A DNA stretch of 64,000 nt from Azospirillaceae bacterium (lineage in GTDB: Bacteria > Pseudomonadota > Alphaproteobacteria > Azospirillales > Azospirillaceae): NCBI GenBank assembly GCA_028281465.1, contig JANQJV010000297.1, positions 1-64,000 on the forward strand. Direction: 5' to 3'. The notes beneath the pieces were generated by a model. That model made no database searches. It was not told where the DNA came from and saw nothing but the letters and a program-made list of their open reading frames with translations. Each line of letters opens with the position of its first letter. Within the stretch, counting starts at the first letter, position 1. Both the position numbers and the translations under genes were made by a program. This document shows, one piece after another, positions 1-64,000 of this stretch.

Positions 1-148
1 CCGGGGATGAAACAGTCCAGTTTTCCGAGCGCATATATAGCAGCGAAGTTTGCTTTTGCTACTATATTTGGACACGCCAAGCTTAGTTTCTTGTTAGAAG
101 CAGAAAACCTCAATAGATACGTTTCGTCTTCGCACGCTGCCGTGGTGG

Positions 149-772
149 TCACCCTATCAGCACCAGAAGAGCGCTCGCAGCGATCAATCCGGCCATGGCA
201 AGGGTGAAGGGACGGCCAGATTTGCCGGCCAGCAAGCGGCGCAGGCTACTGCCGGCCAGCACCCAACTTCCGGAGCAGAAAGGGGCGACCGCCATGAATA
301 CCAGGGTCATGCTTGCGGCTTGGGTCAATGCGGTGGGGGCCATGCCGGCGAAGGCACCTGATGCGCCAATGACGATCGACCAGGCCTTGGGATTGACCCA
401 TTGGAACAAGGCGGCTTCCAACCAGGTCATGGGGCGACTGCCTCTTGGTGTTTGCGCGACGTCCTGCGATGCGGCCGACGGTGAACGCAGCGCCGGTGCC
501 CCGATGGTCCAGGCCAACCAAAGCAGCCAGAGACCTCCAACCAGTCGCACGGCGTCGAGCAACCGGGGATAGAGCGCCAAGAGGCCACCCAACCCCAGTG
601 TCACCGCGCCAAGCATGACGCCCACACCCCAGGCGGCGCCAAGCAGATGGGGCAGAGTGCGCCGGAACCCGAACGCGGCACCGGAGGCCAGCAACATCAT
701 ATTGTTGGGCCCGGGGGTAATGGACATCACGAAGCTGAAGCTGGCAAAGGCCGAAACCACTGCGAAATCCAT
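149..772 (-). CDS. LysE/RhtB-family amino-acid exporter
   Basis: A 207-residue inner-membrane protein of the LysE/RhtB family, which exports amino acids or their analogues. The N-terminal stretch SITPGPNNMMLLASG (about residues 18-32) is the hallmark PGPN segment of this family, and hydrophobic stretches through the chain fit about six membrane helices, the usual number for the roughly 205-residue family. The ATG at the right end is preceded by GGGAGAGG. It stands alone and is divergent from gatB. The substrate cannot be read from sequence. Confidence 0.9.
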   Translation of the reverse strand: MDFAVVSAFASFSFVMSITPGPNNMMLLASGAAFGFRRTLPHLLGAAWGVGVMLGAVTLGLGGLLALYPRLLDAVRLVGGLWLLWLAWTIGAPALRSPSAASQDVAQTPRGSRPMTWLEAALFQWVNPKAWSIVIGASGAFAGMAPTALTQAASMTLVFMAVAPFCSGSWVLAGSSLRRLLAGKSGRPFTLAMAGLIAASALLVLIG

Positions 773-1170
773 GTGCCTCTCCCGCGACCTATTTTGGTCA
801 GCATGATTAACCTATCCATGGAACCGGAATCGGTGAATTTGCAGGGCCTCCTTGCGCCAGCCGCATGTCGGCAAAGCCTCTCGCCGCCTGGCGCGGGGCG
901 TGGTAGATAAAGCGAATGGGTTTGGCACAGCATGGACGAGTTGGGCGGGACGCTCACCCGATCCCTTTCCCATTCCCACGACAACGGCGGAGGAATGGGG
1001 GGCCGCTCAACGGCCACGTGAGGAAGGCGCCGTTGGACAGATGAATGAATACTGTCCGAGCCAAGACATCTTCCCCCCATCCTTCTTCCAACAGGGGGGG
1101 GGGCAGGTGGCAGAATGATCCTGTAGGGCGCATGAAACGTCAGGGTAAGTTAACGAGAAGGGCCGCTGGG
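773..1170. other. Intergenic region, exporter/gatB divergent gap
   Basis: About 400 bases between divergently transcribed genes. Open frames exist on both strands, but none has a recognisable product, and the frame that runs into gatB upstream of 1171 looks like leader rather than protein. The promoters of both neighbours should lie here. No clear operator or terminator was seen. Confidence 0.5.
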
Positions 1171-2625
1171 ATGAGTCTGATCCAAGGGAATACCGGTGAT
1201 TGGGAAGTGGTGATCGGGCTTGAGGTGCATGCTCAAGTCGTATCGAAGGCCAAACTGTTCTCTGGTGCTTCGACGCAATTCGGTGCCGAACCCAACGGCC
1301 AGGTCAGCTTCGTCGATGCCGGCTTCCCAGGCATGTTGCCGGTCATCAATCGGTTTTGTGTCGAACAGGCGGTGCGCACGGGCCTCGGCCTCAAGGCCCA
1401 GATCAATCTCACCTCGGTGTTCGACCGAAAGAACTACTTTTACCCCGACCTCCCGTGCGGCTATCAGATCAGCCAATACTCGCAGCCGATCGTCGGTCGC
1501 GGCGAGCTCCTGCTCGACCTGCCAGATGGGGTGATCCGTCGTATCGGCATCACTCGGTTGCATTTGGAGATGGATGCCGGCAAGAGCCTGCACGACCAGC
1601 ATCCGCAAAAGACCTATGTGGATCTCAATCGGTCGGGCGTGGCCCTCATGGAGATTGTTTCCGAACCCGACCTGCGGTCATCAGAGGAAGCCGGAGCCTA
1701 CATGCGCAAGCTGCGCACCATTCTGCGCTATCTCGGCACCTGCGATGGCAATATGGAAGAAGGCTCATTGCGCTGTGACGCCAATATTTCCGTGCGCCGC
1801 CCAGGGGCGCCATTCGGCACACGGTGCGAGATCAAGAATTTGAACTCGATCCGTTTCGTTCAGCAGGCGATCGACTACGAAGCGCGCCGACAGATCGAAG
1901 TGATCGAAGACGGCGGCACCATCGATCAGGAAACCCGGCTGTGGGACACCGGAAAGGGTGTCACGCGAACCATGCGCAGCAAGGAAGAGGCGCATGACTA
2001 TCGGTACTTCCCGGACCCGGATCTTTTGCCGCTGGACCTCGATCCGGCCTGGGTCGATCAGATCAAAGCGGATCTACCGGAACTGCCGGACGAAAAGAAA
2101 GACCGCTTCATGCACGACTACAAACTACCGGCCTACGATGCTGGCGTGTTGGTACAGGAGCGCCCGAGAGCGGATTTCTTCGAGGCCGTGGCCAAGGGCC
2201 GTGACGGCAAGCTGTCGGCCAACTGGGTCATGGGCGATCTGTTCGGGGCTTTGAACAAGGTCGGTCTGGATGTTGAGCAATCTCCCGTGTCGGCCACGGC
2301 ACTCGGTGGCCTGGTCGATTTGATCGCCGACAACACGATCTCCGGGCGCATCGCCAAGGAGGTGTTCGAGGAGATGTTCGCCACCGGCCAGCCGGCGGCC
2401 GACATCGTCGAAGCCAAGGGGCTCAAGCAGGTCACCGACATCGGGGCGATCGAGGCGGCGATCGCCAGTGTCCTGGACAAGAACCCGGATAAGGTGGCCG
2501 AGTACCACGGCGGCAAGGAAAAACTGTTCGGCTTCTTCGTCGGTCAGGTCATGAAGGCGACCCAGGGCAAAGCCAACCCGACCATGGTCAATGACCTGTT
2601 GAAGGCGACTCTGACTGGGAGATAG
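1171..2625 (+). CDS. gatB: Aspartyl/glutamyl-tRNA(Asn/Gln) amidotransferase subunit B
   Basis: GatB, the kinase/tRNA-binding subunit of the GatCAB amidotransferase that converts Glu-tRNA(Gln) (and Asp-tRNA(Asn)) to the amidated form. The protein opens with the family's [13 protein letters not shown] stretch and carries [40 protein letters not shown] and [11 protein letters not shown], all typical. The C-terminal YqeY-like tail ends [16 protein letters not shown]. The open frame begins at 1045, but homology starts just after the ATG at 1171, which gives 484 residues, the normal length. The partner genes gatC and gatA, often immediately upstream in this class, are not in the window. Confidence 0.96.
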
Positions 2626-2991
2626 GCGGGCGGGCGCGCTTCGAATCCGCGGAGAGCCGCGCCCGCCGAAACGCGCGTCGGGCCGAAACATGCGTCGGCA
2701 TGATGCCGGTGCGGGCGATTGGCGTGTCACTCGACCAACTCAGCAATCTGCTGGCCGCGCGTCAGGCTGCGCGGCAGCAGCCAGGGCCGGGGCGTGATCG
2801 TCCTCGACCCAATCACCCAGACCGCGGTAGTCCAAGGCCAAGTCAATCGGTTTGAGTGCGATCAAAGCCTTCGATGGCCAATGGGGGATTCAGATATTGC
2901 GAATCGGTCACGATTTTGCCGAGTCGTGTCGCATCGGAGACTCACAATTGCCACGATTCAGCGACCCTCGACGGTCTTGTCGGGGGCAGTC
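2626..2991. other. Intergenic region, gatB/rsmB
   Basis: About 365 bases. The rsmB frame is open back to 2719, but the translation there has no family resemblance, and the RsmB N-terminus aligns from 2992. A short open frame at 2701-2853 has no recognisable product. I see no RNA gene or terminator. Confidence 0.4.
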
Positions 2992-4308
2992 ATGACCCCG
3001 GGGGCACGACTGCAAGCGGTGATCGACGTCTTGGATACCCTCGGCGCGTCGGATCGACCGGCCGATGCTATAGTCAGTGCCTATTTTCGGCAGCGCCGAT
3101 TCATTGGCGCCAAAGACCGGACCGCGATCGCCGAAGGGGTGTACGCCATCCTGCGTCGGGAAGCCCGTCTGCGCTGGTGGCTTGAGCGCTGCGGTCATGC
3201 TGCGACACCACGTGCCTTGGTCATTGCGCACGCTTTGGTCGCCGAAAGTACCACGGTCGTGGCGCTACGCGCTCATTTCTCTGGCGGCCGCCATGCGCCC
3301 GCACCATTGGACACCGGTGAGGTGAGGGTGTTGGAAAGCCTGGCGACCCACACGCTGGAGCATCCAGACATGCCCGAAGCCGTTCGCCTCGAGTGCCCGG
3401 ACTGGGCCGAAGCGGCATTGCGCGCTGCCCTGCCGATCGGCTTTGCCGCCGAACTGCGGGCCTTGCAGGCGCCCGCACCTTTGGATTTGCGCGTCAATAC
3501 ACTGAAGACGTCATTGACCGAGGCGATTGCGGCCCTACACCGGGATGGCATCCTGGCCGAGCCGACACCGTGGTCGCCGGTTGGGTTGCGGGTTGCCGAA
3601 CGGCGGGCGGTCGCGGCCACGCAAGCCTTCCGTGACGGTTGGATCGAGATTCAAGACGAGGGGTCGCAGTTGGTCGCCTTGGTCACGGATGCCCGTCCTG
3701 GTCACCACGTTGTGGATTTCTGCGCCGGTGCCGGCGGCAAAACGCTGGCTTTGGCAGCCAGCATGGCCAACCGCGGACGTGTGATCGCCTGCGACGTGCT
3801 GGGTCGTCGGCTCGAACGCGCCGGAGAGCGCCTGCGCCGGGCCGGTGTGCATAATGTCAGCACCCGTCCTTTGTCACACGAACGCGATCCGTGGGTGAAA
3901 CGTCATAAGGCCCAGTTCGACCGGGTTCTGGTGGATGCCCCGTGCACTGGCGTGGGCACGTGGCGACGCAACCCGGACGCTCGGTGGCGGCGTTTCGGAC
4001 CGGGGCTCGAAGAGCTGACAGGCCTGCAGGCACAAATTATGGAAAGTGTCAGCCGATTGGTGAAACCCGGCGGTCGACTGGTCTATGCCACGTGTTCCCT
4101 CCTACCGGCCGAGAATCAAGACCGAATCGCCGCCTTTCTCACTGAGCATAAAGACTTTCAGTTACTCCCTATGGCGACCGTCTGGGCGGATGCGGTTGGG
4201 ACGACCTTACCGTTCCTGGACACACCCAACACCCTCATGGTCACGCCGCACCGGCACGGTACAGATGGGTTTTTCGCAGCGGTGCTAGAGCGCCGTGCGA
4301 CGCTTTGA
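2992..4308 (+). CDS. rsmB: RsmB/NOP-family rRNA cytosine-C5 methyltransferase
   Basis: A SAM-dependent m5C methyltransferase, most likely acting on 16S rRNA C967. The N-terminal ~140 residues form an NusB-like RNA-binding helical domain (VIDVLDTLGASDRPADAIVS...). The catalytic half has the SAM loop VVDFCAGAGGKTLALA, motif IV DAPCTGVGTWRRNPD with the first cysteine, and VYATCSLLPAEN with the catalytic cysteine, as expected of the two-cysteine NOP/Sun family. Choosing the ATG at 2992 gives 438 residues, the usual size. Other RsmB/F-like m5C enzymes are possible, but the NusB-like domain favours RsmB. Confidence 0.9.
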   Translation: MTPGARLQAVIDVLDTLGASDRPADAIVSAYFRQRRFIGAKDRTAIAEGVYAILRREARLRWWLERCGHAATPRALVIAHALVAESTTVVALRAHFSGGRHAPAPLDTGEVRVLESLATHTLEHPDMPEAVRLECPDWAEAALRAALPIGFAAELRALQAPAPLDLRVNTLKTSLTEAIAALHRDGILAEPTPWSPVGLRVAERRAVAATQAFRDGWIEIQDEGSQLVALVTDARPGHHVVDFCAGAGGKTLALAASMANRGRVIACDVLGRRLERAGERLRRAGVHNVSTRPLSHERDPWVKRHKAQFDRVLVDAPCTGVGTWRRNPDARWRRFGPGLEELTGLQAQIMESVSRLVKPGGRLVYATCSLLPAENQDRIAAFLTEHKDFQLLPMATVWADAVGTTLPFLDTPNTLMVTPHRHGTDGFFAAVLERRATL

Positions 4309-4478
4309 CATCGATGGGTAACGCCATGGAGGGCTGGACAGGGGCCTCCGAAAAGACCAGACTTACAGTGTGGCATCAGTCGTGCACGACGGCCTTGAAC
4401 AAGATATCGATTGAGCATAAAGGCAGGCGACTGCGGCGCGGAGCGCCGAACACTGGTTTCCGCGAAGGAATGGGCCCC

Positions 4479-5030
4479 ATGATCGTGATCCGTACGGCGC
4501 GTGCCGAAGACGCGTTTGCCATTGGCCAGGTCCAGGTGGAGAGTTGGCGGTCGGCCTATCCGGGCATCATCGCAATTGACTATCTGGTCAACTTGGATCC
4601 GCTCGTGGTGGGTGAGCGCTGGTGGTCGATGCTGCGCCGACGTGATCACGCATCGCAGACCATGGTGGCGGTAGAACGGCAATCGAATACCGTCGTCGGA
4701 TTTGGGAGTTGTGGCCGTTTGCGAACCGGGGTGACTGGATTTTCCGGGGAGATCTATGCCCTCTACCTGTCACCGAGCGCGCAGGGCCAAGGCATTGGAC
4801 GGCGGTTGGTGGCCACCTTGGCCACAACGCTTCTCAATGATGATATGCGCAGCGCCGTCGTGCGGGTTCTGCGCGAAAACCCAAGCCGATGGTTCTACGA
4901 ACATCTGGGTGCCAAGCGTTTGTCGGAACGGCCGATCCGCTTTGCCAACCAGACGTTGGCCGAGGTTACGTACGGGTGGCGCGACCTTGTCCCCTTGGCG
5001 CACACGCCCGCCAACCCTTGGGCCGAATAA
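4479..5030 (+). CDS. GNAT-family N-acetyltransferase
   Basis: A 183-residue Gcn5-related acetyltransferase that would use acetyl-CoA to acetylate an unknown amine. IRTARAEDAFAIGQVQVESWR at the N-terminus and YLSPSAQGQGIGRRLVATL (the Q/RxxGxG/A pyrophosphate-binding motif) define the fold, and RENPSRWFYEHLGAKR is the typical C-terminal helix/strand. The frame is open from 4305, but GAAGGA sits 9 bases before the ATG at 4479. It lies between rsmB and guaA on the same strand. The substrate is unknown. Confidence 0.85.
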   Translation: MIVIRTARAEDAFAIGQVQVESWRSAYPGIIAIDYLVNLDPLVVGERWWSMLRRRDHASQTMVAVERQSNTVVGFGSCGRLRTGVTGFSGEIYALYLSPSAQGQGIGRRLVATLATTLLNDDMRSAVVRVLRENPSRWFYEHLGAKRLSERPIRFANQTLAEVTYGWRDLVPLAHTPANPWAE

Positions 5031-5132
5031 AAGCCATTCGCCAACGGCTTGGCTCAACCGCGGTGCCGGCGCTGGTCCCCAACCAGCCGGTCCTGATAGG
5101 ATGCCCAATCCTGATCCAACACGAGGGCATCC

Positions 5133-6683
5133 ATGTCCGGCGATCGCATCCTGATCCTTGACTTCGGTTCGCAGGTCACGCAGCTCATTGCTCGCCGGGT
5201 GCGGGAAGCCAAGGTCTATTGTGAAGTCGTCCCATTCCAAAAAGACGTACAGGCGATCGTTGCTTTTGCGCCCAAAGGCATCATCTTGTCTGGCGGACCG
5301 GCTTCAGTTTCAGAGGCGCATGCACCGCACCCTCCGGATGGACTGTTCGATCTCGGCATCCCGATCCTGGGCATCTGCTATGGACAACAGGTCATGTGCA
5401 GCGCGTTGGGCGGCCAGGCTGATCGGCACATGCATGGCGAATTTGGACCGGCCGAGATCACGGTGACGGCAGACTGCGCTTTGTTCGATGGTCTCTGGCC
5501 GGTCGGCAGCCGGCAGCCAGTGTGGATGAGCCATGGTGATCGTGTCACCCGCTTGCCTCCCGGCTTCCGCATCGTCGGTGAGAGTATCGGTGCGCCCTTT
5601 GCCGCCGTGGCCGACGAAACACGGCGGTTTTATGGCGTGCAGTTCCATCCCGAAGTGGTGCACACCCCCGATGGGGGCCGGCTGATTGCCAATTTCGTCC
5701 ACCGCGTCGCCGGATGCCAGGGTACATGGACCATGGCGGGATTTCGGACGAGCGCCTGCGCCGCGATCCGGCAGCAGGTGGGGCAGGGACACGTGATTTG
5801 TGGCCTATCCGGTGGTGTGGACAGCGCGGTTGCAGCCGTGCTCATCCATGAGGCCTTGCGTGATCACCTGACCTGTATCTTCGTCAACACCGGGTTGCTG
5901 CGCGAGGGGGAAGCGGCCGAGGTGGTCGGCCTATTCCGTGATCATTACAACATCCCACTGGTGCATCGGGACGCGTCGGCTTTGTTTCTGGAGCGTCTGG
6001 CCGGTGTGACCGATCCGGAAGCGAAACGCAAGATCATCGGCAAAACCTTCATCGACGTGTTCGACGAAGAAGCCCGAAAGCTTGGCGGCGCCGATTTCCT
6101 GGCCCAGGGCACGCTCTATCCCGATGTCATCGAGAGTGTTTCGCCGATCGGCGGACCGAGCGTGACGATCAAATCACACCACAATGTGGGCGGGTTGCCT
6201 GAGCGTATGAACTTGAAACTACTGGAGCCGTTGCGCAGCCTGTTCAAAGACGAGGTGCGCGCGCTCGGCCGCGAGTTGCAGCTACCAGATCGGCTGATCG
6301 GGCGGCATCCGTTCCCCGGGCCGGGCCTGGCGATCCGAATCCCGGGGGACGTGACAGCCGAGCGCCTGGCCATCCTGCGCCGGGCCGACACGATCTATCT
6401 GGAAGAGATCCGCCGCGCCGGCCTTTATGACCGAATCTGGCAAGCCTTTGCTGTCCTGTTGCCCGTGCGGACGGTCGGCGTGATGGGCGATGCGCGGACT
6501 TATGACCACGCCTGTGCGCTACGCGCCGTTACCGCGAGCGACGGCATGACGGCCAGCGTGTTTCCCTTCGATCCTGCCTTTCTGGAACGCGTCGCCACCC
6601 GCATCGTCAACGAAGTCCCCGGCATCAACCGTGTAACGTACGACATCACCAGTAAACCGCCGGGGACGATCGAGTGGGAGTGA
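5133..6683 (+). CDS. guaA: GMP synthase (glutamine-hydrolysing)
   Basis: Converts XMP to GMP with glutamine as nitrogen donor. The class-I glutamine amidotransferase domain (residues 1-190) has the nucleophile loop [15 protein letters not shown] and [15 protein letters not shown]. The ATP-pyrophosphatase domain starts with the PP-loop [20 protein letters not shown]. The dimerisation domain ends in the conserved [12 protein letters not shown]. 516 residues is full length. The N-terminus [20 protein letters not shown] fixes the start. It is probably transcribed alone or with the preceding acetyltransferase, 102 bases upstream. Confidence 0.97.
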
Positions 6684-7219
6684 GGCGTGCCGCACCAGAG
6701 TGGCCGCTCCGACGTTGCGTGACGGATCCATGCGGGTGACGAGCCACGGTTCGATTTATGGTACGATGTCAGCCACACCGCGTTCTCGGCCACCGCGTCG
6801 ACGATCTGTTCGATACCCGCTCGCGCCAGCCATTCCATGACGACGTCAAAGAGGTGTATGTGTCCAGGACAGAGAGTCGACAGGGAGTCTGCCTTGTGTA
6901 TGTGTCATCCTGTGGACTGTTGGATGCGTATCGGTGGCCGCTTCTGGCACAGGAACGGCAGCGTGGCAAGGTGCCGAGGATCATCAACCGTACAACGGTC
7001 TCGCCTGGTCGCACCCGACAGGCGTGGATCTGTCCGTATCGATGGCCAAAACCATCTGGACTGCATGGGAGCGGAGCATTCTTGATCGGCACCATCTGTG
7101 GTGTACGGACGACCAGGTGTGACGGGTCTTGATTGGCGTGGCCGGTTTCGGTGCCAGTTGACGCATGGGGGCCGCTGTGCTCGACTATATGGCCAGGGTC
7201 CGTGGATGAATGAAAACGA
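6684..7219. other. Intergenic region downstream of guaA
   Basis: About 535 bases without a supportable gene. Open frames on both strands (for example minus 6769-7248) have no recognisable motif. The 3' end of guaA is a known insertion site for integrases in other bacteria, but no integrase or direct repeat of the guaA end is visible here. The GGTTCGATTT near 6750 is not part of a tRNA. Confidence 0.4.
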
Positions 7220-7867
7220 ATGTCACGTCCAACCGTGTCCTTGACCATGGTTGCTGATCCGGTGACCGGGGATGCCGTTCCTCATCTCCGTACCCATCGC
7301 CTGGTCCTAAGGCCTTGGTGTGACGAAGATGTGCCGGACTTTGCGGCACTGAATGCCGATCCGCAGGTCATGGAGCACTTCCCGGCCACGCTCAGCCGGT
7401 CGGAAAGTGATGTCCAGGCGGCGCGTATACGAACCGAGTTTCGCACCGAAGGCTTTGGCTGGTGGGTGATGGAGCTGCCCGGAGAAGCGCGCTTCATCGG
7501 CTTCACCGGTCTGAACCGGCCGGATTTCAAGGCGCATTTCATGCCCTGTGTGGAGATCGGGTGGCGCATGGCGCGTGCTTACTGGGGCCGTGGTCTGGCC
7601 ACCGAAGCTGCTTGGGCCGCCGTCGCCTTCGGATTTCAAGTGCTCAAATTAGCCGAACTGGTGTCGTTCACCGCGTTTTCCAACCAGCGCTCGCAGGCGG
7701 TGATGCGCCGCTTGGGCATGACCTCAGAGTCAGCCGATGATTTCGATCACCCCGCAGTGCCGCACGGACATCGGATTCAACGTCATGTCTTGTACCGGCT
7801 CGACGTGGCGGTTGCCGCTGCCACGATGCCGCAAATCCAGACCGGAGCCGCCAGTCTTCAACAATAA
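7220..7867 (+). CDS. RimJ/RimL-type GNAT acetyltransferase
   Basis: A 215-residue (or 206-residue, if the ATG at 7247 is used) GNAT protein of the RimJ/RimL type. LRTHRLVLRPWCDEDVPDFA is the classic start of this group, and WRMARAYWGRGLATEAAWA holds the acetyl-CoA loop. SFTAFSNQRSQAVMRRLGM is the usual C-terminal segment where an Asn and the helix contact CoA. Members act on ribosomal-protein N-termini or small molecules; nothing here decides which. Neither start has a strong ribosome-binding site. Confidence 0.85.
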   Translation: MSRPTVSLTMVADPVTGDAVPHLRTHRLVLRPWCDEDVPDFAALNADPQVMEHFPATLSRSESDVQAARIRTEFRTEGFGWWVMELPGEARFIGFTGLNRPDFKAHFMPCVEIGWRMARAYWGRGLATEAAWAAVAFGFQVLKLAELVSFTAFSNQRSQAVMRRLGMTSESADDFDHPAVPHGHRIQRHVLYRLDVAVAAATMPQIQTGAASLQQ

Positions 7868-8113
7868 AGGGTCCAAACGGTGATCAGTGTGTTGGCCCGG
7901 GCGACGGCAAGATCTCACCACGCATATGTTGGTCATGGTGTGCCGCGCACCGTCCGGACAAGCACCGGGGCGACACTCAGAACCGCCGATTGTCGTGGCA
8001 ACGGGTTGGCGCGTGATGGGATCGACGGCAACACATCAGCTAAGGACAAGGACTGACGTGAAAACTTGAGGAAATTCACCTGGTTATTCAGAGGTTGCTT
8101 GTGTAAAAACAAT

Positions 8114-8149
8114 ACCAGTTTATTCGCGAAAGCTGTCTCGAATACTGGT
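8114..8149. repeat. Imperfect inverted repeat in AT-rich patch
   Basis: ACCAGTTTATTCG and CGAATACTGGT pair as arms (one two-base bulge) around a 12-base loop. It is not followed by a T-run on the plus strand. It could be an operator, a structured-RNA stem or a mobile-element end. Confidence 0.4.
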
Positions 8150-8314
8150 AGTTGATTTATCTGATCGGATTACCTAGGCAGACAGAACCGGCGGATGTGT
8201 CGGAGATTTGCATTTCGTCACCGGCTGCTGGCCAACGTCCGCCTTCGCGTGCCGGAACGGGAAGATTATGCCAACGGCCCGAAACACTGACCAGTCCTCG
8301 GGCCGCCCTGTTTC

Positions 8315-8342
8315 GGAGCGCCGGCAAAGATGCCGGCGCTCC
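8315..8342. repeat. REP-like hairpin, 12-bp perfect stem
   Basis: GGAGCGCCGGCA, loop AAGA, TGCCGGCGCTCC: a perfect 12-base-pair palindromic stem with a 4-base loop. There is no T-tract, so it is not an intrinsic terminator. It resembles interspersed GC-rich palindromic units of proteobacterial genomes; copy number elsewhere in the genome cannot be judged from here. Confidence 0.6.
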
Positions 8343-8538
8343 TCGTTCAGCGCCGAAACCGAACGTGTCATCAATGCGGGCCATGGGTATTACCGGCTGC
8401 GTGACGTCGAAGCCGTGATCGAGAATGACAGCGATACCGGCAATAAGCACTTCATGATCTTGCCCTGGCAGCACCTGCCGAACCTGGCCAAGCCGTCCAA
8501 ACGCGATGCGCATCTGTTCGAGGCAATCTCGGATTGCC

Positions 8539-8584
8539 CGATCCTGCACACCCCCGATCCTGCACACCCCCGATCCTGCACACC
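8539..8584. repeat. 16-bp tandem repeat, about 2.9 copies
   Basis: The unit CGATCCTGCACACCCC occurs twice in full (8539-8554 and 8555-8570), followed by a partial third copy up to 8584. The unit length is not a multiple of three, so it is unlikely to be coding. It is a likely site of length variation. Confidence 0.8.
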
Positions 8585-8693
8585 ATGGATCCGTTATACA
8601 TGGGCGAACTGCGCAATGGGATTGATCGTAGCGACACTCTCATCTTGATTGGCGCTGGACAAGTGGCCGTCGGGATGGGGACAGGGAAGGAAA

Positions 8694-8797
8694 CGTAGGT
8701 CGGTGCTCTGCGCCGACAGATACACCCTCCGCAAGGGCGATCGGCGGGGGGGGAGCGTGGGGAGGCGGGGTTTGTCGGCGCAGAGCGCCGACCTACG
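8694..8797. repeat. Long inverted repeat with 25-base arms
   Basis: Arms at 8694-8718 and 8773-8797 are reverse complements with one mismatch (CGTAGGTCGG... against ...CCGACCTACG). Each arm also contains its own small palindrome around GGCGCAGAGCGCC. The 54-base spacer is G-rich. The 11-mer CCCTCCGCAAG appears in the spacer (8725) and again just outside the right arm (8806). This has the form of a paired REP/BIME-like or MITE-like element. Confidence 0.65.
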
Positions 8798-8912
8798 GGA
8801 CGGTCCCCTCCGCAAGATAGGCATGGCTGACGTGGCGCGGCGCATCGAGTACCTGACCGACCTGCTGGCTCCGTTTGGCGCTACCAGCACCACTGCCATG
8901 GATAACCGGTGA

Positions 8913-9281
8913 TCAAGGCACAACCCCGGGCGCCGGGGTAACCCACCACCGCAGGGACGCGACGACCAGCGCCGCCGCGAGAGCCATTTCCATGACCCAG
9001 ACCAGAAAGGCGGCCAAATAGGCCCAGTCGGAGAAGCTGCCTTCGCCAGAATCGTAGGTCCAGATCGCAGGCAGGCCATGCAGCCATTTGGTTAGCCAGA
9101 TGTACCAGTAATACTCGTTGAGATGGGCGGCGACGTCCGCCAGCCATTCCGCTCCGCCAAGCCGGTCAAACCCGGCCAAGAGCACAAGCGCCAGCGCCAG
9201 CAGCGCCGGGTCATGCCGATAAAGGCCGAGGAACACAAAGCTGCCAATGATAAAGGAAAACACGAACCTGTTTCCGAACAA
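8913..9281 (-). CDS. Small hypothetical membrane protein
   Basis: 122 residues with an N-terminal hydrophobic segment (FSFIIGSFVFLGLY), a second (LLALALVLLAG) and a third near the C-terminus (YLAAFLVWVMEMALAAALVVASL). An aromatic middle section is rich in Tyr and Trp. No family is recognised. It lies 66 bases downstream of the DUF3500 gene on the same strand, so the two may be co-transcribed. Coding status rests on hydrophobicity and strand context only. Confidence 0.55.
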   Translation of the reverse strand: MFGNRFVFSFIIGSFVFLGLYRHDPALLALALVLLAGFDRLGGAEWLADVAAHLNEYYWYIWLTKWLHGLPAIWTYDSGEGSFSDWAYLAAFLVWVMEMALAAALVVASLRWWVTPAPGVVP

Positions 9282-9347
9282 GGACGGATTTCCGTCGGTT
9301 TAGCCGCCGCTGCGCCTGGGAGCAACGCTGGTCTGCATCGGCATCGG

Positions 9348-10403
9348 TCAGCGATGGTCTCGGTCGTGGTGGCGTTGCAGCAGGTCTTCGCCGAACAAAT
9401 CCGTCAAGTCATGCCAGACCGTGTGGATGTGGTTGGCTCCATTCTGCGTGTTGTCGTATTCGACCACCGTGGTCGGTCCATGCAGGCGGTAGTAGTGCGG
9501 CGCGTCAGGCGTTTGCGACCCGGCCCAGGCAAAGTGCAGGTTTTCAAGCCCGGCCGAGCGGATTTTTGCCCGCTCAGCCTCTGCCAGGTCATCCGCAAAG
9601 GCGCCCACATATGTGTCGAGTAACCTCAGGACCGCCTGCTGTTGCTCCGCCGTCAGCGCAGCATACGGCACCCCGACAGCCTGCCGAAGGCTGCGTTCCC
9701 GGCCGGGTCCGGAAACGATGTCGCCCAGCGAGCGGGGGCCCAGCACAGCCCGGTTGCGCTGGGCTTGGTCCAGGCTGTTGAGCGGGCCAAACCCCAACTC
9801 CTGTTCCCGCGCAAGAATGCGCAGACCAGCATGCCGGTGTCCCGCAGGGGCGACGGCCGGGTTGGCACCAAAGAACGCCGGTGTCACGGCGACGCCGAGC
9901 TCGGCGTGCCCCACCACCGTGAGCGACAGGTGGTGCCCTTCGAAACGCCAACCTACCGGCTGGTCGAGCTGGGTCAGGTCGCCGAACACCACAAGTGCGT
10001 AGTTTTCCGGGTCGCGGAAGCGCCAATTGCCGGTTAGCTCGGCTAGGACGGCTTCGATCTGCAGCACGCCACGCGCTTTGGCCGCGCCGGCATCGGACAG
10101 CAAGGCCTCCAGCAAGGCCCAAACCAGCCGGCGCTGCGCCTGGTCCATATCGCGAAGCGCCAAACCAGGACGGTTTCGTGGCACATAATGCCAATCTGTC
10201 CGCTCTTTGGCCTCGAAGGTCAATACCGCCTGTCGGCGCTGGGCGGCGGACAGGCTGTCCATCCACGACAGGAGAGGGCGGATCATGGCAGCAGCTCCCT
10301 CGGTGGCCGCCGCCCGGGAGGCGGCGGAGGAAACGCCCAGCATGGCCGTGCCGGCAACCGCGGCCAACCGACCCAAATCACGTCGTCCGAGTCGATCGTG
10401 CAT
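9348..10403 (-). CDS. DUF3500 family protein with Tat-type signal
   Basis: 351 residues resembling the DUF3500 family (function unknown). The N-terminus has RRDLGRLAAVAGTAMLG, a twin-arginine-like signal followed by an Ala-rich cleavage region, so export folded to the periplasm is likely. Family-like stretches are ERTDWHYVPRNRPGLALRDM, LVVFGDLTQLDQPVGWRFEG and HYYRLHGPTTVVEYDNTQN, and it ends in a His-rich tail. The ATG is preceded by a palindrome at 10441-10454. Some members of this family sit near oxidoreductase genes; no reaction is established. Confidence 0.82.
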   Translation of the reverse strand: MHDRLGRRDLGRLAAVAGTAMLGVSSAASRAAATEGAAAMIRPLLSWMDSLSAAQRRQAVLTFEAKERTDWHYVPRNRPGLALRDMDQAQRRLVWALLEALLSDAGAAKARGVLQIEAVLAELTGNWRFRDPENYALVVFGDLTQLDQPVGWRFEGHHLSLTVVGHAELGVAVTPAFFGANPAVAPAGHRHAGLRILAREQELGFGPLNSLDQAQRNRAVLGPRSLGDIVSGPGRERSLRQAVGVPYAALTAEQQQAVLRLLDTYVGAFADDLAEAERAKIRSAGLENLHFAWAGSQTPDAPHYYRLHGPTTVVEYDNTQNGANHIHTVWHDLTDLFGEDLLQRHHDRDHR

Positions 10404-10440
10404 GATTGTGCCCTTTTTCGAACCTTGGTCCGTTGGGAGA

Positions 10441-10454
10441 GACTCTTAAGAGTC
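10441..10454. promoter_or_regulatory. Perfect 14-bp palindrome upstream of DUF3500 gene
   Basis: GACTCTTAAGAGTC is a perfect palindrome 38 bases upstream of the DUF3500 start codon, with a further half-site ACTCTC a few bases beyond. This is operator-like geometry for a dimeric regulator; no regulator gene adjoins it. Confidence 0.35.
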
Positions 10455-10493
10455 CCGACTCTCGTGGCCCGGGTCGATCTTTGGCCGCAGGGG

Positions 10494-11135
10494 TCAACCC
10501 TTATACTTCACGGTACAGCCATAGGCTCGGGTGACCGGACTACGGACCGCACCGCCAGCCAGTATGTCGTCCAGTGCAGCCCGCACGTAGTTGTTTGCGG
10601 TCTCCACATCGCGCCAGCGGGCCGTGGGCTTGTCGTCGATGCCACCCATGTAGAGCAGCGTTCCGTCGGAACCGACAATGTACATGTGCGGAGTCACGCG
10701 GGCACCATACAGGCGACCGATGGTCCCCTCTGGATCAAGCAACGTGGCCGTCGGCGCAGCATTGTGGTCGGTTAACACGGCATTGGCCTGTTTGGCCGTG
10801 ACGTAACCCTGGGTCCCGGGCGCCGACGACACGATCGACAGCCAAACCACGTCCTGCTCGATTGCCCAACGTTGCAGATTTTGCATGTTATCGGTGCCGT
10901 AGTGCTTGCTGACGAACGGGCACTCATGGTTGGTCCATTCCAGCACCACGACCTTACCCCGGTACCCGTCCAGGGAATGGGTTTGGCCGTTGCTGTCGGT
11001 ACCGGTGAAGATCGGCGCTGGGCTGCCGACCACCGGGGCGGCGGCGGCGGATGAGGGCGAAGAACCGGCGATGGCGAAGGCAACCAGGACCAATCCGGTG
11101 ACGAAGGCACTCACGTTCACAGTCTTGCGGGGCAT
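10494..11135 (-). CDS. Exported peroxiredoxin-like (thioredoxin-fold) protein
   Basis: 213 residues from the ATG at 11135, chosen because GCAGGAGG lies 7 bases upstream. A signal peptide (FVTGLVLVAFAIAG..., Ala-rich end) leads into a redoxin domain: FTGTDSNGQTHSLDGYRGK, then the active-site segment TNHECPFVSKHYG with a single peroxidatic-type cysteine. It ends in YGCTVKYKG, the C-terminal signature of the PRX-like-1 group. The gene lies 54 bases downstream of the DsbD-like reductase gene on the same strand, so it may be that reductase's periplasmic partner. The peroxide substrate is unknown. Confidence 0.85.
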   Translation of the reverse strand: MPRKTVNVSAFVTGLVLVAFAIAGSSPSSAAAAPVVGSPAPIFTGTDSNGQTHSLDGYRGKVVVLEWTNHECPFVSKHYGTDNMQNLQRWAIEQDVVWLSIVSSAPGTQGYVTAKQANAVLTDHNAAPTATLLDPEGTIGRLYGARVTPHMYIVGSDGTLLYMGGIDDKPTARWRDVETANNYVRAALDDILAGGAVRSPVTRAYGCTVKYKG

Positions 11136-11189
11136 GCCGTTACCTCCTGCAGGTAGAAAGGACCTCGCCAACCGTTCCGCCGGCCGGCA

Positions 11190-13397
11190 TCAAGTGGTTT
11201 CGAGAACGGAGAGAACCGAACCCTCGGTCAGGAATTGCGGCAACACCACGGGGGCGGCGTCACCACCAGGATAGAAGACATAGAGGGGCACGCCACTGCG
11301 CCCGAACAGTGCCAAAGCCTCGGTGATCTCCGCGTCATATCGGGTCCAATCCGCTTTCAGCGGCACCACGCCGCGAGCGTCCAGCGCCGCGATCACTGAA
11401 TCGGAGCGCAGCGCCATGCGCTCGTTGACCAGACAGGTAATGCACCAGGCTGCCGTGAAGTTCACGAACACCGGCGTGCCGGCCTGGGTGAGGTCGGTGA
11501 GACGCTGCGTACTAAAGGGCTGCCAAGCGATGGCCTCGGCCGAACCGGAACGCGACGATGCGGCCTGTGCGCCCGGGATATCCACCGGTGTCTCGGTCAG
11601 GGCGGTCATACGTACAAACCCGGCAGCCAAAGCCACGGCGGCCAGAGCCGCGAAGGTTCCGATCGCCCGGGCGATGCCGCCGCTGGTCTGCGTCAAGCCA
11701 AACACCCAGGCTGCAAACGCCAAGGTCAGGCCCCCCGCCAAGACGGCCGCCAAGCCATCCGGCCCTGCCTGCAACGCCAGCACCCAGAGCAGCCAAGCGG
11801 CCGTTGCGTACATCGGAAACGCCAGCGCCTGCTTGAGCCGTTCCATCCAGGCCCCGGGTTTGGGCAAGAGCCGAAGCAGTCTGGGAAGGAAACTGAGCAT
11901 GAGGTAGGGCAGGGCCATCCCCAGACCCAAGGCCAAGAATACGACCAACGCGATGACGGGCGGCTGCGTCAGTGCGAACCCGAGGGCTGCGCCCATGAAT
12001 GGTGCGGTGCACGGCGTGGCCACAACCGTTGCCAGAACACCGGTGAAGAAGGAGCCGGCATACCCGCCGCGGCTGGCCAATCCGGTGCCAACGTTCATGA
12101 TGCTCGTGCCGATGCCGAACACGCCGGATAGGTTCAAGCCGATGAGGAGGAACAGATAGGCCAGAACGGCGACGATCGGTGGTGATTGCAACTGAAAGCC
12201 CCAACCAATGCTTGCGCCACCGGCCAACAGGGCGATCCACGCTCCGCCGATCACCAAAAAGCTGAGCAATACCCCGCCAGCGAAAACCAAGCCGTGCAGT
12301 CGAACCTGCCAAGGTGCGTTCTGGGCCGTTTCAACCAGCCCCAGGGCCTTCAGGAACAGGACAGGAAACACGCACGGCATCAGGTTGAGCAAAATGCCGC
12401 CGAGCAACGCGAGCACCAAAGCCATCGGCACGGTGAGGCCAGCGCTGTCAATGCTCCATAGGTTCGGGTGCGCCGCACCACCGCCGCTCACTGTTGGCAG
12501 GGGGCCGGCTGCGTCGGTTGCCATTACCGGCCGCACCAGGTAACCGATCCGACCGTCGGGGCCGCCCAGACCTGTTTCGAACACGAGCACGCCGTCCAGT
12601 GAGGCAATGCCGGATTGGGCTTGGTAACCTGGAACCAAACCTATCGAGAGCACGCCGTCGGCGATGGCGATGTCCTGCGCTGCGGCATTCTCGATCACGC
12701 CTTCGGCCAATGGGAAATAGGCTTCGGGGTGCAATGTGCCGGGTAAATCCTCCGGCAATGTCATCGTGACAGTGATCCAGTCGGCTGAGACGGATACCTG
12801 CGCTGGCCAGTCGATCGGACGGGGCAGATGGGCCATGGCGGCGTCCAAAGCGGCACGTCCGGTCGCGTCGTTGCGCGGTCCGTCAACACTGACGGGCAGG
12901 GACAATGCAAGCTCGGCCGATTCTGGAATGCAGATGTCGGCGCACACGAGCCAATCGGCACGAACCTGAAACCGGAGTGGGGTGTCGGTGGCGATGGATG
13001 GGGGCAGTTCGACCGAAAGTGGGAAGGTGATCTGCCCCTCGTATCCGAAATTCATCAGCGGGCCGTACGGAATCCGCTTGGGGATCGGGAACATCACGTC
13101 GCTCACCGTCACGCCGTCGGGCAGCGTCCAGTCGAGCACCGGCGGCAAACCGGAGTCGCCAGGGTTTTGCCAATAGACGTGCCAACCGTCCCGCACATCC
13201 AGCGTCAGACCAAGGCGGAAGCGATCGCCAGGAACCACGGCTGTGCGCTCGGCGAGCAGGGTGGCGGTGACAGTGTCGGTGCTGACTGGGTTGGCAACGG
13301 CCGACCAAGAATCGCCGGCTGCGCCGGAAACAAAGGCGGCCAGGAACGAAGTCAGGGCGGCGCCCAGGACGCGAGACGCAGGCATGAAACGATCCAT
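11190..13397 (-). CDS. DsbD/ScsB-type thiol:disulfide reductase
   Basis: 735 residues. An N-terminal signal is followed by a periplasmic DsbD-alpha-like region (about residues 40-270, with GWHVYWQNPGDSGLPP and ADWLVCADICIPESA). A polytopic core then has the paired-cysteine helices LNLMPCVFPVLFLKALGL and VVATPCTAPFMGAALG. A C-terminal thioredoxin domain carries AAWCITCLVNE. The three cysteine pairs give the usual relay that moves electrons from cytoplasmic thioredoxin to periplasmic proteins. The long N-terminal region fits ScsB, linked in other bacteria to copper tolerance, better than classical DsbD. The start could also be 13385; neither has a strong ribosome-binding site. Confidence 0.9.
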   Translation of the reverse strand: MDRFMPASRVLGAALTSFLAAFVSGAAGDSWSAVANPVSTDTVTATLLAERTAVVPGDRFRLGLTLDVRDGWHVYWQNPGDSGLPPVLDWTLPDGVTVSDVMFPIPKRIPYGPLMNFGYEGQITFPLSVELPPSIATDTPLRFQVRADWLVCADICIPESAELALSLPVSVDGPRNDATGRAALDAAMAHLPRPIDWPAQVSVSADWITVTMTLPEDLPGTLHPEAYFPLAEGVIENAAAQDIAIADGVLSIGLVPGYQAQSGIASLDGVLVFETGLGGPDGRIGYLVRPVMATDAAGPLPTVSGGGAAHPNLWSIDSAGLTVPMALVLALLGGILLNLMPCVFPVLFLKALGLVETAQNAPWQVRLHGLVFAGGVLLSFLVIGGAWIALLAGGASIGWGFQLQSPPIVAVLAYLFLLIGLNLSGVFGIGTSIMNVGTGLASRGGYAGSFFTGVLATVVATPCTAPFMGAALGFALTQPPVIALVVFLALGLGMALPYLMLSFLPRLLRLLPKPGAWMERLKQALAFPMYATAAWLLWVLALQAGPDGLAAVLAGGLTLAFAAWVFGLTQTSGGIARAIGTFAALAAVALAAGFVRMTALTETPVDIPGAQAASSRSGSAEAIAWQPFSTQRLTDLTQAGTPVFVNFTAAWCITCLVNERMALRSDSVIAALDARGVVPLKADWTRYDAEITEALALFGRSGVPLYVFYPGGDAAPVVLPQFLTEGSVLSVLETT

Positions 13398-13597
13398 TAT
13401 TGAACGGGCAGGACACCGCACCTCAGGCAGTGGGCCGTATCTCCGGCGGAGCGGCGCCACTCATGCCGCCCGCGGCTCTCAGTTTGGAGTGTACCGCCCA
13501 CCAGGCAAGATATGAGACAAGACTGCCGGTTCGCACATCCAACACGAATGCGTGAAAGGCCGTGGCTGGGCCGACAACCGAAAGGGTCGATGACCGC

Positions 13598-14479
13598 ATG
13601 TTCATCCTTTCGAAACTCGCCTTCGCACTGATGGCACCGGGTAACGTCTTATCGGCTGCGGCTCTGCTGGCTTTGGTCCTTTGGGGCTGGGGGCACGGAC
13701 TCTGGCGGTGTTTCGGACGTCGGCTCGTCGCCGGACTCACCGTCAGCCTGATCGGTCTCGCTATCCTGCCCATTGGCGACTGGCTGGCGCGGCCTTTGGA
13801 GCAGCGGTTTCCGACCCTGTCTTTGCCGGCGCATGTGGACGGCATCATTGCGTTGGGTGGGGCCATCGATCCGACCATGAGTCGCCTGCGCCGTGTCACG
13901 GCAATCAACGGCGCGGCAGAGCGCTTGACCATCTTTGCCACTCTGGTGCGCCAATTTCCGTCGGCACGCGCGATCTACACCGGCGGTAGCGGCTCCGTGC
14001 TCTCTCCCGATGATCGAGAAGCGCCGGAGGCGCGTCGCCTCCTGGCCGCTCTCGGGGTGCCAGTGGAACGCATCCTGTTTGAGCCGGACTCGCGCAACAC
14101 GGTGGAGAATGCATCCTATAGTCGAGCCCTTGCGAAACCGCAGGCCTCTGAAATATGGCTTTTGATCACATCTGCCTGGCACATGCCGCGAGCGGTCGGC
14201 GTGTTCCGACAGGTCGGCTGGGAGGTGGTGCCAGTTCCGGTCGACTACCGCACGGTGCCCAATGTGCCGTGGCTGCATTTCGACCTGGCCGGTAACCTGG
14301 GGCTCTTGACCTTGGCCGTTAAGGAGTGGGTGGGGTTGATCGCTTATCGTCTGCTGGATCGGACCAACGCCCTGTTCCCGGCCTCCGCCACATCGGCCGG
14401 CACCACCGCCGCCCGCGACGCATCCGCCGGCGACTTGCTAGAGACAGTATTGCCCACTAAGTTAATCGCTAGATGTTGA
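13598..14479 (+). CDS. YdcF/ElyC-family (DUF218) membrane protein
   Basis: 293 residues from the ATG at 13598. Two N-terminal membrane helices precede a DUF218 domain: DGIIALGGAI, YTGGSGSV, PDSRNTVENASYS and LLITSAWHMPRAVGVFRQVGW. Family members such as ElyC influence envelope and lipid-carrier homeostasis; the biochemical reaction is not settled. It is followed after 11 bases by rlpA and then a penicillin-binding enzyme, which supports an envelope role. It is divergent from the dsbD-like gene. Confidence 0.85.
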   Translation: MFILSKLAFALMAPGNVLSAAALLALVLWGWGHGLWRCFGRRLVAGLTVSLIGLAILPIGDWLARPLEQRFPTLSLPAHVDGIIALGGAIDPTMSRLRRVTAINGAAERLTIFATLVRQFPSARAIYTGGSGSVLSPDDREAPEARRLLAALGVPVERILFEPDSRNTVENASYSRALAKPQASEIWLLITSAWHMPRAVGVFRQVGWEVVPVPVDYRTVPNVPWLHFDLAGNLGLLTLAVKEWVGLIAYRLLDRTNALFPASATSAGTTAARDASAGDLLETVLPTKLIARC

Positions 14480-14490
14480 GGTCCAAGGTC

Positions 14491-15453
14491 ATGCCAATCC
14501 GACCCATGCGTCCACGCCGCGGTTGTTTCGTGCTGATTTGCCTGCTGCTGGCCGCCTGCGCCGGCGGCCGTGCGCCATCGCCGGGCACGGATGATCACGT
14601 TGCCTTGGAGCAGCTGCCGCGATCGGGCATCTACAAAGTGGGTACTCCCTATCAGATAAAAGGTGTTTGGTACTATCCGCGGGTTGACTATACCTACGAT
14701 GAAACCGGTATTGCCTCCTGGTATGGACCGGGGTTCCACGGCAAGCGCACGGCCAACGGTGAAATCTATGACCAGGACCTGGTCACGGCCGCCCATCCGA
14801 CCCTGCCCATGCCGAGCCTGGTGCGCGTGACCAATTTGGAGACCGGACAATCTTTGGTCGTCCGTATCAACGACCGTGGACCATTCGTGCCTGGCCGCAT
14901 CATCGACCTGTCGCGCCGCTCGGCACAACTCCTCGGCGTGTACCGTGCCGGAACGGCTAAAGTGCGCGTTGCCATCTTGGATGATGCCAGTCGGGCGATT
15001 GCTGCTGCGGCGCAGTCGAACACGCCGGTGCAGATCGCCGTGAATGAGCAGGGGCCAGTGCCCCAGGCGGCACCACGAACCTCGGTGCAAGTGGTTGGCA
15101 GGCCTCCACCGGAACCGGCTCGGCAACGCCCGCAGGTGTCACCGCCGGCTGATGTTCCTGGTCGGGAGATCGATGGCCGCTTCGTGCCGGCGGCGGTGGT
15201 GGAGCAACGGCCGGTATCTGGCCGTCGCGACATCTTCGTTCAGGCTGGCTCATTCGCCCTGCGCAATAATGCCGACCGGTTGCGGTCGCTGCTCAGCGAT
15301 ATTGGGCCGGCGCAGGTTTATCCGGCCATGGTCGGCGACCGCTTGTTCCATCGCGTCCGGATAGGACCGATCGCCACCGTGGACCAAGCAGACAGCATTC
15401 TTGCACTGGTGATCGAATCTGGAAATCCGGGCGCCCGCGTCGTTGTCGATTAG
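14491..15453 (+). CDS. rlpA: RlpA-like septal lytic transglycosylase lipoprotein with SPOR domain
   Basis: A lipoprotein (LICLLLAACAGG lipobox) of 320 residues. The double-psi barrel domain has ETGIASWYGPGFHGKRTANG and RINDRGPFVPGRIIDLSRRSA, the RlpA signature. A Pro/Gln-rich linker leads to a C-terminal SPOR domain (IFVQAGSFALRNNADRLRSL) that binds denuded glycan at the septum. RlpA trims such strands in species where it has been tested. The ATG at 14491 has GAGG 9 bases upstream; an ATG at 14473 overlaps the previous gene and is less likely. Confidence 0.93.
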   Translation: MPIRPMRPRRGCFVLICLLLAACAGGRAPSPGTDDHVALEQLPRSGIYKVGTPYQIKGVWYYPRVDYTYDETGIASWYGPGFHGKRTANGEIYDQDLVTAAHPTLPMPSLVRVTNLETGQSLVVRINDRGPFVPGRIIDLSRRSAQLLGVYRAGTAKVRVAILDDASRAIAAAAQSNTPVQIAVNEQGPVPQAAPRTSVQVVGRPPPEPARQRPQVSPPADVPGREIDGRFVPAAVVEQRPVSGRRDIFVQAGSFALRNNADRLRSLLSDIGPAQVYPAMVGDRLFHRVRIGPIATVDQADSILALVIESGNPGARVVVD

Positions 15454-15511
15454 GCCAAGCGGCCCGGGTTGTGGACGCGGCCTTGTGACCACTGATGGGA
15501 GAGAGTGATCG

Positions 15512-16672
15512 ATGGCTAAGCTTCGCCACGTTTGGGGCCGGTCGCCAGCCCTGGTGCTGGCCGTCCTGGTCATGGCGCTGGGTGGTGCGCCGATCCAGGC
15601 AGCCAGCATAGACACGGCCGCGCGCGAGGCGATTCTGATCGACGCCACAACGGGTTCGGTGCTGTTCGAGAAAAACGCCGACCAGCGTATGCCAACATCG
15701 TCCATGAGCAAGATCATGACGATGTATATGGTGTTTGACGCCCTCAAGACCGGTCGCCTGTCGTTGGACGACACCATGTTGGTGAGTGAGACGGCCTGGG
15801 GCAAGGGCGGGTCGAAGATGTTCGTGGAGCTGGGCAACCGCATTCGCGTCGAAGACCTGATCCGCGGCGTCATCGTCCAGTCCGGCAACGATGCGTCGAT
15901 CGTTCTCGCCGAAGGCTTGGCCGGGTCGGAACAGGCGTTTGCTCGTCAAATGAACGACATGGCGCGCGAGATCGGCTTGACGGCGAGCCAATTCCGCAAC
16001 GCGACCGGTTGGCCCGACGACGACCACTATGCCACGGCCCGTGACCTGGCGCATTTGGCATTGCGCCTGATCGAGGATTTTCCAGAGTACTATCATTATT
16101 ATTCGGAGCGGGAGTTCACCTACCACGACATCCGCCAGGGTAACCGTAATCCACTGCTCTATCGCAACATGGGGGCCGATGGACTGAAGACCGGGCATAC
16201 CTCAGCGGCGGGCTATGGCTTGACCGCATCAGCCGCGCGCGACGGACGTCGGCTAGTGCTTGTGGTCAATGGTTTGCCCAGCGCCCAAGCGCGCGCCGAT
16301 GAATCGGCACGCATCATCGAATGGGGGTTCCGCGAGTTCAACCTCTATGAACTGTTCCGGGTTGGTGAGACGGTCGAAGAGGCGCCTGTATGGTTGGGAG
16401 CGGCCAACACCGTCCCGCTGGTCGTGCCGGGTGGCCTCAAACTGACCATGTCACCGGTCGAGCGAGAACGCATGACCGTGACGGTGTCCATGCAGGCGCC
16501 CATCCCGGCTCCTGTGACCAAGGATAGTCAGGTCGGCAGGTTGGTGGTGACGGCCCCCGGCTTCCATACCCACGAGGTGCCGCTGGTCGCCGCCACCGAT
16601 GTGGCACAGCTCGGCTTCTTCGGTCGCATTGCGGCTGCAGCCGGTCATCTGCTGTTCGGCTGGTTGCTGTAG
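15512..16672 (+). CDS. dacC: D-alanyl-D-alanine carboxypeptidase (PBP5/6 type)
   Basis: 386 residues, exported (signal ending near GGAPIQA). It removes the terminal D-Ala from peptidoglycan pentapeptides. The penicillin-binding motifs are in order: SMSK (nucleophile Ser64, Lys67), SGN (in VQSGNDASIV) and KTG (in GLKTGHTSAAG). The C-terminal beta domain and an amphipathic tail (GRIAAAAGHLLFGWLL) anchor such enzymes to the inner membrane. GGGAGAG precedes the ATG. It sits between rlpA and tmk, the usual alphaproteobacterial order. Assignment to dacA, dacC or dacF by name is arbitrary. Confidence 0.93.
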   Translation: MAKLRHVWGRSPALVLAVLVMALGGAPIQAASIDTAAREAILIDATTGSVLFEKNADQRMPTSSMSKIMTMYMVFDALKTGRLSLDDTMLVSETAWGKGGSKMFVELGNRIRVEDLIRGVIVQSGNDASIVLAEGLAGSEQAFARQMNDMAREIGLTASQFRNATGWPDDDHYATARDLAHLALRLIEDFPEYYHYYSEREFTYHDIRQGNRNPLLYRNMGADGLKTGHTSAAGYGLTASAARDGRRLVLVVNGLPSAQARADESARIIEWGFREFNLYELFRVGETVEEAPVWLGAANTVPLVVPGGLKLTMSPVERERMTVTVSMQAPIPAPVTKDSQVGRLVVTAPGFHTHEVPLVAATDVAQLGFFGRIAAAAGHLLFGWLL

Positions 16673-16688
16673 CAAGCGGTCCGGACTC

Positions 16689-17336
16689 GTGAGTGGCCGC
16701 TTTGTGACCCTGGAAGGTGGCGAGGGGGCCGGCAAGAGTACGCAGGCCCGCGCGCTGGCTGCTTGGCTCGAGGCCAAGAACATCCTTGTGCGTCTGACCC
16801 GGGAGCCGGGTGGATCGCCCGGTGCAGAGGAGATTCGCCAGTTACTGACCACGGGTGCACCGGGCCGGTGGGGCGCCGTGACGGAAGCCTTGCTCCTTTC
16901 CGCCGCCCGGCGTGACCATGTCGACCAGGTGATCGGGCCGTCGCTGACGGCTGGCACCTGGGTGGTGAGCGACCGTTTCACCGACAGCACATTGGCCTAT
17001 CAGGGCTACGGCCATGGCCTGGACCTTGGGGCGTTGCGCCGCCTACAGACCTTTGTCGTGGACGGATTGCGCCCCGACCTGACCCTGTTGTTTGATCTAC
17101 CGGTGGAGATTGGCCTGGCGCGCAGTCGGCAGAGATTGGGCGATCGCGTCGGGGTGGAAGATCGCTACGAGCGCCTGGATTCGATTTTCCATAATCGGAT
17201 ACGCCATGGGTTTCTGGACTTGGCAGCGGGAGACCCCGAGCGGTTTGCGGTCATCGATGCCACAGCGCCGATCGATCAGGTTGGCGAGGTCGTACGCCAG
17301 GTCGTCACCGACCGCTTATTGGATAGAACAGCATGA
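16689..17336 (+). CDS. tmk: Thymidylate kinase
   Basis: Phosphorylates dTMP to dTDP. FVTLEGGEGAGKSTQARAL is the P-loop, TREPGGSPGAEEIR the DRX-type dTMP-binding loop, and VVSDRFTDSTLAYQGYG the next conserved stretch. The frame is open from 16599, but the family N-terminus aligns to the GTG at 16689, giving 215 residues; an ATG start is not available. It overlaps holB by 4 bases (ATGA), so the two are translationally coupled. Confidence 0.95.
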   Translation: MSGRFVTLEGGEGAGKSTQARALAAWLEAKNILVRLTREPGGSPGAEEIRQLLTTGAPGRWGAVTEALLLSAARRDHVDQVIGPSLTAGTWVVSDRFTDSTLAYQGYGHGLDLGALRRLQTFVVDGLRPDLTLLFDLPVEIGLARSRQRLGDRVGVEDRYERLDSIFHNRIRHGFLDLAAGDPERFAVIDATAPIDQVGEVVRQVVTDRLLDRTA

Positions 17337-18499
17337 GCAGCCCGGGCCCGCGCTCTCTGCCGACACCGCGTGAGACGCCACGGGTGCTTGGGCATACCGC
17401 GGCCGAGCGGCAGATACTTGCGGCGCTGGACAGCGGGCGACTGCCGCACGCCTGGCTGATCGCCGGCCCAGACGGCATCGGCAAGGCCACTCTGGCATAC
17501 TGCTTCGCCCGTCGGGTGCTCGCTTGTCCACCCGACGGACCGTCGGCGATGGCAGAAACGGCCTCACCCACCATGGGTTTGCCGGGTCGATCGATTGTCA
17601 CGTCCGAGTCCGATGGCCGACTGACCGATAGCCTTGCGATCGCCGAAACCCATCCCGTGTTTCGCCGCATCAAGGTCGGTGGTCACGCTGATCTCTTGGT
17701 GCTGGAACGCAGCTATGACGACAAGCGAGGGCGGCTGCGCGCCGAAATTCCGGTCGACGATGTGCGCGCGATTGGCCATTTTCTGCGCCACTCTGCAGCC
17801 GAAGGGGGCTGGCGCGTGGTGCTGGTGGATGGGGTCGAACGGCTCAATTCCAATGGCCACAACGCGATCCTCAAGCTCTTGGAAGAACCACCACCGCGCG
17901 CCCTGCTGCTGCTGGTAACCGGGCGGCCAGGCGCCGTGCTGCCGACCATCCGCTCGCGTTGCCGCCTGTTGGCTTTGTCACCCCTGGACGATGCGCTGGT
18001 CGGCCGCCTGATTGGCGATGTGCGCCCGGACCTCGCCGCCGACGAGCGCTCCGCGGCTGTGGCCCTTGCCGACGGCAGCTTGGGCCGGGCGTTGGCCTTG
18101 GCCGACGCCGGTGGTCTGGCCGTCTACCACGAGATCATCGGATTGCTTTCCGAACTGCCAACACTGAACTGGACGGCCGTTGGCGCGTTTGGAACCCGGC
18201 TCACCCAACGCAACGCTGATCTGCTGTTGGAAACCACACAGGACTTGTTGGTGCGTTGGCTCGGCCGCTTGGTCCGTTACATGGCAACCCACCGGCCGAT
18301 GCCAGAGGCAGTGCCGGGAGAGGCAGCCTTGATGGCACGGCTGGGCGACCGCTGGAGCGATCCATCCCATGGGCTTGCGGCTTGGCTGGAGGTATGGGAA
18401 AAGGTGGGGAGGTCGTTCGTGCGCGCCGACGGACTCAATCTCGATCGCAGACAAGTCGTCCTCAATGCGTTCCAGTGCATTGAGGCGGCCGTGGCGTGA
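17333..18499 (+). CDS. holB: DNA polymerase III delta-prime subunit
   Basis: A clamp-loader subunit of 388 residues. HTAAERQILAALDSGRLPHAW is the typical entry, AGPDGIGKATLAYCFARRVL a P-loop-like motif, and LKLLEEPPPRALLLLVTGRP followed by PTIRSRCRLLAL contains the conserved SRC sensor. DDVRAIGHFLRHSAAEGGWRV is also diagnostic. The insert with a long Thr/Ser-rich loop after residue 70 is common in alphaproteobacterial HolB. It is coupled to tmk. Confidence 0.93.
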   Translation: MSSPGPRSLPTPRETPRVLGHTAAERQILAALDSGRLPHAWLIAGPDGIGKATLAYCFARRVLACPPDGPSAMAETASPTMGLPGRSIVTSESDGRLTDSLAIAETHPVFRRIKVGGHADLLVLERSYDDKRGRLRAEIPVDDVRAIGHFLRHSAAEGGWRVVLVDGVERLNSNGHNAILKLLEEPPPRALLLLVTGRPGAVLPTIRSRCRLLALSPLDDALVGRLIGDVRPDLAADERSAAVALADGSLGRALALADAGGLAVYHEIIGLLSELPTLNWTAVGAFGTRLTQRNADLLLETTQDLLVRWLGRLVRYMATHRPMPEAVPGEAALMARLGDRWSDPSHGLAAWLEVWEKVGRSFVRADGLNLDRRQVVLNAFQCIEAAVA

Positions 18500-18577
18500 C
18501 AGCAGGCGCCTTGGACGAAGACTCCTGTGTTTCGTGCCGCCAGCATCGGCGGCGACCGGTGGTTCGCGTGAGGCGAA

Positions 18578-20155
18578 ATGTCCGACAGACCTTCCTACTA
18601 CATCACGACGCCGATTTATTACGTCAACGATGTGCCGCATATCGGCCACGCCTATACCACGTTGGCTTGCGACGTCATTGCCCGATTCAAGCGGCTGGAC
18701 GGCTTCGCTGTGAAATTCCTGAGTGGTACCGATGAGCACGGCCAGAAGGTGGAGAAATCCGCACATCTGGCCGGTGTCGACCCGCAGAGCTTCACCGATC
18801 GCGTGTCGGAGAACTTCCGCGCCCTGACGGGAATAATGAATTTCTCCACCGACGACTTCATCCGCACCACGGAACCCAGGCACATTGCCGCCTGCCAGGC
18901 CCTGTGGCAAAGGCTGATGGACAATGGCCAGATCTATCTTGGCAGCTACGCCGGCTGGTATGCCGTGCGCGACGAAGCGTTCTATGGCGGTGATGAACTC
19001 ACAGAGGGACCGGACGGCAAGAAGGTCGCCCCGTCGGGGGCTGAATGTGAATGGGTGCACGAACCCAGCTACTTCTTTCGTCTGGCGGCCTGGCAAGACC
19101 GACTTCTCGATCTTTATGAACGGTACCCAGAGTTCATCGCGCCCCCCAGTCGGCGCAACGAGGTCATCTCTTTCGTCAAATCGGGTCTGACCGACTTGTC
19201 GATCAGCCGAACCACCTTCGATTGGGGTGTGCCCGTGCCAGGGGACGACGCCCACGTCATGTATGTGTGGCTCGATGCCTTGACCAATTACATTACCGCG
19301 GTTGGGTATCCGACGACCGAGCCGGGGACGCCGTACGCGCACCATTGGCCGGCCAATCTGCACATGGTTGGCAAGGACATCCTGCGCTTCCATGCGGTCT
19401 ATTGGCCAGCCTTTCTCATGGCTGCCGACCTCCCGCCGCCGCGCCGGGTTTTTGCCCATGGCTGGTGGACCATCGAAGGCCAGAAGATGTCCAAGTCCCT
19501 GGGTAATGTGATCGCTCCCCAGGATTTGGTGTCCACCTACGGCCGGGATCAGACACGCTATTTCCTGTTGCGGGAAGTGCCGTTCGGCAACGATGGCGAC
19601 TTCTCGCAGCGCGCCATCGTGCACCGGATCAATGGCGATCTGGCCAATGACTACGGCAATTTGGCGCAACGCGTGCTGTCCATGATCTCCAAGAACTGCG
19701 AAGGCGCCGTGCCGGCGCCAGGACCATTGGAGGATGCCGACCAGCGCCTGCTCAGCGCGGTGCACCATCTGCTCGACGACGTGCGCGGCCACATCGACCA
19801 GCAGGCCTTCCATCGCATGCTCGACCGTATTTGGCAGGTGATCGGCGACGCCAACCGCTATGTCGACGAACAAGCGCCTTGGAGTTTGTCCAAGACCGAT
19901 CCAGATCGCATGGCCACGGTGCTGTACATTCTGGCCGAGACCTTGCGCCATCTTGCGATCCTGACCCAGCCGATCATGCCGGACGCCTCGGCCCAATTGC
20001 TCTGCCAACTTGCGGTGGCACCGGACGGACGGCAGTTCAAGGATCTGGGACCGGACAATGCCTTGACACCGGGTACGGCTTTGCCGGCACCAAAGGGGGT
20101 GTTTCCCCGTTTCGTCGAACACGCGGCAGTGCACGACACCGGGCCCCGGGGGTGA
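18578..20155 (+). CDS. metG: Methionyl-tRNA synthetase
   Basis: 525 residues, class I synthetase. The HIGH-type motif is HIGHAYTTLACDV, and the KMSKS loop is QKMSKSLGNVIAPQDLV. The anticodon-binding helical domain follows. It lacks the C-terminal EMAP-like dimerisation domain of the longer enterobacterial enzyme, as usual in alphaproteobacteria. The zinc-knuckle cysteines between the HIGH and KMSKS regions are mostly absent, which fits the single-knuckle or zinc-free subgroup. GAGGCGAA precedes the ATG. Confidence 0.96.
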   Translation: MSDRPSYYITTPIYYVNDVPHIGHAYTTLACDVIARFKRLDGFAVKFLSGTDEHGQKVEKSAHLAGVDPQSFTDRVSENFRALTGIMNFSTDDFIRTTEPRHIAACQALWQRLMDNGQIYLGSYAGWYAVRDEAFYGGDELTEGPDGKKVAPSGAECEWVHEPSYFFRLAAWQDRLLDLYERYPEFIAPPSRRNEVISFVKSGLTDLSISRTTFDWGVPVPGDDAHVMYVWLDALTNYITAVGYPTTEPGTPYAHHWPANLHMVGKDILRFHAVYWPAFLMAADLPPPRRVFAHGWWTIEGQKMSKSLGNVIAPQDLVSTYGRDQTRYFLLREVPFGNDGDFSQRAIVHRINGDLANDYGNLAQRVLSMISKNCEGAVPAPGPLEDADQRLLSAVHHLLDDVRGHIDQQAFHRMLDRIWQVIGDANRYVDEQAPWSLSKTDPDRMATVLYILAETLRHLAILTQPIMPDASAQLLCQLAVAPDGRQFKDLGPDNALTPGTALPAPKGVFPRFVEHAAVHDTGPRG

Positions 20156-20163
20156 GCCGCGCC

Positions 20164-20970
20164 ATGCTTGTGGACAGTCACTGCCACCTCGATTTCCCGG
20201 ACTTCCGGGCGGAGTTGGATGACGTGGTCGCTCGGGCGCGTCGGGCCGGAGTGGGCGCCATGGTGACCATCTGTACCCATCTCAGCCGGTTCGAACAGGT
20301 GCTTGGCGTGGCCGAGCGATTTCCTGATGTCGTTTGCACGGTCGGTGTACACCCACACCACGCCGACGCTGAAGCTGCCGGCATGTCGGTCGCCAAATTG
20401 GTGGCATGTGCGGCGCACGCCAAGGTGGTTGGCATTGGCGAGAGTGGACTGGACTACTACTACGACAAAAGCCCGCGGGATACCCAGCAAACGAGTTTCC
20501 GCCAACACATCCGCGCTTGCCTGGAGGCCAGGCTACCCTTGGTCGTGCACACGCGAGATGCCGAGGCGGATACCATGGCTCTGTTGCGCGAGGAAGCGGC
20601 CGGAGCCGGGTTGAGCGGTGTGATGCACTGTTTCAGCGGCAGTCGCTGGTTGGCGGAAGAAGCCTTGGACTTTGGTTTCGCCATCTCTTTTTCAGGCATG
20701 GTGACCTTTAAGCGGGCCGAAGAGTTGCGCACCATCGCCGCCATGGTCCCGACGGACCGCCTGCTCCTGGAGACTGATGCGCCGTACCTCGCCCCCGTGC
20801 CCATGCGTGGCAAACGCAACGAGCCAGCCTATGTGGTGCACACGGCCCGGGTCATCGCCGAGGCCCGTGGCCTGACTGCGGAAGCCGTGGCCAAACAGAC
20901 AGGCGACAACTTCCACCGCTGGTTTCCCCGTGCCGCGGCGGTCCTGGCGCCTCTGGCCGGCGCGGCCTGA
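20164..20970 (+). CDS. TatD-family metal-dependent deoxyribonuclease
   Basis: 268 residues. LVDSHCHLDFPDF holds the first metal-binding HxH, GVHPHHAD the second cluster, GIGESGLDYYYDKSP the bridging glutamate region, HCFSGS and ETDAPYLAPVPMRGKRNEP the last conserved acid. This is the YcfH/TatD pattern found beside metG in many proteobacteria. The frame is open well upstream inside metG, but family homology starts at 20164, 8 bases after the metG stop. It overlaps the next gene by one base. Confidence 0.93.
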   Translation: MLVDSHCHLDFPDFRAELDDVVARARRAGVGAMVTICTHLSRFEQVLGVAERFPDVVCTVGVHPHHADAEAAGMSVAKLVACAAHAKVVGIGESGLDYYYDKSPRDTQQTSFRQHIRACLEARLPLVVHTRDAEADTMALLREEAAGAGLSGVMHCFSGSRWLAEEALDFGFAISFSGMVTFKRAEELRTIAAMVPTDRLLLETDAPYLAPVPMRGKRNEPAYVVHTARVIAEARGLTAEAVAKQTGDNFHRWFPRAAAVLAPLAGAA

Positions 20971-21752
20971 TGCGCGTCACCATCCTGGGGTGTGGCAGCT
21001 CCAACGGGGTGCCAACCATTGGGAACAAATGGGGGGCGTGCAACCCGAGCGATCCGCGCAATCGGCGCCGCCGGCCATCGATCCTGATCGAGGCGCATGG
21101 CACCACGCTCCTGGTCGACACCACGCCTGATCTGCGTGAACAATTGCTCGACGCGGATGTGCAATACATTGATGCCGTTCTCTACACGCATGCGCATGCC
21201 GACCATACGCATGGCATCGACGATCTGCGTGAAGTCAACCGGCTCATGCAGTCCGCCATTCCGGCTTTTGCCGATGTCCGGACGCTGAAGGCGTTGATTG
21301 CGCGCTTTGGGTACTGTTTCGATCCGCATCCGGCCGGACACGGTTTCCATCGACCGGTCCTGGTCGCACACCCGATCGACGGGCCAGTCACCGTGGGCCC
21401 GGTGACCGTGCTGCCGTTCGAACAAGACCATGGCTTCAGTGTCTCCCTCGGCTTCCGAATTGGGGCCTTTGCCTATTCGACCGACGTGGTTCACATGCCA
21501 GAGGCAGCGTTCGATGTTCTGGCCGGAATCGATACGTGGTTGGTGGACTGCGTGCGGGTCGACCGGCCACATCCGGTGCATGCACATTTGCCGATCACTT
21601 TGGGTTGGATCAAGCGGCTGCAACCGCGCCGAGCGATTTTGACCCATATGAACAACAGCATGGATTTTGTCGAGATCAGCCGACAATTGCCGCCGGGGGT
21701 GGAACTGGCGTTCGATGGCCAGGTGATCGAGGTGGAGGATCTGGCGCGGTGA
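20970..21752 (+). CDS. Metallo-beta-lactamase-fold hydrolase (PhnP-like)
   Basis: 260 residues. THAHADHTHGIDDLR is the HxHxDH zinc motif, with further His and Asp ligands in YSTDVVHMPE and LTHMNNSMDF. The N-terminus VTILGCGSSNGVPTIGN is shared with PhnP-type phosphodiesterases. No phn genes are near, and the position after tatD is the standard alphaproteobacterial housekeeping context, so a general phosphodiesterase role is more likely than phosphonate use. The start overlaps the tatD stop by one base. Confidence 0.88.
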   Translation: MRVTILGCGSSNGVPTIGNKWGACNPSDPRNRRRRPSILIEAHGTTLLVDTTPDLREQLLDADVQYIDAVLYTHAHADHTHGIDDLREVNRLMQSAIPAFADVRTLKALIARFGYCFDPHPAGHGFHRPVLVAHPIDGPVTVGPVTVLPFEQDHGFSVSLGFRIGAFAYSTDVVHMPEAAFDVLAGIDTWLVDCVRVDRPHPVHAHLPITLGWIKRLQPRRAILTHMNNSMDFVEISRQLPPGVELAFDGQVIEVEDLAR

Positions 21753-22738
21753 GCGAGACGATTGTGCATGTCCGCTGCGGCTCCGATATTCTGCCGGCCA
21801 TAGCGGCGGCGGGGTTGCCGGGGGATCGCGTGAGCTGGTCGGATCCGGTAAGCGAGGGCCCGGTCCCGGCCGATCTACCACGCGAGTCCCTGCGAACCCG
21901 GCGCAGCGTGTGGCTGGCTCATCGGCTCGGCCGGGCCGAAGCCGAGATTGCGGCTAAGATGGAAGACCAGGACCGGGATCTGGATCAACTGAGCACGCGT
22001 GCCGACGATATCGTCCTGTGGTTCGAACATGACCTTTTTGATCAAACTGTGTTGATCGCTCTGTTGGACCGGCTGGCGCCCCGAACTTGTGCTGGGCAAC
22101 GGCTCAGCCTGGTATGCATCGACCGACATCCGGATGTGGCGCGGTTCACCGGTCTCGGTAATCTGGAGGCGCATCATTTGCCGGCCCTGTTCGAAGCCCG
22201 CGTGCCGGTGACGCCGACCCAAATTACGCTCGGCCAACGAGCCTGGGCCGCCTACCGATCGCCAACGCCCCAAGCCCTCCTGGCCCTGCTGACAGAAGAC
22301 ACGGCGGCCTTGCCGTTTCTCGCGCCGGCGCTGACTCGGCATTGCCAGCAATTTCCCTGGAAAGCGGAGGGTTTGTCGTTGACCCAGTGGCTGGCGTTGG
22401 ACGGCCTCGATATCTGTGCCAACACCGCTGCCGAGGCGTTCGGCATCGTACACGAGCGTGAAACTGCCCCCTGGCAGGGCGACATCATGTTTTTCGCGGA
22501 TCTGAGGGAGTTGGCTCGCGAACCGCATCCGCTGATCGCCGTGGCCGAGCCAGGCGCTTGGGGGTGGGAGACCCCCATCCAGGTGACCCGGCGCGGCCGC
22601 GATGTTTTGCTCGGCAAGTACGACGCCCTGGATGGGCGTCCCATGGATACATGGCGCGGTGGCGTCCACCTGATTGGTGAGCGGCCGTCTTGGCGTTGGG
22701 ATAGTCTCGAAGAAACTCTGATCGAGGCACCAGAATGA
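21749..22738 (+). CDS. DUF1835 domain protein
   Basis: 329 residues from a GTG at 21749 that overlaps the previous stop (GTGA). The N-terminus IVHVRCGSDILPAIAAAGLPG and WSDPVSEGPVP match the DUF1835 domain, and ADDIVLWFEHDLFDQTVLIA fits its middle. The C-terminal part (LTQWLALDGLD...) resembles the DUF3658-type region that commonly follows. No reaction is known. It is translationally coupled on both sides (4-base overlaps). Confidence 0.82.
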   Translation: MSETIVHVRCGSDILPAIAAAGLPGDRVSWSDPVSEGPVPADLPRESLRTRRSVWLAHRLGRAEAEIAAKMEDQDRDLDQLSTRADDIVLWFEHDLFDQTVLIALLDRLAPRTCAGQRLSLVCIDRHPDVARFTGLGNLEAHHLPALFEARVPVTPTQITLGQRAWAAYRSPTPQALLALLTEDTAALPFLAPALTRHCQQFPWKAEGLSLTQWLALDGLDICANTAAEAFGIVHERETAPWQGDIMFFADLRELAREPHPLIAVAEPGAWGWETPIQVTRRGRDVLLGKYDALDGRPMDTWRGGVHLIGERPSWRWDSLEETLIEAPE

Positions 22739-24135
22739 ACGAGGCAGTGGAGGCCTCCGGCCCGGATCGGGCGGCAATGGCAAGGCCAGTGCGGTACGCG
22801 TTGTGGGCGCTGATGGGCGGCGTGGCTGTTTTGTTGTTCCTGTATCCTGCAATCTACAACGGCTTTCCAATCACCTACCACGATACCGGCGGGTACATGG
22901 ACCGGTACTTCCTGCAATCCTTGGGCAACGGCCGGTCGGTCGCCTACGGCACATTCCTGGGCCTGTCCGTTGAAGCTGGGACCGGTTTATGGCTCGCCGT
23001 CGTGGTCCAAAGCGTCGTGGCGTTCTGGCTGCTGGCACGGGTGCTGCAGACCTTGCATCCCCCCGCAGGCCCGCTCGCCATGCTGCCGATCCTGTTGCTG
23101 GCCGTCGTCTTGACTGGCTTTCCCTGGTATACGGCCCAGGCCATGCCCGACGCCTGGACGGTACCCCTGGTGCTGGCAGCCTATCTATTGGCTTTCCAAG
23201 CACCCTCCCTCTGCCGCTGGGAGCGCCTGCTGCTCAGCGCTGTCGTCGTGTTCGCGGCGCTGATTCACATGGCGCATCTGGCTTTGCTCCTGGGTCTTTC
23301 GATCTGCGTCGGCGCACTCGCCCTCATCGGCAGCCGGCGACGCTGGGTACGGCCACCGACCAATCTCTCCGCCGTTCCTCTGGTTGCTCTGGCCATCGCC
23401 TCGACGGTTTTGGTGCCTGTAACCAATGGGCTGTGGACCGGCACCTATGGTTTTACGCCGGGCGGCCAAAGTTTCGTCTTCGGACGCTTGGTGCAGGACG
23501 GCATCGTCGCCCGGTTTCTGGATGAGCATTGCCCCTCCGATGAATACAAGCTGTGTGGACTGCGTGACCGGGTGCCCGATACCGCCAACGAGTGGCTCTG
23601 GGCGCCCGAAACGCCGTTTTGGGAGATCGGTGGTTGGGAGGGCGGCGCCGACGAGATGCGCCGGATCACCGTCGAGAGCTTCAAGGCGTACCCTTGGATG
23701 CATGTGTGGACGGCGGTGGTGGCGACCTGGGATCAGTTCTGGACCTTCAAAACGGGCGACGAGTTGCTGGACTGGCATTTCCATACCGAAGAACGCTTGG
23801 GCGTATACCTGCCGGAAAGCTTCGATACCTATAGCGCCGCGCCGCAGCGTCAGGGCGCCATCGGCTTCGACACCCTGAACCTGCTGCACGAGCCGGCCGC
23901 CTATGTCCTGGTGCTGGCCAGCTTGGCGCTCGGTCTTTGGGCCACGGTGACGGGACGAGGAACCATGGCTTGGTTCCTCGCGTTCGTATGGCTTGCCTTA
24001 CTCGGCAATGCCTTCATTTGTGGCGTGCTGTCCAACCCGCACGACCGCTACCAAAGCCGGATGATTGTGCTGGCGGTGTTGGGCACCGCAGCGGCGCTGT
24101 ACAGCGCCCGACCGAATGAGCGCAGGCAGTCGTGA
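22735..24135 (+). CDS. Polytopic membrane protein, possible GT-C glycosyltransferase
   Basis: 466 residues with about 8-10 hydrophobic segments. Conserved-looking loop motifs are YHDTGGYMDRYF after the first helix, QAMPDAW after the third, and CGVLSNPHDRYQSRM near the C-terminus. Acidic residues in the first periplasmic loop are where GT-C glycosyltransferases keep their metal/donor-binding acids, so a lipid-linked sugar transferase is a reasonable inference, not shown. The start overlaps the DUF1835 stop by 4 bases. It converges with the tartrate dehydratase-like gene 4 bases away. Confidence 0.75.
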   Translation: MNEAVEASGPDRAAMARPVRYALWALMGGVAVLLFLYPAIYNGFPITYHDTGGYMDRYFLQSLGNGRSVAYGTFLGLSVEAGTGLWLAVVVQSVVAFWLLARVLQTLHPPAGPLAMLPILLLAVVLTGFPWYTAQAMPDAWTVPLVLAAYLLAFQAPSLCRWERLLLSAVVVFAALIHMAHLALLLGLSICVGALALIGSRRRWVRPPTNLSAVPLVALAIASTVLVPVTNGLWTGTYGFTPGGQSFVFGRLVQDGIVARFLDEHCPSDEYKLCGLRDRVPDTANEWLWAPETPFWEIGGWEGGADEMRRITVESFKAYPWMHVWTAVVATWDQFWTFKTGDELLDWHFHTEERLGVYLPESFDTYSAAPQRQGAIGFDTLNLLHEPAAYVLVLASLALGLWATVTGRGTMAWFLAFVWLALLGNAFICGVLSNPHDRYQSRMIVLAVLGTAAALYSARPNERRQS

Positions 24136-24139
24136 GCCT

Positions 24140-25306
24140 TTACGCGACCAAGTCTTTCAGCACTGAATACAAATCGCGCTTCGCTTCGAAGCCGATGCCG
24201 GGGATGTGGGGCAGGGCGACCAAGCCGTCTTGGACCGGCCGGTCGTCCGCGAAGCCACCGAAGGGCTGAAACACCCCGGGGTAGGATTCGTTGCCGCCCA
24301 GACCAAGCCCTGCTGCCATGTTGAGCGACATTTGATGTCCGCCATGTGGAACGACGCGGCGCTGGCTCCAACCATGTTCAGCGAGCATGCGGAGCGTACG
24401 CAGATACTCCACCAGACCGTAGCTGAGCGCGCAGTCGAACTGCAGCCAATCACGGTCCGGCCGTAGTCCACCATACCGTACCAGATTGCAGGCATCTTGC
24501 ATGGAGAACAGGTTTTCGCCGGTTGCAAGCGGCGCGTCATAGTGCTTGGCCACCTCGGCCTGGAGTTGGAAATCCAGCGGATCGCCCGGCTCCTCGTACC
24601 AGCACAGTCCATAGGGTTGTAGAGCTTCTGCATAGGCGAGCGCGGTCTTCCGATCGAACCGACCATTGGCATCCACGGCGACGCGGTCACCGGCACCGAC
24701 AACCTCAATCACCGCCTCAATGCGGGCCAAGTCTTGGGCCAGTGGAGCGCCCCCGATCTTGAGCTTGACCGTGCGATAGCCGAGGTCGAGATAGCCACGC
24801 ATCTCGTCCTTGAGCGCATCAATGCCTTTATCCGGTGCGTAATAGCCGCCGGCGGCATAGACCCAGACCCGGCCATCGGCGACGCCGTGATTGAACCGGT
24901 CGGCCAAAAGGGACCACAACGGCACGCCTGCCGCCTTGGCCACCACGTCCCACACGGCCATGTCGAGCACGCCGACGGCTACCGAGCGCTCGCCATGGCC
25001 ACCCGGTTTCTCGCCCGTCATAAGCACACGCCATACCTTCGCTGGGTCGAGCGTGTCACCGGTCTCATCGACCAAATCGGCTGAATCGGCTCGCATCAAC
25101 CGGGGTATGAAGCGTTCGCTCAACAGGCCGTGTGCATGGTAGCGGCCATTGGAGTTGAAACCGTAGCCGACCACTGGTTTGCCGTCACACACGCGGTCGG
25201 TTACCAGGGCGACCACGCTGCACTGCATCTGGCTGAAATCGATATAGGCGTTTCGAATGAAGGAGCGGATCGGCACTGTGGTGTGATGGATCCGGACGAT
25301 CTTCAT
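24140..25306 (-). CDS. tarD: D(-)-tartrate dehydratase-like enolase-superfamily enzyme
   Basis: 388 residues from the ATG at 25306, with GGAG 9 bases upstream. The whole protein matches what I know of Bradyrhizobium D(-)-tartrate dehydratase: IRNAYIDFSQMQCSVVALV, VVGYGFNSNGRY, GGHGERSVAVGVLDMAVWD, YAAGGYYAPDKG, VKLKIGGAPL (the KxK base), DANGRF and EEPGD (metal ligands), TGENLFS and HGGHQMSLNMAAGLGLGG (the histidine acid). It would dehydrate D-tartrate to oxaloacetate. No transporter or regulator is adjacent. A related sugar-acid dehydratase is the main alternative. Confidence 0.85.
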   Translation of the reverse strand: MKIVRIHHTTVPIRSFIRNAYIDFSQMQCSVVALVTDRVCDGKPVVGYGFNSNGRYHAHGLLSERFIPRLMRADSADLVDETGDTLDPAKVWRVLMTGEKPGGHGERSVAVGVLDMAVWDVVAKAAGVPLWSLLADRFNHGVADGRVWVYAAGGYYAPDKGIDALKDEMRGYLDLGYRTVKLKIGGAPLAQDLARIEAVIEVVGAGDRVAVDANGRFDRKTALAYAEALQPYGLCWYEEPGDPLDFQLQAEVAKHYDAPLATGENLFSMQDACNLVRYGGLRPDRDWLQFDCALSYGLVEYLRTLRMLAEHGWSQRRVVPHGGHQMSLNMAAGLGLGGNESYPGVFQPFGGFADDRPVQDGLVALPHIPGIGFEAKRDLYSVLKDLVA

Positions 25307-25680
25307 GTTGGACGAACTCCACTGGATAGCCTGCGGGGGGATGATCTGGGATGGGCCAAGAAACCGGCCGCTGCAGCCCATGTCCCGCTCCGTGATCTTG
25401 AGTCACTATGCACGGTCGAATGGATCGACGACCAGACGAGCGATGTAATCTTGAAGATGTGCAAGCCACAATACCCATGCCATGTCTCTTGTGGTGGCAA
25501 CCCACAGGCCGTCCAAATCGTGAGGCATAATCGGGGCAGTTTATTTTCCATAACGTGACTTATGCAGCCAAGACCCGATGCCCTCTTTGGGGAAAAGCGG
25601 GAATAGGGTCTAGTGGCACTGCACAGGGGTTTTGACCGGTTGGTCGGAGTGTGGTTGAAGGACTGGTAAGTGCTCCGGCT
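25307..25680. other. Intergenic region upstream of tarD
   Basis: About 375 bases between tarD and the IS66-type remnant. It should contain the tarD promoter. Short open frames on either strand show no recognisable product. GTGGCACTGCACAGGGG near 25615 looks like element-end sequence but has no visible partner. Confidence 0.35.
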
Positions 25681-25915
25681 CTATACGCGCGTGACAACCG
25701 GCCGTACCGGCAGCAATTCGATATGATCGTAGGCCTGCCGAACCCGCTGGCAATCCTTGTCCACCGCCGTCCCGCAGTGTTTGCAGGAGATGGCATGGCA
25801 ATCGATTACCCGGCGCGGTGTCTCGGCCAAACGCCGGGTCACGCCGGGATCATCCTGCTTCTTGCGCGGCTTCTTCTCCCGTGGCGGCCGGCTCTTTTTC
25901 CAGCCACGCTGGATA
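25681..25915 (-). pseudogene. IS66-family transposase fragment
   Basis: Reading the minus strand from about 25915 gives PREKKPRKKQDDPG, then a zinc-binding stretch with CHAISCKHCGTAVD and YDHIELLPVRPVVTRV before a stop at 25681. The CxxC cluster and the YDHIxLPxVRPVVTRV phrase are those of the N-terminal part of IS66 TnpC transposases. The catalytic DDE half is absent, so only about 75 residues remain. The upstream end is cut at or near the tlyA fragment. This is a decayed insertion-sequence relic. Confidence 0.75.
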
Positions 25916-26159
25916 TCAATAGCCAGTGCATTGCTCTAATCAACCCACAGTTCGAACTCACCAAAGGTGACCTAAATAAGCGCGGCATTGTTCGCAGCGA
26001 CGCTGATGGACAGAAGGTGATCAGGAAAATGCAAGATTTTATTGCGAAGACATGGCAGCTAGAAAGCAAAATTACCCCTCCCTGATCAAGGATCAGAGAG
26101 GGGGTGTTGAATTCTTGTTGCATTTTCAGAAGAGCAATATCCGAATTGAGCGATTTTAA
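25916..26159 (+). pseudogene. 3' remnant of tlyA-type (FtsJ-like) RNA methyltransferase gene
   Basis: The plus frame to the stop at 26085 encodes CIALINPQFELTKGDLNKRG followed by IVRS and a helical stretch, the C-terminal part of the TlyA/hemolysin-A rRNA methyltransferase (family phrase VALIKPQFE...KRGIVRD). After the stop, the shifted frame continues with LIKDQRGGVEFLLHFQK, the expected family ending, and stops at 26157-26159. A one-base loss near 26083 explains the break. The 5' two-thirds are missing at the IS66 junction. The fragment is AT-rich relative to the rest of the window, so it probably arrived with the neighbouring DNA. Confidence 0.75.
26075..26103 (-). terminator. Putative terminator of the radical SAM operon
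   Basis: CCCCTCCCTGATC and GATCAGAGAGGGG form a 13-base stem with one mismatch and a 3-base loop. On the minus strand it is followed by TAATTTTG, a short T-rich run, 63 bases after the peptide gene's stop. It also overlaps the tlyA remnant's reading frame, so part of the symmetry may be accidental. Confidence 0.5.
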
Positions 26160-26165
26160 GCTAGG

Positions 26166-26357
26166 TCAGGCATTTTTCTCCGCACCAGTTTGTGTTGACA
26201 ATCTAGGTACTACATTTGAGAATTTCTTCGGACTACACGGACTACCACTTTGCCTACAGCATCCGGATTCTGCAGCTCCCATCATCTCCAGTGACTGGCT
26301 GCCCATATCATCAGAGTCCCTATCTTGCCATTCCACCGTTAAAGAAAAGTCTGCCAT
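26166..26357 (-). CDS. Candidate RiPP precursor peptide, 63 aa, three cysteines
   Basis: A small gene directly downstream of the radical SAM/SPASM gene on the same strand. AAGGAG (26369-26364) is 6 bases from the ATG at 26357; a nearer ATG at 26363 abuts it and is unlikely. The N-terminal half is acidic and leader-like (MADFSLTVEWQDRDSDD), and the middle is Met/Ser/Gly-rich. The C-terminal core candidate has ESGCCRQSGSPCSPKKF with cysteines at 33, 34 and 41, then Ser/Thr/Asn residues. No known precursor family is recognised. The gene is inferred to be the substrate from position, ribosome-binding site and composition; a non-RiPP small protein cannot be excluded. Confidence 0.7.
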   Translation of the reverse strand: MADFSLTVEWQDRDSDDMGSQSLEMMGAAESGCCRQSGSPCSPKKFSNVVPRLSTQTGAEKNA

Positions 26358-26380
26358 TTTCATCTCCTTTTAGGTCGTGT

Positions 26381-27643
26381 TCAACAGTTTCCAAATACCT
26401 CGTGGCCATCAAAAAGAATATCGAGGTATTTTGCATCCTCGAATACCAAGCTCAACAGTTCCGGAATGAGTGTTTTATTGAGCTTGCAAACATACTCTGA
26501 GGGCTGCCCGAGAACACCACGCTCCCAACCGCCTTGGATGGGGCAACCTCCATTACACAGTAGACGCAAGTTGCAACCACTGCATTGTTCGTACTCTCGC
26601 ACATGAAGTCTGCTTAGTTTTTGCCTTTTTTTCTCATTAAGTTCAAATCCGCATTTGCCGCTAACCTGACCAACTATCATTTCATCAGAAAATGGTTCAT
26701 CCAGTCGAGACACCTCTAAACATGCGGTTAAATTGCCTTCTGGCGTAAGGGTGAGGTTGCTTCCATTTGCTGCGCCGCAATAATACCCAGTTGTTGGTCG
26801 AGAAATCACTGAGTTATCGAGCTTGATCGCCCAGCAATTTTTCCTAACCATTTTCACCGTATCAACAAATGCAGATGCATAAGATGCAACTGATGGAACA
26901 TGGCAATTTTCTGCTCTAGAAAGAACAGAGCAGTGGGTTGGCTCGAGTTTTATGTACTTCACACCGAGTCCGGCCAGCCTCACCACTGTGTCACCCATGC
27001 GGTCAACACTACTTGCCGTGATTGTACTTTGGACAGTTATTGGACAATTGGCTTCGACAAGATACCGAATGTTATTTTCCACGATATCTGAAGTCGCGGA
27101 CCCCTTAGCTGATGGTCTTTGTTCCTCATGGGCTACGCCGTCATAGGATATCCGAATGGCGGCGTTTGTAGCCACAATCCACTCTCGTTGCTTTTTGCCA
27201 AACAGTCCATTGGATACAATAATTGGCTGTACGGATGTTACTCTAGATTGGCAGAAATCTATAATCTTTTGCATTGTAGAAAAGTTTAAAAATGGCTCAC
27301 CACCTCCTACAAAATAGAGAGCAATATGCTCGATCGGCTCATCGCCATCGGTTTGTATTATTGACGATAGCGCCCTCTCTGCAATTGAATATTCGAGACT
27401 TGCCCGCTGTTCACCGCCTCTGGAATAGCAATAAACGCACCTTAGGTTACAATCATAGGAAGGCATAATACCGAGGCTTATGGCTCTGCCATTATGCTCT
27501 ACCCTTCGAGGCAGGAGGTTATTTTTGCCGCCCTCTTCTTGTGCTATTGCCCTAACACGCTCGCCTGATGCTATAAAGAATCTTATCCGATTTGGCGATA
27601 TTGCGACATGTCTATTGTCACCTAAAGATAAAATATCGGTCAT
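26381..27643 (-). CDS. Radical SAM/SPASM peptide-modifying enzyme
   Basis: 420 residues. CNLRCVYCYSRGG (about residues 69-81) is the CxxxCxxC site for the SAM-binding [4Fe-4S] cluster, and GGGEPFLNF is the GGE-type SAM motif. The C-terminal third has the SPASM pattern for auxiliary clusters: a Cys in TGYYCG, a Cys after PEGNLTAC, then CSGCNLRLLCNGGC and a final Cys in EYVCK. This layout is that of RiPP maturases and anaerobic sulfatase-maturase relatives. No RRE-like leader-binding domain is obvious at the N-terminus. No sulfatase, transporter or peptidase gene is close. Codon use is markedly AT-richer than the flanks. A 63-residue peptide gene follows within 23 bases. Confidence 0.9.
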   Translation of the reverse strand: MTDILSLGDNRHVAISPNRIRFFIASGERVRAIAQEEGGKNNLLPRRVEHNGRAISLGIMPSYDCNLRCVYCYSRGGEQRASLEYSIAERALSSIIQTDGDEPIEHIALYFVGGGEPFLNFSTMQKIIDFCQSRVTSVQPIIVSNGLFGKKQREWIVATNAAIRISYDGVAHEEQRPSAKGSATSDIVENNIRYLVEANCPITVQSTITASSVDRMGDTVVRLAGLGVKYIKLEPTHCSVLSRAENCHVPSVASYASAFVDTVKMVRKNCWAIKLDNSVISRPTTGYYCGAANGSNLTLTPEGNLTACLEVSRLDEPFSDEMIVGQVSGKCGFELNEKKRQKLSRLHVREYEQCSGCNLRLLCNGGCPIQGGWERGVLGQPSEYVCKLNKTLIPELLSLVFEDAKYLDILFDGHEVFGNC

Positions 27644-28238
27644 CGCCCTACCCTTTCAGTCGCCGTAACCTTGTTATTTCAATCATCACCTTTCATTTTA
27701 TCGCTATCGTTTCATTCATACTTCTGTTATTTCCAATCGCAGTCCGGGATGCCGCGTGGTATCGCTCCCCCCCGTGAGCTATTCGAACTGATGTGCCTAG
27801 CAGCATTCCTGCTGCTTCTGTCTTGTGGTCCAGTGAGTACTTTATGCACTCCAACAACAGTCCCCAAGAATGGCGATCATAGTCACAACTGCTTCCCTCG
27901 GTGAGTTTCCTTCACCAATTGAACTCCATTGTCCCTATGTGTAGCCTTGCCCCTCTTCAATGACATTAGGCAAATTGCCGCACGCTGAATGCCACGAGAA
28001 TCCACCATCGCGCCATTGTTGTTCTTCAATATACCCGGTTCAGCTAAGAACCCGAAAATCCATGGGGTATATGATGCGAGTCAGAAATTGAGTCCGTTGT
28101 CACCCTCTTATTCACCCGATTGCCCTGACTAGAGGGATTGACACGGCATCTGGTGTATGAGTCACTGTGGTCAGCTCAACTGTTGGTTTTCCGGCGTTGG
28201 AGGATCGCTCATGCGCCATTTATCCGTGTTGGTAGGTG
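27644..28238. other. Unassigned AT-richer region upstream of the radical SAM gene
   Basis: About 600 bases with no recognised gene. On the minus strand two overlapping frames stay open without a good start. One ends at 27886 (ATG near 28008, with LKRGKATHRDNG). The other runs 27911-27693 (with YDRHSWGLLLECIKYSLDHK). They may be decayed coding sequence or part of a structured leader. The promoter of the radical SAM gene should be here. CTAG at 28129 is a possible IS701-type target, but no matching terminal repeats could be fixed. Confidence 0.4.
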
Positions 28239-29653
28239 AACGCGGATTGATGTCGCGTCCACCATCGGTGCGGTCGCGTCGGCATACGAGAGCTTTGTGA
28301 ACCGATATTCGGGGCTGTTTCGCAGCAAGACGCGCGACGCCTACCCGATGGCGGTTAAGTATTTGCAGGGCTTGGATCCAGGCGGGGCATCGAACACTTG
28401 AACAAATGACAGACGCCTTGGGTGAGCCAGATGCCCAGGCGCTTCAGCATTTTGTGGCGCAATCGCCTTGGGATCATCGGCCGGTTCTGCAGCAAATCGC
28501 CAGAGATGCCGCTGCCAGGCTGGGCGGCGAGGACAACAGTTGCCTGATCCTCTACGAAACCTCGCTTCCGAAGAAGGGCCGCCGGTCGGTGGGGGTTGCC
28601 CGGCAATGGAGTGGCCGGCAGGGAAAGGTGGACACTTGCCAAGTGGCGGTCTTTGCGGCCCTTTCCAATGGTCGCGATCAGTCGCTGATCGATATGCGCC
28701 TTTATCTGCCGAAGGAGTGGGTTGAGGACCCGGCCCGATGTGACCGGGCAGGGGTTCCCGAAGCGGACCGCCGGGTTTTGTCGAAGGCAAACCATGCGCT
28801 GGCGATGATCCGGGATGCACGCAAGAACGGTGTTCAATTCCAATGGGTTGGCATTGATGCCGGGTATGGCAAGGACCCAGCGTTCCTGCGCGCCGTGGCC
28901 GATGCCGGGGGGGTGTTCGTCGCCGATGTCCACAGCTCGCAGCGGGTTTGGTTGAGCGATCCTGGCTTGCCTGTTCCGGAAAGGAAGAGCGTCAAGGGGG
29001 GAGTTCCGCGCAAGCGTCAAACCTCACACGCCCCTTTGACGGTCGACGCGGTGGCGGCGAACGCTGGATCGCAAGACTGGCACAAGCTCAAGCTGAGTGA
29101 CACAACTCAGGGAGACCTCACGGTGGAGAGTCTTCACCGTCGGGTGTGGCTTTGGGACGGTGTCGAAGACAGCCCGCGCCAATGGCATTTGATCGTCCGG
29201 CGGGAGGTCAACTCACCCACCGAAATCAAATACTCCCTGAGCAACGCTGCTCCCGATACGCCGTGTTTGCGGCTCGCTCAGATGCAAGGACATCGTTTCT
29301 GGGTTGAACGGGCATTCCAGGATGCGAAGTCCTTCTGTGGTCTCGGTGATTATCAACGCCTCGGCTGGCGGGCTCGGCACCACTATGTGGCCATGGTCCT
29401 GCTGGCGATGCTGTTCGTCCTCGAACACCGTCAGGTCCACAGCCCAGAGGTCGACTTCCTCACCGTACGTGATATCGTCGCGCTTCTGAATGCGACGTTC
29501 CCACCTCCTGACAACACCCCTGAAGCCGTTGTCAGAAGGATCAACAGTCGACACGCAAAACGCGCGGCAGCGGAGCGGTCACGACGAACCTGGCCCAGGG
29601 GGCGGACCGAACCCCTAGACAATGAAAAGCAAAAAACGTACCAGAAAATGTGA
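28239..29653 (+). pseudogene. IS701-family transposase, frameshifted and with altered active site
   Basis: The main frame (28406-29653, 415 residues) matches IS701 transposases: LQHFVAQSPWDHRPVLQQIA, SLPKKGRRSVGVARQWSG, QWVGIDAGYGKDPAF (second Asp) and FWVERAFQDAKSFCGLGDY (Glu). The missing N-terminus lies upstream in another frame (AYESFVNRYSGLFRSK...YLQGL), which fuses to it if one G near 28374 is removed. Where family members usually have Asp before ETSLPKKG, this copy has Tyr (LILYETSLPKKG). Both changes suggest an inactive copy. Terminal repeats were not identified. Confidence 0.82.
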
Positions 29654-29707
29654 CTCGGTCGAACTAACACCGCGGCAAATCCATTGGCCGCCGATGGGAG
29701 GGGGTGG

Positions 29708-30526
29708 ATGCCGGATAATCTGAAGCGTTTGCTGGCGATCATGGCCCGTCTGCGCGCGCCGGTTGGTGGGTGTCCGTGGGACTTGGAACAGACCTTCCAT
29801 ACCATCGCGCCGCATACCATCGAAGAAGCCTACGAGGTCGCCGAAGCGATCGAGCGTGACGATATGGCGTCATTGGAGGATGAGTTGGGCGATCTCTTGT
29901 TCCAGGTCGTCTACCATAGCCAAATCGCAAAGGAACGTGGCGCGTTTGATTTCGATACGGTGGCAGGCGCCATCTCGGACAAGATGGTCCGCCGCCATCC
30001 GCATGTTTTCGGTGGTGACGAGGAACGCTCGGCCGAGGCGCAGACCAACCGCTGGGAGGACCATAAAGCCCGGGAACGCCAGGCCAAAGCCGAAGCCGAG
30101 GGTCGGATATCGAGTGCCTTGGATGGCGTCACGGTTGGTCTGCCGGCCTTGACCAGGGCGCTCAAGCTGCAAAAGCGGGCCGCACGGGTCGGCTTTGACT
30201 GGGCCGAACCGGCGCCGATCCTGGACAAGCTCGAGGAAGAGATCGGCGAGCTACGCGCCGAGATTTCGGCCAGCTATCCCGTCCCCGAGCGAGTAATGGA
30301 CGAGTTGGGGGATGTGTTGTTCGTCCTGGTCAACCTGGCACGTCGGCTCGCTGTAGACCCAGAGGCGGCGCTGCGCCATGCCAATACCAAGTTCGAACGG
30401 CGCTTTCGCAGGATCGAAGCGCTCCTGGCAGACCAAGGACGCAAACCGGCGGACTCGACCTTGACCGAGATGGACGCACTCTGGGATGAAGCCAAACGCG
30501 AGGAGAGCACACTCGACGATCTCTGA
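29708..30526 (+). CDS. mazG: Nucleoside triphosphate pyrophosphohydrolase
   Basis: A 272-residue house-cleaning NTPase that hydrolyses nucleoside triphosphates to monophosphates and pyrophosphate. Two MazG domains are visible. The first has LRAPVGGCPWDLEQTF, EEAYEVAEAIE and DELGDLLFQVVYH (the ExxE...ExxD metal site); the second, less conserved, has LEEEIGELRAEI and DELGDVLFVLVNLAR. The ATG at 29708 has GGGAGGGGG upstream; the frame is open from a TTG at 29684. It begins 54 bases after the transposase. Confidence 0.95.
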   Translation: MPDNLKRLLAIMARLRAPVGGCPWDLEQTFHTIAPHTIEEAYEVAEAIERDDMASLEDELGDLLFQVVYHSQIAKERGAFDFDTVAGAISDKMVRRHPHVFGGDEERSAEAQTNRWEDHKARERQAKAEAEGRISSALDGVTVGLPALTRALKLQKRAARVGFDWAEPAPILDKLEEEIGELRAEISASYPVPERVMDELGDVLFVLVNLARRLAVDPEAALRHANTKFERRFRRIEALLADQGRKPADSTLTEMDALWDEAKREESTLDDL

Positions 30527-30591
30527 TCCCTGCCCCCGGCAGATGGCCCGAAGCCGCCCCTTCATGCTGATTGGCCGCAACGCTCGGCTGC

Positions 30592-30972
30592 TTACTTCAG
30601 GCCCGCCCGCTCCAGCCGACGGTCGAGCTTCTCGAACAGCTCTTCGAACTCGATCGGTTTGGTGATGTAGTCGTCGGCGCCAAGCCGCCGACCTTCGACA
30701 ATCTGTGCCGGCTCGGCCATGGCGGACAGGAACAGGAACGGCATGATCCGAAAATCCGGGCCAAGCGCGCGTGTCCGGGTCAATACCTGGTGGCCGTCCA
30801 TGCCGGGCATATTGACGTCGCACAACACCAGATCAGGGCGCTTGCTCTCGATCATGGTCAGCCCGTCCGGGCCGTTGCTCGCCTCCAGCGCCTCATGCCC
30901 GGCGTCACGCAACTCCTCCACCAGAAGGCTGCGAATTCCCTCTTCATCCTCAATACAGAGGATTCTGGCCAT
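30592..30972 (-). CDS. Stand-alone receiver-domain response regulator
   Basis: 126 residues from the ATG at 30972, a single CheY-like receiver with no output domain. ILCIEDEEGIRSLLVEEL gives the acidic pocket, LVLCDVNMPGMDG the phosphorylated Asp, FLFLSAMAEP the Ser/Thr switch and DDYITKPIEF the conserved Lys. The sequence is clearly related to the receiver of the LuxR-type regulator at 32340-32936 (shared VLCDVNMP, FLSA, EGRRLGAD, TKPI), so the two look like paralogues. It lies just downstream of the histidine kinase gene and is probably its partner. Confidence 0.92.
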   Translation of the reverse strand: MARILCIEDEEGIRSLLVEELRDAGHEALEASNGPDGLTMIESKRPDLVLCDVNMPGMDGHQVLTRTRALGPDFRIMPFLFLSAMAEPAQIVEGRRLGADDYITKPIEFEELFEKLDRRLERAGLK

Positions 30973-31023
30973 CTCACCCCTCTCCCATTCGGTTCCAGCC
31001 CACCTCGTCTCGACCGTGGCCAC

Positions 31024-32133
31024 TCACTCCGGCCCCCCCACAGGCAAAGAGACCGTGAAGGTCGATCCTTTGCCAACTGTACTCGCCACCTCGATGCGCC
31101 CGCCATGCATACGAACGAAGGAGGCAACGAGATACAGCCCGACCCCACTCCCCGATACGCCTCCCACGTTGCTGCCCCGGTAATAGGGCTCGAATAGGTT
31201 GCGACGGTCGTCCTCCGGTATCCCTATGCCGCGATCGGTGACGGTAATCACGGCATGGCCAGGCTCGGAGCTGCCCGTCACCAGCACCTCCGAGTTGCTC
31301 GGTGAGTACTTGACGGCGTTGCCGATCAAATTGTCGAAGACATACGCCAGAAGATCGGAATCACCGCGCAGCGACACGGGAATGTCCTGCACGTGCAGCG
31401 TGATCGTGTGCAGTGGTGCCACCTGGGCGTGTTGTGCACTAATGGTGCGCAACAATGTCCACAGGTTGACTCGCCCCACTTTCATCTCGATCCGATTGTC
31501 GAAGGCGCGCGATGTGTAGAGGATTTTTTCGATCAGCTTGATCAGCCGGGTCACTGAACTACGGATCGACCGGGCTCGTTTCTCCAGCGTTTCCGGCGTG
31601 ATGGCATCCCGTGTCTTCAGCATGCGGTATGCTTCGCCATCGATGATCGTCAACGGTGTTCGGAACTCGTGCGACACCATGGAAACGAAGGCACGCTGCA
31701 ACGATGAAGCCCGGCGTTCCTTGTCCAAGGCTGCACTGAGCGTCTGTTCCAGCCGAATGCGATAAAACACGACAATGGCCGTGACCAGGACCGTGACCAA
31801 CGCCCAGATTCTCCCGGTCAGGAAAACGAAAAATTCGTCGCGGATGGTGACGGGCAGATCGATGGGAAACGACAACATCAGTTCGAACGGCAGCAAGAAG
31901 CGCGTGGATTCGCCGATCGGCCAGGGTAGATCTACCTCAAGCGGAAAAATCCCGCCGAAAATGATGAACAAAACCGACAACATCACCACCACCCAGCGCA
32001 AACGGTTGCCACTCAGGAAAAAACTCATGAGTGTGGGTACGATGTAGAGGAAACCAATGGCGACATCGTCCCAGAGCGTGGCAACGTCGAAGAAGAAGAT
32101 GGTGGCCTGTGCCGCAACGATGAGAAAGACCAT
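31024..32133 (-). CDS. Membrane-bound sensor histidine kinase
   Basis: 369 residues. The N-terminus has about three closely spaced membrane helices (residues 1-65), a short extracytoplasmic loop, and another helix (IWALVTVLVTAIVVFYRI). HisKA follows with the H-box SMVSHEFRTPLTIID, then HATPase_c with DNLIGNAVKYSP (N-box), DRGIGIPEDDRRNLFEPYY (G1/F) and GSGVGLYLVASFVRMHGG (G2). No PAS or sensory domain is seen; sensing is presumably through the membrane part. It is divergent from the LuxR-type regulator gene and precedes a stand-alone receiver gene. Confidence 0.92.
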   Translation of the reverse strand: MVFLIVAAQATIFFFDVATLWDDVAIGFLYIVPTLMSFFLSGNRLRWVVVMLSVLFIIFGGIFPLEVDLPWPIGESTRFLLPFELMLSFPIDLPVTIRDEFFVFLTGRIWALVTVLVTAIVVFYRIRLEQTLSAALDKERRASSLQRAFVSMVSHEFRTPLTIIDGEAYRMLKTRDAITPETLEKRARSIRSSVTRLIKLIEKILYTSRAFDNRIEMKVGRVNLWTLLRTISAQHAQVAPLHTITLHVQDIPVSLRGDSDLLAYVFDNLIGNAVKYSPSNSEVLVTGSSEPGHAVITVTDRGIGIPEDDRRNLFEPYYRGSNVGGVSGSGVGLYLVASFVRMHGGRIEVASTVGKGSTFTVSLPVGGPE

Positions 32134-32339
32134 GGATACACCGGCCGCTTGAGAAGAAGGCGCGAGTCAACGGCCAGGCCTCGCGGCCACCGAATTGCGG
32201 CCGACCATCCTGGAGGCATCGCGTTTCTGTGCCAACCGTGCGGTTTACCGGCGCGTTCCACGTTCCGGTGCTTGAGAACAACCGCAAGGCCACCTACCCT
32301 ATTAACACCGGACTCCGGTCCTTGCCACGGAAGCCGATC

Positions 32340-32936
32340 GTGAACGCCAAGATTCTGTGCATTGACGACGACCAACCGATCCTGGATCTCTTGGTCGAAG
32401 AATTGAGCGACCAGGGCTACGAAGTCCGTGGCGTCACCAGCGGACGCGAGGGCTTCGCGGAAATCCTCAGGCTGACACCAGACCTGGTGATCTGCGACGT
32501 CAATATGCCGGATATGACGGGCTATGAGATTCTTGGCAAACTGAAGGAGCTGAACCCGGAATTCGAACGCATGCCATTCGTCTTCCTGTCCGCCTTGACC
32601 GAGCGGGAGAATATTCTGAAGGGCCGCCGTCTGGGTGCCGACGAATACCTCACCAAACCGATCGATTTCGAACTGATGGCCGAAGTGGTCAAGACGCGCT
32701 TGCAGCGTGGTCCCCGCTTCGTGTCTTGCAAGCCGGCAAATCCACTGACCCAGCGCGAGATCGAGGCATTGACCTGGTCGGCACGCGGCAAGTCGTCGGC
32801 CGATATTGCCGTGCTCATGGACTGTAGCGAACGTACAGTGAACTTCCATATCGCCAACGCCATGCAGAAGTTTGGTGTGGCAACCCGAATCCAAGCCGCC
32901 GTCAAGGCCAGCCTTGCCGGCATCATCAAAGATTGA
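32340..32936 (+). CDS. Response regulator with LuxR-type DNA-binding domain
   Basis: 198 residues from a GTG at 32340, where receiver homology starts; the frame is open to 32229. The receiver has ILCIDDDQPILDLLVEEL, LVICDVNMPDMTG (phospho-Asp), FVFLSALTE and DEYLTKPIDF. The C-terminal helix-turn-helix is NPLTQREIEALTWSARGKSS followed by CSERTVNFHIANAMQKFGV, a clear LuxR/NarL-type domain. It is divergent from the kinase gene and related in its receiver to the stand-alone regulator, so one kinase probably serves two receivers. Confidence 0.92.
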   Translation: MNAKILCIDDDQPILDLLVEELSDQGYEVRGVTSGREGFAEILRLTPDLVICDVNMPDMTGYEILGKLKELNPEFERMPFVFLSALTERENILKGRRLGADEYLTKPIDFELMAEVVKTRLQRGPRFVSCKPANPLTQREIEALTWSARGKSSADIAVLMDCSERTVNFHIANAMQKFGVATRIQAAVKASLAGIIKD

Positions 32937-33404
32937 CCCCCGTCCAGCCACGTCCACCTGCCAAGTCTGACAGTTCCTGTCAGGCTTGACAGCTCACGGC
33001 CTAGATCGAAAAGCTTATGTCTAGGGGAGAGGAAACGAGCGGTCGAGGGAGGTCATCCATGGTCTTCGTAGCCAACACCATTGCGCCATTTCGCCTGCGT
33101 GTCGGGGAAACCGTCCGCCCCGACAACGTCGATGAAATCCAAGGTCGTCCGCACACCGGCGAGAACGGCGGCCACGGCGAACGGCGTGACGCCGGCTTGG
33201 GGGGGCGCGTCGACCGGCTGGTGATGGCGAGCGCCGGTGGCGAAGGGTGGGCGTTGCCCCTGTATTGAACGCAGCCTGGTCGACTGACACCGTTGTCTTG
33301 CAACCAAAGATTAGGTGACATAGGCAAGCGCTGCCCCTCTTTGGAGCAAGATCACCAAAAAAGGCGTCGTCACGAGCGTGATCAACAGAAACGGCACGCT
33401 GGCA
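32937..33404. other. Intergenic region with short palindromes
   Basis: About 470 bases. CTGACAGTTCCTGTCAG (32967-32983) and the overlapping TGTCAGGCTTGACA (32979-32992) form alternative small hairpins just after the LuxR-type gene; without a T-run they are operator-like or weak terminators. Two antisense open frames at about 33001-33327 have no recognisable product. Confidence 0.4.
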
Positions 33405-35210
33405 CTATTCCTGAACATCCAGAACCAAGCTACCTGGCTCAGCGCCGCCGCGCAGTTGGAAGCGTTGTTCCAGGTTCAGGTCGCGGATGGCATCTTGCAA
33501 AGCGCTAACCAGCGGGTCGGTTCCCACCGGGCCCGCCACCGAAGGTGGCGGGCCCTGCCCCAAGGGAGTTTGGACTGGCGGCTGAATCGGCTGCCACAAA
33601 TGGGGCTCAGGGCCAATCCGAAGCGGACCAGTGGCCGGCGGAGGGGCGCTCGCCATCGTGACGGGTGCCGACGGCACGGGGACGGCGACCGAAGGAGCCG
33701 ATGCATCGAGCGGCGCGGGCGGTGGTGGTGCAGCCGCCGACGGTTCAAGCGCGAGCTGGGCCGAGGTTTCTGGCCCAAGAGGCTCGGACGTGTCTTGCAA
33801 AGCCGCCAGGTCGGGACCTTGATCCAGCGGTGGGTATGGTGCCAGGCCAAGAATCTCCAACACCCGTTTATCCGGCGGTGCCGTGGCGAAATCCTCTGGC
33901 AAAGTGGACGCCAGTGGGGCGTGCGCGGCCTTGTCTGATTTCATCTCGGTGGCTGGCGCCGGGTCCGGCTGCGCGTGTGCCACATCTGGCCCCTCGGTGA
34001 GCGACGGATAAGGTCGAAGCCCTAAGATGTCGAGCACCCGCTGATTCGGCGGGGCGGTTTCGAAGATCTCCGGTAACGCCGTCACCACAGCCGGCACCGG
34101 TGGCTTGGGCTTCGGACGTATTGGTGGCAACTCCACTGCAACCTTTGTCCCGTGCTGCTGCAACGGATAGGGCCGCAACCCAAGGATATCGAGCACATGT
34201 TGGTCGGGTTCGGCTGTTGCCACAGGCGTGCCCACCGGCGCCGGTGTGATCGTCTCTGCCTCGGGTGAAGCCGGTGCCGGCTGGAGGTTGGGCATCGGTG
34301 CAGCGACGTCCGGCCGCGGTGTCTCCGCTTCGTGGATCCGCGCGTGCTGGGTGCCATCGTCATGCCATGACCTGAAACAATCCAAGAACGTACCGCGCTG
34401 ACACTGCCACAACATCTCGCGCGCCGAAGGCGCACTGGCACCGGCAAGCGATGGTTCGTCTTGCGCGGTTGACCGTACCCCCGCTGCATCCGGGCCTGGT
34501 GGTGGCTCCTCCTCTGCCGGCGCTGCCATGGTCGCTTCCGGGGCCAGCGCCTGACCCATGGCTAAGGCGGAGTCGCCCGCTTCGCCGGTGTCAACCCGGT
34601 CGTCTCGCTGGCTTTGCACGATACGCTCGAGCATGGATGCCACCGGTCCCTGGCGGGGTGGTGCAGGATCGGACAGACCGGCCGCATCGGACACCGGAGG
34701 CGAGACGTCATCCAGGCGCGGTGGCATGACGGCAGGCAGGTCTGGGACCACCGTCACCGACGGCTCGGGCCGCGGTGTGCTCTCTAGCGCCAGAGCCTCA
34801 TCGCGCCGCGATCGCTGAATCACGTCGAGGATAGACAGGCCCGATGCCGAACGCGTGGCCGTTGCGGCGCCGAACGCCGGCGCCTCCCGGGGGGGCGGTG
34901 CCGGGGCATCCGGCACCGCCACGTCGACGGTTTCCGGCGGTGGTTGAGCGGGCCGCGGTTGAACGGGCCGCGGTTGAACGGGCCGCGGTTGAACGGATGG
35001 TGTCACCGGAGCCACTGGATCGGCGACGGTTGGTGGCGCAGCGGGAACGGCATCGCGTGCCCGCATCATATCCAGGATCGAAGCTCCGAAGGACATGCGC
35101 CCATCGGGTCCGCTATCCTGCGCGACGGCCAGAATCGGCGTCAATAGGACCGTCAGCGTCGCTCCGATGGCACCGAAATGCCTCACCCTGCCCTCCGACC
35201 GCGTGTGCAT
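33405..35210 (-). CDS. Exported Pro/Ala-rich protein with internal short repeats
   Basis: 601 residues from the ATG at 35210, preceding a signal peptide (FGAIGATLTVLLTPILAVAQ). No known domain is recognised. Two repeat sets are visible. Near the N-terminus, copies of a helix-like motif read SILDMMRARD, SILDVIQRSRRDEA and SMLERIVQSQRDDR. In the C-terminal half, three copies of RVL(D/E)ILGL(R/A)PYP occur (coding DNA near 34165, 34015 and 33840), the last two each preceded by LPE(I/D)F(E/A)TAPP. Long Pro-rich linkers separate them. It lies 47 bases downstream of hflX. The layout suggests a periplasmic scaffold with repeated docking motifs; this is inference. Confidence 0.8.
   Translation of the reverse strand: MHTRSEGRVRHFGAIGATLTVLLTPILAVAQDSGPDGRMSFGASILDMMRARDAVPAAPPTVADPVAPVTPSVQPRPVQPRPVQPRPAQPPPETVDVAVPDAPAPPPREAPAFGAATATRSASGLSILDVIQRSRRDEALALESTPRPEPSVTVVPDLPAVMPPRLDDVSPPVSDAAGLSDPAPPRQGPVASMLERIVQSQRDDRVDTGEAGDSALAMGQALAPEATMAAPAEEEPPPGPDAAGVRSTAQDEPSLAGASAPSAREMLWQCQRGTFLDCFRSWHDDGTQHARIHEAETPRPDVAAPMPNLQPAPASPEAETITPAPVGTPVATAEPDQHVLDILGLRPYPLQQHGTKVAVELPPIRPKPKPPVPAVVTALPEIFETAPPNQRVLDILGLRPYPSLTEGPDVAHAQPDPAPATEMKSDKAAHAPLASTLPEDFATAPPDKRVLEILGLAPYPPLDQGPDLAALQDTSEPLGPETSAQLALEPSAAAPPPPAPLDASAPSVAVPVPSAPVTMASAPPPATGPLRIGPEPHLWQPIQPPVQTPLGQGPPPSVAGPVGTDPLVSALQDAIRDLNLEQRFQLRGGAEPGSLVLDVQE
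34951..34995. repeat. 15-bp tandem repeat encoding PRPVQ
   Basis: Three exact copies of GGCCGCGGTTGAACG, plus flanking partial copies, inside the Pro-rich protein gene. On the coding (minus) strand each encodes one five-residue Pro/Arg/Val/Gln unit. This is a likely hotspot for in-frame length change. Confidence 0.85.
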
Positions 35211-35257
35211 CGCGCCCACGCATCCCAGAACCGCCAATGCGCCGGTATACTGTTCCT

Positions 35258-36640
35258 CTAGGCCGCCGCCACCGCACCAGTCGCCGGTGCCGGCATTGTG
35301 GACGAGGAGCCGGTCGGCACGGGCTGATAGGCGAACTGGTGTGTAAAGCGGGCGAGATCGGCCGCGTCCAGGCCGACACGTACCATCAAGCCTTCGGGTG
35401 TTTCGTGGCTGGCCAAGACCTCGCCGCGTCGATGCAACCAGGCAATCGCCGCCCCATCGTCGAATGCCACAGTCACATCGATCACCTCTCGCCGCGCCGT
35501 CATGTGCCGGTCGATCAAAGCGCAGAGATCCTGCAGTCCTTCCCCGGTCAGGGCGGATAATCGACAGAAATCCAAGCCGCTGCCGTGCCGCCGGTGCGCC
35601 TCCGCTCCAGGCACCGTGCGTACATCCGGATCGATCAAGTCGATCTTATTGTGCACTTCCAGCACACGTCCATCTGCCTCGGCCTCGATCTCGAGATCGT
35701 GCAGGACGGCGATCACATCGGCCCGCTGAGATTCGGTTTCGGGATGGGCGATATCCCGGACGTGCAGAATGATGTCGGCGTTGGCCACCTCTTCCAACGT
35801 CGCCTGGAACGCCGCCACCAGATGGGTCGGTAGATCGGCGATGAACCCCACGGTATCGGACAGGATCACCATACGGCTTGATGGCAGGCGGATGCCCCGC
35901 ATGGTTGGGTCCAGAGTGGCGAACAAAAGGTCCTTGGCGAACACCTCGGCGCCGGACAAGCGGTTGAACAGCGTCGATTTACCGGCATTGGTGTACCCAA
36001 CCAGGGCAACCACCGGATAGGGTGCCTGCTGGCGAAGCTTGCGGTGCAGGCCGCGCGTGCGGCGAACGTCGGCGAGTGATCGCTTGATCTTGGTGATGCG
36101 GTCGTCGATCAGGCGCCGGTCGATTTCCAATTGGGTTTCACCCGGACCGCCCAAGAAGCCAAAGCCGCCGCGCTGCCTTTCCAGATGGGTCCACGACCGC
36201 ACCAACCGCGAGCGTTGATAGCTGAGCGAGGCCAGTTCAACCTGGAGCTGCCCTTCCCGCGTCCGAGCCCGGGCACCAAAAATCTCCAGGATCAGGCCGG
36301 TCCGGTCGATGACCTTGGTGTTGAGCGCCCGTTCCAAGTTACGTTGCTGCAGCGGTGACACGTCATGATCGACAACAACCAGCGCGATGTCATGCGCGTC
36401 AACCGCCGTGGCCAAAGCCTCTAAGGCACCACGCCCAATAAGCACCGATGCGTTCGGGCGGTTCACCCGTAAACTGTCCGCCGCGACCACCTCCAGACTG
36501 ATCGCCTTGGCCAAGCCGACCGCCTCCTCCAGCTTGGCCTGGGGATGGCGACCGCCGCTCTCCGACAGATCGATGACCGGGTGAACGATCAAACAACGCG
36601 CGCCGACGACAGCACCGTCGGTCGCCTGCGACAGGGACAC
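35258..36640 (-). CDS. hflX: Ribosome-associated GTPase HflX
   Basis: 460 residues. The N-terminal HflX domain (VVVDHDVSPLQQRNLERAL, VIDRTGLILEIFGARARTREG) and the Gly-rich linker RQRGGFGFLGGPGETQLE are diagnostic. The GTPase domain has VALVGYTNAGKSTLFNRLSG (G1), LSDTVGFIADLP (G3) and VHNKIDLID (G4). HflX binds 50S subunits and rescues stalled or inactive ribosomes in species tested. The start is a GTG 7 bases after hfq, the classic hfq-hflX operon. Confidence 0.96.
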   Translation of the reverse strand: MSLSQATDGAVVGARCLIVHPVIDLSESGGRHPQAKLEEAVGLAKAISLEVVAADSLRVNRPNASVLIGRGALEALATAVDAHDIALVVVDHDVSPLQQRNLERALNTKVIDRTGLILEIFGARARTREGQLQVELASLSYQRSRLVRSWTHLERQRGGFGFLGGPGETQLEIDRRLIDDRITKIKRSLADVRRTRGLHRKLRQQAPYPVVALVGYTNAGKSTLFNRLSGAEVFAKDLLFATLDPTMRGIRLPSSRMVILSDTVGFIADLPTHLVAAFQATLEEVANADIILHVRDIAHPETESQRADVIAVLHDLEIEAEADGRVLEVHNKIDLIDPDVRTVPGAEAHRRHGSGLDFCRLSALTGEGLQDLCALIDRHMTARREVIDVTVAFDDGAAIAWLHRRGEVLASHETPEGLMVRVGLDAADLARFTHQFAYQPVPTGSSSTMPAPATGAVAAA

Positions 36641-36647
36641 CGGATTG

Positions 36648-36896
36648 CTAATTGGCCTCTCCCTCTTTCGGCGGTTCGAACAACTGGATTGGGTGGGCGG
36701 GCATCACGGTCGAAATGGCATGCTTGTAAACAAGCTGGGAATGCGCATCCCGCCGAAGCAACACGGAGAAGTTGTCGAACCAGGTTATGATTCCCTGAAG
36801 CTTCACGCCGTTGACCAGGAAAACGGTTACTGGGGTCTTGTTCTTTCGCACGTGATTGAGGAACACGTCCTGTACATTTTGGCTCTTTTCCGACAT
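36648..36896 (-). CDS. hfq: RNA chaperone Hfq
   Basis: 82 residues. [20 protein letters not shown] is the Sm1 region with the conserved Gln8 side, and [20 protein letters not shown] continues it. [10 protein letters not shown] is the Sm2 KH-type motif forming the proximal RNA pore. The C-terminal tail is short, as in alphaproteobacteria. It mediates small RNA-mRNA pairing. Confidence 0.98.
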
Positions 36897-37016
36897 TGGT
36901 CTTCGGCCTTTCGTTTGGTTTCTTGGGGCCTTCTACACAGAGCCCTGATCGGCCATGGCCTGCCTCACCGGCAACTGGCCTCACTCATCGCGTCGCACCG
37001 AGGACGATATGGTATC

Positions 37017-37682
37017 CTAAAGGTCATTCACCAAGACGGTCAGCGCGCGACAATCGTCGACCCGCACCGCCGGCGGATACGTCTCCAGATCGTCGTCGAG
37101 GCCGGCTCCGAGCAAGATTGGCATACACCCGCTGCGATGGGCGCACTCCATGTCCACGGCGGCGTCACCGACGAACCAAACATCGGACGCCGTAAACGCC
37201 CCAAGCGACAGGCCGTGCGGATCCAGAGCCTGAACGACCGGAGCAGGGTGCGGTTTGTCCGCCTCAGCATCGCCGGCACCGACCATGGCGCCGAATTGAG
37301 CCGTCCAGCCCAACAAATTCGCTTCCACGCGCAAGAACCGACCAGACTTGTTGCTCACCAGGGCCTGATAGACATTGCGCGCCGCCACGGCCTTCAGCAG
37401 CGCATCAGCGCCGGGCATCGCCTTCACATGATCCTGATAATGGGTGGCATAGTGGTCATAGAAGATATCCCGTGCTTCGGGCCAACGGTCGCCGAACAAA
37501 AGCGGAAAGCTGTCACGCATGGAGCGTCGGACCCGGGCCAGCGTCTCGTCCATCGTCCACGGCGTATGTCCGAATGCCGTGAGTGTTGCGTTCAAGGCCG
37601 CATGTACACAATCCCAGTTGTCAGCGAGCGTATTGTCCCAATCATACAAAATCGCACGAGGCAACGTGTTGGGCATCGTCAT
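37017..37682 (-). CDS. HAD-superfamily hydrolase, phosphoglycolate-phosphatase-like
   Basis: 221 residues. LYDWDNTLADNWD holds the nucleophile Asp (DxD with the second acid), ALVSNKSGRFLR motif II, DKPHP motif III Lys, and WFVGDAAVDMECAHRSG motif IV acids. The cap region fits the GPH/phosphoglycolate phosphatase subclass. The ATG overlaps the stop of the D-amino-acid aminotransferase gene by 4 bases, so the two are coupled. The substrate is unknown. Confidence 0.85.
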   Translation of the reverse strand: MTMPNTLPRAILYDWDNTLADNWDCVHAALNATLTAFGHTPWTMDETLARVRRSMRDSFPLLFGDRWPEARDIFYDHYATHYQDHVKAMPGADALLKAVAARNVYQALVSNKSGRFLRVEANLLGWTAQFGAMVGAGDAEADKPHPAPVVQALDPHGLSLGAFTASDVWFVGDAAVDMECAHRSGCMPILLGAGLDDDLETYPPAVRVDDCRALTVLVNDL

Positions 37683-38539
37683 GTTGACCGCCCATCGGCC
37701 AAACCGATGTAAGCTTGGCGCAATTGCTGCCCCAAGGGACCGGGTCTCCCGTCGCCGATCGGACGGTCGTCGATCCGGGTGATCGGCAACACAAAGGTGC
37801 TCGCACTGGTCATGAACGCCTCGCGTGCATTGTGTGCCTCTTCCACCGTGAACGGCCGGATCTGTACGCCGAACCCCGCTGCCTTTGCCAGATCCAGAAT
37901 CGACAGTCGGGTAATGCCGTTGAGAATCTCGTTGTCCGCATGGCGCGTCACCAGAGTACCGTCAGTGGTGACGATCCAGGCATTGCTAGAACATCCTTCC
38001 GTAACATATCCGTGATCGTCGACCTGCCACGCCTCGAAGGCTCCAGCGTCGATGGCACGCTGTTTGCCGAGGACCTGCGGCAACAGCGCCACGGATTTGA
38101 TGTCGCGTCGCTTCCAGCGGATATCCGGAATCGTGATGACACGGATGCCTTGATCCACCAGAGTCTCGGGCACGAACACCCGTTTGGGTCGCACCGTGAT
38201 CACCAGGGTGGGGGCAGTTCGGCGCGGAAACCCGAAATCACGGCGGGCGGCTCCGCGGGTCACTTGCAGATAAAGCAGGCCGGTGTTCACCTGGTTGCGG
38301 TGCATCATTTCCCGCATGACCAACTCCAACACCCGCCGCGGCAGCGGCATGACCATGCGCAGTTCGCGCAACGAGCGTTCCAGTCGAGTCACGTGGCCGT
38401 CGCAGTCGACCAGATTGCCGTCCTTGAGTGCGACCACCTCATAGACACCGTCCGCAAACTGGAACCCGCGGTCTTCGACATGCACCTTGGCTTGTGCGAA
38501 CGGCACATAGCGTCCGTTCACATAGGCGACCCGCGCCAT
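37679..38539 (-). CDS. dat: D-amino-acid aminotransferase (class IV)
   Basis: 286 residues from the ATG at 38539, with GGAGG upstream. YVNGRYVPFAQAKVHVEDRGFQ is the fold-type IV start, and VKRK-type residues precede DIKSVALLPQVLGKQ with the PLP lysine. GAFEAWQVDD and VTEGCSSNAWIV are typical of D-alanine aminotransferases rather than branched-chain enzymes. It would interconvert D-amino acids and 2-oxo acids, useful for D-Ala/D-Glu supply. It lies between trkA and a HAD gene, a context seen in Rhodospirillales. Confidence 0.9.
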   Translation of the reverse strand: MARVAYVNGRYVPFAQAKVHVEDRGFQFADGVYEVVALKDGNLVDCDGHVTRLERSLRELRMVMPLPRRVLELVMREMMHRNQVNTGLLYLQVTRGAARRDFGFPRRTAPTLVITVRPKRVFVPETLVDQGIRVITIPDIRWKRRDIKSVALLPQVLGKQRAIDAGAFEAWQVDDHGYVTEGCSSNAWIVTTDGTLVTRHADNEILNGITRLSILDLAKAAGFGVQIRPFTVEEAHNAREAFMTSASTFVLPITRIDDRPIGDGRPGPLGQQLRQAYIGLADGRST

Positions 38540-38660
38540 CTCCCCATTCCTCCTCTGCCAGCCATCAGCCGACCATTCCGCACGGCCCGGACCATGGCCG
38601 TTCAGCCGACGCACCGTCAAGCGGTCGCAGCGCCGCCATCAAGCCACCAGGCCTGGCCGC

Positions 38661-40037
38661 TCAGAAGAACTCCAACCGCACCGCGAACATCTTTTCGACC
38701 TTCTTGACCTGGCCGGCTGCAGCCAAAATGATCACCCGGTCATGTGGCCGAATCACCGTGGACGGCCGCGGGATGATCACCTGGCGTTTGCGCACCAAAG
38801 CCCCGATGATGACGCCTGACGGCAGTTTGATGTCTTTCAGCGGCGTATTGATGACGCTGGCTGTCTCCAGAGCCTCCGCCTCCAAGATTTCGGCGAAGCC
38901 GTCCTTCAAGCTATGCACGGCCCGGATACGGCCCCGGCGCACATGCTGCAAGATGGTCGACACTGTGATGGCGCGGGGGCTGACCACGGCATCGATGCCG
39001 AGTGGACCAACGAGGGGAGAATAGCTCAGTTTATTGATCAGCGTGATGACACGTTGGCAGCCGTACCGCTTGCCCAAGAGCGAGGCCAGGATGTTGGCTT
39101 CGTCGTCATTGGTGACGGCGACCACGGTTTCCGCAGCACCCACATTGGCTTCTTCCAGCACTTCCGGATCGAGGCTGTCGCCCTGCAGCACCATTGTGCG
39201 CTGCACACGCTGGGAAATCTGCTTGGCGCGTTCCATATCCAGTTCTATCACCCGGGTGTCCACCTGAGGGTGCCGAGCTTCCAGCTCTTCGGCCAGGCAC
39301 ATGCCAATGTTGCCACCACCCAAGATGACGATACGCCGCGCCTCCATCTCCTCGTAGCCAAACGCTGCCATGGCCCGGCCGACATGGTTGGTGTCGCAAA
39401 CGAAGTAAACCTCATCGCCGGCGATCATCTGATCGTCGCTGTTGGGAATAATCGGCCGCTCATTGCGGACGATGGCCACCACTTCAATGTTCAGATCCGG
39501 GAACAGGCCAGTCAGTTGGCGTAGCGGCGTGTTGACCAGGGGGCAGGATTCGCGACAGATAACGCCAATGACGCGCACGACACCATCCGCCAGGGGAATC
39601 ATGTCGAAGGCGCCTGGCACTTGGAGGCGACGCGCAATGCCGCGGGCAACCTCGATCTCAGGCGAAATGATGACGTCGATCGGAATATGTTCACGCGCGA
39701 ACAGCTTTGACCAGGTCGCGGTCAAATAGCTTTGACTGCGCACCCGGGCGATTTTGGTCGGCACATCGAACAGAGAATGGGCGACCTGGCAAGCGATCAT
39801 GTTGACTTCATCGGACAAGGTCACCCCGATGATCATGTCCGCATCGGCCGCACCGGCCTGGTCCAGCACGTCCGGGTGGGAGGCGAAGCCGACCTGAGCC
39901 TGAACGTCGAGTGTGTCGCCGATCTTCTGGATCAGGCTCGGCGACTGGTCGACGACCGTGACGTCGTTACCTTCTGCAGCCAAGTAGCGGGCAATGTTGG
40001 AGCCGACCTGGCCGGCTCCGCAGACAATGACCTTCAT
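38661..40037 (-). CDS. trkA: Trk potassium-uptake regulatory subunit TrkA
   Basis: 458 residues with two RCK units. The first Rossmann motif is VIVCGAGQVGSNIARYL with DQSPSL as the nucleotide-ribose acid; the second is VILGGGNIGMCLAEEL. Each is followed by a TrkA-C domain. It gates the TrkH/TrkG K+ channel in response to NAD(H) or ATP. The position after ntrX is conserved in alphaproteobacteria. Confidence 0.96.
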   Translation of the reverse strand: MKVIVCGAGQVGSNIARYLAAEGNDVTVVDQSPSLIQKIGDTLDVQAQVGFASHPDVLDQAGAADADMIIGVTLSDEVNMIACQVAHSLFDVPTKIARVRSQSYLTATWSKLFAREHIPIDVIISPEIEVARGIARRLQVPGAFDMIPLADGVVRVIGVICRESCPLVNTPLRQLTGLFPDLNIEVVAIVRNERPIIPNSDDQMIAGDEVYFVCDTNHVGRAMAAFGYEEMEARRIVILGGGNIGMCLAEELEARHPQVDTRVIELDMERAKQISQRVQRTMVLQGDSLDPEVLEEANVGAAETVVAVTNDDEANILASLLGKRYGCQRVITLINKLSYSPLVGPLGIDAVVSPRAITVSTILQHVRRGRIRAVHSLKDGFAEILEAEALETASVINTPLKDIKLPSGVIIGALVRKRQVIIPRPSTVIRPHDRVIILAAAGQVKKVEKMFAVRLEFF

Positions 40038-40146
40038 CGCTGGCTGCCTTCACCATCCGGCCACGGGTCACCTCTGTATCGCGTCGACAAAATCATCGTT
40101 CGACAATGGTCAAGACCGCTGGTTGAAGCAAGGACAGTGCCATTGG

Positions 40147-41550
40147 TCACTCCGCGGCAGCTTTCGGGGGCCGGTCCATGCCGTGCACACCCAGAGACTT
40201 GAGTTTGCGGTGCAGAGCCGACCGTTCCATCCCGACGAAGGATGCAGTGCGGGAGATGTTACCTCCGAACCGCGTCACCTGCGACAGCAGATACTCACGC
40301 TCAAATACCTCCCGTGCTTCGCGCAGCGGCAGGCCCATGATCTCGCCTCCCTTCTCCCATTTGAGGACGGCTGGAGTGATTGCGCCGATCTCCGGTGGCA
40401 ACATGTCGGCGCGCAGCGGCTGACGCGGATCTCCTGTGTTCATGATGAGCATCCAATCGATGGCATTGCGCAGTTGGCGCACATTGCCTGGCCAGTCATA
40501 GGCCTGCAAGGCCGCCAAGGCGTCCTCGCCCAGCTCCCGCGGCGGCAGCCCAGAACCCTCCGCCGACCGGGTGATGAAATGTTTGGCCAACAGCGGTATG
40601 TCCTCGCGACGCTCGACCAGAGACGGAACGCGCACGGGCACGACGCTCAGTCGGTAGAACAAATCCTGGCGGAACCGGCCATTCTCGATCTCGCTCGGCA
40701 GATCTCGGTTGGTAGAAGACAGAACGCGAACATCGACCTCGACCCGGCTGCCACCGCCCAGACGCATGAAGGTGTTCTCTTGCAGAACACGCACAATCTT
40801 GCCCTGCGTCTCAAGCGGCATGTCAGCCACTTCATCGAGGAGCAACGTACCGCCGTGCGCCTGCTCCAACACGCCGATCTTGCGTGCGCCGCCGGTTTCG
40901 CCCGGTTCGGCACCGAAGAGCTCGCTTTCCAGCCGATCCGGTCGCAGGGTCGCACAATTCAGAATAACGAATGGCCCCTCAGCACGGCGCGAACGGCCGT
41001 GCACCATGCGCGCCACCACCTCCTTGCCGGTGCCCGGCGCGCCGCTCACCATGACGCGGCTGCTGGTCGGAGCCACCTTTTCGATGACATTGCGGAGTTG
41101 GCCAACCATGTTGGACCGGCCGATTAAGTCGTAATCGGCACCGGCACGCATCCTCAGTTCCTGGTTCTCACGGCGCAACCGGGCGGCTTCGATCGCCCGT
41201 TCCACGGAAACCAGGAGGCGATCGGTCTTGAACGGTTTCTCGATGAAGTCATAGGCGCCTTGTTTGATGGCCGTGACCGCAGTCTCGATCGTCCCATGTC
41301 CGCTGATCATCAAGATCGGTACCTCAGGGTGATCATGACGGATCTCTGGGAGCAGCTCGAGCCCGTCCAGCCGGCTGCCCTGCAGCCAGATGTCAAGCAT
41401 GATCAGACTAGGACGCCGGGCCCGCAACTGCGCCAAGGCCTGGTCGGCGTCGGCTGCCTCGCGCGTCTTCATGCCCTCGTCGTTTAGAATGCCCGCAATC
41501 ATCATGCGAATGTCGGCTTCGTCGTCGACGATCAGAATGTCATGCGCCAT
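40147..41550 (-). CDS. ntrX: Response regulator NtrX
   Basis: 467 residues: receiver ([35 protein letters not shown] with the Asp), AAA+ domain ([16 protein letters not shown] Walker [14 protein letters not shown] Walker B), and a Fis-type HTH at the end ([20 protein letters not shown]). The sigma-54 contact loop GAFTGA is replaced by [14 protein letters not shown], as known for alphaproteobacterial NtrX, so it may not activate sigma-54 directly. It overlaps ntrY by 11 bases. Confidence 0.95.
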
Positions 41551-43846
41551 GGGACAGAGCCTTTTGGTCCGGGGCCGGCGACGGGTCGGTGATCTCGACC
41601 GCCGCAGTATTCGGCATCGTTTGTCGGGTCAGGGGAATGTGGAGGGCGACACGGGCGCCCTGTGGCGACCGATCCTGGAGGGTGAGGTCACCACCATGGT
41701 CCTCCATGATCTTACGCACGATGGCAAGACCGAGGCCGGTGCCTTTGGGCCGGGTGGTGACATAGGGTTCGGTCAGTCGCTGCCGTTCCTCACCATGGGG
41801 CAGGCCTTTACCGTTGTCTTCGACACTGATCACCAGTGCGTCTGGCATCCGCCGCACTGCTACGGTGATCTCGCCCGCCGGGAGTGCCGTGCCATCCTCT
41901 CCGGGCTCCCGGCCCTGGACGGCTTCCACCGCATTCTGCAGCAGATTGGTCAAGGCTTGGGAGATTTGCCGGGCATCGCAGGCAACCACCAGCCGATCGG
42001 CGGGCAGGTCGGTCCTAAAGCGGATCGCCGGATGGGCGGTGGTCTGTAGAAAGACCGCCTGACGGCACAGATCGTGGATATTGGCTTCCTTCATAACCGG
42101 TGACGGCATGCGCGCGAAGGCGGAGAATTCGTCCACCATTCGACCGATGTCGAGCACATGGCGCACGATGGTATCGGTACAGATTTGGAAGGTCTCTTTA
42201 TCGCTTTCGATTTCCTTCAGGTATTTACGACGCAACCGTTCTGCGGAGAGCTGGATCGGCGTTAATGGGTTCTTGATTTCGTGCGCAATGCGCCGGGCGA
42301 CATCGGCCCAAGCGGCCTTGCGCTGCGCCGCCAACAGTTCGCTGATGTCGTCGAAGGTGACCACGAAACCGCGGATCTCGTCACCGACGATCTCTGCCGC
42401 GATGCGCACGAGCAACGTCCGCTTTGGCGTGCGTGACCGGCGTAGCTCGATCTGGGACTCGATCATACGTCCGGAACGCCGCTGCAGGCCCTCCAACACC
42501 GGTGCCATTTCCGGCACCGCTTCGGTAAGGGGACGCCCGACCAGGGCATCGGCTGATGCCTCGCCGAGCAGCACAGCCGCCGATTGGTTGGGCAGATTGA
42601 TCACACCATCCTGATCCAACCCAAGCACGCCGGCGGACACGCCTGCCAAGACAGCCTCGGTGAAGCGCCGCCGCAGGTCGAGTTGGCGGTTGGCTTCGAC
42701 CAGTTCGCGCTGCTGTGATTCGATCTGCCGTGTCATGCGATTGAAGGCCCGGCTGAGCACGGTCAACTCATCGCCGGTATCGGCTTCGGCGACGCGGACC
42801 GCGAGATCTCCAGCGCGCACCCGCTCTGCCGCGCCGATCAAGGCACTGACTGGATGTGCCAACTGGCTGGCGAAAATCAGGCCGGTCCAAACCGAGGCGA
42901 GCAATAGCAGCAGACAGACCACGACGAAGATCATGGTGACCGTGATCTGCAGGCTGGAACGCCGACCTTCCAACTCGGTATATTCGGTGAACGCCGTCTG
43001 CGCCGTCTCGATATGGCTCAAAACGAGCGGTTCAACCAACCGCCCGACGTAGAGAAATGTGTCGACGAACCGGTCGAGCCGGACCAGGGCGCGGACCCGG
43101 TCGTCCGCATCGTTGACGAACAGCACCACCTCACCCTGCCGCGCTCGGCCCAGGTCGTCTTGAGACGGCAGATCCAGCGTCAACGAGAAACTGAACGGTG
43201 ACTGGGCGACAGTCATCATGGTGGTCCCGTCAAACACCACCGATTCGGCCAGGCCACGCAAGGCGGCTTGGGTCGAGACGACGCTCTCGAAGCGTTCTGG
43301 ATTGCGCAGGAGCAGCATGGCTTCTTGATTAAGATCATTGGCCATGGCGAGGACATCCGCTCGGATGGTCTTTTGATGTTCGTGCAGATACGCCCGGGCC
43401 ACCGCGATGGATTCATTGACCGCCGTCCGAACCCGGTCGCTGAACCACTCTTCCACACCGACAAAGAAGAAAAAGGTAGCGAAGGTAGCAACGATAATCG
43501 CCGGGGCAACGGCGATGACGCTGAACAAGGCCACCAAGCGGATATGGAGCTGTGAGCCTGCCAAACCGCGTCGGCGTAAAATCCAGATGTGCACGATGCG
43601 ACGCGCGATCAAAGCCCCCAACAGGAGCAGAATAATCAGATCGAGCGTCAGCAGGATGGTGACGGTGCGCGGATCGGGGGTGCCGAACGGGGGCGTGTCG
43701 GTCAGTGCCGCATAGGTGGCAAAGCCGGCCGCGATCGCGGCCAAGGCCAAGAGAACAGCGAGCTTGTTGCCGAGTTCAACCCGGCTTGCCCATCCCATGA
43801 ACCGATGCCAAAGGCCCGGCGCCGTCTCCAAGGCGTCCGACGTCAT
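41540..43846 (-). CDS. ntrY: Sensor histidine kinase NtrY
   Basis: 768 residues. It has three N-terminal membrane helices, a large periplasmic sensor region, another helix near residue 300, then HAMP ([20 protein letters not shown]), a PAS-like segment ([19 protein letters not shown]), HisKA ([20 protein letters not shown]) and HATPase_c ([45 protein letters not shown]). Partner of NtrX, implicated in nitrogen, redox and envelope control in relatives. Confidence 0.95.
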
Positions 43847-44338
43847 CCAGTGCCCTGCCCCGCCTCGCTCACACCCAAACGTGTGGGCTTTCTGCTACAG
43901 CTTTATGCGCCGATTTGCAACAGTGATCTGTTCCCATAAGGTCACAGTCAAGAACAACCCTGGGCATGGGGAGTGTTGCCGTCCCTGCCGTCGCGAAACC
44001 ACATCCTGTGCTCACAGGGACAAGGCGATTTCTCATCAAGGCCGGATGAACCTAGATCCGGCGGCTGAGACGTGTACGTCTGACGTACAGACTTGAAACG
44101 GCGTCGGTTTTTCGTTCGACTCAAATTGCTTCACAGTTGAGAAAATTCTCACAAAATCAATGTGGTCGCTGCCAACTGGCGGATTTAGGATGACGGCGAG
44201 GTTCGAGGACGACGTCCTTCGCCTTGGCAAGCAGTTGCCACATCACACCTGTGCCTAGCATAGGCTCCCGCGGCGCAGATCCGCCCGGCCACGACTCCGC
44301 GATTTTCCAATCCTCCTCCTCCTCCTTGCGGTGTTGCC
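43847..44338. promoter_or_regulatory. ntrC-ntrYX intergenic control region with palindromes
   Basis: About 490 bases without a gene, between the ntrC stop and the ntrY start. It has TGTACG-tctga-CGTACA (44073-44089) and the near-perfect TGAGAA-aa-TTCTCA (44138-44151) in an AT-richer stretch. These are operator-like and would lie upstream of a promoter for ntrYX on the minus strand. A short purine/pyrimidine run, TCCTCCTCCTCC, lies near 44313. No sigma-54 or terminator signature is convincing. Confidence 0.45.
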
Positions 44339-45781
44339 CTACTTCAAGCCGCGCACGACCTGGATTTCAAGCTCGCGAATTTTTTTGCGCAGCGTATTGC
44401 GGTTGAGGCCGAGAAGTTCTGCTGCCTTGATCTGGTTGCCACGTGTTGCCGTGAGACTCAAGGTGATCAACGGCCTTTCAATTTCACGCAACACACGGTC
44501 GTAAAGGCCGTTCGATGGCATACCGTCCTTATGCGCCGCGAAGTAGTCGCGCAGGTGTTTTTCAACGGCATGGCCGAGACCGTCACCCTTGCACTCCTCA
44601 ACCTCCGGCACCGCTGGGGCCGATTCGGTCAGTTCGGCTTCGATCACGTCGACACCAATCACCTCCTGGGAGTACAGCGCCGCCAGACGCTGAACCAGGT
44701 TCTCAAGCTCCCGCACATTGCCGGCCCACCGATGCCGCTTGAGCCGTTCCAAGGCAGCCGTTTCCAACGTCTTCAAGGGCAATCCCTGCCCTGCAACTTG
44801 GGTCAGGAAATGCCGCACAAGAGCAGGAATATCCTCCGTGCGCTCGCGCAATGGTGGGAGACGGATTGGCACCACATTCAGACGATAAAAAAGATCTTCG
44901 CGGAACAATCCCTGGCGGATGGCGTGCCGCAGGTCCCGGTGCGTAGCAGCAACAATCCGCACATCGGTCTTGATCGACGTCCGGCCGCCGACCGTGGTGT
45001 ATTCGCCCTCCTGAAGGACGCGCAGCAGACGGGTCTGCGCTTCCAGCGGCATGTCGCCGATCTCGTCGAGGAACAAGGTACCGCCCTGGGCCTGCTCGAA
45101 TCGCCCGGTCGACCGGTTGGTTGCCCCGGTGAACGCTCCTTTCTCGTGTCCGAACAGTTCGGACTCGATCAATTCGCGTGGGATGGCGGCCATGTTGACC
45201 GCAACGAACGGGCCACTGCGGCGTTTACCGAAATCGTGCAGCGCCCGCGCCACGAGCTCCTTACCGGTGCCGGATTCGCCGGTGATCATCACCGTGAGAT
45301 CGGTTCCCATCAGGCGCGCCAGAACCCGATAGATTTCCTGCATGGCCGGCGATCGGCCGATGAGCGGAAGTTGTTCCTCCGGTTCGTCGTCGGTGCGCGG
45401 TGGCTGAGCGGATGGCGGTGCCCGCAATGCCCGCTCCACCACCGCCACCAATTCCTTGAGATCGAATGGTTTTGGCAAATACTCGAAAGCGCCACGCTCT
45501 GCCGCTTTAACCGCCGTCATGAGCGTATTTTGGGCACTCATAACCACGATGCGCAATTCCGGGCGAATTTTCTTGATACGTGGAATCAGGTCGAGGCCAT
45601 TCTCGTCCGGCATGATGACATCGGTGATGACCAGGTCGCCCTGACCATCCGATACCCAACGCCATAGTGTCGCTGCATTGCCAGTGGTCCTGACCTCATG
45701 CCCGAGGCGGCCCAGGGCTTGATTAAGGACAGTACGGATGGCCCGGTCATCATCGGCCACTAGGATCGACGCGGACGGCAT
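44339..45781 (-). CDS. ntrC: Nitrogen regulator NtrC
   Basis: 480 residues: receiver ([35 protein letters not shown]), sigma-54-interacting AAA+ domain with intact [30 protein letters not shown] and [15 protein letters not shown], and the Fis-type [23 protein letters not shown]. It activates sigma-54 promoters under nitrogen limitation. The start overlaps the ntrB stop by one base. The intact GAFTGA loop distinguishes it from NtrX. Confidence 0.97.
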
Positions 45782-46956
45782 TAGGTCAGCTCCCGAGGAA
45801 CTCCATCGACGCTGTCGGTGTCGGCATGCATCGGCAAGGAAATCCTGAAAACGGTCCGGCGCGGTTGGCTTTCCAGGTCGATCAGGCCACCATGGTCGCC
45901 AACGATTTTGGCAACCAATGCAAGACCGAGACCAGTTCCATGGGCCTTGGTGGTGACGAACGGATCGAACAGGTGGCCGCGCATGTCCTCCGGCACACCG
46001 CTTCCGTTGTCTTGCACCGACACCAGTAACGGCAGGTGAACCCGGCCTTCCTGACCCGGAATCGCAAGCCTGACTCCGCGCTGATACGCCGTACTGAGGA
46101 TGATCTCACCGCCCTGCGCCGGCACGGCCTCCGCCGCATTCTTCACCAGGTTGAGAAACACCTGGACCAACTGGTCACGGTTGGCAAAGGTGGGCGGCAA
46201 CGACGGGTCGTAGCGCTCGATGAATCGCACGGATCGTGCAAAACCGGTCTGCGCCAGTTTGCGCACATGATCCAAAACGGCGTGAACGTTGACCGAAGTC
46301 CTTTCTACCGCCTGTCTATCGGCAAAGGCATCCATGCGGTTGACCAGGGCGACGATCCGGTCGGCTTCATCGCAGATCAACCGGGTCAGCATCCGGTCCT
46401 GATCGGACGCCGATTCCTCCAGCAACTGGGCGGCCCCGCGGATTCCCGACAGAGGGTTCTTCACCTCATGCGCCAGCATGGCCGCCATGGCCGTGACCGA
46501 GCGCGCGGCACTCCTGTGGGTCACCTGGCATTCCATGCGTCGCGACAGCGACTGTTGATGGAATGTGATCACGGCGTGGTCGAACAGTTCGTTGAAGGTC
46601 GACAACCGCACGTCCACAACCTGATGACCGATGCGCGGCGCCTCCAGAACGACGTCGTTCTGGGAGACACTGCGCATGCCCGAGAGGATTTGCTCCACCA
46701 GGAAGAACACCGGGCAATCGGCGGGTAAAAAATCGGACAGGGGGGCGCCGACCAGACGGTTCGCCCCTGCGTCAAAGAATTCCTGAGTTGGCGCATTGAC
46801 GAAGCGGATGCCGCACCGGTAGTCGACAACCAGCACAGGGTCCGGCAACGCGTTGAGGATCTGGGCTGCATCCATATCCGCAGATGATACTCGCAAGGAA
46901 ACCCGCCCGGCGGTTTTCGGCGATCGGCGGGGTACGCTGGCAGCGGCTCGCGGCAT
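45781..46956 (-). CDS. ntrB: Nitrogen sensor histidine kinase NtrB
   Basis: 391 residues, soluble: a PAS domain ([20 protein letters not shown]), HisKA ([20 protein letters not shown]) and HATPase_c ([55 protein letters not shown]). PII-type control of phosphorylation and dephosphorylation of NtrC is the known family role. It overlaps dusB and ntrC by one base each, so dusB-ntrB-ntrC is one operon. Confidence 0.96.
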
Positions 46957-47942
46957 CAGGCCGCCTTTCTTTCGATCAGGGGCAGGTAAAAGGCACGAAT
47001 GTGCCGACGGATGTCGTCGGGAATGGTCAGCCGGTTGATGTCGGCACGGAAACCGGCGCTGCCGGGCAGACTCTTGCTGTACCAGCAGATATGTTTGCGT
47101 GCGATGCGCAGCCCGGCTTCGACGCCGTAATGCAGCAGAATCGCTTCGTAATGGCGCATCAGCACATCGAACTGGCGGTCGAGTGGCGGGTCTGGCAGAC
47201 GCCGGCCCGTGCGCAGGAACTCAATGGCCTGGCTCACAAACCACGGCCGGCCATACGTCCCGCGGCCGATCATCACGCCATCGGCACCGGATTGGGCCAG
47301 ACAAGCGGCAACATCGTCGAGCGTTTCGATGTCGCCGTTGGCGATCACCGGGAGATCGACCGCCTCCTTCACCTTGCGGATGAAAACCCAATCGGCCTTG
47401 CCATTGTAGAATTGACACCGCGTACGACCATGCACCGTGACCATGCGGATGCCACAGTCTTCGGCGATGCGCGCCAGGTTCGGCGCATTGCGGTGCGCAT
47501 CATCCCAGCCTGTACGCATCTTCAGCGTAACGGGCAAGGAAACAGCCTCCACGGTGGCCTTCAAAATGCGAGCGGCATGCACTTCGTCGCGCATCAAAGC
47601 GGAACCGGCGTGGCCGTTCACCACCTTCTTGACCGGACAGCCGAAGTTGATGTCGATCAGGGCAGCACCGCGATCCTGGTTCAGACGAGCCGCATCCGCC
47701 ATGACCGCAGGCTCACATCCGGCAAGCTGAACCGCCATCGGCGCTTCTTCCGGTGCGGTCTCGGCCATGCGCAAGGTCTGACGGTTCTGCCGGATCGCAG
47801 CCTGGCTCGCGATCATCTCGGACACGACCAGCCCTGCCCCAAAGTCCTTCACCAGACGGCGATAGGGCAGATCGGTGACGCCCGACATGGGCGCCAGAAT
47901 GACGGGATCTTCGAGGGGAACAGGACCGATCTCAATGCCCAT
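46956..47942 (-). CDS. dusB: tRNA-dihydrouridine synthase (NifR3/DusB)
   Basis: 328 residues, FMN-dependent reductase of tRNA uridines. [20 protein letters not shown] is the entry of the family, [20 protein letters not shown] holds the catalytic Cys, and [18 protein letters not shown] and [10 protein letters not shown] the phosphate/FMN contacts. This is the NifR3 gene of the classic alphaproteobacterial nifR3-ntrBC operon; the one-base overlap with ntrB confirms that. Confidence 0.96.
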
Positions 47943-48057
47943 GTTTTAGGCAAATAGTAAGGTGCATCCTATTTGGGCTGAATATCATGAAGTCAGATTT
48001 GTTGCAAGTGCGAAGAGCATGGCAAGCTCATGAGGGCTTTTCTGGTTTATCAATGGT

Positions 48058-48888
48058 CTAAGCCATTCGGCCAAGAACCACCTCTTGAACGAACTTGACC
48101 CCCGGATAAGCCAGAGTGAGCAACAGATAGGCAACCAGGACCCAACGTGCCAAGCCGCGACCGCGTGCCCCGGTGCGTGCCCGTACGAACAACAGAACAC
48201 CGATGAGCAGGAAGGCGGAGATTGACAAGACGGATTTGTGATCCAATGCAATCGCCCACCCCTGCCGCGCAGCGAGCAGCGCAAAGCCGGACAAGACCCC
48301 GGTTGCCAGAACCACCTCCGCCGCAGCCAGGAGCCGGACTTCAAGCCACTCGCACTCCAGAACCGGTGGCAGCAAACCGAATGGTCCGGGCGGCTGCTTG
48401 CGCTTGAGCGCCCGTTCCTTAAGGATAGCAGCCAAGGCCGCCACCGCGGACAGGGTGATGAGCGCGTAGGTTACAACAGACACGGCAATATGCAGGCCGA
48501 TCCAGACATCGACGCGCGTCGGCGGTGCGGGGGTTGATGGCGCCGGGGTCAACACGCCCGTCAACGTCGCGGCCAATCCGAGACAGAGCAGATACGCCAT
48601 CACCAATCGGGTGAGCCGCCAGGCGGCTGGACGCACGCCACACACGATGGCGAAGCAGACCATGCAGGCGGTCACCGACGCCCACAACGCGTCAGCGAGC
48701 TGAGCACTCCACCCCAGGGCAATGCGTTCCACTGTCCACCCGACCAAGCCAGCCACGGCAACGCTGATCAACACCCAAAACCAAGCAGGCGGTGTGTTGT
48801 CATCACGCCGTCCGCCGAAGAATGCAGCCAAAGACAAGGGCATCAGGGCGCCCAGACCCAGCAGGGTCGCCATGGTGGTTGCGCTCAT
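48058..48888 (-). CDS. CcsA/YpjD-like cytochrome c assembly membrane protein
   Basis: 276 residues from the ATG at 48888 (GGAGGAGAGG upstream), with about eight membrane helices. DVWIGLHIAVSVVTYALITL and ALDHKSVLSISAFLLIGVLL carry the spaced histidines of CcsA/HemX-type cytochrome c assembly (PF01578) proteins. The longer frame extending to 49791 is antisense to ispDF and not coding. YpjD/CorE-type proteins of this size are not part of a ccs locus here, and the role is unproven. Confidence 0.82.
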   Translation of the reverse strand: MSATTMATLLGLGALMPLSLAAFFGGRRDDNTPPAWFWVLISVAVAGLVGWTVERIALGWSAQLADALWASVTACMVCFAIVCGVRPAAWRLTRLVMAYLLCLGLAATLTGVLTPAPSTPAPPTRVDVWIGLHIAVSVVTYALITLSAVAALAAILKERALKRKQPPGPFGLLPPVLECEWLEVRLLAAAEVVLATGVLSGFALLAARQGWAIALDHKSVLSISAFLLIGVLLFVRARTGARGRGLARWVLVAYLLLTLAYPGVKFVQEVVLGRMA

Positions 48889-49053
48889 CGCCTCTCCTCC
48901 CCACCTCCACCGAGCCATGCGCTGGCCCCGCCGGCCCGGGACCGGATTACCCGAGTCCAACCGGCCCCCGCGGCCGGATTGCCCTTTTCCCGACCGGTCC
49001 CGGCGCGTAGTGTGGGCGCGCCATGACGGCACCCCGAACCATACCTGAAGACC

Positions 49054-50214
49054 ATGCCGCGCTGCAGTGCCTTGATTGTCGCCGCCGGGCACGGGGCCCG
49101 CTTCGGCAGCGATATGCCAAAGCAGTATCAGCCCCTGGCCGGTGTCCCGATTCTGCGCCGGACCGTCGCCGCCTTCGCTAGCCACCCCGGCGTCGACACG
49201 GTGCGCGTCGTCATCCAGCCGGTGCATGCTACCCTGTTCGCCGATGCGGTCAGAGGGATTGCCGTGGACGAGCCGGTGGCCGGCGGGTCGACACGCCAGG
49301 AGTCTTGTCATCGCGGTCTGGAGTCGCTGACCGCAGCGCCGCCGGACTTGGTGTTGATCCACGATGCAGCGCGTCCGTTGATCGACCACGACACCATCAC
49401 GCGGGTGATCGCCGCGCTTGAAGCCAGCTCCGGCGCCATCGCTGCGCTCCCCGTGGTGGATACGCTCAAACGCGGCGATCATGGGATAGTTGCGGGCACG
49501 GTGGATCGTACCAGCCTGTGGCGGGCACAAACGCCACAGGGCTTCCACTTCACCGAAATCTTGGGGGCGCATCGGGCGGCGTCCGGAGCAGAGCTGACCG
49601 ACGATGCCGCTGTGGCAGAACGGTCCGGCCTGGAAGTGGCCCTGGTCGCCGGCCATGAGGACAACCTGAAAGTGACGACCACCGCCGATCTCGAGCGCGC
49701 CGAAATGGTCCTGAGCCGCCGGGCTGCCGACCTCTCTGACATCCGCGTTGGCACTGGCTTCGACGTGCACCGGTTCGGACCAGGCGATCATGTGATCCTA
49801 TGCGGCGTGGCGATCCCGCACGGCCAGAGCCTGGAAGGTCATTCCGATGCCGACGTCGGTTTGCATGCGCTCACCGATGCCATATTGGGCGCACTCGGCG
49901 CGGGCGATATCGGCAGCCATTTTCCCCCGAGCGACCCACAGTGGCGGGGAGCCGATAGCGCGTTGTTTCTCCGCCATGCTGTCGATCTCGTGCGCGAACG
50001 CGGTGGTCGTCTGAGCCACGCCGACGTCACCTTGATCTGTGAACGGCCGAGGATAGGTCCGCATCGCAGCGCCATGGTCTCGCGCCTGGCCAGCCTGCTC
50101 GACATCGATGTCAGCCGGGTCAGCGTCAAGGCGACGACCACCGAGTCCCTCGGGTTCACGGGCCGGCGCGAAGGCATTGCCGCGCAAGCGGCGGCCACAG
50201 TGATCTTTGCCTGA
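49054..50214 (+). CDS. ispDF: Bifunctional IspD/IspF isoprenoid enzyme
   Basis: 386 residues fusing 2-C-methyl-D-erythritol 4-phosphate cytidylyltransferase with 2-C-methyl-D-erythritol 2,4-cyclodiphosphate synthase. The IspD part (to ~225) has [17 protein letters not shown] and HDAARPLID. The IspF part has [38 protein letters not shown] and [19 protein letters not shown], the zinc site and substrate loop. Both are steps of the MEP pathway. The fusion is common in alphaproteobacteria. Confidence 0.97.
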
Positions 50215-50224
50215 AGCGCCGGTG

Positions 50225-50731
50225 ATGCTCGGTCCAGATATCCTCGCGCAGGCGGCAGATGTGGTCTCGACCTGTGCCGCGCAGAGCGTGCGCCTGGTCC
50301 TGGCGGAATCGTGCACCGGAGGTCTGGTTGCCGCCGCCCTCACCGCCATCCCCGGCTCGTCTACGGTGGTCGAATGTGGCTTCGTCGTGTACAGCAACAC
50401 GGCCAAGACCGATCAGCTTGGCGTTCCGCCAGCACTGATCGAGCACTACGGCGCGGTCAGCGCCGAAGTGGCAGGTGCCATGGCAGCGGGGGCTTTGAGG
50501 GTTTCGCCGGCCGACCTGGCCCTCTCGGTCACCGGCATCGCCGGCCCGGGCGGTGCCACGTCCACCAAACCGGTCGGTTTGGTCTTCATTGGCGTGGCGC
50601 GGCGCGATCGGCCTTCTACGGTGGAACGATGCCAGTTCTCTGGGGACCGCGCCAAGATCCGGGCCCAAACCGTGCAGCGCGCGCTGATCCTTATCGGCAC
50701 CGCCGCCGTCAACCTGCCCGCACCCGCGTGA
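50225..50731 (+). CDS. pncC: CinA-family nicotinamide-nucleotide amidohydrolase
   Basis: 168 residues from the ATG at 50225, the CinA C-terminal domain only. [20 protein letters not shown] carries the catalytic Ser, [13 protein letters not shown] the Lys region, and [19 protein letters not shown] is conserved. It deamidates NMN in the pyridine-nucleotide cycle. It follows ispDF after 10 bases and its 3' end overlaps the convergent chemoreceptor gene by 23 bases. Confidence 0.93.
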
Positions 50732-52733
50732 GAAAGGCGTCGACCTCGGACAAGAGCTGGGTGGCCTGGTCATTCAAGTTCTGCGCTGCCGAAAACACCT
50801 GTGTTGCGGCCCCACTGGTTTCATTGGCCGCGGTCTGGATCTCTTCGACGTTGCGCGTCACTTCGCCCGTCCCGCGCGCCGCATCCGTGGCACTTCGGCC
50901 GATCTCCTGCGTCGCCGCTGATTGCTGTTCGACCGCGCCAGCGACCGACGTGGAGATCTCGTCCATCCGCTGAATCGTCTCGGCGATATGGGCAATTGCC
51001 TGTGCTGTCTCACTGGCGACCGATTGCACGGCACCAATTTGACCCGTGATTTCGTCCGTCGCTTTGGCGGTTTGGCCGGCCAGATTCTTGACCTCGCTCG
51101 CCACCACAGCGAACCCCTTGCCGGCCTCACCGGCCCGGGCCGCCTCGATGGTGGCGTTGAGCGCCAACAGATTGGTCTGTGACGCAATTTGTGAGATTAG
51201 ACCGACGACCTCGCCGATTTTATCGCTCGCCGTCTGCAATCCATCGACCAGACTCTGGGTGTTCGTCGCCTGTTCGGCGGCCTGGCGGGCGATCTCGCGG
51301 GAGTTGCCGGTCTGGCGGGCGATCTCACCGATGGAACTCGACAACTCCTCGCTGGCGGCGGCAACCGCGTTGACATTGCCTGTCGCCGTTTCGGCCGCCT
51401 CGGCTGTGGCGACGCTGCATTGCGTCGTCTGTTCAGCCATGTCTGTGAGGGACCGCGCCGTTTGTGCCATCTGGCTGCTTGCACTGGCAATGGATGACAC
51501 CAGAGATTTGACCGCGCTCTCAAAGCCGTCGGCCAGCGTATGCAGGGTGCGTCGTTTCTCATCAGCCGCCTGCGACGCCAAGCGCTCCTGCTCCCGTTCC
51601 AGGCGTTGCTTTTCCGACGCATTTTCCTTGAAGACTTCGACCGCCTGCGCCATTTGCCCCAGCTCGTTAGTCAGCCCAAGCATCGGCACCGGGACCGTGT
51701 GGTCACCGCGTGCAAGACTGTTCATGGTTGCGGTCATGCGCCGGATCGGTCCGGTCAGGCTACCGCTGATCAGGATAGCCAAAACGATCCCCACCACCAG
51801 AGCGACGGCGGCGATGACCACTGTGGTCAGGATGGTCTGTTCAAGCGTCGCGACTCCGATTTGTCCCAGATTGGTCAAACCGTCGACCAACGACAGCCTC
51901 AAAGCACGTGCGGCGTCCCCGAATTCGGCGGCCAGACGATAGGTTTCGCCGGTCACGAGGGCGTGCATGTCGAGCGTGGCGGCAGCGACCTGGTTGAAGG
52001 CTTCCGCATAAGACCGACCAGCCGCCGACGCCTCATCCAGCAGGGCCTTCCATTCTTCGTTGTCCGTCTGTGCACTGAGGCCACCGGTGGAACGGTCGAA
52101 CGACACGAGCTGCCGACGAATGCGCTCCGCCAAGTCCGCCGTCGGAACGTCCAGAAACTGGCCAACCATTGCTCGCGCGAGCAGGAACTCCTGCTGACCA
52201 AAACCGGCAAGACCGGAGAATGACCATTCCGCCCATTCGATCGACGCGACGAGCACCGTCGACATGGTTGTGGTGACCGTCTCACCGACGGGGAGCAAAG
52301 TCTGCTCCAAGACGCGGTCGCGGCGCTGACGCAGTGTTGCCACTTGCTCGACGTTCTCGATCAAGGTAACTAAAATCTGATCGATGGTTTGGAATGGTGC
52401 CAACAAGCTAGTCTCATCGATATCGGCCACGGCTGCAGCAATGTTTCCGCGTAGATCGCCTTGTATTTCCCGAATGGCCAACAAGTCATCCAATTGACCA
52501 GTTTCAACATACGACACGAGGTGCTTCCGTAAAATTGCCACTGTCCGTTCGATCTGAGACACACGAAGCGCATTGATGGAACTTTTTTGTAGTTCCTTGA
52601 AGCGCAGCTCACTAACGCGCAGGCCCCAGACCCCGTCGGCTGCGACGACAACCAGAAGGGTCAGGATCGTTGCCAGGCCCAGGGTAATCCGTGTTCCAAC
52701 GCCTAGATTGACAAACCAGCCAGCCGTCATCAT
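50709..52733 (-). CDS. Methyl-accepting chemotaxis protein
   Basis: 674 residues from the ATG at 52733 (GAAGGA upstream). TM1 ([19 protein letters not shown]), a long helical periplasmic ligand-binding region (~residues 50-310), TM2 ([20 protein letters not shown]), HAMP ([20 protein letters not shown]) and a signalling domain with the hairpin tip [20 protein letters not shown]. The ligand is unknown; no che or flagellar genes are near. Upstream sequence forms a strong leader hairpin (see 52734-53142). Confidence 0.93.
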
Positions 52734-53142
52734 TCCTTCCCCCGATCGGGTCTTGAACCCTTTCCCAGTGCTTTGGCGCACTGAAAAGGCACCAGAGTTC
52801 CAGGTTTTTCGAAAATCGCCGTCGTAAGGCAGATCGCTCTGCCAGTGGCCAGCACCGGTTTTCCGAGTTTAGGCCTCCAAGGCGGTTCTCCATACAGAGA
52901 CGCTGCTCCAATGGCTGCGGTTACAGGCGACGGCGCATCCCAAAGGCCCATGGTCCATCGACCACCTGATGTCCGCTCCAGACCCTATGCGAAGAACGAA
53001 CATGCCGGTGATGGCATGGATTGCACGGCTGATCTGCCCGGTGGATCACGACCAGCATGCGACATGGCGGCGCAAAGACTTGAGAAAGAGAGGTATCACT
53101 CAGTGCGGTGACATGCAGAAGCAGACCCCGCGACTGGCATCC
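52734..53142. promoter_or_regulatory. Chemoreceptor upstream region with leader hairpin
   Basis: About 410 bases without a gene, between the chemoreceptor start and ratA. At 52759-52789, CCTTTCCCAGTGC and GCACTGAAAAGG pair around TTTGGC, 26 bases before the start codon on the minus strand; CCCGATCGGG (52741-52750) sits between it and the ribosome-binding site. A translation-control leader is possible. No known riboswitch consensus was recognised. Confidence 0.4.
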
Positions 53143-53634
53143 TTAGCCACGCTGCCATCCCGCACTCACGGCATTGGCACTGTCGGCGGTCCGAAGATCG
53201 CGTCGCCCATAGAGTTGCCCAGCCCGGGTTTCGAACGCCGCCACCATGCGTTTGACCGCCTCATTGAACAAAGCTGAAATCAGCTTCTGCAACATACGTG
53301 ATCTGAACTCGAAATCGACGTAAAAATCGATGATACAGCCGCCGTTGGCTGGTTCGAAACGCCAATGATTGTTGAGGTAGCGAAACGGCCCCTCCGCGTA
53401 GGTCACATCAATGTGCCGTTTCTCTGGATCGAGCCGCACGTGGGAGGTGAAGCTTTCCCGCACCATCTTGAAGCCGATCATTAGATCGGCGTGCAGTTCG
53501 GTAACCGCGCGTTTCCGAATACGGGCGGCCAGGCACCATGGCAGGAACTCCGGATACCGCTCGACCTCAGCGACAAGACGATACATGTCGTCGGCCGTGT
53601 ACGGTACGAATCTCCGTTCGGCGTGCGTTGGCAT
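53143..53634 (-). CDS. ratA: RatA/Coq10-type START-like protein
   Basis: 163 residues from the ATG at 53634. RRFVPYTADDMYRLVAEVER followed by YPEFLPWC is the signature of the family, and GPFRYLNNHWRFEP, DFYVDFEFRSRML and LFNEAVKRMVAAFE follow. In mitochondria Coq10 binds ubiquinone; bacterial RatA has been proposed to block ribosome association. A quinone-related role is the conservative reading. It is downstream of lipA, as in many alphaproteobacteria. Confidence 0.9.
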   Translation of the reverse strand: MPTHAERRFVPYTADDMYRLVAEVERYPEFLPWCLAARIRKRAVTELHADLMIGFKMVRESFTSHVRLDPEKRHIDVTYAEGPFRYLNNHWRFEPANGGCIIDFYVDFEFRSRMLQKLISALFNEAVKRMVAAFETRAGQLYGRRDLRTADSANAVSAGWQRG

Positions 53635-53687
53635 GGGACCAGCAATCCGTATGGCTTGAGGCGTTGGGGGCACAAGGTCGGGGGTCG

Positions 53688-54638
53688 TCAGGCGGCCGTG
53701 GACTGCCGCCGCACCGCTTTCAAGCGTTCGAAATCCTCGCCGGCATGGTAGGACGAGCGGGTCAGAGGGGACGCCGAGACCTGCAGAAACCCCTTGGCTT
53801 TGCCCCGTGTGGCATAGGACTCGAACTCCTCCGGCGTCACGAACCGGTCGACCGCGGCATGTTTCGGTGTCGGCTGCAAGTACTGGCCAATGGTGAGGAA
53901 ATCCACCTCAGCCGCACGCAAATCATCCATCACTTGGCCGATTTCCTCGCCTAACTCACCCAAGCCAACCATGATACCAGATTTTGTGAACATGCCGGCG
54001 TCCAACTCTTTCACCCGGGCCAGGAGCTGCAACGACGTGAAATAGCGCGCGCCTGGACGGATCGATGGGTAGAGTCGCGGGACCGTCTCCATGTTGTGGT
54101 TGAACACATCCGGACGCGCTGCAACCACGGTCTCGACGGCACCTCGCTTGCGCATAAAATCAGGCGTCAGCACCTCCACGGTCGTGGCCGGCGAGACCTG
54201 CCGGATCGCCGCTATGGTCCGGGCAAAATGTCCGGCTCCGCCGTCATCCAGATCATCACGGTCGACCGAGGTCACCACCACATGTGCCAAGCCCATGTCG
54301 GCCACCGCATGAGCGACGTTTTCCGGTTCATGCGGATCAAGGCGGTCGGGCCGGCCTGTGGCGACATTACAGAATGCACAGGCCCGCGTGCATACCGACC
54401 CCAGAATCATGAAAGAGGCGTGGCGATGCTTCCAACAGTCCCCAATGTTTGGACAGGCTGCCTCCTCACACACCGTGTGCAGGTTATGGCCACGAATCAG
54501 GGCTTTGAGATCGTTGTACTCGCGACTGACCGGTGCTTTCACTCGAATCCATGCTGGCTTGCGCTGCACCGGATTGTCCGGCCGGTGGGCTTTTTCCGGA
54601 TGCCGCAGCCGAACCATCGCCGTTTCCGACCCTGCCAT
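53688..54638 (-). CDS. lipA: Lipoyl synthase
   Basis: 316 residues from the ATG at 54638, radical SAM. The auxiliary cluster motif [13 protein letters not shown] and the SAM cluster motif [13 protein letters not shown] are both present, and the C-terminal Ser of [11 protein letters not shown] ligates the auxiliary cluster. It inserts two sulfurs into octanoyl groups on lipoyl domains, here presumably those of PdhB and PdhC. 38 bases after lpdA, so likely co-transcribed with the pyruvate dehydrogenase genes. Confidence 0.97.
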
Positions 54639-54676
54639 GTCGCTCCCGATCCTCAAGCTACCTAGACTTGTAACAC

Positions 54677-56089
54677 TTAGAAATGGATGGCCCGGCCGTA
54701 CGCATCAAGGACGGATTCATGCATCATTTCCGACAAGGTCGGATGCGGGAAGACGGTGTGCATGAGTTCCGCCTCGGTGGTCTCCAGTGTCTTAGCGATG
54801 CCATAGCCTTGAATCATCTCTGTCACCTCGGCACCGACCATGTGCGCACCGAGCAACTCGCCGGTTTTGGCATCGAATACCGTCTTGACAAGACCTTCCG
54901 GCTCCCCGAGGGCGATGGCCTTGCCGTTGCCGATGTAAGGGAATCGTCCGACCTTGACCTGATGGCCAGCGTCCTTTGCGGCCCGTTCGGTCAGGCCGAC
55001 ACTGGCGACCTGCGGCGTTGAATAGGTGCAGCCGGGGATGTTGCGCGCATCAAGTGGGTGCACACCCGCGACACCGGCAATCTTCTCAACGCAAACCACC
55101 CCTTCGTGGCTGGCTTTATGCGCCAGCCAGGGCGGACCGACCACGTCACCAATGGCATAAACACCGGGTTCGCTCGTGCGCATCCATTCGTCCGTGACGA
55201 TGTGGGTCTTCTCCACCTGCACCTTGGTATCTTCGAGGCCAATATCGTCCACATTGCCGACGATGCCGACGGCCAAGATGACGCGATCGACGGTGATCTC
55301 TTCGGTCTTGCCATTGCCGCCGGCCACGATGGTGGCGGTCACCGTGTCGGGGCCCTTGGTCAGGCCCGTCACCTGGGCCCCCGTCTTGATCGTGATTCCC
55401 TGTTTCTCAAAGCTCTTACGGGCAAAGGCGGAGATCTCCTCGTCTTCTACCGGGAGAATGCGGTCGAGCACCTCGACCACCGTTACCGCCGCTCCCATAG
55501 CGCGGTAAAAACTGGCAAACTCGATGCCGATCGCGCCGGAGCCGACAACCAACAGCGACTTCGGCATGGCCTGCGGCACCATGGCCTCCTTATAGGTCCA
55601 AACCAATTTGCCGTCTGGCACCAGGAGCGGCGGCAGCGTACGGGCCCGCGCACCGGTCGCCACGAGGATGTGTTTGCTGGTCAAAGTGCCGACATCGGTT
55701 CCCTTGGCATCGGTCACGGCGACCTTGCCGGCCCCAGCGAGCCGACCGTGCCCGTCGAAGACCGTCACCTTGTTCTTCTTCAGTAGATGCTTGACGCCGC
55801 CGGACAACTGGCTGGCCACCTGACGTGAGCGCTTGACCACTTTAGTGATGTCGAACCGGACATTGTCGGCGGTGAAGCCGAACTGATCCAGGTGATGCAA
55901 CAAATGGTGGATCTCCGATGAGCGTAACAACGCCTTGGTCGGAATACAGCCCCAGTTGAGGCAGATACCCCCCAGATGCTCGCGTTCGACGAGACTGGTC
56001 TTCAAGCCCAATTGGCTGGCCCGGATTGCCGCCACATACCCGCCTGGCCCACCACCGACCACCACGATATCAAAGCTCTGATCCGCCAC
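54677..56089 (-). CDS. lpdA: Dihydrolipoamide dehydrogenase (E3)
   Basis: 470 residues from a GTG at 56089, preceded by GGGGAGG and followed by [20 protein letters not shown], the FAD Rossmann motif. [16 protein letters not shown] is the redox-active disulfide loop, [18 protein letters not shown] the NAD motif, and [20 protein letters not shown] the C-terminal His-Glu pair. Re-oxidises the lipoyl arms with NAD+. It is in line with pdhABC. Confidence 0.96.
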
Positions 56090-56207
56090 CTGATCCTCCC
56101 CCAACCGGTTCGCTTCGCTTCGTCGCTTCGACGTTTTCAACCAGGTTCGCGACGCCCGCGCGTCGTTCGAAATGATGCGATCACCGGGCGCTGGTTGCGC
56201 GCCCTTC

Positions 56208-57560
56208 TCACAACAACATGGTGAGCGGGTCCTCGATCAATCTCTTGAAAGCGGCCAGGAACTGGGCACCAATGGCGCCATCGACGACACGGTGGTCGGT
56301 CGACAAAGTGCAGCTCATCAGAGTGGCGATCGTCAGCGCGCCCTCCTTCACGACGGCCCGTTGCTCGCCGGCCCCCACGGCCAGCAGGCAGCCCTGTGGC
56401 GGGTTTATGATGGCGGCGAACTCCCGCACACCGAACATGCCCAGGTTTGAGATGGTGAAACTGCCGCCCTGGTAGTCTTCCGGCTTAAGTTTACCGTCGC
56501 GCGCCTTCCTGGCCAGGCCTTTCATCTCGTTGGAGAGAGTGGCCAGTCCCTTGGTTTCGGCCTGCTTGATGATTGGGGTGATCAGGCCGTCCGGTGTTGC
56601 GACGGCAACGGAGACATCAGCATGCTCGTAGAACAGTGTGGCGTCCTCAGTCCAGGCTGCATTGGCTTGCGGCACGGCCTTCAGCGCCAGCGCGCAGGCC
56701 CGGATGACGAAGTCGTTGACGGAGAGTTTGTATTCATCCGAGCGGTCATTGAGCTGTTTGCGCATGGCAAGCAGCGTGTCCAGCTCACAGTCAACAGTCA
56801 GATAAAAATGTGGGATGGTCTGTTTCGCCTCGGTCAGGCGTCGGGCGATGGTCTTGCGCATGGAACTGTTCGGCTTGGCCTCGTAACGCAAGCCAAAAAC
56901 GTCCGACAGCGTCTTGGCGTCCGGCCCGGAAGCCACCACCGGCGGCTTCACGGCCGCAGCCGGGGCCACGGCGGGCGCAGACGCAGACGCAGACGCCGCG
57001 GCCGCCGGCTGGGGACCCGGTACCACTGCAGCAGTCGCGTCCGCAGCGATCGCTCGTTCCACATCGGTTTTGACGATGCGGCCGTTCGGACCGCTTCCTG
57101 CAATGGTGGAAAGAGGCAGGCCTGCTTGGTGCGCCATACGCCGTGCCAAAGGACTGGCGAAGACCCGCCTGTCCGTGCCGCTTGCCGACACGGCCACCGC
57201 GGGAGTGGCTGTGGTCGGTGGTGCAGATGCCTGAGATGCCGCTGGCGCAGCGGATGCTGGGGGCGACGACGACGCGGAGCCGGCAGTGGCAGCGCCGCTC
57301 AGCGCCGTAGCGTCTTCGCCGTCCAGCAGCAAGAGGGCGATCGGTGCGTTGACCGCCACGTTCTGTGTGCCGGCCGCGACGAGAATCTTGCCGAGGCGGC
57401 CTTCGTCCACCGCTTCCACTTCCATCGTCGCCTTATCGGTTTCGATTTCAGCGATGGTGTCGCCGGCGTTGATGGCGTCGCCCTCGGTCTTGAGCCACTT
57501 CGCCAAGGTACCCTCGGTCATGGTTGGCGACAGGGCGGGCATGAGAATTTCGATCGGCAT
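56208..57560 (-). CDS. pdhC: Pyruvate dehydrogenase E2, dihydrolipoamide acetyltransferase
   Basis: 450 residues. An N-terminal lipoyl domain has [20 protein letters not shown] with the lipoylated Lys in DKA. An Ala/Pro-rich linker leads to the E3/E1-binding domain (VFASPLARRMAHQAGLPLST, then SGPNGRIVK), then a second Ala/Pro linker. The acyltransferase core ends with STDHRVVDGAIGAQFLAAFK, the catalytic His-Asp motif. One lipoyl domain on E2 and one on PdhB is the alphaproteobacterial arrangement. Confidence 0.95.
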   Translation of the reverse strand: MPIEILMPALSPTMTEGTLAKWLKTEGDAINAGDTIAEIETDKATMEVEAVDEGRLGKILVAAGTQNVAVNAPIALLLLDGEDATALSGAATAGSASSSPPASAAPAASQASAPPTTATPAVAVSASGTDRRVFASPLARRMAHQAGLPLSTIAGSGPNGRIVKTDVERAIAADATAAVVPGPQPAAAASASASAPAVAPAAAVKPPVVASGPDAKTLSDVFGLRYEAKPNSSMRKTIARRLTEAKQTIPHFYLTVDCELDTLLAMRKQLNDRSDEYKLSVNDFVIRACALALKAVPQANAAWTEDATLFYEHADVSVAVATPDGLITPIIKQAETKGLATLSNEMKGLARKARDGKLKPEDYQGGSFTISNLGMFGVREFAAIINPPQGCLLAVGAGEQRAVVKEGALTIATLMSCTLSTDHRVVDGAIGAQFLAAFKRLIEDPLTMLL

Positions 57561-57605
57561 GGGTCTGGTCCCCGGGCGGGTGAAGGCGGAATCGGCGGAC
57601 GGGTC

Positions 57606-58994
57606 TCAGGTGCGGTAACACACGTCTTTCGCCGCCTTGACGATGACCTCCGGCTGTGGCAGGGCGAGCTTCTCAAGATTGGCAGCATAGGGCAGCGGCA
57701 CATCAGCCCCGGTGACCCGAACCACGGGCGCGTCCAGATGGTCAAAGGCGTGTTCCATCATCAGTGCCGACAGTTCGGAACCGATGCCGGCGAACGGCCA
57801 GCCCTCCTCCACCGAAACCAGACGATTGGTTTTGGCCACGCTGGCCACCAGCGTCGCGACATCCAGTGGACGTAGCGTACGCAGATCGATGACTTCGGCG
57901 TCGATGCCTTCGCTTGCCAAGTGCTCCGCCGCCTTCAGCGCATGACCCACCATGAGCGAGAAGGCGGTGATGGTCACGTCGCGCCCGGTGCGCAGTATCT
58001 TGGCCCGACCGATCGGCACAATAAACTCTTCGTCTTCCGGCACCGGCCCACTCTGGCCATAGGCAATCTCGTTTTCGAGAAAGATCACCGGATTCGGATC
58101 CCGAATCGCCGATTTGAGCAATCCCTTGGCATCGGCGGCGGCAAAGGGGGCCACAACCGTCAGGCCTGGGCAATGGGCATACCAGCTTGCGTAACATTGC
58201 GAATGTTGCGCCGCCACGCGTGCCGCCGCCCCATTTGGACCACGGAACACGATCGGGCAACCCATTTGCCCACCCGACATGTAAAGAGTCTTGGACGCCG
58301 AGTTGATGATCTGGTCGATCGCCTGCATAGCGAAGTTGAAAGTCATGAACTCGACGACAGGGCGTAATTTCCCGAACGCCGCACCGACACCAAGGCCGGC
58401 AAAGCCGTGCTCAGTAATCGGGGTGTCGATGACACGATTGGACCCGAATTCGGCCAAAAGACCCTGGGTGACCTTGTAAGCGCCCTGATATTCGGCAACT
58501 TCCTCGCCCATCACGAAGACGGTTGGGTCGCGCCGCATTTCTTCAGCCATGGCATCGCGCAGTGCTTCGCGCACCGACTGCTGCTTGCTCGACACGAAGA
58601 AGCGCGCTTCGTCATCCGTCGCGACCGGTGCCGCCGGGATCGGCGTTGCCCCAACACCGCCGGCCGAACCTGGCGGCACGGCCGTTGTCGCCTCGCCTGC
58701 CGCAGACGCTGTCATGGGAGTCGGCGAGGTTGCCCCAGCCGTGACATCCTCACCCTCACCGACCAGCCGTGCAATCGGCGTATTCACCGCCACTCCTTCG
58801 GTGCCTTCCGCGACCAGGATCTGGTGCAAGACGCCTTCGTCCACCGCTTCCACTTCCATGGTCGCCTTGTCGGTTTCGATCTCGGCAATGGCGTCTCCGG
58901 CACTCACCTTATCGCCCTGCGCCTTCAACCATTTGGCAAGCTTGCCTTCGGTCATGGTCGGCGACAGCGCCGGCATTAAGATATCGATCGGCAT
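57606..58994 (-). CDS. pdhB: Pyruvate dehydrogenase E1 beta with N-terminal lipoyl domain
   Basis: 462 residues from the ATG at 58994. Residues 1-80 are a lipoyl domain nearly identical in pattern to that of PdhC ([31 protein letters not shown]), then a Thr/Ala-rich linker. The transketolase-like E1-beta core starts near 130 ([17 protein letters not shown], then [37 protein letters not shown]). The extra lipoyl domain is not found in enterobacterial-type E1. Confidence 0.95.
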
Positions 58995-59096
58995 TCCCTT
59001 CCTCCGGCGATCAGGCCTACGTGGCGCAGGCCCGGGCATCCGCCGCCCGTTTTCTGGTTCCTGTTTGCAACATGGGGTGTAACGATCGGTGTTCGG

Positions 59097-60113
59097 TCAA
59101 GCCGGCAGCAGCACATCCGTGTAGAGTTCCACCGGGTCCGGTTCCTCGCTTTGCTGGGAGAATTCGGCCGCATCGTTGACGATGATCTTGATCTCGCGGT
59201 CGATCACCTTGAGGGTATCCTCATCCGCGTGCCCGTTGTCCAGGATACGGCTGCGCAACGTGGCGATCGGATCGGATTCGGTCCGCACCTTCGATACTTC
59301 TTCCTTGCTGCGGTACTTGGCGGGGTCGGACATGGAATGACCCCGGTAACGATAAGTCATCATCTCCAGAATGATCGGGCCATTGCCGTTGCGGATGAAC
59401 GCCAGCCATTCCTCGGCAGCCGCGCGCACAGCCGTCACATCCATGCCGTTGACCTGACGCCCGGGAATGCCATAGGCGCTGCCGCGCTGGTGCAATTCGC
59501 CGGCTGACGCTCGTTCCTGCGAGGTCCCCATGCCGTATTTGTTGTTTTCGATGATATACAGCACGGGCAGCTTCCAGAGTGCCGCCATGTTGAAAGACTC
59601 GTAAACCTGCCCCTGATTGACCGCTCCATCGCCCATGTAGCAGGCACAAACGCCGCCATCACCATGGTATTTGTGCGCAAAGGCAAGGCCTGTGCCCAGT
59701 GGCACTTGGGCGCCAACGATCCCATGGCCTCCGAAGAAGCGTTTCTCGCGGCTGAACATGTGCATGGAGCCGCCTTTGCCCTTGGAATAACCGCCACGCC
59801 GACCGGTCAGTTCGGCCATCACGCCTTTGGAATCCATGCCGCAGGCCAACATGTGGCCGTGATCCCGATAGGCGGTGATCACGGAATCGCGGTCGCTCAG
59901 GGCGGCCTGGACGCCGACCACGACGGCTTCCTGGCCGATATACAGATGGCAAAATCCACCGATCAGCCCCATACCGTACAGTTGCCCGGCCTTTTCCTCG
60001 AAGCGGCGGATGAGCAGCATGTCGCGGTAATACTGCAGCAGGACCTCGGTGGTCTCTGCGGGGTCAGATATTTTGCCATCCTCGTTGCTGACGCGTTGCG
60101 CACTGGTGGCCAC
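59097..60113 (-). CDS. pdhA: Pyruvate dehydrogenase E1 alpha
   Basis: 338 residues using the GTG at 60113 with GGGGGG upstream; the frame is open to 60212. IRRFEEKAGQLYGMGLIGGF, then CHLYIGQEA, and GHGIVGAQVPLGTGLAFAHK precede the thiamine-diphosphate motif GDGAVNQGQVYESFNMAALW. RYRGHSMSDP is the phosphorylation-loop region conserved in E1-alpha. It is first in the pdhA-pdhB-pdhC-lpdA-lipA order. Confidence 0.95.
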   Translation of the reverse strand: MATSAQRVSNEDGKISDPAETTEVLLQYYRDMLLIRRFEEKAGQLYGMGLIGGFCHLYIGQEAVVVGVQAALSDRDSVITAYRDHGHMLACGMDSKGVMAELTGRRGGYSKGKGGSMHMFSREKRFFGGHGIVGAQVPLGTGLAFAHKYHGDGGVCACYMGDGAVNQGQVYESFNMAALWKLPVLYIIENNKYGMGTSQERASAGELHQRGSAYGIPGRQVNGMDVTAVRAAAEEWLAFIRNGNGPIILEMMTYRYRGHSMSDPAKYRSKEEVSKVRTESDPIATLRSRILDNGHADEDTLKVIDREIKIIVNDAAEFSQQSEEPDPVELYTDVLLPA

Positions 60114-60493
60114 GTTGGTTCCCCCCGAAAGGTTCGTTGCTTGTTCGGTGCGCTGCAAAAAACGCACTGGGCCGAAATGCAGAAACGGCGTGAAGTCCTG
60201 AAGATGGACCACCTCACACCGTTTCCCTCACCCTAGCCGTGCGCCGGCGGGGACGCAACCAGGCAGGCGTCCTGGCTGGTTTGTTATGAAACCAAATCCG
60301 ATCGAACACGGTCCGGATGGCGACGCCGGCCATTGCACGGGACGTTCCCTGCTGTGCTCCCTGCCGCACCGCGCCTTGAACGAACCACGGCAACGCGTTA
60401 CCCAAAAGCAGCGCGGGTTCCCGGGCCTTCGTGGGTGTTTGTGCCCAGCCGCATCGCCCCCGCCGCCATCAAAGCACGCCAAAGGTGTTTCGC

Positions 60494-60952
60494 ATGCCGT
60501 CAATCACGACCATCTCCGGTCACCAGACCAGGCACCGGTTGCCCATCGCCGCCGCGATCGTCTGTGCCGTGCATGTATTTGTTGTTGCCATACCCAGGCC
60601 GGCAGCCGGTCAACAGATGATTGACCGCAGCCAGGCTGTTCTGCAGGCCTTGGATAAAATCACGGCCCGCGTCTCAACGCTCACGGTTCCGGTCGGCGGG
60701 ACGGTCTCATTTGGTGCGTTGTCGATCACAGCACGGGCTTGCCGGGAACCGCAACCGATCGAACCGCCAGAATCGGCAGCCTTCCTCGAAATACTGGAAA
60801 TGCGACCGGACGAGCCAACAGCGACCGTCTTTACCGGATGGATGTTTGCCTCCAGTCCGGCCCTGTCGTCCATGCAACATGCCGTCTACGACATCTTGGT
60901 CACCGATTGCCGGGACCCGGTTCCACCGACGGCTGACGACCCCTCACGATGA
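60494..60952 (+). CDS. DUF2155 family exported protein
   Basis: 152 residues from the ATG at 60494; hydrophobic residues 18-38 look like a signal peptide. The rest matches DUF2155: LDKITARVSTLTVPVGGTVS, FGALSITARACREP, EILEMRP and FTGWMFASSPALSSMQHAVY followed by DILVTDC. The paired cysteines suggest a disulfide. Function unknown. Found beside aat in alphaproteobacteria. It converges with aat 33 bases away. Confidence 0.85.
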   Translation: MPSITTISGHQTRHRLPIAAAIVCAVHVFVVAIPRPAAGQQMIDRSQAVLQALDKITARVSTLTVPVGGTVSFGALSITARACREPQPIEPPESAAFLEILEMRPDEPTATVFTGWMFASSPALSSMQHAVYDILVTDCRDPVPPTADDPSR

Positions 60953-60985
60953 TCGGCGGAGGTCGTGACGACCGGTACAGGCCGC

Positions 60986-61639
60986 CTAATCTCCGAGCGC
61001 CTTCTGGAAGGTCGCCATGGCGGCCACACCATCGATCCCGGCAAAATCAGTGCGACGGCCGATCGCTCGCGACAAGAGGCGCCGGTAGATGGTGCGCGGA
61101 ATCTCGATGGCGCCGAACTGGGACAAGTGGTCCGTGACGAATTGAGCATCAAGAAGGGTAAAGCCACCATGCCTCAGGCGCGCAACCAGATGAACCAGAG
61201 CAACCTTGCTGGCATCCGACTCGCGACTGAACATGCTCTCACCAAAGAATGCTCCACCCAGGGCGACACCGTAGAGGCCGCCCACCAACGCCCCGTTCCG
61301 CCAGGATTCGATGCTATGGGCGAACCCCTTGGCATGTAGCGAGGTATAAAGGCGGAAAATCTCCTCGTTGATCCAGGTATTCAGGCGTTTGTCGGTCGGT
61401 TCGGCGCAAGCGGCAATCACGCTGGCGAAATCACGGTTGCACACAACTTCGAATCTGTTCCTGCGCACGGTCCTGCGTAAGCGGCGCGGAACGTGGAAAT
61501 CATCCAGGGGCAGGATACCGCGACGGTTCGGATCGAACCAATAGAGTTCGGCCGAATCCGAGCTTTCCGCCATAGGGAAGTAACCGGCGGCATAGGCGCG
61601 TAAAAGCAAATCAGGAGTCAAATCCAGCACCGCGGACAT
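60986..61639 (-). CDS. aat: Leucyl/phenylalanyl-tRNA-protein transferase
   Basis: 217 residues. [61 protein letters not shown] and [20 protein letters not shown] are all family signatures. It adds Leu or Phe to N-terminal Lys/Arg to mark proteins for ClpS/ClpAP. The start could be a few codons up; no strong ribosome-binding site distinguishes them. Confidence 0.95.
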
Positions 61640-61929
61640 GGCCGTCCATCGCAACAGAAAGTGACACGGCGTCGCTGGTCCACACCACCGTCACCGGCCG
61701 TCTCCGGTTCTGCCCACCTTAACCCCGGCATCCTCAGCCTGTGTAGCCACGAGTCAATCGGTGTCGGATTGATGAAGACGTACCATATGAGCCTCGTGCG
61801 CTGAAATGGGATCGCATCAAGAGGGCAGACAAAAAGGCTCACAAGTGTCGTGCTTGCTGCCCGCATTCAATGCATAGAACGCGACGGGACGGGGACGGCA
61901 TCACGCCACGCCCCGTGCGACTCAGATGA

Positions 61930-62823
61930 TCATGCAGCCGCCTGGCTTGGCACATTGCGTACCAAGGCATCGTAGTCTTCCATGAGCGTACGGCTGATCT
62001 GTCCCGGCGTGAAATGGAGCGCGTCAATTTGCCCGACCGGAGTGACCTCCGCGGCTGACCCGGTCAGAAACACCTCATCGGCCAGCCGCAAGTCGTCCGG
62101 CGGAATGGCGCGTTCGATCACCTCCAGACCACGGCGTTTGGCCAGGTTTATGATCGATCGACGAGTGATACCATCCAGAAAACAATCCGGAATCGGCGTA
62201 TGCAGCTTGCCGTCGATGACCAGGAACACATTGGCGCCCGTTGCCTCGGCAATCAGTCCTCGGTAGTCAAGCATCAACGCGTCATGGCAGCCTGCTGCCT
62301 CCGCCGCGTGCTTGCTCAGTGTACAGATCATATACAGCCCGGCTGCCTTTGCCTGTGTCGGTGCACACTCCGGGGATGGCCGACGCCATGTCGCCGTCTG
62401 CAAGCGGATGCCGGCCATTCGCGCTTCCGGTGAGAAATAGCTCGGCCACTCCCAAACCGCGATAGCCACATGGATGGCGTTCTGCTGTGCCGAAACCCCC
62501 ATCATCTCGCTGCCACGCCAGGCAACCGGACGCACATAGCCATCGCGGATGCCTTGGCGTGCCACGGTCGCCTGAGTCGCCGCATCGAGTTCGCCGACGC
62601 CGTACGGCAACGTGAACCCCATCAATTCAGCGGATTGCACCAAGCGCGCGCTATGCTCGGTCAAGGCATACACGGAACCGTTGTAAACCCGTATCCCTTC
62701 AAATACACAGCTTGCATAATGCAGGCCGTGGCTCAGGACATGCAGGTTGGCCTCCCGCCAGGGCACGAACACACCATTGTACCAAATGTCGCCATCACGG
62801 TCATGGAACGGTTTGGGGACCAT
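61930..62823 (-). CDS. ilvE: Branched-chain amino-acid aminotransferase
   Basis: 297 residues, fold-type IV PLP enzyme. HVLSHGLHYASCVFEGIRVY, RPVAWRGSEMMGVSAQ, YMICTLSKHAAEAAG followed by CHDALMLDYRG, and AEATGANVFLVIDG with FLTGSAAEVTPVGQID match IlvE. The PLP lysine is in SKHAAE. It makes Leu, Ile and Val from their 2-oxo acids. It is divergent from the marR-type gene. Confidence 0.92.
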   Translation of the reverse strand: MVPKPFHDRDGDIWYNGVFVPWREANLHVLSHGLHYASCVFEGIRVYNGSVYALTEHSARLVQSAELMGFTLPYGVGELDAATQATVARQGIRDGYVRPVAWRGSEMMGVSAQQNAIHVAIAVWEWPSYFSPEARMAGIRLQTATWRRPSPECAPTQAKAAGLYMICTLSKHAAEAAGCHDALMLDYRGLIAEATGANVFLVIDGKLHTPIPDCFLDGITRRSIINLAKRRGLEVIERAIPPDDLRLADEVFLTGSAAEVTPVGQIDALHFTPGQISRTLMEDYDALVRNVPSQAAA

Positions 62824-62897
62824 AGTGTCTGAATCCTTGTTGGTTTATTTCTCCTGCGTCCTGAAGCTTGTAACATTTGGGCAGTGAACGTGTCAAC

Positions 62898-63452
62898 ATG
62901 GCTGACGTAAAAGCGGGTGTTAATCAGCTATTCCTCCGGGAGGAGGAGCTTCGCCAAGGCATTGAGATGCTCTTCTACGCCTATCGTGAGTTCACAGCCG
63001 AAGCCGATGCAATCCTTGCCGAGATCGGCCTGGGCCGAGCCCACCACCGCGTCATTTACTTCGTGGGCCGGCATAGCGGCATCACGGTCTCAGAGCTGTT
63101 ATCGATTCTCCGCATAACCAAGCAGAGTCTATCTCGGGTGTTGGGCGACCTGGTCCGCCAGGGCTTCATCCTCCAGTCGACGGGCGACAAGGATCGACGC
63201 CAGCGGCTGCTGCGCCTAACGGACAAGGGAGTCGAGCTGGAACGCAAACTGTCTGAGACACAGCGCCAGCGCGTGGCCAAGGCCTATCGCAGCGCGGGCG
63301 CGGAAGCGGTGGAAGGGTTCCGATTGGTGCTGCTGGGTTTGATGCGCGACGCTGACAAGCGCATGTTTTTGGAGCGCCCAAGCTTGGGTGCCGATTCGGG
63401 TGAACGCGACAACTCGCCGTTGCTGACCCAGTTGGCCGGTAAAGGTGCCTGA
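62898..63452 (+). CDS. MarR-family transcriptional regulator
   Basis: 184 residues from the ATG at 62898. A winged-helix domain has AHHRVIYFVGRHSGITVSEL, then LRITKQSLSRVLGDLVRQGF (recognition helix) and DKDRRQRLLRLTDKGVEL (wing). It is divergent from ilvE across about 74 bases and 23 bases upstream of an OmpR-type regulator. Target and effector are unknown. Confidence 0.92.
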   Translation: MADVKAGVNQLFLREEELRQGIEMLFYAYREFTAEADAILAEIGLGRAHHRVIYFVGRHSGITVSELLSILRITKQSLSRVLGDLVRQGFILQSTGDKDRRQRLLRLTDKGVELERKLSETQRQRVAKAYRSAGAEAVEGFRLVLLGLMRDADKRMFLERPSLGADSGERDNSPLLTQLAGKGA

Positions 63453-63475
63453 CCCCTTGCCAGGCGGAGGGCGTA

Positions 63476-64000
63476 TGACCGATCAGACCTCGCATATCCT
63501 GGTTGTGGATGACGATACGCGGCTGCGCGAACTGTTGAGACGCTACCTGGTCGATCATGGGTATTTGGTGACCTCGGCGGCCAGTGCAGAGGAAGCAAGG
63601 GCCCGGCTCCAATCATTCCATGTCGATCTTGTGGTACTCGACATCATGCTGCCGGGAGAGAATGGACTGGACTTGACCCGGTCGTTGCGCCGCATGCAGG
63701 CCACACCCATTCTGCTGCTCACGGCCCGGGGCGAACCCAACGACCGCATCGCAGGTTTGGAGGCCGGGGCTGATGATTATCTGGCCAAGCCATTTGAACC
63801 CCGGGAACTGCTTTTACGTGTGGCCGCCATCCTGCGTCGCCTGCCCAAGGCCGAAGAGCGGCCGTTGCGCACGGTCCAACTCGGCCGGACCGTCTTCGAT
63901 CCGACCCGTGATGAATTGCGCCATGGCGAAACCGTGATTCGACTGACCACGGCCGAAGCTAACCTCTTGCGCGTCTTGTCGGAACATGCCGGCGTGACCC
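63476..64000 (+). CDS. OmpR-family response regulator, 3' end outside window
   Basis: The first 175 codons, cut by the window edge. The ATG has GGAGG upstream. Receiver: HILVVDDDTRLRELLRRYLV, LVVLDIMLPGENGLDLTRSL (phospho-Asp), ILLLTARGEP and DYLAKPFEPRELLLR. The winged-helix output begins at VQLGRTVFDPTRDELRHGE and TTAEANLLRVLSEHAG. The 23-base spacing from the marR-type stop indicates co-transcription. Confidence 0.93.

Follow-up and report, generated by a model that had tools for sequence, protein, structure and literature searches.

Organization of the gene pair

The window, a stretch of 64,000 nucleotides from an Azospirillaceae bacterium, carries on its minus strand two adjacent genes followed by a hairpin. 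The first (positions 26381 to 27643) is an intact ORF, from an ATG start to a TGA stop, for a radical SAM/SPASM enzyme of 420 residues. The second (26166 to 26357) encodes a candidate precursor peptide of 63 residues, with Cys33, Cys34 and Cys41 residing in the segment GCCRQSGSPCSPKK. The 23-nt spacer between the enzyme stop and the peptide ORF (26358 to 26380, minus strand) reads ACACGACCTAAAAGGAGATGAAA, and hosts a ribosome-binding site, AAAAGGAG, located about 6-7 nt 5' of the peptide ATG. An earlier note on this DNA had described an enzyme with a CxxxCxxC motif and a full set of SPASM cysteines, and a peptide gene 23 nt downstream on the same strand with an ideal AAGGAG site. Both descriptions were confirmed, coordinates included. 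The arrangement AAGGAG-N5-9-ATG is found once in the window, both strands considered, exactly at the peptide ORF. An alternative ATG two codons upstream (26363) would yield a product of 65 residues, but the 63-residue start is preferred because this ATG directly abuts the AAGGAG.

When the local DNA was shuffled, an ORF of 60 codons or more that was led by an SD sequence and began at most 45 nt from the enzyme stop turned up in 0.04% of the trials. Past the peptide gene, positions 26103-26075 of the minus strand can fold into a terminator-like hairpin (13 bp stem, 3-nt loop, -23.7 kcal/mol; z = -4.4 relative to shuffles), followed by TAATTTT. A search of Rfam with the 25.4-28.5 kb region gave no match. 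The codon usage of the peptide ORF has a log-likelihood ratio of +1.1, too weak to decide; the competing plus-strand frame scores -2.2. The unique start signal, the result of the shuffling and the closing hairpin make it likely that the two genes form a closed unit, and they are plausibly transcribed as one.

Genomic surroundings

The pair resides in a low-GC stretch (25200 to 28300), in which GC content is about 44-59%, and about 45% across the pair, versus about 62% in the flanks. An IS-type transposase gene (DDE_5; 28406 to 29653, plus strand) lies just upstream of the pair, and pieces of the 25.5-25.9 kb region match other contigs, several of them close to contig ends. The low-GC segment carrying the pair has probably been acquired horizontally. 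Flanking genes in the 20.9-32.9 kb interval encode, according to Pfam, a metallo-hydrolase, an enolase-superfamily enzyme, MazG, a sensor kinase and a response regulator; a few of the flanking proteins have no Pfam match. Two short, perfect or near-perfect tandem repeats were noticed elsewhere in the window. One (8537-8584) is made of three 16 bp units; the other (34942-34996; 15 bp, 3.7 copies) falls in an ORF of 610 residues (33405-35237), where it encodes repeated VQPRP units.

The remark of the earlier note that transporter, peptidase and RRE are missing nearby holds for the ORFs scanned in the 20.9-32.9 kb interval. In these ORFs Pfam detected no RRE/PqqD domain, and no PqqD match was obtained with the enzyme, though many RREs are known to escape this model, PF05402 (PMC7470986). 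A search of the whole genome for the PqqD family, with the same kind of insensitive model, was equally negative. The notion that an RRE had been lost upstream of the enzyme was discarded, as tblastn revealed no trace of it, and the frame has no in-frame extension (open frame of 424 versus 420 residues); decayed RRE or transporter sequences were not detected in the flanks of the pair. Only about 60 residues precede the radical SAM core, and an enzyme combining such a short N-terminus with no detectable RRE is unusual. Three Peptidase_C39 proteins are encoded in the genome, all on other contigs. Two of them, in open frames of >1000 residues (G000:C23:4107-4469 and G000:C310:5209-5562; L048, L049), may be part of different peptide export systems. 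Distant helpers for the pair are possible, though nothing ties the Peptidase_C39 proteins to it.

The enzyme

In an alignment with two relatives, the radical SAM motif C65-x3-C69-x2-C72 is kept, as are the SPASM cysteines C289, C308, C354, C357, C363, C367 and C386. The CxxxCxxC motif and the seven-cysteine SPASM C-terminal domain assign the protein, at the level of sequence, to the radical SAM/SPASM peptide-maturase superfamily. Searching NCBIfam, the best model was PapB (NF047865; 113 bits, cut-off 340), along with those of nif11 (102 bits), CefB (83 bits) and the SCIFF or six-Cys maturase (TIGR03974; 76.1 bits, cut-off 425). Among the 25 best models listed, the enzyme reaches no curated whole-protein cut-off; the exception is the generic SPASM domain (TIGR04085; 41.7 bits, above the cut-off of 27). 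In line with the profile search suggested in the earlier note, the top-ranked models, PapB, nif11, CefB and SCIFF, all describe peptide maturases, most of them linked to Cys thioethers. The best solved structure by sequence is CteB (PDB 5WGG/5WHY; 1.9e-15 with the single sequence, 1.5e-40 with a three-member profile). Since both the top models and the best structure are peptide maturases, the enzyme plausibly works like one; it is probably a thioether former, yet outside every named family.

Placement in the sulfatase-maturase clade beside a sulfatase gene, which the earlier note had set against its own reading, is not what was found. The enzyme obtains 57.7 bits with the anaerobic sulfatase maturase model (TIGR03942; cut-off 349) compared to 113 with PapB, and no sulfatase is encoded by the flanking ORFs scanned. 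A viperin-type defence function was also discarded, matches being weak (39 bits) and limited to the core domain. A model of the enzyme built by AlphaFold without an alignment (mean pLDDT 39.7) was too poor for RRE or fold searches.

Relatives of the enzyme and their neighbours

No close homologue of the enzyme was identified in the 1,626 genomes searched, 82 of which belong to the same order. In a tree of 30 enzymes the protein belongs to a group of nine (94/95 support) that is unresolved and has long branches, leaving its exact position unsure; it appears as a lone, deep-branching sequence in a sparse family. A Pirellulaceae locus emerging from the genome scan was rejected, since the match covers 30 residues of an unrelated protein of membrane type, and the other whole-genome relatives are PeaB-like, or belong to other subfamilies.

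The closest enzyme found is encoded by a plasmid of Methylocystis iwaonis (30% identity over residues 45-402, E = 1e-35). After a gap of 32 nt it is followed by an unannotated ORF of 128 codons, with 19 cysteines and CxC-type repeats; the two genes (L010:5740-7586) lie near conjugation genes. A relative from a Caballeronia plasmid (25% identity) overlaps, at GTGA, an ORF of 154 codons (L011:7068-7532) whose product combines a Tat-like signal and three CxC motifs with a C-terminal domain resembling DUF1344. Plasmid enzymes of Salmonella and Edwardsiella (24% and 22% identity) precede by 25-46 nt genes for peptides of 57 and 59 residues, featuring an acidic first half and the sequence LCCRGG, and genes for an ABC transporter and S8 proteases come next. 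These loci, from Salmonella enterica serovar India (L034:4007-8386) and Edwardsiella tarda (L035:2995-8395), represent an unnamed system whose peptide has a Gly-rich tail; no NCBIfam model covers the LCCRGG peptide. Further enzymes from this loose group of the tree adjoin a ligase-like gene, or genes for a CHAT-domain protein or a 157-residue protein. At L015:75-2568 a radical SAM/SPASM gene overlaps the gene for a CHAT-domain (caspase-like) protein.

The association of enzyme and short peptide gene, regarded in the earlier note as the hallmark of crosslinked RiPPs, is seen in part. Four relatives carry a Cys-containing ORF directly downstream, at -4 to +46 nt from the enzyme gene, but these neighbours are dissimilar. 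Homologues without a similar adjacent peptide had been foreseen as evidence against the pairing, and at 22-30% identity neighbours do differ, some homologues being devoid of any short peptide.

The candidate peptide

The peptide has the acidic N-terminal half and the cysteines at positions 33, 34 and 41 that had been ascribed to it. The net charge is -7 over residues 1-32, and +4 over residues 33-63. Homologues were not found in plasmids, viral contigs, the genome itself, NCBIfam or PHROGs. A putative second copy or paralogue in the genome was dismissed, as the best match lies inside an ABC-permease-like coding region, and is due to chance. Conservation of the peptide, on which the earlier note had made its proposal depend, was therefore not observed in any of the collections searched. 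With no homologue found, we infer both the precursor status of the peptide and its core residues.

In PapB chemistry, Cys is linked to an Asp or Glu 0-6 positions further along the chain, and the reversed Asp-to-Cys order was rejected (PMC9413430). The corresponding Cys-Xn-Asp/Glu motif (n = 0-6) is absent from the 63-residue peptide, so the role of acceptor would fall to residues of another kind, for example Ser, Pro, Lys or Phe.

Proposed function

We consider it fairly probable that the pair is a minimal, horizontally acquired unit of the RiPP type, in which a Cys thioether-forming enzyme acts on the adjacent candidate peptide. According to this model, the two genes would be co-transcribed, and the acidic N-terminal half of the peptide would function as a leader bound by the enzyme. 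The SAM-cleaving [4Fe-4S] cluster and the SPASM auxiliary clusters would then abstract hydrogen atoms from residues of the C-terminal half, and these residues may be joined as thioethers to Cys33, Cys34 and/or Cys41, within GCCRQSGSPCSPKK. If the product is exported or trimmed, helpers encoded at a distance or supplied by the host would be required. The choice of this peptide as substrate, the thioether nature of the bond and the identity of the joined residues are all readings of the sequence. The presence of all cluster ligands, the tight spacing of the peptide, the strong start signal and the closing hairpin speak for the model, as do the peptide maturases at the head of the ranked models, CteB as best solved relative, and the Cys-containing ORFs that follow four relatives. 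The missing peptide homologues, the scores below all family cut-offs, the undetected RRE, the lack of Cys-Xn-Asp/Glu, the weak codon statistics, and the occurrence of similarly scoring distant relatives beside genes for ligase-like, CHAT or 157-residue proteins speak against it. A short precursor gene adjoining a modifying enzyme, the general mark of RiPP systems, is present (63-codon ORF, 23 nt). In the RiPP interpretation given earlier, the peptide-maturase enzyme and the closed unit have found support, while the C-C or C-X crosslink had been deduced from the enzyme family.

Other explanations have been weighed. The adjacent peptide may be modified by a C-C crosslink, epimerisation or another radical change, the cysteines being free or metal-binding. 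SPASM enzymes cover many chemistries, and both the low scores relative to family cut-offs and the lack of Cys-Xn-Asp/Glu in the peptide, given the order required by PapB (PMC9413430), are compatible with this view. Yet the best models and the best structure are thioether formers, and the neighbours of the nearest relatives are cysteine-rich, making such chemistry unlikely, though worth keeping in mind. It is rather improbable that the pair is a stranded remnant, non-functional in its host, of a larger acquired cluster which has lost transporter, protease and RRE. The hypothesis would suit the low GC of the island, the transposase at its flank, and flanking sequences that recur on other contigs, in several cases near contig ends; and the Salmonella and Edwardsiella analogues do retain transporter and protease. 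In turn, both ORFs and their control signals are intact, and no decayed RRE or transporter sequence was detected in the flanks. The remnant and the preferred explanation are not in contrast as to the original chemistry.

That the enzyme targets a protein encoded elsewhere, the small ORF being an unrelated gene, or one for a regulatory or partner protein, is improbable. The diverse neighbours found in the tree group, ligase-like, CHAT-domain or 157 residues long, and a peptide without relatives would fit this hypothesis. Against it stand the tight spacing, the unique ribosome-binding site, the terminator closing the unit, and the fact that no other candidate substrate is encoded next door. Finally, a chance open frame of 63 codons would account for the near-zero codon log-likelihood and the missing homologues, but is very improbable for an ORF preceded, in the right place, by the only AAGGAG-N5-9-ATG in 64 kb, and followed by a terminator.

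Returning to the thioether model, one may speculate further that the pair is a stand-alone two-gene system, working without RRE, transporter and protease, whose product would be a Cys-crosslinked intracellular peptide representing a new class (CC plus C-x6-C core, no acidic acceptors), distant kin of the CCR-peptide group of enterobacterial plasmids. We regard this extension as doubtful. The pair is a credible candidate within a well-populated class of modified-peptide systems. Many such unassigned pairs exist, and this one, taken alone, adds to their number without being surprising. Radical SAM/SPASM enzymes make crosslinks that chemistry finds difficult, and a pair of two genes in which no leader-binding domain is obvious would be a compact, easily expressed test case for how such enzymes recognise peptides. 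Were Cys joined to a non-acidic residue, the known thioether repertoire would be widened.

Comparison with known systems

The radical SAM and SPASM architecture is common to the window enzyme and the anaerobic sulfatase-maturating enzymes. The ranthipeptide system PapB/PapA (NF047865) resembles the pair in having a radical SAM and SPASM enzyme which adjoins a Cys peptide; it differs in that no RRE was detected in the window enzyme, and no Cys-Xn-Asp/Glu is found in the window peptide. CteB, of the SCIFF system, performs thioether chemistry, and is the best solved match with both the single sequence and the three-member profile. CteB-type enzymes carry an N-terminal peptide-binding domain, whereas the stretch ahead of the core is only about 60 residues long in the window enzyme, and the window peptide is not a six-Cys precursor. 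The pair of M. iwaonis shares with the window a Cys-containing ORF downstream and no annotated peptide transporter nearby, but this ORF encodes 128 residues with 19 Cys and CxC repeats, and the N-terminal region of the enzyme is longer. The Salmonella and Edwardsiella peptides have a Gly-rich core, and an ABC transporter and S8 protease alongside, unlike the window peptide. BLAST does not align them to it, so the likeness is to be taken as a lead, not as homology. It concerns peptide length, acidity of the first half, an Arg directly after a CC pair, and a sequence free of Cys-Xn-Asp/Glu.
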